Made by a program: the position numbers and the translations under genes. A DNA stretch of 31,388 bases from a virus. The stretch lies in the IMG/VR virus record IMGVR_UViG_3300042935_000229, positions 1 through 31,388 of that record. One strand, written 5' to 3'. The notes below the pieces were generated by a model. That model ran no database searches, was not told the DNA's origin, and worked only from the letters and a program-made list of their open reading frames with translations. The stretch's first letter is position 1. Every line of letters begins with the position of its first letter. Below, one piece after another: positions 1 through 31,388 of the stretch.

Positions 1-1
1 T

Positions 2-1708
2 TTGCCCAACCAAGAGGAAGTGCGAGGCATTCGCACCCTGTCTGGCGGCACCCAAGTCGTGACAGTTTGCGGTGACTTTGTGTATGTTATGGAATCGGAC
101 TACACGCCCAAAATGATTGGCCAAATGAATACCTCCACCGGCTTGGTCGGGATTGTGGATAACGGCGTGAATGTCTACATTGTGGATGAGACATACCGCT
201 ATTGTTGGTTTATCTCTAACCCATCCGCAGCCACTTTTACTGGTTCCATATCAACTACAACCTTAACAGTCACCTCTGTTTTAAGCGGAACGATTGCCGT
301 TGGCCAAGCTATTTTTGGGCAAGGCGTAGATCAAAATACGGTGATTACCGCACTAGGTACTGGTACCGGCGGAACTGGAACTTATACGGTAAGCGACTCC
401 CAAACAGTAGCATCTACCCAAATTAACTCGGTGGCCGCGCCCGCTATTGTGACTGCGTCTATTGCCACTACAACGATGACGGTAACTGCGGTCACAAGCG
501 GAACATTAAAAATTGGCCAAACCATTGAGGGTTCAGGCGTAACCGATGGAACTATTATTACGGCTTTTGGCACAGGGTCTGGGGGCGCAGGAACTTACAC
601 GGTTAGCGCATCACAAACAGTTAGCAGTACCACTATTTATGCCATTAACTGGACTGTATTGCCAGCAACCGATGGCGCATTCCAAGGCGGTGGAACGGTT
701 GATATTACCGACAATTACTTTGTTTATAACAAACCTGATTCGCAACTTTGGGCAGCATCGGACTTACTAAGCCCGATTACCGACCCGCTATCCTTTGCTA
801 GTAAAGATGGCTCACCAGATGACCTAGTCTCTATTATTGTTGACCGCCGAGAAGTTTATTTGCTTGGCGAGATGTCATCCGAAGTCTGGATTAATTCTGG
901 CGCGGTGCCATTCCCATTTACTAGGATTCCTGGCACATCTACCCAGCAAGGTATTGCAGCGCAATATTCTATGTCTAGGATGGGCAACTCGTTTGCGTAT
1001 GTGTCTAAAAACAATCGCGGCGAGGCAATGGTCGTGCGCATGAATGGATATTTTCCTGAGAGAATATCAACCCATGCGGTAGAAACAACCTTAGTAAATC
1101 AGAATGTGTCTAACGCCATAGCGTGGACCTATCAACTTGAAGGCCATGAAGTCTATGTGGTGACCTTTCCCGCAATTGGGACTAACGGCTTAACTTGGGC
1201 GTATGACAACACCACCGGCCTATGGCATAAGTGGTTATATCGTAACAATCAGAACGAATACGAGCGCCACCGTGGTAATTGCTGCGCATTTTTTAACCAG
1301 CAGGTATTGGTTGGGGATTACGAAAATGGCAAGATTTATCAGTTAAGCCGTAACTTTTATACAGACGATGGCCAGCCAATCCGCCGGATTCGCAGAGCCC
1401 CGCATATAACAAGCGACTTGCAGCGGCAGTATTTCCATGAGTTGCAGATTCAGTTCCAGCCAGGCGTTGGTTTATCAACCGGTCAAGGCGAGGACCCGCA
1501 AGCCATGTTGCGCTGGTCTAATGACGGCGGATCAACTTGGTCTAATGAATATTGGACATCTATTGGAAAGCAAGGAAAATACTTAAATCGTGCTATTTGG
1601 CGGCGTTTAGGGTTTTCCCGTGATAAGGTATTCGAGGTTTCTATCTCGGACCCCGTCAAGGCAGTCATTATTTCTGCAAACTTAAAGGCCGAAGCTGGAG
1701 AAAACTAA
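2..1708 (+). CDS. P22 gp10-like tail adaptor / packaged-DNA stabilisation protein (5' partial)
   Basis: Probably the gp10-type tail hub protein that plugs the portal vertex after packaging. The reading frame is open to the window edge, so the TTG at position 2 is unlikely to be the true start. Family-like stretches follow residue 215: a [17 protein letters not shown] segment, then [27 protein letters not shown] and an FPFTRIPG turn. Residues 78-146 and 149-213 are two copies of a Gly/Thr/Ser-rich beta module inserted between gp10-like segments; the copies share a GTGTYTV(S)xSQTV core. The C-terminal third is rich in aromatic residues and ends in a predicted beta-rich region. The next gene starts on the stop codon (TAATG). 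The family call rests on remembered motifs and on the position before the ejection-protein genes. Confidence 0.72.
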
Positions 1709-1926
1709 TGTCTACACCGCAAAACCAACGGCTGCCAACAAGTCCATTAATTGATGATACTGGACGGCCAACTCGTGCTTGGCAGTTATTTTTGCTTAAC
1801 CTGTTGAACTTTTCGAGTGCATCTACGGCTACGGCTGGATCGGCTACCCTGCCAGCAAACCCAGAAGGGTTTATTGAAGTTACGGTAAATGGCGAGTCTA
1901 AAAGAATTCCATATTACAACCCATGA
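1708..1926 (+). CDS. Small phage protein, 72 aa, unknown function
   Basis: I do not recognise a specific function. The ATG overlaps the stop of the tail adaptor gene (TAATG), and a GGAG site lies 7 nt upstream, so the start is well supported. The product has a Pro/Asn-rich N-terminus, a central PTRAWQLFLLNLLNF segment, an Ala/Ser/Thr linker and a C-terminus ending in RIPYYNP. Short proteins with this PTxAWxxFLxxL pattern are common beside tail genes in aquatic phages, so a minor virion or tail-associated role is plausible. It is coupled to the next gene by an ATGA overlap. Confidence 0.7.
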   Translation: MSTPQNQRLPTSPLIDDTGRPTRAWQLFLLNLLNFSSASTATAGSATLPANPEGFIEVTVNGESKRIPYYNP

Positions 1927-2354
1927 ACGAACAGTTACTTGCCCCTCTTAATCTGCCGCCAGCTGCGCAACGGTGGCTTATTGATTTCTTTTGGGTTATT
2001 CAAGGCCTTGATGATTGGCGCGATGATGACCCAGTAGAGCCAAAACAGAAAGAAAAGGTCATTTATCAGGTTATGGTGGAATTACCCCAAAACCATTTCT
2101 TTCAAGCCCATTCCCATAATTTGCTGCCTATCGTCAGTATTCTTATTTTGAAGTGGATTGGTGCTAACAAATTGGAAGATAATAGAGAACAATTACACAA
2201 GGCCTATATGTGGCGGGCTGCGTATTACGACTTAATATTGGAAGTAGTGCGCCTAGTCCACGGATTTGATGAGGCGGCTAATGCTGCTGAGTATGTTGCC
2301 AAATTATATGGCGAGACTTATGAAGATTATGTAAAGGAGTTTGAGAATGCCTGA
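1923..2354 (+). CDS. Conserved phage protein, 143 aa, unknown function
   Basis: Unrecognised function. The protein is helical, with a short hydrophobic segment (LLPIVSILILKWIGA, about residues 68-82) and a C-terminal acidic helix ending in YEDYVKEFENA. The fold could resemble a tail-associated adaptor or a chaperone-like helical protein; no catalytic motif is visible. It starts in an ATGA overlap with the preceding gene. Its 3' end carries the AAGGAG site of the next gene, and the two genes overlap by 8 nt. Position between the gp10-like adaptor and the ejection proteins suggests a virion assembly role, which is inference only. Confidence 0.75.
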   Translation: MNEQLLAPLNLPPAAQRWLIDFFWVIQGLDDWRDDDPVEPKQKEKVIYQVMVELPQNHFFQAHSHNLLPIVSILILKWIGANKLEDNREQLHKAYMWRAAYYDLILEVVRLVHGFDEAANAAEYVAKLYGETYEDYVKEFENA

Positions 2355-3114
2355 TCCAGTCACCGGTACTATTGCAGCCGTTTCGCTTGGTAGCGGCTAT
2401 ATGCAATCACGCGCTGCAAAAGATGCGGCAAGTATGCAAGCAGCTGCTGCTAATCGCGCAATGGACCAAGAACGGGCCATGTATGAACAATCCAGAGAAG
2501 ATTTAGGACCATACAGAGAAGTTGGTTACACCGCCCTTAGAGACATTGAGCGCATGAAGCCGTTTTTAACTTCTCAATTTGGACCTGAACAATTTGGGCA
2601 ATACTTAGACCCCAGCATGGCATTTCGGCAGCGTTTAGGAACTCAAGCAACCGAGCGTTTAGCCAATGTGGGTGGCGGGGCAATCAGCGGTAATACCATG
2701 CGCGCTTTGACTGATTATGGTCAAAACCTAGCATCTACTGAATACGGTAATGCGTTTAATCGTTTTCAGACTGAGCGAGGCAATATTTATAACACCCTAG
2801 CCAATATTGCTGGAATGGGTCAACAGTCTGTTAACACAGGAGTTCAAGCTGGCCAAAACTTTGCAGCTGGACAAACAGGATTAATAACTGGCCAAGCGGC
2901 AGCTAATGCAGCCGGAACGGTTGGATCAGCAAATGCGCTTGCAGGAGGATTTGGCGGTGCTACTAATGCCTACTTGTTAAATCAGTTTATGAGACCACAA
3001 GGCACTCCATCCGCAGTAACGCCATCATCTACTTTGTCTGGATATGGAAATATTCCACCGATGTACACGCCAGGTACTGGATTGCCAACAACATACGGCC
3101 CATCCCCTGCTTAA
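2347..3114 (+). CDS. Phage DNA-ejection / internal virion protein candidate, 255 aa
   Basis: Likely the counterpart of P22 gp7, one of the proteins ejected ahead of DNA. The N-terminus has a Gly/Ala-rich amphipathic segment (TGTIAAVSLGSGYMQSRAAK), then a helical region (MQAAAANRAMDQERAMYEQ) and a YREVGYTALRDIERM motif typical of this family. A long Ala/Gly/Gln/Asn-rich C-terminal half follows, ending in a Pro/Thr-rich tail. I choose ATG at 2347, not the in-frame TTG at 2341, because AAGGAG (2334-2339) lies 7 nt before the ATG. It overlaps the upstream gene by 8 nt. The following two genes fit the gp20/gp16 positions. Confidence 0.62.
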   Translation: MPDPVTGTIAAVSLGSGYMQSRAAKDAASMQAAAANRAMDQERAMYEQSREDLGPYREVGYTALRDIERMKPFLTSQFGPEQFGQYLDPSMAFRQRLGTQATERLANVGGGAISGNTMRALTDYGQNLASTEYGNAFNRFQTERGNIYNTLANIAGMGQQSVNTGVQAGQNFAAGQTGLITGQAAANAAGTVGSANALAGGFGGATNAYLLNQFMRPQGTPSAVTPSSTLSGYGNIPPMYTPGTGLPTTYGPSPA

Positions 3115-3135
3115 TTAGGAAAGAAAACACTAATC

Positions 3136-4488
3136 ATGGCAATTAATATAAAACCAGACATCTCGCTAAGCGGAAAACCACCGACAATGATGACATTGCC
3201 GGAAATGGTCAATATGGCTCGTGGTGCGCAAGCATACCAACGTGAGCGGGAAATATTCCCTGAGTTAGTGCAACAGGCCCGTACTCAAACGCAGCAATCT
3301 CAATTTTCTTTGGATAAAGACCAAACTGCGGGAATTATGTCTTTGGTTGGTGGTTACAGAAATGACCCAAGAATTAATAGCGGAAATGCCGACCAAGCCA
3401 TAGAGGCTATGTCAGAAATCCGCTCAAAAGCCGTGGCTATTGGAATTCCAGAAAAACGAGTAGATGATTTAATGCGCATGGGCAACGCAATTGCGGTACG
3501 CAATCCTGATAAATTACCTCAATATTTTAATAATGTTATTCAGTCACAAATTGGTCCTACTGGCCAACAAGGATTACAAACACCTCAATTAACATCCGTT
3601 GGTGGTGCGCCAGCTTTCTTGCGTACTGGTCCTGCCACAATAACGCCAGCAAACATCGTACAGCCTGAAGTAGCGCCAGCAACAGCACCGGCTGCGGTTG
3701 TACCGGCAGCAGCGCCACAAGTTGGAACTACGCCCAAAGGCGTTACAAGCGCTGACATGGTTGCAAGCAGAAATGACCCTGGCTTTGCTTTGCCATACCC
3801 AGTACGCAGAGCAGGCGATATTCGACCATTTGCTCCTGGCGAAGAATCAGCAACTGTAGAGGGTCAGGCCTATATTAAAAACCTATCAGCCGTTGGATCA
3901 ACTGCGCCAACAGGTCTTGATCGCGTTGATAGAGTGTTGCAAACCATTAGCAAAATTGAATCGAGTAGGGATTTCAAAGCTGGTAAGCCTGGTGAGTTGG
4001 AAGCTAAATTAAGAGCAGCCATTGGCGATGCAGATTACAAATTATTATCTAAAGAGATTGCTGACCTTGTTATTGCAACCAATCAAGCCATTGGTGGCAA
4101 GACCGATGCAACAACCGCTTTGGTATCTCAAGCAACAGGTAACGAGGTATACCCGCCTGAAATATTAAAAAATATAGCAACCAAATTGCGTGGAGAGGCT
4201 TACGGCGCAATGTTGGAGGCAAAAGGCGCAAACAAGTTTTTACAACTTGGATTAAATGAAGCTAACCTCCCAAGGGGTTATAAAGCCGCGTGGGACGACA
4301 ATAAAGATGTTAGGGTATATGAAGCAATGGCAATATTTGCGTCAGACAGACTAACGCCTCAAGAAAAAATAACTGCTTACAATAAGATTAAACCGACCAA
4401 TTTAGAGGCATTAAATGAGTTTGAGCGCAAGGCCCGCAACATTGAAAGTCTTGCTAATACCGGTACTTTGCCAAGGCAAAAACGATGA
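3136..4488 (+). CDS. Putative internal virion / ejection protein, 450 aa
   Basis: No specific family recognised. The N-terminal half is helical and Gln-rich, residues about 175-205 form an Ala/Pro/Val-rich linker, and the C-terminal half is helical and charged (KLRAAIGDADYKLLSKEIADL and onwards). Size and position between a gp7-like gene and a 751-residue Ala-rich gene match the second P22 ejection protein slot (gp20). An AGGAAAG site lies upstream of the ATG. The stop overlaps the next ATG (ATGA at 4485-4488), implying translational coupling. The function is inferred from context. Confidence 0.55.
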   Translation: MAINIKPDISLSGKPPTMMTLPEMVNMARGAQAYQREREIFPELVQQARTQTQQSQFSLDKDQTAGIMSLVGGYRNDPRINSGNADQAIEAMSEIRSKAVAIGIPEKRVDDLMRMGNAIAVRNPDKLPQYFNNVIQSQIGPTGQQGLQTPQLTSVGGAPAFLRTGPATITPANIVQPEVAPATAPAAVVPAAAPQVGTTPKGVTSADMVASRNDPGFALPYPVRRAGDIRPFAPGEESATVEGQAYIKNLSAVGSTAPTGLDRVDRVLQTISKIESSRDFKAGKPGELEAKLRAAIGDADYKLLSKEIADLVIATNQAIGGKTDATTALVSQATGNEVYPPEILKNIATKLRGEAYGAMLEAKGANKFLQLGLNEANLPRGYKAAWDDNKDVRVYEAMAIFASDRLTPQEKITAYNKIKPTNLEALNEFERKARNIESLANTGTLPRQKR

Positions 4489-6740
4489 GCGATCCATTTG
4501 TCCATGAAAATTTAAGTGCGGATGCTAGAACTAAAGCATTAGAGATTGGCCAATCTATGTCTAGCGAAGGTAGTTCAATTAATACTAGATTATTAGAAAG
4601 AATACTGTCTACCCCAGCTGAGTTTAATAGCTACCCTTTGAAAACCCGTCAAGCACTTTTTGAGCGTTTAGGGGTACGACCCGCTATGGCAGCCACAGAA
4701 TCTAAAGGTGGTATTGGCTTTGGTGGTTTATTTGATGCCATAAAAACTACCAAACAAGAATATCAAAAAGAACAAAAAGCCGAACCAGCAACTCAGGCAA
4801 CTGATTTATTTGGCGCTTTGAGTGCTACTAAACAAGAATACGAAAAACAAAAAAACACTCAAGTAATGGGTGATATATCGCAAGAGGCAAAACTAAGAGA
4901 AACCTTGGTTGCCGGTGTTCCAGAGGTTGTTAAAAAGGACGCATCTGGGCGCGTAATTGAAGAACCCCAACAACGCAAAGTGCGCAATGTAAAACAATTT
5001 TTAATGGATGCCCCTGTAGAAACTGCCTTAACCCTAGCTACGGGCGCGGTGACTGCCCCAATCGCAGCTGTTGAACAATTAGGTTCTGATATCTATGGGC
5101 GGATTACCGGCAAACCAAATGTTGGCCAAGATGTGTTTAAGGCAAGAATGCAAGCTGGAACTTATGTACCCCGTACAGAAGCTGGCAAAGAAATGGTACA
5201 AACAGTTGGCAAAGCATTTGAGGCTACAAAACTGCCACCAGTATTAGCCCCAGAGTTAACTGCGGTTACAGCTGCGGGACGATTGCCTCCTTCCAAGCCA
5301 GAGGGCAAGCCAAAGATGTCGGTTAAGGAGTATGAAAAGGTTAAATCAACCATTGAAGGACAAGACCCACCCGCATTGCCTGGATTAGCAAGTGTTGGCG
5401 CAGCTGGTCGGCGTGACCCTGTAGCAATTAGAGCGGCTATTGATGCTTTACCAACAGAATTGCAAAATGAGGTAAGAAATGTACCTATAAACCGCATTAA
5501 CTTGCCTGCGCTAGAATCCCATGTGCAGGCTTTAAATTTACCAGTACCTATTAGCCTAACCCGTGGCCAAGCTACAGGCGATTTGGTGGCGCTGAGTAAT
5601 GAGTTAAACCGCCGTGGCGAGTTGCAAAATATTGCATACCGCATGGGCGAAACAAACAAAGCATTAATTGAAAACTTATCTGCTATCAGAGACCGTGCCG
5701 CGCCTGATTTGCCAGGCTCTAAACCATCTGATTTTGGTCAAATTGTTATTGATACTTACAAAGGTATAGACAATGACCGGCGTACCATTATTGGTAATCT
5801 GTATAAAGATTTAGAAACCGCAGCCGGTGGTAATTTCCCAATTAATTCTCGCGCATTTGTAAATAATGCCGATAACCAATTAAGCAAAAAACTTAAAAGC
5901 GAGTTTGTGCCACCCACAATTCAAAGACAGTTACAGGCTTATCGTGATGGTGGCAAGATGGATTTTGAGCAGTTTGAGGCTTTGCGCACCAATCTAGCAA
6001 CTGAAATACGCAAAGCTGAACGCGCTGGCGACGGAAATGCCTCAATGGCGCTATCTATCGTAAGAGACTCGTTAGAGGATTTACCATTAACTGGTGAGGC
6101 TGCCGCATTAAAACCATTGGCAGACGCTGCAAGAACGGCAGCTAGAGAGCGATTTGAGGCTTTAAAACGAGACCCAGCCTATAAGGCAGCTGTAGATGAC
6201 AAGGTTGCCTCAGAAAACTTTGTTGAGACTTTTGTACTTAGCAAGGGCAAGGGAACTGAAAAGAATGTCCAAACCATGATGGATGCCCTTGGCAAAGGTA
6301 CCGATGGCCAATACGCAGTTGCTGCCAATATCATTGAGTATTTAAGAAGCAAATCGGTAGATCAGCAAGGCAACTTCTCTCAAGCCGCTTATAACAAGGC
6401 GCTTAAAGAATTAGACCCTAAATTGCAAAACATTTTTGATGGCGCTACGGCACAAACCCTTAGAGATTTGGGCGAAGTTTCGCGTAAGGTTATGGCCCAA
6501 CCAAAAGGCAGCTTTGCAAATAACAGCAATACATTTGTAGCAGCTTTAGCAGACAAATTAGGCAAAGGTGCGGAGCAAGCATTAAACCTAGCGATTCCAG
6601 GCGCATCCATTGGAACGGCTGCAGCACAAGTTCGCGCCCGCCGTGCGGGACGGCAGTTTGAGGAACAATCTTTAGAACCATTGGCCGGCGTTAAAGGTAA
6701 GTCAAACCTAATTAGAGACATTCTAAGTAAAAAGGAATAA
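4485..6740 (+). CDS. Large putative internal virion / ejection protein, 751 aa
   Basis: Unrecognised by specific motif, but its length, Ala/Lys/Gln-rich helical make-up and place after two putative ejection genes match the third ejection protein slot (P22 gp16-like). Residues 81-98 and 107-124 are an imperfect repeat, (G/D)LFxAxxxTKQEYxKxx. Residues 175-199 form a hydrophobic Ala/Val/Thr segment that could insert in a membrane. The remainder is long charged helices, with a second Gly/Ala-rich hydrophobic patch near residues 697-715. No HExxH, lysozyme or transglycosylase motif was found. Translation is probably coupled to the upstream gene by ATGA. Confidence 0.55.
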   Translation: MSDPFVHENLSADARTKALEIGQSMSSEGSSINTRLLERILSTPAEFNSYPLKTRQALFERLGVRPAMAATESKGGIGFGGLFDAIKTTKQEYQKEQKAEPATQATDLFGALSATKQEYEKQKNTQVMGDISQEAKLRETLVAGVPEVVKKDASGRVIEEPQQRKVRNVKQFLMDAPVETALTLATGAVTAPIAAVEQLGSDIYGRITGKPNVGQDVFKARMQAGTYVPRTEAGKEMVQTVGKAFEATKLPPVLAPELTAVTAAGRLPPSKPEGKPKMSVKEYEKVKSTIEGQDPPALPGLASVGAAGRRDPVAIRAAIDALPTELQNEVRNVPINRINLPALESHVQALNLPVPISLTRGQATGDLVALSNELNRRGELQNIAYRMGETNKALIENLSAIRDRAAPDLPGSKPSDFGQIVIDTYKGIDNDRRTIIGNLYKDLETAAGGNFPINSRAFVNNADNQLSKKLKSEFVPPTIQRQLQAYRDGGKMDFEQFEALRTNLATEIRKAERAGDGNASMALSIVRDSLEDLPLTGEAAALKPLADAARTAARERFEALKRDPAYKAAVDDKVASENFVETFVLSKGKGTEKNVQTMMDALGKGTDGQYAVAANIIEYLRSKSVDQQGNFSQAAYNKALKELDPKLQNIFDGATAQTLRDLGEVSRKVMAQPKGSFANNSNTFVAALADKLGKGAEQALNLAIPGASIGTAAAQVRARRAGRQFEEQSLEPLAGVKGKSNLIRDILSKKE

Positions 6741-6743
6741 ATC

Positions 6744-7466
6744 ATGGCAGCAGTTAATCTTTCACCAATCGGCAATGGCTTTCAGTTTTTTAGCAATGAT
6801 GGGCTGCCATTAAACGCCGGTAGACTTCATACCTATCAGGCTGGGTCAACCACACCGCTTGTAACTTATACAGACTCTAGCGGTCTAATTGCAAATACCA
6901 ACCCCATTATTTTGGGAACGGATGGACGGCCACCGTCAACAATTTGGCTGCTAGACGGGTTTTTCTATAAATTTGTACTAGCTAATTCAAGCAATGTCAC
7001 CATTCAAACCTATGACAATTTGTATGGAATTGTTAGCGCAACCCCTCCGGCTGCAACACCAATTCCTGCGGGCGGTATTTTATTGTGGTCTGGCTCAATT
7101 GGATCAATCCCTGCTGGCTATGTAATATGTAATGGCTCTAACGGTACGCCAGACCTGCGAGACCGTTTTGTCGTAGGCGCTGGCTCTACTTATGCGGTTA
7201 ATGCTACAGGCGGTTCAGCGGATGCGGTAGTTGTATCGCATACTCACGCTGCTACTGTTACAGATCCTGGTCATGCCCATAATTTTTTAGGTTCTGTATA
7301 TACTAACCCCGGTTCTACTGGCGGCGCGAGCGCACAAGCGCAGACAACTCTATCAACAAACACGGCAGTCACAGGAATTACTGTATCTAACGCTACAGCT
7401 GGTGTAAGCGGAACTAACGCTAATTTGCCTCCTTACTATGCGCTTTGCTACATCATGAAAACCTAA
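6744..7466 (+). CDS. Tail fibre/collar-domain protein, 240 aa
   Basis: A tail-tip or fibre protein. Residues 1-95 form a common tail-fibre N-terminal domain (GLPLNAGRLHTYQAGSTTP, then NPIILGTDGRPPSTIWLLDG). Residues about 112-147 match the phage tail collar domain: IPAGYVICNG followed by TPDLRDRFVVGAG. A His/Gly-rich segment (SHTHAATVTDPGHAH) and an ANLPPYYALCYIMKT ending are also typical of collar proteins, where trimers meet the receptor. Start is supported by AAAGGA upstream of ATG. It is the last gene before the lysis cassette. Confidence 0.85.
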   Translation: MAAVNLSPIGNGFQFFSNDGLPLNAGRLHTYQAGSTTPLVTYTDSSGLIANTNPIILGTDGRPPSTIWLLDGFFYKFVLANSSNVTIQTYDNLYGIVSATPPAATPIPAGGILLWSGSIGSIPAGYVICNGSNGTPDLRDRFVVGAGSTYAVNATGGSADAVVVSHTHAATVTDPGHAHNFLGSVYTNPGSTGGASAQAQTTLSTNTAVTGITVSNATAGVSGTNANLPPYYALCYIMKT

Positions 7467-7467
7467 T

Positions 7468-7722
7468 ATGGAATGGCAGACTATTATTAATATTGGCCTT
7501 GGATGCGTTATTGCATCTATTGGCTGGTTTGCTAGGGAACTTTGGGATTCTGTTAAAGAGTTGCGCAGAGACATTCACCAGATTGAAAAAGGTCTGCCAG
7601 AACTGTATGTTCGCAAGGATGACCTAAAAGAAGTACGGGTGGAGATGGCTGCACGATTTGACAAGTTAGAAAGCATCATGGCATCGTTTTTTGACCGATT
7701 GGCAGATAAGGCCGATAGATAA
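7468..7722 (+). CDS. Small membrane-anchored coiled-coil protein, 84 aa
   Basis: One predicted N-terminal membrane segment (about residues 5-22, IINIGLGCVIASIGWFA) is followed by a charged helix (WDSVKELRRDIHQIEKGLPE) and a second amphipathic helix. This is the general layout of phage lysis-cassette accessory proteins or inner-membrane spanin-like proteins, but no defining motif is visible. It begins two bases after the tail collar stop, and its stop overlaps the next start (TAATG). Placement just before further membrane proteins, holin and endolysin supports a membrane role late in infection. Confidence 0.65.
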   Translation: MEWQTIINIGLGCVIASIGWFARELWDSVKELRRDIHQIEKGLPELYVRKDDLKEVRVEMAARFDKLESIMASFFDRLADKADR

Positions 7723-7937
7723 TGGATGTGCCATATAACAATGGCAAAATTAAGATAGGTTGTGCTTATTACCTAAACCCGTTAAGGCCTAAATACATTG
7801 AGTACGATGAGGATATGCTGGAGTTGCAGAGTTACCTAATTCACGATCCTCGCATACTTAATCAACAGTATTGGCTTAAACGGATTTATATATTAATCCT
7901 TTTATTTGTATTAACAATTATGCTAATGGCCCACTAA
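7722..7937 (+). CDS. Small protein with C-terminal membrane segment, 71 aa
   Basis: Unknown function. A soluble N-terminal part (about residues 1-50, rich in Tyr/Leu/Asp) leads to one strongly hydrophobic C-terminal helix (IYILILLFVLTIMLMA), so it is probably a tail-anchored inner membrane protein. Its ATG overlaps the upstream stop, and its own stop overlaps the next ATG (TAATG), placing it in a tightly coupled series. It is too short to assign, but the membrane topology fits the lysis region. Confidence 0.6.
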   Translation: MDVPYNNGKIKIGCAYYLNPLRPKYIEYDEDMLELQSYLIHDPRILNQQYWLKRIYILILLFVLTIMLMAH

Positions 7938-8110
7938 TGTTAATGACCATACTCAATATTTTTGCTTTATTTATTGCTATTTTTGCGGTAGTTATATTTA
8001 CTGTAATGTTTGCTTTCTTTCTATTTATTATGTTTGCCTGCACCTTTATTGGCTGGAAAGAAATTAACTCAATGCCTGTATCGGACATATGGCAAAAATT
8101 AAAAAAATGA
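7937..8110 (+). CDS. Very hydrophobic small membrane protein, 57 aa
   Basis: A 57-codon ORF beginning at the ATG that overlaps the upstream stop (TAATG). Residues about 3-40 are almost entirely hydrophobic (rich in Phe, Ile, Ala, Val), enough for one long or two short membrane helices, followed by a polar tail with IxxWQKLKK. The composition and position near the holin make an accessory holin or antiholin possible; no family is recognised. No strong Shine-Dalgarno site is visible, so translation probably relies on coupling. Confidence 0.55.
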   Translation: MLMTILNIFALFIAIFAVVIFTVMFAFFLFIMFACTFIGWKEINSMPVSDIWQKLKK

Positions 8111-8116
8111 TGATAT

Positions 8117-8569
8117 ATGTCAGACGAACTGGGGCTATCCGCTGGTGCCAAGGGTATCAGCGAGGGGATGAAAACCGGTAGAGAAGCCGGTAGAGAAATT
8201 GGCAAGAATATTGAGGAAGTACAGAAAGAAGCAGTAGATGTTGCAAAGCAGCAAGCAAATGCAAGAATACGGGAACGCAGGGAAGCGGAGTTAAGGAAAG
8301 AACGGGCAATATTTAAAGCCCTTGAGGAGTACAAACACCGCAAAAAGATTTCCGATGAGGAGTACCAGCTGCGCATAGATTTTATTAAGAAGTACGGCAC
8401 CAAAGAATGGCAACGGTTAATAGATATAAAGATTGAAATTGAGCGGCTTGAGAAAGAAGATAAAAAGTATTTTGACGCAGAGTTGTCAAAGGTTAAATGG
8501 GTGCAGTTTTGGTGCTTTTTAGCAGCTGGTTGGATTGCTTATTTTATAGTATGGGGCGGTAAAAAATAA
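8117..8569 (+). CDS. Coiled-coil protein with C-terminal membrane helix, 150 aa
   Basis: Residues 1-30 carry a Gly/Lys-rich segment (SAGAKGISEGMKTGREAGRE). Residues 30-75 and 90-125 are long charged helices rich in Glu/Lys/Arg, likely coiled coil. Residues about 128-146 (WVQFWCFLAAGWIAYFIVW) form one membrane helix close to the C-terminus. Function unknown; a membrane-associated structural or lysis-accessory role is an inference from topology and neighbours. It follows the 57-aa gene by 6 nt and overlaps the next gene by one base (TAATG). Confidence 0.65.
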   Translation: MSDELGLSAGAKGISEGMKTGREAGREIGKNIEEVQKEAVDVAKQQANARIRERREAELRKERAIFKALEEYKHRKKISDEEYQLRIDFIKKYGTKEWQRLIDIKIEIERLEKEDKKYFDAELSKVKWVQFWCFLAAGWIAYFIVWGGKK

Positions 8570-9186
8570 TGGCCGATGAAAAACTAAACGCCAACGACAC
8601 GCTATCTAAGGTATTGGCGTATGTAGACTCCCCATTTAAACTGTTTGCAGTTGTCTTGATGGCTGCTTTTGCGTTTGCAGGATACATTATTTATGACCAC
8701 CAAGAGTTAATTGTTGGCACCTATAAGGAAAGCCAAAAGTTACCAAGTATTGCCGAAGATAGGGTAGATGATGCTGCAGTTCATTTATTTAAAACAACTG
8801 ACGCAACCGTTGTAGCAATATTTAAAGTAAACCCGTTGTTTGGCACTAGAGTACAGTACCGAGCCTATACAAAGACTGGTCGGGATAAAACCAATGATGG
8901 GTTAGATGTTGGGTTGTTTACATCTAATCAAGCAAATAATCACGATGTTATTTCTTTAATGTCTGGCAATGTACCATGCGGAGAATATAAGGCAGCACAG
9001 TCAGAAATTGGACTTTGGTATCTTGAAAAGGGAATGACCTTTGGCTGTAGAATTAGTGTACCCCCAGACCCCAATAGGTTTGTAGGGCAGATTACCGTTG
9101 GTTGGGATAAACCCCCAGCCGATTTAGAGCAAACTAAAGCAATGCTTTTTATTGCTGCAACCATGTTATCAAGGAGCAAAAAATGA
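8569..9186 (+). CDS. Membrane-anchored protein of unknown function, 205 aa
   Basis: One N-terminal membrane helix (about residues 24-44, LFAVVLMAAFAFAGYIIYD) is followed by a soluble domain of about 150 residues. That domain has a mixed alpha/beta look, with segments DATVVAIFKVNP and TKTGRDKTNDGLDVGLF and two Cys residues in MSGNVPCGEYKA and MTFGCRISVP. The soluble part would face the periplasm if the N-terminus is cytoplasmic. GAF-like folds have this length, but I cannot show that here. It overlaps the upstream gene by one base and the holin by 4 nt. Confidence 0.65.
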   Translation: MADEKLNANDTLSKVLAYVDSPFKLFAVVLMAAFAFAGYIIYDHQELIVGTYKESQKLPSIAEDRVDDAAVHLFKTTDATVVAIFKVNPLFGTRVQYRAYTKTGRDKTNDGLDVGLFTSNQANNHDVISLMSGNVPCGEYKAAQSEIGLWYLEKGMTFGCRISVPPDPNRFVGQITVGWDKPPADLEQTKAMLFIAATMLSRSKK

Positions 9187-9689
9187 TGGATACCTTATTA
9201 GGACTTCTTAAAGGAGTTGCTCCTGTTTTAGCTACTGCTGTTGCTGGCCCAGCTGGTGGCGCTGCCGTAGGTTGGATTGCAAGCAAACTAGGAATTGATG
9301 ACGCTACCGTGGAAGGGGTTACCCAGGCTTTAACCGGCAACCCTGAAATGGCCTTAAAACTTAAAGAATTAGACCTAGAGTACGCAAAGTTAGAAGTAGC
9401 TGATCGCGACTCTGCCCGCCAGGCTTATGCTGCGGTGGCCACATCTCAATATGCAACCAAGCTAGATAAGTTGGTTGTACCTTTGTTAGCCCTTGGGGTT
9501 GTGGGTCTGGCCTTTGTATTAATAGGTGTATTGATGTTTGTTGATACGCCAGACAACCAGCAACAATTGGTTATTTTTGCTCTTGGGTTTATAACCTCGG
9601 CTGCGGGACAAGTTTTATCGTTTTACTTTGGGTCCAGCCAAGGCAGCAAAAACAAAACAGAAGAAATGAAAGGGATGATTAAAAAATGA
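9183..9689 (+). CDS. Holin, three-transmembrane type, 168 aa
   Basis: Matches the layout of the 3TM holin family (PF11351-like). A Gly/Ala-rich N-terminal hydrophobic segment (VAPVLATAVAGPAGGAAVGWI) is followed by an acidic helix with KLKELDLEYAKLEVADRDSARQ, a hallmark of this family. Two hydrophobic helices come next (VVPLLALGVVGLAFVLIGVLMF and LVIFALGFITSAAGQVLSFYFG), then a basic, Gln/Lys-rich tail. It forms the membrane lesion that lets the endolysin out. AAGGAG at 9171-9176 supports the ATG at 9183; a second ATG at 9186 could give a one-residue-shorter form. The stop overlaps the endolysin start (ATGA). Confidence 0.85.
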   Translation: MMDTLLGLLKGVAPVLATAVAGPAGGAAVGWIASKLGIDDATVEGVTQALTGNPEMALKLKELDLEYAKLEVADRDSARQAYAAVATSQYATKLDKLVVPLLALGVVGLAFVLIGVLMFVDTPDNQQQLVIFALGFITSAAGQVLSFYFGSSQGSKNKTEEMKGMIKK

Positions 9690-10120
9690 TTACTCCACTT
9701 ACTCTCCACTTTAGCCTGGAAGAATTAACCACTACCGACCACCGGCAGTTTGACAATACGCCAAACCCTGATGAATTGGCTAACCTAAACCGACTAGCTA
9801 AGTTTTTAGAACAGGTCAAAACCGTCTTAGGCGGTAAACCCGTAATGATTAATTCGGCGTTTCGCTGCAAACAGGTCAATGACGCGGTTGGGTCAAAAGA
9901 CACTAGCCAGCACCGAGTTGGTTGCGCTGCTGACATCCGCATCCCAGGCATGACCCCCGATGAGGTGGTTAAAACTATTATGGCTGCGGGACTTGGTTAC
10001 GACCAGATTATCAGAGAGTTTGACCGCTGGACCCATATCTCAATCCCTAATAACCCAGAAGATAAACCTAGGCAACAGGCATTGATTATTGATCGCAGCG
10101 GTACTCGTCCTTATGCTTAG
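9686..10120 (+). CDS. Endolysin, M15-family peptidase (zinc D-Ala/L-Ala carboxy/endopeptidase type), 144 aa
   Basis: Cleaves peptidoglycan peptides at lysis. Zinc-binding residues of the Peptidase_M15_3 type are visible: His76 and Asp83 in SQHRVGCAADIRI and His117 in WTHISIP. The upstream SAFRC segment (residues 57-61) also fits the family. There is no signal peptide, which is consistent with holin-dependent release. Length is normal for single-domain phage M15 endolysins. It is coupled to the holin by ATGA. Its final bases overlap the convergent lipoprotein gene by 4 nt. Confidence 0.9.
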   Translation: MITPLTLHFSLEELTTTDHRQFDNTPNPDELANLNRLAKFLEQVKTVLGGKPVMINSAFRCKQVNDAVGSKDTSQHRVGCAADIRIPGMTPDEVVKTIMAAGLGYDQIIREFDRWTHISIPNNPEDKPRQQALIIDRSGTRPYA

Positions 10121-10371
10121 TAAAGCGGTGCGCAAGTGACATCCACCACAATATCGCGGGTCATACCACCAACCTTGCGCTTGCCGTAAATGACTACGGC
10201 TCTAGTCTTAGCAACCTGGCAGTCCTGAATGGCGGTAACCACCTCAAGACGGCTCATAGAATGAACCTTATCGTCAACTACCAGCCATTGTTCTGGCATG
10301 GCGTTTTTGTCTGGCAGGATGCCGCAGCCACTAAGAATTAGTAAACAAACACCGGCTATGATCATTTTCAT
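10117..10371 (-). CDS. Small lipoprotein, 84 aa
   Basis: The N-terminus is a lipoprotein signal with an LSGC lipobox; Cys16 is the predicted lipidated residue. The mature part (about 68 residues) is charged, with two Cys residues and a C-terminal VVDVTCAPLY. It is not Pro-rich like typical Rz1 outer-membrane spanins, and it belongs to the minus-strand early operon, not the lysis operon, so an outer-membrane or superinfection-related role is as likely as lysis. It starts 9 nt after the SSB stop with GGGGAAG as ribosome site. It ends 4 bases inside the endolysin gene on the opposite strand. Confidence 0.72.
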   Translation of the reverse strand: MKMIIAGVCLLILSGCGILPDKNAMPEQWLVVDDKVHSMSRLEVVTAIQDCQVAKTRAVVIYGKRKVGGMTRDIVVDVTCAPLY

Positions 10372-10380
10372 GGTCTTCCC

Positions 10381-10782
10381 CTAGAATGGCGTGTCATCGT
10401 TAATGTCACCCGCATAGGACCGAGAAGGGTATTTTCCGGCGCTCTGAGGCGTTTGTGGCTGCGAGTCAGGCTTTGCCCCAGCAAACTCTAATTCGCCCAC
10501 CCTAGCCCTTAAAGTAACGCCCTCGGTGCCATCATGGCGCTTATAGGTTTCTACATGGGGTTCGGTCATGCTGACAAACAATAATTGGCCTTTGGTAAGG
10601 TGCGGTCTTAACTTCTCGCATCTATCGCCCCACATGGTCCCGTTGACCCATTGGGTTGGCTGCTTACCATCAACCTTACGGCCATACGAGAACGCCAAGG
10701 ACAAATCCATAACGGCTTTGCCGTCTGGTGTAAAGCGTACTTCTGGGTCGTTGCCCAAGCGGGCTAATCCGATCATTAACAT
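10381..10782 (-). CDS. ssb: Single-stranded DNA-binding protein, 133 aa
   Basis: OB-fold SSB that coats single-stranded DNA in replication and recombination. The N-terminal fold has GLARLGNDPEVRFTPDGKAV and QWVNGTMWGDRCEKL, characteristic of bacterial SSB. After a Gln/Pro/Ser-rich linker the protein ends in an acidic DINDDTPF tip, equivalent to the DDDIPF tail that recruits partner proteins. GGGAG lies 7 nt before the ATG at 10782. The start directly abuts the YqaJ nuclease stop. Together with ERF and the exonuclease upstream it forms a recombination operon. Confidence 0.92.
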   Translation of the reverse strand: MLMIGLARLGNDPEVRFTPDGKAVMDLSLAFSYGRKVDGKQPTQWVNGTMWGDRCEKLRPHLTKGQLLFVSMTEPHVETYKRHDGTEGVTLRARVGELEFAGAKPDSQPQTPQSAGKYPSRSYAGDINDDTPF

Positions 10783-11430
10783 TTAAAAACTCCCTTTATC
10801 AAAATAATTCGATTCGTCATTAAAAAACTCAAATAATGCATCGCACTCGGCCAAAAACTTTTCGGCAGCTGCCTCAACCTCTGCCAACTCCTCTGGGGTC
10901 GGGACATATTTCTTGATGAATAAGTCTTTGCCCTCGCCCATGCGCGGGTCGTAAGATACAAACCAAACATCCTTACCAGTACAAGCTGATTGCAAAAGCA
11001 TCTGTGGTTTGTATTCCGGTGGGATAGCTTGGTTGGCCACATATTTCATGTGTGTCTTAGTCTTGGGGCATTTGACTTCTATGAGCGATCCATCGGACAC
11101 GAAACCGTCAGGGCTCACTCCGCAATGGTCAATGTTTGGGTGGTCAATAAAGCCGACATCCTTAACCATTAAACCGGTGAGGTTTTCAAAGGCCTCCTTA
11201 GCTGCTGCCTCCTGCTCCACGCCCCATTGCATATCCGAGGTCATATATTTGTCGGCAAAGGTGTTGGTAATGCGCTCGGCCACCACCTCGTAACGCAGGT
11301 TTTCTCGCTCACTAGACTCTTTGCCAGACTTTAGGAAGTTCATGGCAGCAGCCATTCTGGAACCGGTCAACTTACCGAGTCGGTCGTTCCACCAGGTCCC
11401 GTCTTGTTGGAATGGATTTGGTTCACGCAT
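10783..11430 (-). CDS. YqaJ-like viral exonuclease (PD-(D/E)XK), 215 aa
   Basis: A lambda-exonuclease/YqaJ-type nuclease that would resect DNA ends for the annealing protein. Visible family features are LTGSRMAAAM (residues 21-30), QWGVEQEAAAKEAFE (68-82), Asp108 in GVSPDGF and the EVK core (Glu118, Lys120) in LIEVKCPKTKTH, together the metal-binding PD-(D/E)XK signature. The C-terminal helix is acidic. The start overlaps the ERF gene end by 8 nt, and GGAG is seen upstream within that gene. Length fits the family. Confidence 0.9.
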   Translation of the reverse strand: MREPNPFQQDGTWWNDRLGKLTGSRMAAAMNFLKSGKESSERENLRYEVVAERITNTFADKYMTSDMQWGVEQEAAAKEAFENLTGLMVKDVGFIDHPNIDHCGVSPDGFVSDGSLIEVKCPKTKTHMKYVANQAIPPEYKPQMLLQSACTGKDVWFVSYDPRMGEGKDLFIKKYVPTPEELAEVEAAAEKFLAECDALFEFFNDESNYFDKGSF

Positions 11431-11971
11431 TTTGATCTCCTTTTAATTTGGTGTGATGTTTGGCTGCAAAGTCCCGCACCATTTCCCGCTCGTCTGCTGC
11501 TAATGTTTTCCATGTCGCAGTCAGCTGGTCGGTTGATGTGGCTGCCGTAATCAGGGCCTCAATCTCTGCCTTGGTGCGGGTTGATTTAGGTTTTACTGGG
11601 CGCGATGCTTGATTGCCGTCATCGTCAACTGGAGCGATGCCACAGGCTGCTTGCAAACTGAATCTCCGAGCATAGGTCATGGCACTACCATACCCCTGAG
11701 CATCCTGTTTGGTGGCTGGCACATGGAGTTTGCCACCCGAAATCATTTCACCAGACTCATGGATAAAAATGGTCTCGATGATGATTCCATCTGCACATTC
11801 ATGAGAATGTTGGACCAAGGCGATACCGTTGTCGTTTAGGGCATCAATCACGGCCTCAACGCAAGCTGCCAAGTCGGCATACCTAGATTTAAAATGTGGA
11901 TTGGTGGACGATTTGAGCGCAGGCCCAAAGGCTTTTTGCGCTTTGACTAATGCGGTTGCTATTTTTTGCAT
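11423..11971 (-). CDS. erf: ERF-family single-strand annealing protein, 182 aa
   Basis: Recombinase that anneals complementary single strands, as P22 Erf does. The family core is visible: NPHFKSRYADLAACVEAV near residues 23-40, then GKLHVPATKQDAQGYGSAMTY, YARRFSLQAACGIAPVDDDGNQ. A basic, Thr/Lys-rich linker follows, then a small C-terminal helical domain (TSTDQLTATWKTLAADERE), probably for protein contact. A CGGAGAGAAT element precedes the ATG; near-identical elements precede other minus-strand genes here. It is followed by the exonuclease (8-nt overlap). Confidence 0.92.
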   Translation of the reverse strand: MQKIATALVKAQKAFGPALKSSTNPHFKSRYADLAACVEAVIDALNDNGIALVQHSHECADGIIIETIFIHESGEMISGGKLHVPATKQDAQGYGSAMTYARRFSLQAACGIAPVDDDGNQASRPVKPKSTRTKAEIEALITAATSTDQLTATWKTLAADEREMVRDFAAKHHTKLKGDQNA

Positions 11972-11981
11972 ATTCTCTCCG

Positions 11982-12110
11982 TTAAATAAATGCTAAAAGT
12001 AAAATAAATACAACTAAACCTACGGCAGCAAAGGCCTCCATCCAAGGAGATTCTTTTTTAGTAAACACATTGCGCTGCCATTTATTGGCCTCAAAGTTAG
12101 TTTTTCTCAT
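11982..12110 (-). CDS. Small single-membrane-helix protein, 42 aa
   Basis: An ORF of 42 residues: a basic N-terminus (MRKTNFEANKWQRNVF) and one hydrophobic helix at residues 24-41 (MEAFAAVGLVVFILLLAF). Its ATG overlaps the stop of the HTH gene (ATGA at 12107-12110). A longer in-frame start exists upstream but would run into that gene, so the coupled start is preferred. Function unknown; it sits in the minus-strand early operon before the recombination genes. Confidence 0.6.
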   Translation of the reverse strand: MRKTNFEANKWQRNVFTKKESPWMEAFAAVGLVVFILLLAFI

Positions 12111-12331
12111 GCTGACACCCGACTTTTGCGTGGTACTGAGATCAAGCGGTAGACTGCGTAACGCACACCAGACGGCTCTTTGACCATATCGGTAACAATG
12201 TCCCAACCCTCTGCTTTAAGGTCATAAATGATGTCAGCTAGGCGTGTGGCGTGGTAGCGCTCGATTGCCTCCCAGCTGGTTATTTTTTTCTTGCTGATTA
12301 AATGTTTTGCTACTAGGTTAATTTTGGTCAT
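12107..12331 (-). CDS. Helix-turn-helix protein, 74 aa
   Basis: Resembles the small phage HTH_39-type domain: an N-terminal helix ending in ISKKKITSWEAIERYHATRLADIIYDL, then a GWDIVTDMVKEPSGVRYAVYRL wing-like hairpin. Such proteins bind DNA, but whether this one is an activator or a repressor cannot be told. The start at 12331 is preferred over upstream in-frame codons because GGAGGAAGT precedes the ATG, which overlaps the upstream stop (ATGA). The downstream membrane microgene also begins in an ATGA overlap. It is a candidate regulator acting at the operator-like sites described here. Confidence 0.72.
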   Translation of the reverse strand: MTKINLVAKHLISKKKITSWEAIERYHATRLADIIYDLKAEGWDIVTDMVKEPSGVRYAVYRLISVPRKSRVSA

Positions 12332-12585
12332 ACTTCCTCCACGGTGATTTTGTAATGACGGCCATTGCAATCGACAACAAACAAATGCTTTTTGGTACTA
12401 AGAAATTGACCCTCTGGACCTAAGTCCCAATGAATGCGACCCGCACCATAAACAATGGCTAAAGGGTCTGGTGCGTTAAGGGCTCTTTTGGTGATGTGAG
12501 CGATGTAGTCGCAATAAGCTGGTTGCGCCTGTTGCTCTTGATGCTGCAACTGCTGGTGGTGATGTAAGTCTTGTAAATCGTCCAT
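12328..12585 (-). CDS. Unknown protein with His/Gln-rich N-terminus, 85 aa
   Basis: No family recognised. The first 25 residues are rich in His and Gln (HHHQQLQHQEQQAQ), followed by a compact domain with AGRIHWDLGPEGQFLS, LFVVDCNGRHYKITVEEV. The His-rich stretch could bind metal or simply be low-complexity. A CGGAGAGAA site precedes the ATG, and the stop overlaps the HTH gene start. The gene is the second of the minus-strand operon. Confidence 0.65.
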   Translation of the reverse strand: MDDLQDLHHHQQLQHQEQQAQPAYCDYIAHITKRALNAPDPLAIVYGAGRIHWDLGPEGQFLSTKKHLFVVDCNGRHYKITVEEV

Positions 12586-12618
12586 TTCTTCTCTCCGATT
12601 AATATGGTTGTAATTTAA

Positions 12619-12834
12619 TTAAGCAATTTCTGCGGCATCTTTAATATTTGCAATTAAAGAACGCAATAATTGTTTTTCAATAATTTGGTTAGATTTAAAC
12701 TGTTCAGCTTTTTCGTCACCAACAATTTTGAAATATTGATAATCGTTGTTATTTTTTTCTTCTAATTGTTTTCTCAACAGTTCCAATACCATTTGGGCTT
12801 GGCGTTGTGACATTTGTACGCTTGCTTGTTTCAT
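12619..12834 (-). CDS. Small helical early protein, 71 aa
   Basis: First gene of the leftward operon. The start at 12834 is chosen because CGGAGAGAAAA precedes it; in-frame codons upstream run through the predicted promoter. The protein is mostly helix (MSQRQAQMVLELLRKQLEEK, then a helix ending KDAAEIA) with Asn/Asp/Tyr between helices. No family is recognised. It lies directly downstream of the predicted promoter and operator. Confidence 0.65.
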   Translation of the reverse strand: MKQASVQMSQRQAQMVLELLRKQLEEKNNNDYQYFKIVGDEKAEQFKSNQIIEKQLLRSLIANIKDAAEIA

Positions 12835-12877
12835 TTTTCTCTCCGATTTTGTTGCCCGATCAAATGACCGTAAATGA

Positions 12878-12906
12878 ATAGTAAACTGTTTATTTACTGT
12901 TTGCAA
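12878..12906 (-). promoter_or_regulatory. Predicted sigma70-like promoter for the leftward early operon
   Basis: On the minus strand: -35 TTGCAA (12901-12906), a 17-nt spacer, and -10 TACTAT (12878-12883). Each box matches the consensus at four of six positions. It reads toward the genes at 12834 to 10117. An operator-like palindrome lies in the spacer and overlaps the -10 box. Confidence 0.5.
12881..12904. promoter_or_regulatory. Operator-like palindrome pair at the leftward promoter
   Basis: GTAAACTGTTTA (12881-12892) is nearly the same sequence as the GTAAACAGTTTAC palindrome at 21065-21077. A second, degenerate half-matching copy, TTTACTGTTTGC, follows immediately (12893-12904). Both lie between or over the promoter boxes, where a bound protein would block RNA polymerase. 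The binding protein is unknown; the HTH protein (12107-12331) and the winged-helix protein (16380-16619) are candidates. Confidence 0.5.
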
Positions 12907-12970
12907 CAGATTTATGCGTTTTTTTATCAAAATTAGGGAAAATACCTATAAAACTAGGGTAAACCACTAG

Positions 12971-13018
12971 AAAAATAGGCGCTTGCCTACCAAAAATAGG
13001 CGTATGCCTACTTGCCTA
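12971..13018. repeat. Tandem TAGGC-N4-GCCTA dyads (iteron-like)
   Basis: Two direct copies of AAAAATAGGC followed by N4 and GCCTA: TAGGC at 12976-12980 with GCCTA at 12985-12989, then TAGGC at 12997-13001 with GCCTA at 13006-13010. A further GCCTA half-site lies at 13014-13018. The copies are 21 bp apart, about two helical turns, so a dimeric protein would bind both on the same face. The same half-site recurs at 13072, 13320, 13346 and 13379. Compatible with an origin iteron or a regulator cluster; no function is shown. Confidence 0.55.
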
Positions 13019-13336
13019 GCCGTGGTAATATATGGGTGTCAGCGGTGTGGCAACCGTTGGAATCTCTTTATAGGCGTTAAACCCCGAATTTTTCGGTGGT
13101 GCGAAAAATGCTTGGAATCGGTCATTCGCCGTAAAGAGGACTTATTCCAAGGATGCCCCGCCAGGCCGCACCACCCAAGGATTTGGGGTTTTTTATTGCC
13201 TGCTGACCGTACTCCGCACGATAGTAATGGGCCTAAATCGGCAGCGCGGAACAGTAGATACGGTATCGGCTCACCACCAGATTACCGGAGCAGCCTGTCG
13301 ACGAGGGACTGCGGAACTAGCCTAAGACATGGGTGA
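13004..13336 (+). CDS. Possible zinc-ribbon ORF, uncertain
   Basis: Open frame of 110 codons from ATG at 13004. The first 40 residues carry a plausible zinc ribbon: CQRC, 17 residues, then CEKC. The C-terminal 60 residues are Arg/Pro/Ser-rich and look like translated non-coding DNA, and the whole frame lies across the hairpins and dyads of the control region. There is no clear ribosome site. Either a short zinc-ribbon protein or a chance ORF; I lean slightly to chance. Confidence 0.25.
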   Translation: MPTCLAVVIYGCQRCGNRWNLFIGVKPRIFRWCEKCLESVIRRKEDLFQGCPARPHHPRIWGFLLPADRTPHDSNGPKSAARNSRYGIGSPPDYRSSLSTRDCGTSLRHG

Positions 13337-13353
13337 TAGACAACTTAGGCTAG
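13317..13353 (+). other. Perfect 10-bp stem-loop in the control region
   Basis: CTAGCCTAAG (13317-13326) and CTTAGGCTAG (13344-13353) are perfect inverse complements around a 17-nt loop. The loop contains GGGTGATAG (13331-13339), which can pair with CTATCACCC at 13428-13436. No T-run follows, so it is not an intrinsic terminator. It could be a structured RNA element or a protein-binding dyad in DNA. Confidence 0.5.
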
Positions 13354-13479
13354 GATAAATCGTTGCCTTATGGGGCGCATAGGCTGGATTGTTTTACTTA
13401 TCTAAGCTGGTGCTAAAGTGATCATGGCTATCACCCTTGGGTAATCTATGGCAAAAACAAATAGAAACTAAAAACTGCC

Positions 13480-13508
13480 TTGCAAACTATTTATTATTCA
13501 TTTATTCT
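13480..13508 (+). promoter_or_regulatory. Predicted rightward early promoter
   Basis: TTGCAA (13480-13485), a 17-nt spacer, TATTCT (13503-13508). The -35 hexamer equals that of the leftward promoter, and both promoters carry TATTCATTTA close to the -10 region. Transcription would start about 12 nt before the ATG at 13527, leaving just room for the AAGGAG site at 13515-13520. Alternative -10 boxes are possible in this AT-rich tract. Confidence 0.45.
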
Positions 13509-13526
13509 CTGCAAAAGGAGAACAAT

Positions 13527-13799
13527 ATGACCTTAGATGACCTAGAAGAAGTTGCCCTTAAATGCGGAATGGTAAGAACCAAAAAAAATTGGTCGGCCAC
13601 CGAATCACAACTGGAATGCTTTGCAAACAATTTACTTGAGGAATTTAGAGGGATTGCTAGAGACCAACTAGTTCAATCCATTAAACGCGCAGCTGATTAC
13701 GAGCGCGAACAATGCGCCAAGGTCGCTGAGATGTCTTGGTTTGAGGGCATGGAACAAGAGGATATCGCAAAGGCCATCCGAGACAGGGCGGACGAATGA
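13527..13799 (+). CDS. Small early protein, 90 aa, unknown function
   Basis: First gene of the rightward operon. The start is set by AAGGAG 6 nt upstream of ATG 13527; an in-frame TTG at 13437 is rejected because it would pass through the predicted promoter. The product is helical: TLDDLEEVALKCGMVRTKKN, ESQLECFANNLLEEFRG, then KRAADYEREQCAKVAE and a C-terminal acidic helix. Similar short proteins with a YEREQCAKxAE stretch are frequent in phage early regions, but their role is not known to me. It is joined to the next gene by ATGA. Confidence 0.72.
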   Translation: MTLDDLEEVALKCGMVRTKKNWSATESQLECFANNLLEEFRGIARDQLVQSIKRAADYEREQCAKVAEMSWFEGMEQEDIAKAIRDRADE

Positions 13800-13900
13800 T
13801 TGCCTATTCTGCGCAAACCCCATCATTAATGGACTTTTCTTGGTTTATTTTGGTTATTGCTATTTTGGCTGCTTTAGCTATTTGGTTGAGGGATAAATGA
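13796..13900 (+). CDS. Membrane microprotein, 34 aa
   Basis: A 34-codon ORF coupled at both ends by ATGA overlaps: ATG at 13796 inside the upstream stop, and its stop inside the next ATG (13897). The sequence is a short polar N-terminus, then one hydrophobic helix, residues about 13-30 (DFSWFILVIAILAALAIW), ending in LRDK. The tight coupling on both sides argues it is translated. Function unknown. Confidence 0.6.
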   Translation: MIAYSAQTPSLMDFSWFILVIAILAALAIWLRDK

Positions 13901-14277
13901 CAGACTTTGAAGAATTTTGGAAAACCTATCCACGCCGTGTGGCCAAGGGAGATGCGCGCAAGGCGTGGAAGCAGACTGAGGGCATCCGCCCGCCGCTGCA
14001 GGAACTGTTAGACGCTATTCGGCAGCAGATGCGCTCAGACCAATGGCGCAAGAATGATGGCCAGTTCGTATGCTACCCCGCCTCGTGGTTGCGCCAAGAG
14101 CGCTGGTCTGACGAGTTAAAAGTTACCCTGCCTGGCGTGGTTGATGGTAAAGAATGGCATGAAACATGGCCTGGCATCGTGGCTAAAGGCAAAGAGTTGG
14201 GCATTTTGGAAAGCCAGTTTGATCAACCTTATTTATTTAAAGCTGCGGTATTGCGCGGATCGGTTAAGGCCGCATGA
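13897..14277 (+). CDS. Replication-type protein (DnaT/replisome-organiser-like C-terminal domain), 126 aa
   Basis: The N-terminal FEEFWKTYPRRVAKGDARKAW and the FVCYPASWLRQERWSDE block (about residues 54-70) form a domain seen at the C-terminus of phage replication initiators and helicase-loader-like proteins. Here it stands alone, with no separate winged-helix DNA-binding domain in front. Role in replication is inferred from the family and from the position beside the control region. Coupled by ATGA both to the upstream microgene and to the methyltransferase. Confidence 0.7.
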   Translation: MTDFEEFWKTYPRRVAKGDARKAWKQTEGIRPPLQELLDAIRQQMRSDQWRKNDGQFVCYPASWLRQERWSDELKVTLPGVVDGKEWHETWPGIVAKGKELGILESQFDQPYLFKAAVLRGSVKAA

Positions 14278-15776
14278 ACTATTTAAGCGTATGTAGTGGA
14301 GTTGAGGCCGCAACAGTTGCGTGGCATCACATGGGTTGGAATCCCGTAGGTTTTAGCGAAATAGAGAAATTTCCAAGCCAAGTCTTAGCCCATCGTTACC
14401 CAAGCGTTACCAATTTTGGTGATATGTCTAAATATAAGGAGTGGCAAATTGACGGAACAATTGGACTTTTGGTTGGAGGAACTCCCTGCCAATCATTCTC
14501 TGTTGCAGGACTTAGGAAAGGACTTGAGGACCCAAGGGGAAACCTTGCCCTTACCTATGTTGGAATTCTTGACCACTTTAGACCCAAGTGGTTCGTTTGG
14601 GAAAATGTGCCAGGTGTCCTCAGTTCAGGAGGTGGACGGGACTTTGGTTCCTTTCTTGGGGCGGTGGCCCAATGCGGGTATGGGTTCGCATATCGGGTGC
14701 TTGACGCTCAATACTTTGGAGTCCCCCAAAGACGGCGTAGAGTCTTTGTTGTCGGATGTCTTGGAAGCTGGGAGTCTGCCGCAAAAGTTTTATTTGAGTC
14801 CGAGAGCTTGCGAAGGGATACTCCGAAGGGCAGAAAAAAGGGCGAAAGAGTTACCGCCCGCATTGAAAGTCGCTCTCCAGATGGCAATTCAACAATCGGA
14901 ACCCTAATGGCAAGGGATTACAAAGGAATTGGAAATCAAGATTTAAAAGATGGGCGCGGTTTAATACTTGACCCTATTGTTTGCAAAAACAATTCTATTG
15001 AAAATAGTATTGTTGGGGCATTGGATACAGAATGTGGAGGCAAAAAACTAAGTCATCAATCAATCAATAGTGGACATATTTTTGCAGTTTACGAAAACCA
15101 CCCATCCGATAGCAGAGTAAAAGAAATGGGCGAGGTATGCCAAACAGTAACCAGTACATGGGGTTCTGGCGGTGGCAATATACCTTTTGTGCAAAATATT
15201 GCTTATGAATGGCATAACCAAGATAGCAGAATTAAACCAATTCAAGTTGCTGCTACATTAAATTGCAATGCTGGAGGCAAAGAAGGACATTTAGTGCAAT
15301 CTATTGGTTTTACGCAATGCGATGCAGCAAGAGATGCTGGGCATAATATTAGCCCAACACTAAGGTCTGGGGGTAATGGTGGCTATCCCGCCCATGCAGT
15401 TGCCTTTGGTTGGCAAAATAGCCAAAGCCAAAGTATGTCTGTAGATGCAATTACCCCAACACTAGACAAAAGCAAAACACCAGCAATAGCTATAGGATTT
15501 GACGCTTTTAATAATTCAGTTACTGGAAATGTTTCTAAAACATTAGATACTGGGTCTGATTATCACCATGTGCCTAATATTTATGGTCAATCTATGGCTG
15601 TCCGCAGACTGACGCCTGTTGAGTGCGAGAGATTACAGGGTTTTCCTGATAACTATACAAACATTAAAGAAAACTGCCCAGATGGCCCACGATACAAGGC
15701 TATGGGCAATTCTATGGCAGTACCAGTAATGCGGTGGATTGGTGAGCGGATCAACAAAGTTAATAATGAACAATAA
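14274..15776 (+). CDS. dcm: DNA cytosine-5 methyltransferase, 500 aa
   Basis: Transfers a methyl group from AdoMet to C5 of cytosine, probably to shield phage DNA from restriction. Motifs in order: LSVCSGVEAATVAWHHMG (I, residues 4-21), GGTPCQSFSVAG (IV, catalytic Cys72), WENVPG (VI, 109-114), QRRRR (VIII, 152-156), LTPVECERLQGFPDN (IX, 446-460) and GNSMAVPV (X, 478-485). Between VIII and IX lies a long variable region (about 200-440) with seven degenerate (V/I)xxTLxxxxG-type repeats where the target recognition domain should be. The gene is coupled by ATGA to the upstream gene and encloses a second ORF in the +1 frame (14449-14907). Confidence 0.92.
   Translation: MNYLSVCSGVEAATVAWHHMGWNPVGFSEIEKFPSQVLAHRYPSVTNFGDMSKYKEWQIDGTIGLLVGGTPCQSFSVAGLRKGLEDPRGNLALTYVGILDHFRPKWFVWENVPGVLSSGGGRDFGSFLGAVAQCGYGFAYRVLDAQYFGVPQRRRRVFVVGCLGSWESAAKVLFESESLRRDTPKGRKKGERVTARIESRSPDGNSTIGTLMARDYKGIGNQDLKDGRGLILDPIVCKNNSIENSIVGALDTECGGKKLSHQSINSGHIFAVYENHPSDSRVKEMGEVCQTVTSTWGSGGGNIPFVQNIAYEWHNQDSRIKPIQVAATLNCNAGGKEGHLVQSIGFTQCDAARDAGHNISPTLRSGGNGGYPAHAVAFGWQNSQSQSMSVDAITPTLDKSKTPAIAIGFDAFNNSVTGNVSKTLDTGSDYHHVPNIYGQSMAVRRLTPVECERLQGFPDNYTNIKENCPDGPRYKAMGNSMAVPVMRWIGERINKVNNEQ
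14436..14441 (+). promoter_or_regulatory. Internal Shine-Dalgarno site for the nested ORF
   Basis: AAGGAG inside the methyltransferase codons for Lys-Tyr-Lys-Glu, placed 7 nt before the TTG at 14449. This is as good as the ribosome sites of the best starts in this window and is the main support for translation of the nested frame. Confidence 0.5.
14449..14907 (+). CDS. Nested ORF in the +1 frame of the methyltransferase, 152 aa
   Basis: A 153-codon frame (TTG start) wholly inside the dcm gene. The product begins TEQLDFWLEELPANHSLLQD and ends in a basic helix, FYLSPRACEGILRRAEKRA, then KELPPALKVALQ. I recall similar LSPxACxGILRRAEKRGKxLP and GTLVPFxGRWPxxGM stretches in phage proteins annotated next to cytosine methyltransferases, which suggests a real family; this is memory, not a search. 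Support in the sequence: AAGGAG 7 nt before TTG, no stop for 152 codons, and protein-like composition. Against: the start is TTG, and the frame is constrained by the methyltransferase. Function unknown; a restriction-modification partner is possible. Confidence 0.5.
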   Translation: MTEQLDFWLEELPANHSLLQDLGKDLRTQGETLPLPMLEFLTTLDPSGSFGKMCQVSSVQEVDGTLVPFLGRWPNAGMGSHIGCLTLNTLESPKDGVESLLSDVLEAGSLPQKFYLSPRACEGILRRAEKRAKELPPALKVALQMAIQQSEP

Positions 15777-16023
15777 ACTGACCGCAAACCAAAGAAACCA
15801 CCTTACACGCGTTAAATCGCTACCCTGTGGCGTTTGTGGCGTGTCTGAACCCTCAGATGCCCACCACATAGAACAAGGCCTGCAATACCTCTGTATTCCG
15901 CTCTGCAAGGATTGCCACCAAGGTAGCCATAACGGCATTCATGGTCGCAAATCCATATGGAACGCAACCAAACAAACTGAACTATCGGTACTCAATGACA
16001 CAATCCAAAAACTCCTCCGATAG
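15766..16023 (+). CDS. Ref-like HNH nuclease (RecA-dependent nuclease type), 85 aa
   Basis: Resembles phage P1 Ref, an HNH endonuclease that needs RecA filaments. CxxC at 21-24 (CGVC), AHHI (32-35), then IPLCKDCHQGSHNGIHG (44-60) carry the zinc-binding and catalytic residues. The ATG at 15766 overlaps the 3' end of dcm in another frame; a clear ribosome site is not visible. It overlaps RusA by 29 nt. A role in recombination or in processing replication intermediates fits its neighbours. Confidence 0.78.
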   Translation: MNNKLTANQRNHLTRVKSLPCGVCGVSEPSDAHHIEQGLQYLCIPLCKDCHQGSHNGIHGRKSIWNATKQTELSVLNDTIQKLLR

Positions 16024-16366
16024 ACTAACCCTGCCTTGGCCACCTAAAGAACTGAGCCCCAATTACCGCGGGCATTGGGGGCCGGTAGCATCGGCTAAGA
16101 AAAAGTACCGGTTTGCGGTCCGCATTCTGGCGCTGCAACAACCTATCCCATTTATTCAACACATTGTGGAGGACGCTCCGATTTACTTAGAGATAGAGTT
16201 TTATCCACCGGACAACCGGCCACGAGACCAAGACAACATGATTGCCTCGTTTAAAGCTGGCCAAGACGGTCTGGCCGATGCTTGGAATATTAACGACAAA
16301 CGAATTAATTGCACATACAAAGTTAGCCAGCAGCGGGGCGGTATGGTAAAAGTAAAAGTTTTATAG
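15995..16366 (+). CDS. rusA: RusA-like Holliday-junction resolvase, 123 aa
   Basis: RusA cuts four-way junctions from recombination or replication. The conserved N-terminal LPWPPKELSPNYRGHWG and the acidic active site are visible: Asp78 and Asp80 in RPRDQDN and Asp101 in INDKRI. The ATG at 15995 is chosen over 15941 because the shorter form starts nearer the family N-terminus; it lies within the end of the Ref-like gene. Length fits the family. Confidence 0.88.
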   Translation: MTQSKNSSDRLTLPWPPKELSPNYRGHWGPVASAKKKYRFAVRILALQQPIPFIQHIVEDAPIYLEIEFYPPDNRPRDQDNMIASFKAGQDGLADAWNINDKRINCTYKVSQQRGGMVKVKVL

Positions 16367-16379
16367 GGAACTGTTTATT

Positions 16380-16619
16380 ATGAAAAAGTTAAAACGCCGA
16401 CCACGGCTTGCGCAAGATATTTTGGAATTGTTGGGGCAAAAACCCAACATTACGCAAGCTGAGATTGCAAAAGAACTGTTGGCTAAACCCCATTCTATTA
16501 AAGCGGTATTATGGAAATTAGTGCATCAACAGAATAAAATTGTTGCTACAAAAGGCGCAAAAGCAGATAAAATGACAGGGCCGAAGGTCATTAATATGTA
16601 CTGTTTGAAGGAATTATGA
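16380..16619 (+). CDS. Winged-helix-like small protein, 79 aa
   Basis: A basic protein with a helix-turn-helix pattern: RLAQDILELLGQKPNITQAEIAKELL, then HSIKAVLWKLVHQQNKIVATKG and a C-terminal wing (KVINMYCLKEL). Probably DNA-binding. AACTGTTTATT lies in the leader (16370-16380), an 11-base match to part of the operator-like palindrome at 12881, although one half is not conserved. Autoregulation is possible but not shown. The next gene overlaps its stop (ATGA). Confidence 0.65.
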   Translation: MKKLKRRPRLAQDILELLGQKPNITQAEIAKELLAKPHSIKAVLWKLVHQQNKIVATKGAKADKMTGPKVINMYCLKEL

Positions 16620-16972
16620 AAGACATCGAAGCATTCTCGCTGGCATTACTTAATTCTGCGACTTGTGCGCATTTGCAGCATTGGCAGACCAAAAGCTATG
16701 CGCAGCATAAGGCCTTGGCGAAATACTATAACGCCGTCCCAGACCTTGTAGACCAGCTGGTTGAGTCGTATATGGGTCGGTATGGTCCATTAGACGAATT
16801 CGAGGAAGAATTCGAGATTGATAAAGACCCTGTGCGGTACTTCAAAGCATTACAAAAATATGTTGATCAAAACAGAAAACACTTGCCAAAAGACCCCGAA
16901 TTACAGAATACTATTGACGAAATTACCGATTTAATTAACTCTTTGCTTTACAAACTGCAACAACTATCCTAA
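16616..16972 (+). CDS. DUF5856-like helical phage protein, 118 aa
   Basis: Resembles a phage family with the LHWQTKSYAQHKAL motif (here ATCAHLQHWQTKSYAQHKAL, about residues 15-34). It continues with YYNAVPDLVDQLVESYMGRYG and a helical C-terminus. The His/Glu pattern and four-helix layout recall ferritin- or Dps-like proteins, but no metal site can be proven. Starts in an ATGA overlap. Function unknown. Confidence 0.65.
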   Translation: MKDIEAFSLALLNSATCAHLQHWQTKSYAQHKALAKYYNAVPDLVDQLVESYMGRYGPLDEFEEEFEIDKDPVRYFKALQKYVDQNRKHLPKDPELQNTIDEITDLINSLLYKLQQLS

Positions 16973-16983
16973 AGGAACACAAA

Positions 16984-17157
16984 ATGAACACATTTAACTG
17001 CCCAAAAGACTGCAACGATAATCCTGGTCGTAAAGAAAAGACCAAAAACGCCGTGATGCAAGAGGGCAAAAACAAGCCAATGGGCGAGAAAATGGCCATG
17101 AAAGGCCGTGATACCAAGATGGGCACAAACAATTCTGGCGAAATGTACCAAAAGTGA
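16984..17157 (+). CDS. Small Lys/Met-rich protein, 57 aa
   Basis: A 57-codon ORF after an AAAGGA site. The N-terminus has two Cys residues (NTFNCPKDCNDNPGRKEK). The remainder is rich in Lys, Met, Gly and Asn and probably unstructured. Its stop overlaps the GTG start of the next gene (GTGA), which supports real translation. Function unknown. Confidence 0.6.
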   Translation: MNTFNCPKDCNDNPGRKEKTKNAVMQEGKNKPMGEKMAMKGRDTKMGTNNSGEMYQK

Positions 17158-17351
17158 ACTGTGGGAATTGTATATTTTTTCAAGGTACGCAGTTTGGACA
17201 TTGCCGGCGCTACCCTGAAACTGTCACCAAACAGGCTGGGATGTGGTGCGGTGAACACCAAGTCGTGGTGCCTCCGCAGCCAATATTCACGGAATTGGCA
17301 GCCACTCCAGCACCTAAAAAGGTAAGAAAAAATGCTAAGACCGCTGCGTGA
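17154..17351 (+). CDS. Cys-rich small protein, 65 aa (GTG start)
   Basis: Begins with GTG in a GTGA overlap with the preceding gene. Cysteines at CGNC (residues 3-6), GHCRRYPETV (Cys17) and MWCGEH (Cys32) form a spaced four-Cys pattern seen in small phage proteins (C-x2-C, then C-R-RxP, then WCGE), probably zinc- or iron-binding. The C-terminal third is Ala/Pro/Lys-rich. It overlaps the GroES gene by 20 nt. Function not known. Confidence 0.6.
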   Translation: MNCGNCIFFQGTQFGHCRRYPETVTKQAGMWCGEHQVVVPPQPIFTELAATPAPKKVRKNAKTAA

Positions 17352-17634
17352 TCGAATCGTTGTAAGACCCATTGAACGGGTTAAGAGCGAGGTGATTGAT
17401 GTCATCATGGAAGAACTACCTAATATTGGCGAAGTGCTGGCCGTGGGTCCTGGCGAGATTGATAAAAAGGGCCGACTGATTCCTAATCCAATTGAAATTG
17501 GGCAGCGGATACGATTTGGCGGCATGGAAGATTACCTGTCTTACCCTCGATTTGAGGATAATGGCGAAGAATTAATCGTGATGTCTTGGAAAGATGTCTG
17601 TTTCATCGAGGACAATAATGCCAAAAACCACTAA
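17332..17634 (+). CDS. groES: GroES-like co-chaperonin, 100 aa
   Basis: Phage-encoded Cpn10 partner for host GroEL, analogous in role to T4 gp31. LRPLRDRIVVRPIERV (2-17), GEVLAVGPGEI (33-43), GQRIRFGG (57-64) and EELIVMSWKDVCFIED (79-94) match GroES. The mobile loop (about 17-32) is short and lacks the usual GGIVL; VIM (24-26) might take its part. Such proteins usually help fold a phage protein, most often the major capsid; that link is inferred. It overlaps both neighbouring genes. Confidence 0.88.
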   Translation: MLRPLRDRIVVRPIERVKSEVIDVIMEELPNIGEVLAVGPGEIDKKGRLIPNPIEIGQRIRFGGMEDYLSYPRFEDNGEELIVMSWKDVCFIEDNNAKNH

Positions 17635-17902
17635 TAAACCTATTGCGCGCACCACTACTGGTAAGGGTAAGAACTACAAACCCACCGAAGCTGGTGCGGG
17701 CATGACCGCTAAAGGAAGGGCGGCATACAATGCAAAAAATAATGCAAACCTTAAAGCACCTGCTCCAAACCCTAAAACAAAAGCTGACGAAGGCCGTAAA
17801 AAAAGTTTTTGCGCAAGAATGAGCGGAATGCCTGGGCCGATGAAAGATGAAAAGGGTAGGCCCACCCGAAAAGCAGCATCTCTTAAAAACTGGAATTGTT
17901 AA
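17618..17902 (+). CDS. DUF6321-like basic protein, 94 aa
   Basis: Starts at 17618, overlapping the groES end; an earlier in-frame ATG at 17594 is less likely. The conserved block is GAGMTAKGRAAYNAKNNANL, followed by KKSFCARMSGMPGPMKDEKG and PTRKAASLKNWNC. This arrangement recurs in phages and cyanophages (DUF6321-like) and is strongly basic, suggesting nucleic-acid binding or a virion role. No enzyme motif. Confidence 0.72.
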   Translation: MPKTTNKPIARTTTGKGKNYKPTEAGAGMTAKGRAAYNAKNNANLKAPAPNPKTKADEGRKKSFCARMSGMPGPMKDEKGRPTRKAASLKNWNC

Positions 17903-17918
17903 CTAAAAGGAATTAATC

Positions 17919-18542
17919 ATGTCAAACGGAAAATCAATTGGCGTAGCATACGCCGACCCACTATTTGAAAGCCTCGATGTTTCGGGCGCAGTCAACTTAA
18001 CTGGCGGTGATTTTAATATCACAACAACATCAACTAGCACCGATGGAGCAACTAGCGTTGAGCCAGTATTAGTTAGCACAACAATGACCGGCACCGGTGG
18101 CGTTGGTGGTCGTGCTAAATTTTTAACAACCATCAACTCGGTTCTTGGTAGCTATTCAAACGCCCTTAAAGGTGAAGTTGTATATGGAACCTCTGGCCGT
18201 ACTACTGGCTTGGGTTCTGCCGTTTTAGCTGAAATGACGCTATCGGCTGGAACTTCTGCTGGTAACTATGCCCCAGTTGAAATTGAATTAAATTGCGCAT
18301 CTGGTGCGTCTACTGGAACAACAACTGCCCTTATTTATGCCAGTGTTAATGGCACAGGTGCTGCAACCGTAGACACTAATGGTTACTTATTGAATTTAGC
18401 TGGTGTAACCGTAGCAGGCGCTAAATTGGCTGCTACAGGCACAATTACCAATGTCAACGAAATTACGCATGGTTTGCGAGTCAAAATCGCTGGTAGTGAC
18501 TATTACCTATTAGCTGCAACTGCCGCTAATTTTAATGCATAG
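17919..18542 (+). CDS. Virion-type beta-rich protein, 207 aa
   Basis: Gly/Thr/Ala/Ser-rich, low in charge and rich in beta-forming residues, as in phage head-decoration or fibre-like proteins. Opens with SNGKSIGVAYADPLFESLDV and ends HGLRVKIAGSDYYLLAATAANFNA. AAAGGA precedes the ATG. I cannot assign a family; structural is a composition-based guess. It is followed by a GTG-start ORF (TAGTG). Confidence 0.55.
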   Translation: MSNGKSIGVAYADPLFESLDVSGAVNLTGGDFNITTTSTSTDGATSVEPVLVSTTMTGTGGVGGRAKFLTTINSVLGSYSNALKGEVVYGTSGRTTGLGSAVLAEMTLSAGTSAGNYAPVEIELNCASGASTGTTTALIYASVNGTGAATVDTNGYLLNLAGVTVAGAKLAATGTITNVNEITHGLRVKIAGSDYYLLAATAANFNA

Positions 18543-18694
18543 TGATTACTAAAGACTATTTACTACAGTTGAGGCAGGCATCCGTACTAGAACTTCAAGC
18601 GGCTTTAGAGCGGGTGCAGCAACAACGGGGCGCAATTGCGATTATTGATGCCTTACTGATAGAAATTGATAAAGGAAAAGACAATGGCAGCTAA
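18542..18694 (+). CDS. Small coiled-coil protein, 50 aa (GTG start)
   Basis: GTG at 18542 overlaps the upstream stop (TAGTG). The product is one amphipathic helix: ITKDYLLQLRQASVLELQAA, continuing with ALERVQQQRGAIAIIDALL. It overlaps the next ORF by 11 nt. Short coiled-coil proteins of this type are found in phage early regions. Function unknown; GTG start and short length make it moderately uncertain. Confidence 0.5.
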   Translation: MITKDYLLQLRQASVLELQAALERVQQQRGAIAIIDALLIEIDKGKDNGS

Positions 18695-18851
18695 ACCTGG
18701 CTTGTACTCAAATATTCACGCTAAAAGGGAAAGGATCGAGCGCCAAAAAGCTGCTGGAAAGACTCCTGAGAAGATGAGAACGCCTGGCACCAAGGGCGCA
18801 CCAACTGCCAAAGCATTTAAAGAATCTGCTAAAACTGCGAAGAAAAAGTAA
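18684..18851 (+). CDS. Basic small protein, 55 aa
   Basis: A recurring phage microprotein: AKPGLYSNIHAKRERIERQK, then EKMRTPGTKGAPTAKAFKES and a Lys-rich tail. AAAGGA precedes ATG 18684. Highly positive charge suggests DNA or RNA binding or packaging with DNA in the head; not proven. Its stop overlaps the next ATG (TAATG). Confidence 0.65.
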   Translation: MAAKPGLYSNIHAKRERIERQKAAGKTPEKMRTPGTKGAPTAKAFKESAKTAKKK

Positions 18852-18994
18852 TGCCGCTTATTAAAGACATTGGCAAAAAGGCATTCCAAAAGAATGTGAA
18901 AGCTGAGATTGCTGCGGGCAAGCCAGTTAAGCAGGCCGTGGCTATTGCGTACTCGGTTAAGCGTGAGGCTGCAAGCAAGAAGAAGAAGAAATAA
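18851..18994 (+). CDS. Basic small protein, 47 aa
   Basis: Begins at the TAATG overlap. Sequence pattern: PLIKDIGKKAFQKNVKAEIA, GKPVKQAVAIAYSVKREA and a run of five Lys at the end. Small proteins with the KPxKQAxAIAYSVKR pattern are common in phages; their role is unknown to me. The stop overlaps the next ATG (TAATG). Confidence 0.65.
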   Translation: MPLIKDIGKKAFQKNVKAEIAAGKPVKQAVAIAYSVKREAASKKKKK

Positions 18995-20475
18995 TGGCCA
19001 CATTGTCAGATGTTTTGCGTGAAGCAAGATATACGCCGCGCACAACCTTAGCCCAAACCCAAAAAAATTATGTAATGGGCATTGGCCCAACTGCCATTAA
19101 AAACCTAGCCAATCAAAGGGCGGACATTGATGCTGCGTTGGTTATGGGTGATGCGGGGTTACAAATAGGTAACAGAGAGGCGTTTGAGCGCCAAATTTCC
19201 GAAGTGCCTAATGTGGCCGGTATGTTTATTGGCCCTAAATCATCTGCTTGGAACAAGCCTGCATACGAAAAAGCCGTAGAAATGGAAAAAGCTGGGGCGC
19301 GACCCTCTGACATTTGGCGTGAAACTATGACCGCCCGCGGCCTAGACAATAAATGGCGGCAAGAGATACCTGACACCGGTGCGGTGTTGGATATGAGCAA
19401 ACTTCCGTCAAGATATGAACAAATCATGCAACCTCAAAATGCTAGATTAATGAATGTGTTTAAGCATGATGCGTTAGAGGAAGCCTATCCAAACCTTGTA
19501 AACAATCTAAAAATTGCAAGAGAAAACCGCCCTGACATACGCGGAGCGTATGACCAAGAAAAAAGATTGGTCACAACTGGTGGTGCGACTTATGTTGGCC
19601 AAACCGCAGATGAACAAGCTAATGTAGCCAGATCAACATTGCTGCATGAAATCCAACACGCTATCCAACAGACCGAAAACTTTGGTCGCGGCGGCAGCCC
19701 AGAATCTGCCAAACTAATTGCCCAAGCCCAAATTAAGTCTGAACTTGCGCCATTAGCTACCCCATTTGCTACTAACCGTAAATATTGGGATGACTATGGC
19801 GCAGCTGCTAGATCAGAATATATGGTCCGGCTTGGTGACATTGCGACCAGAGAAAACATCAAACCAAGAACTATTTACAATTTGCAAGATTGGTATGTAT
19901 ACGGCAATGATTACCGGCGTGCGGCTGGTCCACAACCTAAAAAGCCAGGCGCAGCCAGAGACGAATGGTTTAGGGGCGCGGCTCAATTTATCCAAGACCG
20001 TAAATTTTTATTCGATGCTAAGTATCAAGATTTGCCTTACAACAACCTGCGGGACGCGAAAAACGCACAAAAACGGGCGATGACCCAGATCAAAAAGACC
20101 GATGAGGCTGCGCGTCAGTTTCAAGAATTAGGCGCAAAACAGAAAAGATTCGATGAATTATCAGATACAGAGGCTTATAGACGATTAGCCGGTGAGGCCG
20201 AGTCAAGACTGACCCAGACCAGAGAAAAGCTGTCTATGGAGGAGCGCAAAGCTAACTTTCCATTTGATGAGCAATATGAAAAAAGAATATATGGAACTAG
20301 CCTAAACCCTGCGCCCTATGGCGCAAAAGTAACCGTAAACCCTTATGGATTGGATGTTCCAGCCAAAGAAACTGTTGCGTATACCCAATTTGGTGACCCA
20401 TTAGCAATGTTTCTAAAAGGAAAACCAACCCAAGACCCATTAGAGATGTTTATTGGATTTCCAAAGAGTCGATAA
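18994..20475 (+). CDS. LPD23/zincin-like polyvalent protein, 493 aa
   Basis: Contains an HExxH zinc-peptidase core (His218-Glu219-Ile-Gln-His222 in STLLHEIQHAIQQTENFGRGGSPE), with a FGRGGSP follow-up as in phage polyvalent proteins. Upstream, WRETMTARGLDNKWRQEIPD (108-127) resembles LPD23. The C-terminal half is helical and charged, with no second enzyme motif found. It may be an injected virion protein with peptidase activity, or a toxin-like effector. It is not beside the ejection-protein genes. The end overlaps a minus-strand microgene by 26 nt. Confidence 0.68.
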   Translation: MATLSDVLREARYTPRTTLAQTQKNYVMGIGPTAIKNLANQRADIDAALVMGDAGLQIGNREAFERQISEVPNVAGMFIGPKSSAWNKPAYEKAVEMEKAGARPSDIWRETMTARGLDNKWRQEIPDTGAVLDMSKLPSRYEQIMQPQNARLMNVFKHDALEEAYPNLVNNLKIARENRPDIRGAYDQEKRLVTTGGATYVGQTADEQANVARSTLLHEIQHAIQQTENFGRGGSPESAKLIAQAQIKSELAPLATPFATNRKYWDDYGAAARSEYMVRLGDIATRENIKPRTIYNLQDWYVYGNDYRRAAGPQPKKPGAARDEWFRGAAQFIQDRKFLFDAKYQDLPYNNLRDAKNAQKRAMTQIKKTDEAARQFQELGAKQKRFDELSDTEAYRRLAGEAESRLTQTREKLSMEERKANFPFDEQYEKRIYGTSLNPAPYGAKVTVNPYGLDVPAKETVAYTQFGDPLAMFLKGKPTQDPLEMFIGFPKSR

Positions 20476-20611
20476 CTTGACCAGTTTTAGCCATAATAAG
20501 GTCCATCGTGCGATTAAGAACCGCTAATTGCTGCTCACCAGAAAGTATCTCAAACTCTAAAGAATAGATAATTTCCTGATCGGTAGATAAGTAAAGCAGT
20601 AAGTCATTCAT
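20450..20611 (-). CDS. Small protein, 53 aa, minus-strand microgene operon
   Basis: An ORF of 53 codons: NDLLLYLSTDQEIIYSLEFE and a helical C-terminus (QQLAVLNRTMDLIMAKTGQ). AAGAAAGG precedes the ATG at 20611, which also overlaps the stop of the 23-residue ORF (ATGA). The end overlaps the convergent polyvalent gene by 26 nt. Function unknown. Confidence 0.55.
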   Translation of the reverse strand: MNDLLLYLSTDQEIIYSLEFEILSGEQQLAVLNRTMDLIMAKTGQVIDSLEIQ

Positions 20612-20679
20612 GGTTTGGCCTTTCTTAAAGCTATATGTTTTTGTAGGATATGCCAGAACTCCGATTTAATGATTTTCAT
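20608..20679 (-). CDS. Microprotein, 23 aa, ATGA-coupled on both sides
   Basis: ATG at 20679 overlaps the stop of the 78-aa gene, and its TGA overlaps the ATG at 20611. GGAGG lies about 10 nt before the ATG, inside the previous gene. Product: KIIKSEFWHILQKHIALRKA plus KP, basic and likely helical. It may be a peptide in its own right or a coupling device between neighbours. Confidence 0.5.
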   Translation of the reverse strand: MKIIKSEFWHILQKHIALRKAKP

Positions 20680-20912
20680 GCGTCTCTAGCCTCCATCATT
20701 GCATCTGCGACCACATAAGCATAAGAACCAATCCAGTTATCAATTTCATCTATATTAAGACTAGCATCATCTGATTTACCAATAATGGCCTGCATTGCCT
20801 TGGCAGCAAAGTAATCCCTTAAGTCCATACCAAGATTCTCAATAGACTGTAAATACATCTTTTCGTTATCGTCTTGCAGAATCAAGGTCTTGTTAGTTGG
20901 AAATGCTTTCAT
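20676..20912 (-). CDS. Small acidic protein, 78 aa, unknown
   Basis: Begins KAFPTNKTLILQDDNEKMYL; then SIENLGMDLRDYFAAKAMQA and IDNWIGSYAYVVADAMMEARDA. The MDLRDYFAAKAMQA segment is a common phage motif that I cannot tie to a function. Its ATG overlaps the preceding gene stop (ATGA), and a GGAGG inside it drives the next ORF. Confidence 0.7.
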   Translation of the reverse strand: MKAFPTNKTLILQDDNEKMYLQSIENLGMDLRDYFAAKAMQAIIGKSDDASLNIDEIDNWIGSYAYVVADAMMEARDA

Positions 20913-21049
20913 AATCCCTCCTTATTGTCTAATTCCTGTAATTTAGCCAATAAACGCTCTACACGCTCATTCCAGACTTGAGACTCAAAAGACTCTGGCC
21001 AAATAATCATATGCTCTTTAACAACCTTTTCTACCTCAGTAAATGACAT
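20909..21049 (-). CDS. Small protein, 46 aa, first gene of second leftward operon
   Basis: First ORF after the predicted leftward promoter: SFTEVEKVVKEHMIIWPESF and a helical C-terminus ending in LQELDNKEGL. GGGAGAGAAT precedes the ATG at 21049, the same ribosome-site style as the other leftward operon. It ends in an ATGA overlap with the 78-aa gene. Unknown function. Confidence 0.6.
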   Translation of the reverse strand: MSFTEVEKVVKEHMIIWPESFESQVWNERVERLLAKLQELDNKEGL

Positions 21050-21064
21050 ATTCTCTCCCATTGA

Positions 21065-21083
21065 GTAAACAGTTTACAGTATA
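21065..21083 (-). promoter_or_regulatory. Operator-like palindrome beside a -10 box for the second leftward operon
   Basis: GTAAACAGTTTAC (21065-21077) is a perfect dyad around a central base. A minus-strand -10-like TATACT lies at 21078-21083, directly upstream of it; no convincing -35 was found. The palindrome is nearly identical to the site at 12881 at the other leftward promoter. Confidence 0.5.
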
Positions 21084-21152
21084 AGATTAACACAAACAAC
21101 AAGAAACGATTTATTATTATGTAACTGGAACTTATTGATTGAGTTAATCACT

Positions 21153-21422
21153 ATGGCCGCACCGATAGGAAATTCTAATGCCGTAAAGGGCAAGATGTTT
21201 TATGACAGGCTCCGCAAGGTGCTGACTCAAGAACCTCAAAAGCTAGAAAACATTGTTAAGCAGCTGATCACGCAAGCTGAACAAGGCGAGGCGTGGGCGG
21301 TGAAAGAGGTCATTGACCGGTTGGATGGCAAGGCCGTTCAAATCAACCAGATGGAAAACGCCGATGGAACTCCGCTTTTGTCTGGCATTCAGGTCATGTT
21401 TGTAAAACCCCAAGATGCTTGA
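21153..21422 (+). CDS. Putative small terminase subunit, 89 aa
   Basis: Directly before the large terminase, overlapping it by 8 nt, with the pattern GNSNAVKGKMFYDRLRKVL, IVKQLITQAEQGEAWAVKEVIDRLDGKAVQ that I associate with small-terminase-like proteins of similar phages. It would recognise the packaging site and recruit TerL. ATG at 21153 preferred; the upstream TTG at 21135 has no better ribosome site. Short for a TerS, so other DNA-binding roles remain possible. Confidence 0.6.
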   Translation: MAAPIGNSNAVKGKMFYDRLRKVLTQEPQKLENIVKQLITQAEQGEAWAVKEVIDRLDGKAVQINQMENADGTPLLSGIQVMFVKPQDA

Positions 21423-22695
21423 GACCTTAGATAAAGCAGTAGCTAACGCAGAGTTCCCCGTAAAACTGGCTTTTTTGTTTGAGCCCAAACGATACAAGAT
21501 TCTTTATGGTGGGCGCGGTGGCGCTAAATCTTGGGGAGTTGCCAGAGCGTTGTTGATTAAAGCAGCCAAAGACCCCATTCGCATCCTTTGCGCCCGTGAG
21601 TTTCAGGTCTCTATCAAAGATTCTGTACACAAATTACTGACAGACCAAATTGACAGTCTAGGATTAGAGTCGTTTTACGAGGTCACCCAGACCAGCATTC
21701 GCGGTAAGAATGGCTCTGAGTTCTTCTTTATTGGTCTTAAGAACAACATTACCAATGTCAAATCCTTTGAGGGTGTGAATATCTGTTGGGTAGAGGAAGC
21801 GCAGACTGTTTCTAAAACCAGTTGGAATGTTTTGATACCGACTATTCGTGCGGACAACTCCGAGATATGGATTACCTTTAATCCGGAACTAGAGACCGAT
21901 GACACCTACCAGCGTTTTGTGGTGTCTCCACCGAATAATGCAATAGTCCAAAAGATTACCTGGCGCGATAACCCTTGGTTTCCCCAGACGCTGCGGGAGG
22001 AGAAAGATAACCTCCATATGCGGGACATCGAGGCCTATAACACCGTCTGGGAGGGCATCTGCCGCAAGACCGTGGATGGTGCGGTATTCGGTAACGAGAT
22101 AACCCTTGCTGACCTTGAGGGGCGAATTACTAAAGTCCCTTACGATCAAATGAAAGGGGTCCATGCGGTCTTTGACCTTGGTTGGTCCGACAATACGGCC
22201 ATTTGGTTTGTGCAATTCATTGGCTTTGAGATCAGATTGATCCGATATATTGAGGACAATCAAAAGACCATGTCTTATTACATGGCCGAGATGCAGAAAT
22301 TCGGATATCACTTTGACACCATATGGCTGCCGCACGATGCTGAGAACTCTACCCTGGCAGCTGCTGGGCGCTCGATTGCCGACATTGTGAGGGCAGCCGG
22401 TTACAAGGTGCAGATTGTGCCAAGGACCCCAACTGCGGACTCTATCAATGCAGCCAGAACAATATTCAACAAGTGTTATTTTGATAGAGAAAATTGCCAT
22501 CAAGGATTACAATGTTTAAGACATTACCGATATGATGTGGACCCAGACACCAAGCAATTCAGTAAAACGCCTTTGCACGATATCTTTTCGCACGGTGCCG
22601 ATGCGTTTAAATATCTAGGTTTAGTGGTGAATGAGCCCCGCAAATCGGTAACTAAACGAGCCGTGCAACAACCGGCTGGATCATGGATGGGATGA
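21415..22695 (+). CDS. terL: Large terminase subunit, 426 aa
   Basis: Packaging motor ATPase and nuclease of the PBSX/Terminase_3 type. Walker A is GGRGGAKS (residues 32-39); the Walker B/catalytic Glu block is NICWVEEAQ (123-131). The coupling-motif-like WITFNPE and a C-terminal RNase-H-type nuclease domain follow (GVHAVFDLGWSDNTAIWF, WLPHDAENS, DAFKYL near the end). Length is normal. It starts inside the small terminase gene, and the portal gene starts before its stop. Confidence 0.93.
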   Translation: MLETLDKAVANAEFPVKLAFLFEPKRYKILYGGRGGAKSWGVARALLIKAAKDPIRILCAREFQVSIKDSVHKLLTDQIDSLGLESFYEVTQTSIRGKNGSEFFFIGLKNNITNVKSFEGVNICWVEEAQTVSKTSWNVLIPTIRADNSEIWITFNPELETDDTYQRFVVSPPNNAIVQKITWRDNPWFPQTLREEKDNLHMRDIEAYNTVWEGICRKTVDGAVFGNEITLADLEGRITKVPYDQMKGVHAVFDLGWSDNTAIWFVQFIGFEIRLIRYIEDNQKTMSYYMAEMQKFGYHFDTIWLPHDAENSTLAAAGRSIADIVRAAGYKVQIVPRTPTADSINAARTIFNKCYFDRENCHQGLQCLRHYRYDVDPDTKQFSKTPLHDIFSHGADAFKYLGLVVNEPRKSVTKRAVQQPAGSWMG

Positions 22696-24929
22696 TTATG
22701 GCAAACGACCAGCGTATACAAGACGCGCAGAAATATCTGAGATTCGCCAATGATGCGGACTCTTACAATCGCCAAGATGCCTTGGATGACCTTAAATTTT
22801 CTTCTGGGGATCAATGGCCAGTTGAGGTACAAAACTCTCGAAACCTTGAGGCTAGACCTTGTTTAACGATTAACAAGCTAGATGGCTTTATCCGCCAGGT
22901 CTGTAACCAGCAGCGCCAAGCCAGACCCCGCATGAAAGCGCACTCGATGAACTCGGCTGCCAACGCCAAGGTTGCGGACATCCTGACGGGCATTTTTAAG
23001 CATATTGAGGTCAACTCGGATGCAGATACTGCCTACGATACGGCCTTTGAGTTTGCGGTTCGGATGGGTTGGGGTTACTGGCGCATCGTTACCGATTACA
23101 CACGATCAGACTCATTTGACCAAGAAATCTACATTAAACCGATTGCTAACCCTTTTACCGTCTACTTTGACCCTAACAGTCAAATGCCAGACGGCGCAGA
23201 TGCTGAGTGCTGCCTAATTACCGAGGTAATGAGCAAGAAAGAATTTAAGGCCCAATACCCTAACGCAGACGATGGCGGTAACTTCAATATGCGTGGAACT
23301 GGCGATGCGGATGCCGATTGGATTATGAAAGATGACATTCGGATCGCTGAATGGTGGTATACCGAGCGCAAAAAGACCAAATTGCTCATGCTATCGGACG
23401 GTACGCAAGTCTATAAAGAGGACGCGCCCAGCGATGAAATGATGATGGCAGCCGGCATCGAGGTGGTTGCCGAGCGTGAAACCATGCGCAAGACCATTAA
23501 ATGGGCCAAGCTGACCGGCATAGAAATCTTGGAGGAATCCACTTGGGCCGGTAAGTACATTCCGATTGTTCCCGTATATGGCCAACAACTGGTGGTGGAC
23601 GATAAGCGCAAGAAGTACGGCATTGTGCGCATGGCCAAAGACCCGCAGCGGATGTACAACTACTGGCGTACCGCTCTGACCGAGTCGGTGGCTCTTGCGC
23701 CCAAGGCTAAATGGCTATTGGCAGAGGGACAAGACGAAGGCCATGAGAATGAATGGAACCTTGCTAACATCAAAGCCACACCAGTATTGCGCTACAAGCA
23801 AAAAGATATTGAGGGACAACCTGCGCCCCAGCCGGTTAGACTGCAACCAGAGCCACCAGCTGCCGGCATCGTTGAGGCTACAAGTGCTATCAACAATGAC
23901 CTACAGACCGTAGTTGGGATATTTGACCCAAATATGATGGCTCAAGGCAATATGTCTGGTAAGGCTATTCGTGGCCAGCAGATGCAGATTGATATGTCAA
24001 ACTTCCATTATTACGACAATTTGACCCGTTCCCTCAAGCAAACTGGGCGCGTAATACTAGATTTAATCCCCAAGATTTACGACAAAGAGCGTGTCATGCG
24101 GATCATTGGTTACGATAACCAGCCCGAAATGGTAACCATTAACCAGCGCGCCGTGGACGAAAGCGGCACAGAAAAGATACTCAACGATGTCACCGTGGGC
24201 GAGTACGATGTGTATATGGATACTGGACCAGGCTATCAATCCAAGCGCCAAGAGGCAGTTGAGTCAATGATTCCTTTAATTCAATCCAACCCTGAACTAT
24301 TCCAAGCTGCCGGTGACCTAATATTCCGCAACATGGACTTCCCAGGCGCAGATGTGATTGCTGACCGCCTAGCCGCCATGAACCCATTAGCCAAGATTGA
24401 CGAGAAATCGGACATTCCGCCACAGGTCCAAATGCAGTTGATGGCCAGCCAAAAGATGGTTGCCGACTTAGAGCAACAGATTGCAGCCTTGACCTTGAAC
24501 TTGCAGCACCAAACCGATGTGCAGCGCATGAAAGAAGAAGGGTCAACCAAGCGCAAGCTGATGGATGTTACCTCTAGGGCGTACAACACCGAGACCATTA
24601 ATGAGGCCAAGGTAAACCAAACCAACATGAAGTCGATGACCGACCAAAACCGGTCCGAGTTAGATGCTATTACCAAACTGTTGTTAAAGGGCATGGACTC
24701 ACGCGCATTGCAGCAAGAAATATCCCGCAGAGATGCGGAACAAGGCCAAATGGCTGCGTTTGCTGAGAGCGAAGTTAATATGAATGAGTCACCATTCTTG
24801 CAGCAAGAGATGGCGATTGCCCAAGAACCGTTGACTAACCCCGCAATGGATGACCAGATGATGGCGCAGCTGGCTGCACAAGAGATGCAACAGTTAGAGC
24901 AGCCTGGCGTACCAATAGGACCTCGTTGA
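22683..24929 (+). CDS. P22-type portal protein, 748 aa
   Basis: Dodecameric channel through which DNA enters and leaves the head. N-terminal segments typical of the P22 portal: YLRFANDADSYNRQDALDDL, FSSGDQWPVEVQNSRN, LTINKLDGFIRQVCNQQRQA, AFEFAVRMGWGYWRIVTDY and NPFTVYFDPNSQMPDGADAE. A long C-terminal Gln/Met-rich helical region includes LEQQIAALTLNLQHQ, as in the P22 barrel. The start may be ATG 22683, 22692 or 22698; 22683 overlaps TerL by 13 nt. Length matches P22 gp1-type portals. Confidence 0.92.
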   Translation: MDGMIMANDQRIQDAQKYLRFANDADSYNRQDALDDLKFSSGDQWPVEVQNSRNLEARPCLTINKLDGFIRQVCNQQRQARPRMKAHSMNSAANAKVADILTGIFKHIEVNSDADTAYDTAFEFAVRMGWGYWRIVTDYTRSDSFDQEIYIKPIANPFTVYFDPNSQMPDGADAECCLITEVMSKKEFKAQYPNADDGGNFNMRGTGDADADWIMKDDIRIAEWWYTERKKTKLLMLSDGTQVYKEDAPSDEMMMAAGIEVVAERETMRKTIKWAKLTGIEILEESTWAGKYIPIVPVYGQQLVVDDKRKKYGIVRMAKDPQRMYNYWRTALTESVALAPKAKWLLAEGQDEGHENEWNLANIKATPVLRYKQKDIEGQPAPQPVRLQPEPPAAGIVEATSAINNDLQTVVGIFDPNMMAQGNMSGKAIRGQQMQIDMSNFHYYDNLTRSLKQTGRVILDLIPKIYDKERVMRIIGYDNQPEMVTINQRAVDESGTEKILNDVTVGEYDVYMDTGPGYQSKRQEAVESMIPLIQSNPELFQAAGDLIFRNMDFPGADVIADRLAAMNPLAKIDEKSDIPPQVQMQLMASQKMVADLEQQIAALTLNLQHQTDVQRMKEEGSTKRKLMDVTSRAYNTETINEAKVNQTNMKSMTDQNRSELDAITKLLLKGMDSRALQQEISRRDAEQGQMAAFAESEVNMNESPFLQQEMAIAQEPLTNPAMDDQMMAQLAAQEMQQLEQPGVPIGPR

Positions 24930-24960
24930 CAACTATTGAAAAACAGTTTCTAATAGATTT

Positions 24961-24982
24961 AACCTACCGATAGGTTTATCGG
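24961..24982 (+). promoter_or_regulatory. Overlapping alternative hairpins before the scaffold gene
   Basis: AACCTA-CCGA-TAGGTT (24961-24976) and CCGATA-GGTT-TATCGG (24967-24982) are two perfect 6-bp stems that share bases, so only one can form at a time. They sit between portal and scaffold, 21 nt before the scaffold ATG. No T-run follows. Might tune mRNA stability or scaffold translation. Confidence 0.35.
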
Positions 24983-25003
24983 GTTTATTCTTGGAGTTAA
25001 TCC

Positions 25004-25930
25004 ATGTCAGATGCAGAAGTAGCACAGGAACCGGTAAGGAAACAAGCTGGTAACTTAGTAACAAGTGAGAATTTAGCTGAGTTTCATGCACAAAAACTTG
25101 GTTTAGCCACTCAAGAGTCTCCAACTGAGGCCGCAGATGCGGAGCCGGTTGTTGAGCAAGAACGGAGTGAACCAGACGCAGAAACAGAGGCTGCTGCAGG
25201 TGAAAAGAAGCACAACCCGAAACTTGAAAAGCGGTTTTCGGAACTGACCAAGCAGCGCGAAGCGGCTCGCCAAGATGCGGACCGTGAGCGTACTGCTCGT
25301 GAGGCTCTTGAGGCGCGCATAAAGGATTTGGAAGGCAAGTTAAATCCGCCGAAATCGGAAGAACCTGACCCTAAACCAGACCCAGCGCAATTCAATGATG
25401 CCTTAGAGTATGCTGAGGCTCTGGCCGAGTGGACTACTGATCGAAAGATGCGGGAGCGGGATCAAGCAGAACTTGCTCGCAAGGTTGAGGAGGAACAGTC
25501 GCGGATGCGGCAAAAGTTCCAAGACCGACTTGAAGTTGCAAAGCAAGATATGCCGGATTACGAGGAAATGATTGCGTCTAGCGATGTCTCGGTGTCACAA
25601 CCGGTCACCGATGCAATTATTGAGAGTGATGTAGGACCACAACTCCTGTATTACTTGGCCGAGAATCCAGAGTTCGCTCGTGAATTGGCGGATAAATCCA
25701 TCACTTCACAACTCCGTGCCATCGGGCGTTTAGAGGCTAAATTTGAGAAATCTGAGGCCCCGAAACCGAGCGTAAGAGAACCTGTTGCGAAGAAGTCAAA
25801 TGCTCCGGCACCGATTAACCCATTGAAAGCCGGTGGTAATCCTAGCGATATTGCTTTGGATTCCGACCGTAAGTTTCATGGTACCTACCAGCAATGGAAA
25901 GCTGCAAGGGCCTCTGGGAAGATTCGATGA
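25004..25930 (+). CDS. Scaffolding protein, 308 aa
   Basis: Directs coat assembly around the portal and then leaves. Position between portal and coat, highly charged sequence, and coiled-coil stretches (about 72-113, KLEKRFSELTKQREAARQDA, and 150-180) support this. It has a Pro-rich linker and ends in a basic region (HGTYQQWKAARASGKIR) that fits the coat-binding tail of P22-type scaffolds. TTGGAG precedes the ATG by 8 nt. Confidence 0.85.
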   Translation: MSDAEVAQEPVRKQAGNLVTSENLAEFHAQKLGLATQESPTEAADAEPVVEQERSEPDAETEAAAGEKKHNPKLEKRFSELTKQREAARQDADRERTAREALEARIKDLEGKLNPPKSEEPDPKPDPAQFNDALEYAEALAEWTTDRKMRERDQAELARKVEEEQSRMRQKFQDRLEVAKQDMPDYEEMIASSDVSVSQPVTDAIIESDVGPQLLYYLAENPEFARELADKSITSQLRAIGRLEAKFEKSEAPKPSVREPVAKKSNAPAPINPLKAGGNPSDIALDSDRKFHGTYQQWKAARASGKIR

Positions 25931-25963
25931 CGGGTAACTTTAAAATTAATTTGGAGAATTACC

Positions 25964-27211
25964 ATGGCAAATAACTTGCTAACCATCTCCATGATCACCA
26001 ACGAGGCGTTGATGGTCTTGGAAAACAGTTTGACCTTTACTGGTCGTGTAGACCGTAACTATGATGACCAGTTTGCGGTTGTCGGTGCAAAGATTGGTAA
26101 CACAGTCAATGTCCGCCGCCCAGGTCGTTTTATCGGTACAACCGGCCCAGCGCTGAATGTTGAGGACTTTAACGAGACTTCATCACCCGTAACCCTCAGT
26201 ACCCAGTTCCATGTGGACACACAATTTACGACTCAAGACTTGTCTTTGTCGTTAGATATGTTCTCGGACCGCGTACTAAAACCAGCTATTGCAGCAATTG
26301 CCAACAAAATTGACTTTGACGGCACCACAATGGCAGTAGATAACACCGCTAATACCGTTGGTACAGCTGGTGTAGTTCCATCTGACATCGCAACATTCCT
26401 AACCGCCCAGGCTTTCTTGGATGGTGAAGGCGCTCCCCGTGACGGTAAGCGCGCTTGCGTGGTTGATCCATTTACAGGCGCAAGTATTGTTGGCTCCTTA
26501 AAAGGTCTTTTTAACCCACAAGGCACTATTGCTGGTCAGTACGAAAAAGGCATGATGGGGCGCGACACCATTGGTATGAACTGGTATATGGACCAAAACA
26601 TCGTGTCCCATACCTATGGTTCTTATGCAACGGCCACAATGACTACGAATACCTCTACATTTACAGGTTCGTTGACTACTGGCTGGGCTCAGACTTCATC
26701 CATCACCATCTCTGCTGTTACCGCTAATGCCGTATTAAAGCAAGGCGATACCATTCAGATTGCTGGTGTGTTTGCAGTCAACCCACAGAACCGCCAGCCC
26801 TACGGTGGTAATGTATTGCGTAACTTTGTAGTAACTGCCGATGTAACAATTACTGCTGCTGGTTCAGCAACTGTAATCGTTAGCCCTGCAATTATTACTG
26901 CTGGTCAATTCCAAAATGTAACCGTGGCAAGCACATCTGCAACTGCAGCTGTAACACCATTTAACAAAACTGGTATTGTCAGCCCGCAGAACTTGGTGTT
27001 CCATCGCAATGCGTTTACCCTGGCTACTGCCGACCTCCAATTGCCTGACGGAGTGCATTTTGCAGGCCGTGCAAGCGATAAGGACAATGGTTTGTCAATT
27101 CGTGTGGTGCGTCAATACACCATTAACAACGACTCCATCCCAACCCGTTTAGATGTTCTATACGGCTGGGCTCCGCTTTACCCTGAACTCGCCTGCCGCG
27201 TAGCAGCTTAA
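25964..27211 (+). CDS. P22-type major capsid protein, 415 aa
   Basis: HK97-fold coat protein of the P22 gp5 family. ISMITNEALMVLENSLTFTG, the FAVVGAKIGNTVNVRRPGRF block, TQFHVDTQFTTQDLSLSLDMF and LQLPDGVHFAGRASDKDNGL are recognisable. The middle region (about 220-330), rich in Thr, Ala and Val, is likely an I-domain-like insertion. The ATG follows TTGGAG and is spaced 33 nt from the scaffold gene. Length is close to P22 coat (430 aa). Confidence 0.93.
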   Translation: MANNLLTISMITNEALMVLENSLTFTGRVDRNYDDQFAVVGAKIGNTVNVRRPGRFIGTTGPALNVEDFNETSSPVTLSTQFHVDTQFTTQDLSLSLDMFSDRVLKPAIAAIANKIDFDGTTMAVDNTANTVGTAGVVPSDIATFLTAQAFLDGEGAPRDGKRACVVDPFTGASIVGSLKGLFNPQGTIAGQYEKGMMGRDTIGMNWYMDQNIVSHTYGSYATATMTTNTSTFTGSLTTGWAQTSSITISAVTANAVLKQGDTIQIAGVFAVNPQNRQPYGGNVLRNFVVTADVTITAAGSATVIVSPAIITAGQFQNVTVASTSATAAVTPFNKTGIVSPQNLVFHRNAFTLATADLQLPDGVHFAGRASDKDNGLSIRVVRQYTINNDSIPTRLDVLYGWAPLYPELACRVAA

Positions 27212-27228
27212 TAGGAAAGGAACTTATC

Positions 27229-27468
27229 ATGGCAAACCCAGGACCAGCAACTACCCAAACAACCAATTACCTGTTTAACGGTGACTCAACAGACGGCGTG
27301 CAAATCGCCGGTGCCGCAGCAGACAAATTGGCGTTTCATGGCTCAACCCCTGTTATTCAGGCATCTGCAATTACCAACCTTGGTAATAGCGCTACTGGTA
27401 CAGAAATTGCAACCGCTGTAAATGCAATTTTGGTTGCGTTGCGTAACAAAGGGCTCATTGCGACTTAA
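27229..27468 (+). CDS. Head-fibre-like protein, 79 aa
   Basis: Small protein just after the coat gene. GPATTQTTNYLFNGDSTDGV, DKLAFHGSTPVIQASAITNL and the C-terminal IATAVNAILVALRNKGLIAT are the pattern of phage head-fibre/decoration proteins, whose C-terminal helix trimerises. AGGAAAGGAAC precedes the ATG. It is the last gene before a strong terminator. Confidence 0.65.
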   Translation: MANPGPATTQTTNYLFNGDSTDGVQIAGAAADKLAFHGSTPVIQASAITNLGNSATGTEIATAVNAILVALRNKGLIAT

Positions 27469-27484
27469 TCCCGCATGAGACCTG

Positions 27485-27520
27485 AAAAGGCCATTCTCCA
27501 AAAGAGGTGGCCTTTTTTTT
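27485..27520 (+). terminator. Rho-independent terminator after the head genes
   Basis: AAGGCCA ... TGGCCTT form a 7-bp perfect stem, extended toward the loop by CTC/GAG, with a CAAAA loop, followed by eight T. This is the clearest intrinsic terminator in the window and separates the head genes from the fibre genes. The reverse direction has AAAAGG... but few T, so it is mainly for plus-strand transcripts. Confidence 0.85.
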
Positions 27521-27584
27521 GTTTTTATGGTGTAAAAACCTAAAAACATAGGATAATTTAAACATCTCTATTACGAGGATAATC

Positions 27585-27917
27585 ATGGACTCTCTAAAGA
27601 TTCTTTCCCCAACTTATCGGTTGGACCTTACTACTTCTGCCTCATCCGCTTTACAACTAATTCCAAATACGCCAACCCTTGCATTTCGTGTGGCTATTTT
27701 AAATACTGGAACGGGTACGGCAGCGATTACTTTTGGCACAACTGATTCCAATATGGCTACACCAGCGATTGCGTCAACGGGTGGCAGCGGAGCGTATGTC
27801 TTAGCGCCAAGTATGTTTTTGCCAGTTATTATTGATTGCCCAAGGCCAAACTTCTTTATTAAAGCTATTTCGTCAGGCACAAACGCGCTTTATTTGACAT
27901 TAGTGGCTACCGAATAA
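27585..27917 (+). CDS. Virion-associated protein, 110 aa
   Basis: Beta-rich, low-charge protein (LKILSPTYRLDLTTSASSAL, FRVAILNTGTGTAAITFGTT, LYLTLVATE). First gene after the terminator, so it probably has its own promoter in the AT-rich 27521-27584 stretch; GGATAAT at 27551-27557 is a weak -10 candidate. ACGAGGA precedes the ATG. No family certain; a decoration or fibre-base protein is plausible. Confidence 0.6.
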   Translation: MDSLKILSPTYRLDLTTSASSALQLIPNTPTLAFRVAILNTGTGTAAITFGTTDSNMATPAIASTGGSGAYVLAPSMFLPVIIDCPRPNFFIKAISSGTNALYLTLVATE

Positions 27918-27927
27918 GGGGTTTACC

Positions 27928-29820
27928 ATGTCCAACGACACCGCAAAGACTATAACAACCAATATAGTGCCGGTCCAAGGGACTTTTGAGCCCTTACCGC
28001 CCTATGAGTGCATTAACTTAATTGGACCTGCTGGGACACCGTTTTATGCCCCTACAAACCCCAATTTAGATGGGGTAAACATTACCAATAGCACGATTAA
28101 TAGCACAACTATTGGGGCAACAACCCCATCAACTGCGGCGTTTACTACCGCAACCATGAGCAATCAACCGATTGGCAACCTTGATTTATGTAATAAGACT
28201 TATGTCGATGCTGCCATTGTTGGTATTTCATGGAAACAACCGGTCAGAGCAGCCACAACAACAAACATTACCTTATCAGGTGCGCAGACCATTGACACCG
28301 TGTCAGTCGTTGCTGGTGATCGAGTGTTGGTTAAGGATCAAAGTACCCAAGCCAATAATGGTATTTATATCGTTGGAACCCCTTGGACGCGCTCTCCTGA
28401 CGCAGATATTTGGGATGAGTTGGTCTCGGCAATGGTATTTGTTGAGTCTGGCAGTCTAGCTGGCGCGGCGTTTTATTGCCCAGTACAACCTGGCGGAACT
28501 CTTGGCGTAACGGCAATTACATGGTCAAACTTTAGCGTTGCCGGTACTTATTTTGCTGGCACGGGATTATCTCTTGCAGCCAACACATTTAGCATTACCA
28601 ATACTGGCGTTTCGGCAGCAACTTATGGCTCTGCTAGTGCAGTACCAACAATAATCGTTAACGCCCAAGGTCAAATTACTAGCGCATCCAATACAAGTAT
28701 TGCGATTGCAGCATCCCAAATTACAAGCGGAACTATTGATACTGCCCGCATTTCTGGGTCTTACACAGGTATTACCGCGGTTGGAACTCTGTCCGGATTA
28801 ACGGTTAGCAGCACAATTACTGGATCAATATCAGGTAACGCAGCCACCGCAACAACGGCAACAACTGCGACCACGGCTACCACGGCAACTAATATTGCTG
28901 GTGGCGCAACTGGCTCTATTCCTTACCAAAGTAGTGCAGGCACAACAACATTTTTAGCAGCTGGCAGCAACGGCCAAGTCTTAACTTTGGCTGGCGGCGT
29001 ACCAACTTACGCAACTCCAACCACGGGAACAGTTACCTCGGTAGGCGGTACTGGAACGGTATCAGGCATTAGCCTGTCTGGAACAGTTACAAGCAGCGGA
29101 AATTTAACTCTTGGCGGCACATTAGACTTATCCGCGCCCCCAACTATTGGGAATACAACTGCAAATACTGGCGCTTTTACTACACTATCTGGCTCTACAA
29201 GCGTAACAACACCTTTTGTTCAAGCTACCAATTCAGGCGGTTTAGCCCTTAAAAACTCTATTGGTACCACACAATTAAGCGTAGGCGCGGGTGGTGGCGA
29301 TAATCTGTCGGTCAATGTTTCTACTAATTTAAACGGTACAAACGCACAAATTGACATTAGCCCTACAGGTACTGGTCATGTCCACATAAAACCTACTGGT
29401 TCAGGGTCCTTAGAAATTGCACCAACGAGTGTTGGAACAATAAACAACATGACCATTGGCGCTACAACTGCAGCAGCCGCTAAAGTTACAACCTTAGACA
29501 TTACAAGTACCCTGGCACTTGCTGGATCAACCGGAACCGCTGGATATGTATTAACCTCTAATGGCGCATCTGCCCCAACTTGGAATGCAAACGCTAATGG
29601 CGTGACCATTACCGATGACACCACAACTAACGCAACGCGATATATTACATTTAGCGAATTAACTGCTGGAACAGAAACAACCCTTGATGTTTCATCAACC
29701 AAGCTGCAATTTAACCCCAGCACAGGCAATTTATCAGCGTCTGGCGCATTACTTTTTAACAGCAATCAAGCGGCCATTAATACTGGCAAAGCAATCGCAA
29801 TGTCACTTGTTTTTGGATAG
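27928..29820 (+). CDS. Tail fibre-like protein, 630 aa
   Basis: N-terminal part is a fibre-type leader (ECINLIGPAGTPFYAPTNPN). The middle has NLDLCNKTYVDAAIVGISWK and a DRVLVKDQSTQANNGIYIVG segment known from phage fibre domains. Then comes an Ala/Thr repeat run (residues about 305-323), IAGGATGSIPYQSSAGTTTF, a QVLTLAGGVPTYATPTTGTV motif and Gly/Ser/Thr-rich beta repeats. It ends in an ITFSELTAGTETTLDVSSTKLQFNPSTG block. Likely trimeric receptor-binding fibre. Confidence 0.75.
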   Translation: MSNDTAKTITTNIVPVQGTFEPLPPYECINLIGPAGTPFYAPTNPNLDGVNITNSTINSTTIGATTPSTAAFTTATMSNQPIGNLDLCNKTYVDAAIVGISWKQPVRAATTTNITLSGAQTIDTVSVVAGDRVLVKDQSTQANNGIYIVGTPWTRSPDADIWDELVSAMVFVESGSLAGAAFYCPVQPGGTLGVTAITWSNFSVAGTYFAGTGLSLAANTFSITNTGVSAATYGSASAVPTIIVNAQGQITSASNTSIAIAASQITSGTIDTARISGSYTGITAVGTLSGLTVSSTITGSISGNAATATTATTATTATTATNIAGGATGSIPYQSSAGTTTFLAAGSNGQVLTLAGGVPTYATPTTGTVTSVGGTGTVSGISLSGTVTSSGNLTLGGTLDLSAPPTIGNTTANTGAFTTLSGSTSVTTPFVQATNSGGLALKNSIGTTQLSVGAGGGDNLSVNVSTNLNGTNAQIDISPTGTGHVHIKPTGSGSLEIAPTSVGTINNMTIGATTAAAAKVTTLDITSTLALAGSTGTAGYVLTSNGASAPTWNANANGVTITDDTTTNATRYITFSELTAGTETTLDVSSTKLQFNPSTGNLSASGALLFNSNQAAINTGKAIAMSLVFG

Positions 29821-29829
29821 GAGCAATAA

Positions 29830-30204
29830 ATGGCAAACCCAAACATCGTAAATGTCACAGATATTCGTGGCAAAACCGTGGTCGCTAATTTGACCACAAC
29901 TAACTCCACGCTAGTCGTTGAGAATGTGGCTGCATCAGGCAAGGTCTTTAAAATCAACTCGCTGATTGTTTCTAATGTGGACGGGTCGACTGCTGCTGAC
30001 ATCACCATCAATTTATTCTCAGAGGACAACATTGGCGGCACAGGCACACAGATTGTCAGCACCGTGTCTGTGCCTGCGGATGCCTCGCTGGTGGTCATCT
30101 CGAAAGACACCTCAATTTACTTAGAAGAAGATAGGTCGATTGGTGCGACTGCCTCGGTTGCAAACGATTTAAAAGTGGTCTGCAGCTTTGAGGAGATTTC
30201 CTGA
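29830..30204 (+). CDS. Virion-associated protein, 124 aa
   Basis: Beta-rich, with NIVNVTDIRGKTVVANLTTT, GKVFKINSLIVSNVDGSTAA, ITINLFSEDNIGGTGTQIVS. Similar small proteins accompany fibres in aquatic phages. AGGAGCAATAA precedes the ATG. Its stop overlaps the next start (TGATG). Function unknown beyond probable virion location. Confidence 0.65.
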   Translation: MANPNIVNVTDIRGKTVVANLTTTNSTLVVENVAASGKVFKINSLIVSNVDGSTAADITINLFSEDNIGGTGTQIVSTVSVPADASLVVISKDTSIYLEEDRSIGATASVANDLKVVCSFEEIS

Positions 30205-31103
30205 TGTCATCGGGTAATGGTGGAATTATCGGAGTTGTCAATACCCCTACCACTACGGTTGCGTCTGGCGTGTGGGGTATTAATGAAGTTTTTGATGCAA
30301 GAAAAGCAGATATTTGGCCTGGACAACCTGTTTTAATTAATTACCTTGTTATTGCTGGTGGAGGTGGAGGTGTTAGCGGAGGTGGTGGTGCAGGAGGTTA
30401 TCAAACATCTACTGAAACTTTAAACCCTGGAACAGCTTATACGATAACTATTGGTGCTGGTGGTGCTGCAGGAGTAAATGGTTCAGATTCTGTAATATCA
30501 GGTTCAGGATTAACCACTATTACTTCTGTAGGTGGCGGTGCTAGTGCATCTGCTGGAAATAATGGAGCAAGCGGTGGATCAGGTGGCGGTGGCGCAGCTT
30601 CAGGAAGCGGAACAACCACAGGCGGTTCAGGTACAACAGGACAAGGAAAAGCTGGTGGTGGTAATGTTGGATTTACTGCTAGTCCATATCCATCAGGCGG
30701 TGGAGGTGGTGCAGGTGCTACGGGTGCAAACGCAGTAAATTCCACAACTTCAGGTGACGGTGGTGCTGGAACTGCATCTTCAATTACTGGTTCTTCTGTA
30801 ACTAGGGCTGGCGGTGGTGGCGGTGCTACTTATTCAACAGGAAATCCATCAGGTGCTGGTGGTGCTGGTGGCGGTGGCGCAGGTAATGGAACTGGTAACG
30901 GAACTGCTGGAACTGCCAATACAGGCGGTGGTGGTGGCGGTACTTATTCAGGTGGAACTGGCGGTGCTGGCGGTTCAGGAGTTGTTATCCTTTCTGTTCC
31001 AACTGCTAGATATTCAGGAACTACAACTGGAAGCCCATCCGTTACTACATCAGGCTCAAACACAATTCTTACTTATAACTCATCAGGGAGTTACACAGCA
31101 TGA
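30204..31103 (+). CDS. Glycine-rich fibre protein, 299 aa
   Basis: After a short N-terminal fibre-attachment part, residues about 50-255 are dominated by Gly runs (GGGGGVSGGGGAGGYQTSTE, GGGGGAGATGANAV and similar), as in Gly-rich receptor-binding or host-specificity proteins. The VIAGGGGG opening and the final VVILSVPTARYSG segment are common to this family. It starts with a 1-nt overlap with the preceding gene and ends overlapping the next (ATGA). Confidence 0.75.
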   Translation: MSSGNGGIIGVVNTPTTTVASGVWGINEVFDARKADIWPGQPVLINYLVIAGGGGGVSGGGGAGGYQTSTETLNPGTAYTITIGAGGAAGVNGSDSVISGSGLTTITSVGGGASASAGNNGASGGSGGGGAASGSGTTTGGSGTTGQGKAGGGNVGFTASPYPSGGGGGAGATGANAVNSTTSGDGGAGTASSITGSSVTRAGGGGGATYSTGNPSGAGGAGGGGAGNGTGNGTAGTANTGGGGGGTYSGGTGGAGGSGVVILSVPTARYSGTTTGSPSVTTSGSNTILTYNSSGSYTA

Positions 31104-31388
31104 GTCATTACGCTAAAGTCCTTAATGGACAAGTTACACAAGTTATTGTTGCTGAAGCCGACTTCTTTAATACTTTTGTAGATTCATCACCAGGTCAATG
31201 GATTCAGACTTCTTACAATACTCATGGTAATCAACACCCTGAGAATAGACCTTTGCGTGGAAACTATGCTGGAATAGGATACACATACGACTCAGTAAAC
31301 GATGTATTTTATGCTCCCAAACCTTACGCAAGTTGGACATTGAATCAATCAACATGGTTGTGGGAATCTCCTGTCCCAATGCCTACAG
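31100..31388 (+). CDS. C-terminal fibre-type protein (3' partial)
   Basis: Starts at ATG 31100 in an ATGA overlap; cut by the window end after 96 codons. The visible part, SHYAKVLNGQVTQVIVAEAD, FNTFVDSSPGQWIQTSYNTH, LRGNYAGIGYTYDSVNDVFY and PYASWTLNQSTWLWESPVP, is the hallmark of a protein common in cyanophages and other aquatic phages. Function is not well established; fibre- or virion-associated in my recollection. Confidence 0.8.
   Translation, partial: MSHYAKVLNGQVTQVIVAEADFFNTFVDSSPGQWIQTSYNTHGNQHPENRPLRGNYAGIGYTYDSVNDVFYAPKPYASWTLNQSTWLWESPVPMPT

Follow-up and report, generated by a model that had tools for sequence, protein, structure and literature searches.

The window, by which we mean the whole 31,388-base IMG/VR virus record, carries genes for terminase, portal, coat and endolysin, and the phage looks like a P22-type podophage, apparently lytic. 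The lineage is one of widespread, freshwater-type phages, and no nucleotide match to cultured phages was found. Relatives were retrieved with the 126-aa protein described below, the Erf protein and an 18-mer of the first of two RNAs, RNA1. As the earlier note had it, the region of interest lies between divergent operons and beside a replication-type gene. The operon encoding Erf, YqaJ and SSB runs left from it, and it comprises an Erf-like ssDNA annealing protein (11423..11971, minus strand; PF04404, phrog_2324), a 74-aa HTH_39 winged helix protein (12107..12331, minus strand; PF14090, E 7.2e-14) whose gene is present in nearly all relatives with a contig spanning that position, and, as the first leftward gene, a 71-aa protein (12619..12834, minus strand) at a variable position. 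This last protein gave no Pfam or PHROGs match and occurs elsewhere only in L009 and an identical contig, L002. The start of the left operon beside the array (12586-12850) is variable, and in L024, L025 and L027 it is occupied by ~900 bp of other sequence. To the right run a 90-aa protein of unassigned function (13527..13799, plus strand), the first gene on that side, a 126-aa replication-initiation-like protein (13897..14277, plus strand; phrog_9327, primosomal protein, E 2.5e-20, and phrog_270) and a C5 cytosine methylase. In L041 (~2700-3700) the 90-aa gene is separated from the RNA block by ~1 kb with what reads by eye as an HNH endonuclease gene.

Both operons have a probable promoter, judged by consensus match: a leftward one, PL (TTGCAA-17-TACTAT; 12878..12906, minus strand), for the recombination operon, and a rightward one, PR (TTGCAA-17-TATTCT; 13480..13508, plus strand), for the operon of the 90-aa and replication genes. 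The pattern TTGCAAAC-N15-TANNNT occurs just twice in the window, at 12906 (minus) and 13480 (plus), facing outward, where 0.07 occurrences are expected, and the PL and PR regions are conserved in the alignment of relatives.

A 21-bp array over a third promoter

The two TAGGC-N4-GCCTA dyads 21 bp apart to which the earlier note drew attention are present as TAGGCGCTTGCCTA (12976-12989) and TAGGCGTATGCCTA (12997-13010), the sole exact dyads of this form in the window. Together they make up the second half, as units 3 and 4, of an array of four units in a 21-bp register (12934, 12955, 12976, 12997). The first two units had been overlooked: TAGGGAAAATACCTA (12934..12948) and the degenerate dyad TAGGGTAAACCACTAG (12955..12970). 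In longer form the units read TAGGGAAAATACCTATAAAAC, TAGGGTAAACCACTAGAAAAA, TAGGCGCTTGCCTACCAAAAA and TAGGCGTATGCCTACTTGCCT, respectively. Self-identity of the array is 61% at a shift of 21 and 14–38% at every other shift from 5 to 39. Because the dyads recur every 21 bp, two helical turns, dimers bound to them would lie side by side on one face of the DNA.

The half-sites proposed to extend this cluster fared unevenly. Those at 13014-13018 (a GCCTA downstream of unit 4 and ahead of the -10 described below, not retained in L014, L023 and L033), 13320-13324 and 13346-13350 are as reported, those given as 13072 and 13379 lie one base away at 13071-13075 and 13380-13384, and a further one at 13231 had been missed. 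The expected enrichment holds locally, with 10 of the window's 40 TAGGC sites falling within ~415 bp (~0.5 expected at the window's own density), but not window-wide, where the motif is rarer than chance (40 versus 61 in dinucleotide shuffles), so that the cluster is a local one. The sites at 13071, 13320, 13346 and 13380, however, do not belong with the dyads. They are strands of RNA helices, the first an arm of an RNA1 helix, the next two forming a single hairpin of a second RNA (RNA2) and the last lying in another RNA2 helix, and the pairing persists in relatives whose TAGGC letters differ. It was therefore an error to carry the cluster on to 13383, since the downstream sites are part of two structured RNAs. 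The reading of the region as a regulator hub is supported by its anatomy between 12934 and 13010, with a four-unit array, divergent promoters and a third promoter whose -35 lies under unit 4, and does not extend beyond; within these limits the array probably represents a set of protein-binding sites.

This third promoter (13004..13031, plus strand), also recognized by consensus, points rightward to RNA1, with a -35 of ATGCCT (13004-13009) inside array unit 4 and an extended -10, TG-G-TAATAT (TGGTAATAT, 13023-13031). As unit 4 covers the -35, binding of a regulator there would be predicted to repress the promoter. Among 18 sequences of types 1a-1c (see below), 13 have their highest-scoring -10 hexamer ending 6 nt upstream of where conservation of RNA1 begins. 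The mean score is 8.6, compared with 6.7 in shuffles and a maximum of 7.5 among the shuffled means. The distance is 7 nt in L054, and in L004, L006, L017 and L023 the scoring favoured a different register even though TGGTAATAT can be seen in its normal position.

Conservation among relatives is unequal along the array. Almost every close relative retains unit 1, in the form TAGGG-N4/5-CCTA, as do the more distant L051, L054, L055, L057 and L060, and unit 2 is a full dyad, TAGGGTAAACACCTA, in L012, L013, L061 and L033. Units 3 and 4 are replaced by AATAAATGC-type repeats in L004, L006, L011, L017 and L026, all of which retain unit 1 and the -10 of the RNA promoter despite the replacement. In L004 (3010-3096), where the TAGGC units 3 and 4 would be, the alternative arrays consist of CAATAAATGCC repeats with an 11-bp period and then AACCACGGTTG repeats. 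In our view the array is an operator whose core is conserved and whose added parts change quickly. A search among the relatives for a DNA-binding candidate whose presence follows the array type found none, and because no gene tracks the change the identity of the regulator is a guess, for which the HTH_39 protein appears the best candidate and a 79-aa HTH protein at 16380-16619 a possible alternative.

RNA1 and RNA2

Downstream of the third promoter lies a structured RNA of ~157 nt, RNA1 (13038..13194, plus strand), delineated by folding, covariation, a pseudoknot swap test and a covariance model that we refer to as R1. Its fold comprises a 5' hairpin (13039-13046/13053-13060), a long stem (13079-13103/13167-13191), an inner stem (13108-13123/13139-13154) and a pseudoknot helix (13064-13076/13127-13138), and it ends in a U-tract (13189-13194) that forms a terminator-like 3' end. 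RNA1 folds far better than its shuffles (MFE z of -5.8). When 22 sequences are aligned with the model, 97.3% of cells are paired, compared with 36–60% when the partners are slid by 1–3 columns, and two-sided changes are found in 27 of 47 pairs; type 1a by itself, in a plain alignment, gives two-sided changes in 7 of 47 pairs, which is the stricter figure because the model-based alignment was fitted to the structure. The covarying helices are flanked by a promoter on the 5' side and a U-tract terminator on the 3' side, both as consensus sites, and we regard RNA1 as almost certainly a genuine structured RNA. Its length varies from 148 to 166 nt among relatives, not in steps of three, so it is not coding. 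A 117-aa open reading frame at 12983-13336 was ruled out as a gene on the same grounds, the RNA length varying out of frame among relatives.

The pseudoknot helix was spotted by eye and then tested separately. All 25 sequences form it, even though both the length and the letters of the helix are rewritten between close relatives, and each sequence pairs better with its own partner (-15.8 kcal/mol) than with swapped ones (-6.2 kcal/mol; 0 of 10,000 permutations). The inner stem partly competes with this helix, suggesting that the two may act as a switch and not as parts of one fold. No match of at least 11 nt to the variable helix was found elsewhere in the phage genomes tested, giving no antisense target there. 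By eye, the invariant loop GTGGCA (13047-13052) could pair with an invariant TGCC (13153-13157) as a possible second pseudoknot, and type 1d has TGAC/GTCA at the matching places. The RNA1 18-mer gave 12 matches in 257 Gb of genomes, which is about the number expected by chance, and their flanks are unlike RNA1.

RNA1 is followed by RNA2 (type 2A; 13196..13452, plus strand), a structured RNA of ~257 nt whose ends are approximate. Types 2A and 2B align and show two-sided compensatory changes in 18 of 40 consensus pairs. RNA2 has no excess stability (MFE z of -0.09), so that the case for it comes from covariation and conservation, and no promoter or terminator can clearly be assigned to it. Scans of the window with Rfam 15 gave no match to either RNA, and our literature search found no paper on them.

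Exchange of RNA types between relatives

Across dozens of related contigs the positions of RNA1 and RNA2 behave as two slots that keep their place between the recombination and replication operons. Typing by sequence match distinguishes four slot-1 and four slot-2 types, which occur in eleven combinations (1a/2A, 1a/2B, 1a/2C, 1b/2B, 1b/2D, 1c/2A, 1c/2D, 1d/2A, 1d/2B, 1d/2C and 1d/2D), although the counts per combination are not independent because several loci are the same contig retrieved twice. The R1 model detects types 1b and 1c at E values of 1e-12 to 1e-17, whereas its matches to type 1d are marginal (0.001–0.02), so that 1d may be a positional analogue rather than a homologue. The pseudoknot pairing recurs in types 1b and 1c, and also in 1d (17 of 5,000 permutations, with few sequences). 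R1 detected no RNA1 in the more distant Erf phages.

Type 2C is the Betaproteobacteria-1 RNA of Rfam (RF02932) and type 2D a fourth sequence, 95% conserved. RF02932 occupies slot 2 in L014 and L051, where the window has RNA2, but its covariance model has no match at E≤1 in window positions 12800-13600, and types 2A and 2B have another sequence and structure. No slot-1 RNA was found beside the cellular Betaproteobacteria-1 RNAs. The RF02932 copies (L014:1286-1406, L051:3083-3204, L210, L216) seemingly continue past the 120-nt model in phage and cellular copies alike, the downstream blocks having GGCTG and GGCTCCGA in common when read by eye.

Another known family, int-alpA RNA (RF02996), resembles RNA1 and RNA2 in being a structured phage RNA near the Erf operon and directly upstream of the next rightward gene, in distant phages. 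It differs in being a 71-nt three-way junction with no covariance-model match in the window, and by this measure is not homologous. Matches to it were found in 6 of the 8 more distant Erf phages tested, two of them above the gathering score (L118:3015-3081 and L095:1636-1709, both on the minus strand) and those in L136, L129, L134 and L119 just below. GOLLD and ROOL are large, ornate RNAs that are conserved, structured and often phage-borne, with a role that is unknown (PMC12286853); they share these traits with RNA1 and RNA2 but are much larger, whereas RNA1 is short, terminated, pseudoknotted and has no Rfam match.

A possible early control region

Taken as a whole, we give an even chance to the reading of this locus as an early control region made up of an operator array, a promoter and two trans-acting RNAs. 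A dimeric phage regulator, for which the HTH_39 protein is the candidate, would bind up to four dyads. The rightward promoter would yield a discrete RNA1 of ~157 nt that starts at the 5' hairpin, adopts the pseudoknotted fold and stops at its own terminator, and read-through would produce RNA2. Most likely both would act in trans in early infection, by binding a factor of the host or the phage. We favour trans action over a pure leader because of the discrete ends, the promoter of its own, the interchangeable types and the drifting helix, and the replaceable types and rewritten helix fit a function with quickly changing partners or recognition. What the sequence itself shows is the array, the two RNAs, the pseudoknot, a terminator-like end and the swapping of types; transcription, repression, the identity of the regulator, action in trans and its target are inferences. 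A less likely extension is that the two slots form a cassette in which the hypervariable slot-1 helix evolves as a recognition or escape element, with a host nuclease or defence system as one conceivable target or exclusion between phages as another possible role, which would make the cassette an RNA equivalent of loci for anti-defence or immunity.

A replication origin was one of the two readings suggested by the earlier note, and in such a scheme the 21-bp units would be iterons for the 126-aa initiator and the two RNAs origin transcripts or copy-control RNAs. Four direct repeats at a fixed spacing of 21 bp are what iterons would look like, the array adjoins an AT-rich stretch (12907-12933) near the replication-initiation-like gene, relatives have other short tandem repeats there (CAATAAATGCC, with an 11-bp period), and the RNA slots stay between the two operons. 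Yet GC skew, which is not diagnostic, has no turning point at the region, and in the five relatives with replaced units 3 and 4 the 126-aa protein is 92–98% identical, so that units 3 and 4, unlike unit 1, are not conserved with the initiator; the three promoter-like sites fit transcription control. The iteron proposal is thus without direct support, and we consider an origin unlikely. We are similarly doubtful of an attenuation or antitermination leader, in which the terminator and competing helices of RNA1, and then RNA2, would control read-through into the right operon. The same-strand order of promoter, RNA1, terminator, RNA2 and operon, the competition between inner stem and pseudoknot, and the int-alpA RNA of distant Erf phages, which lies upstream of an apparently replication-related gene, would all suit it, but downstream of RNA2 there is a promoter-like site belonging to the right operon itself, and in L041 and L044 ~1 kb of other sequence separates RNA1 from the 90-aa gene.

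Lambdoid operator arrays are tandem dyads about two helical turns apart over a promoter between divergent operons, and the array here is arranged likewise, but the product it would control is a noncoding RNA. Site sequences that differ among close relatives would also be in keeping with immunity operators of the CI/Cro type in a temperate phage. However, no CI/Cro-like protein, and hence no linked repressor, was found among the proteins of the flanking operons that were scanned, and no gene follows the site type. In sampled Burkholderiales genomes the RNA1 model gave no match in 300 (best ten candidates per genome scored) and the 126-aa protein none in 399 at E≤1e-20, which is a weak sampling. 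We regard immunity operators as very improbable.

The locus adds two previously undescribed structured RNA families absent from Rfam 15. In these phages, RNAs of different types replace one another in a slot at a fixed place in the genome, and the Betaproteobacteria-1 RNA, already known though unexplained, is among them. That the pseudoknot helix is rewritten yet always paired points, in a way that can be tested, to fast change constrained by the need to pair, and the helix offers a direct route to asking what the structured RNAs of phages do.
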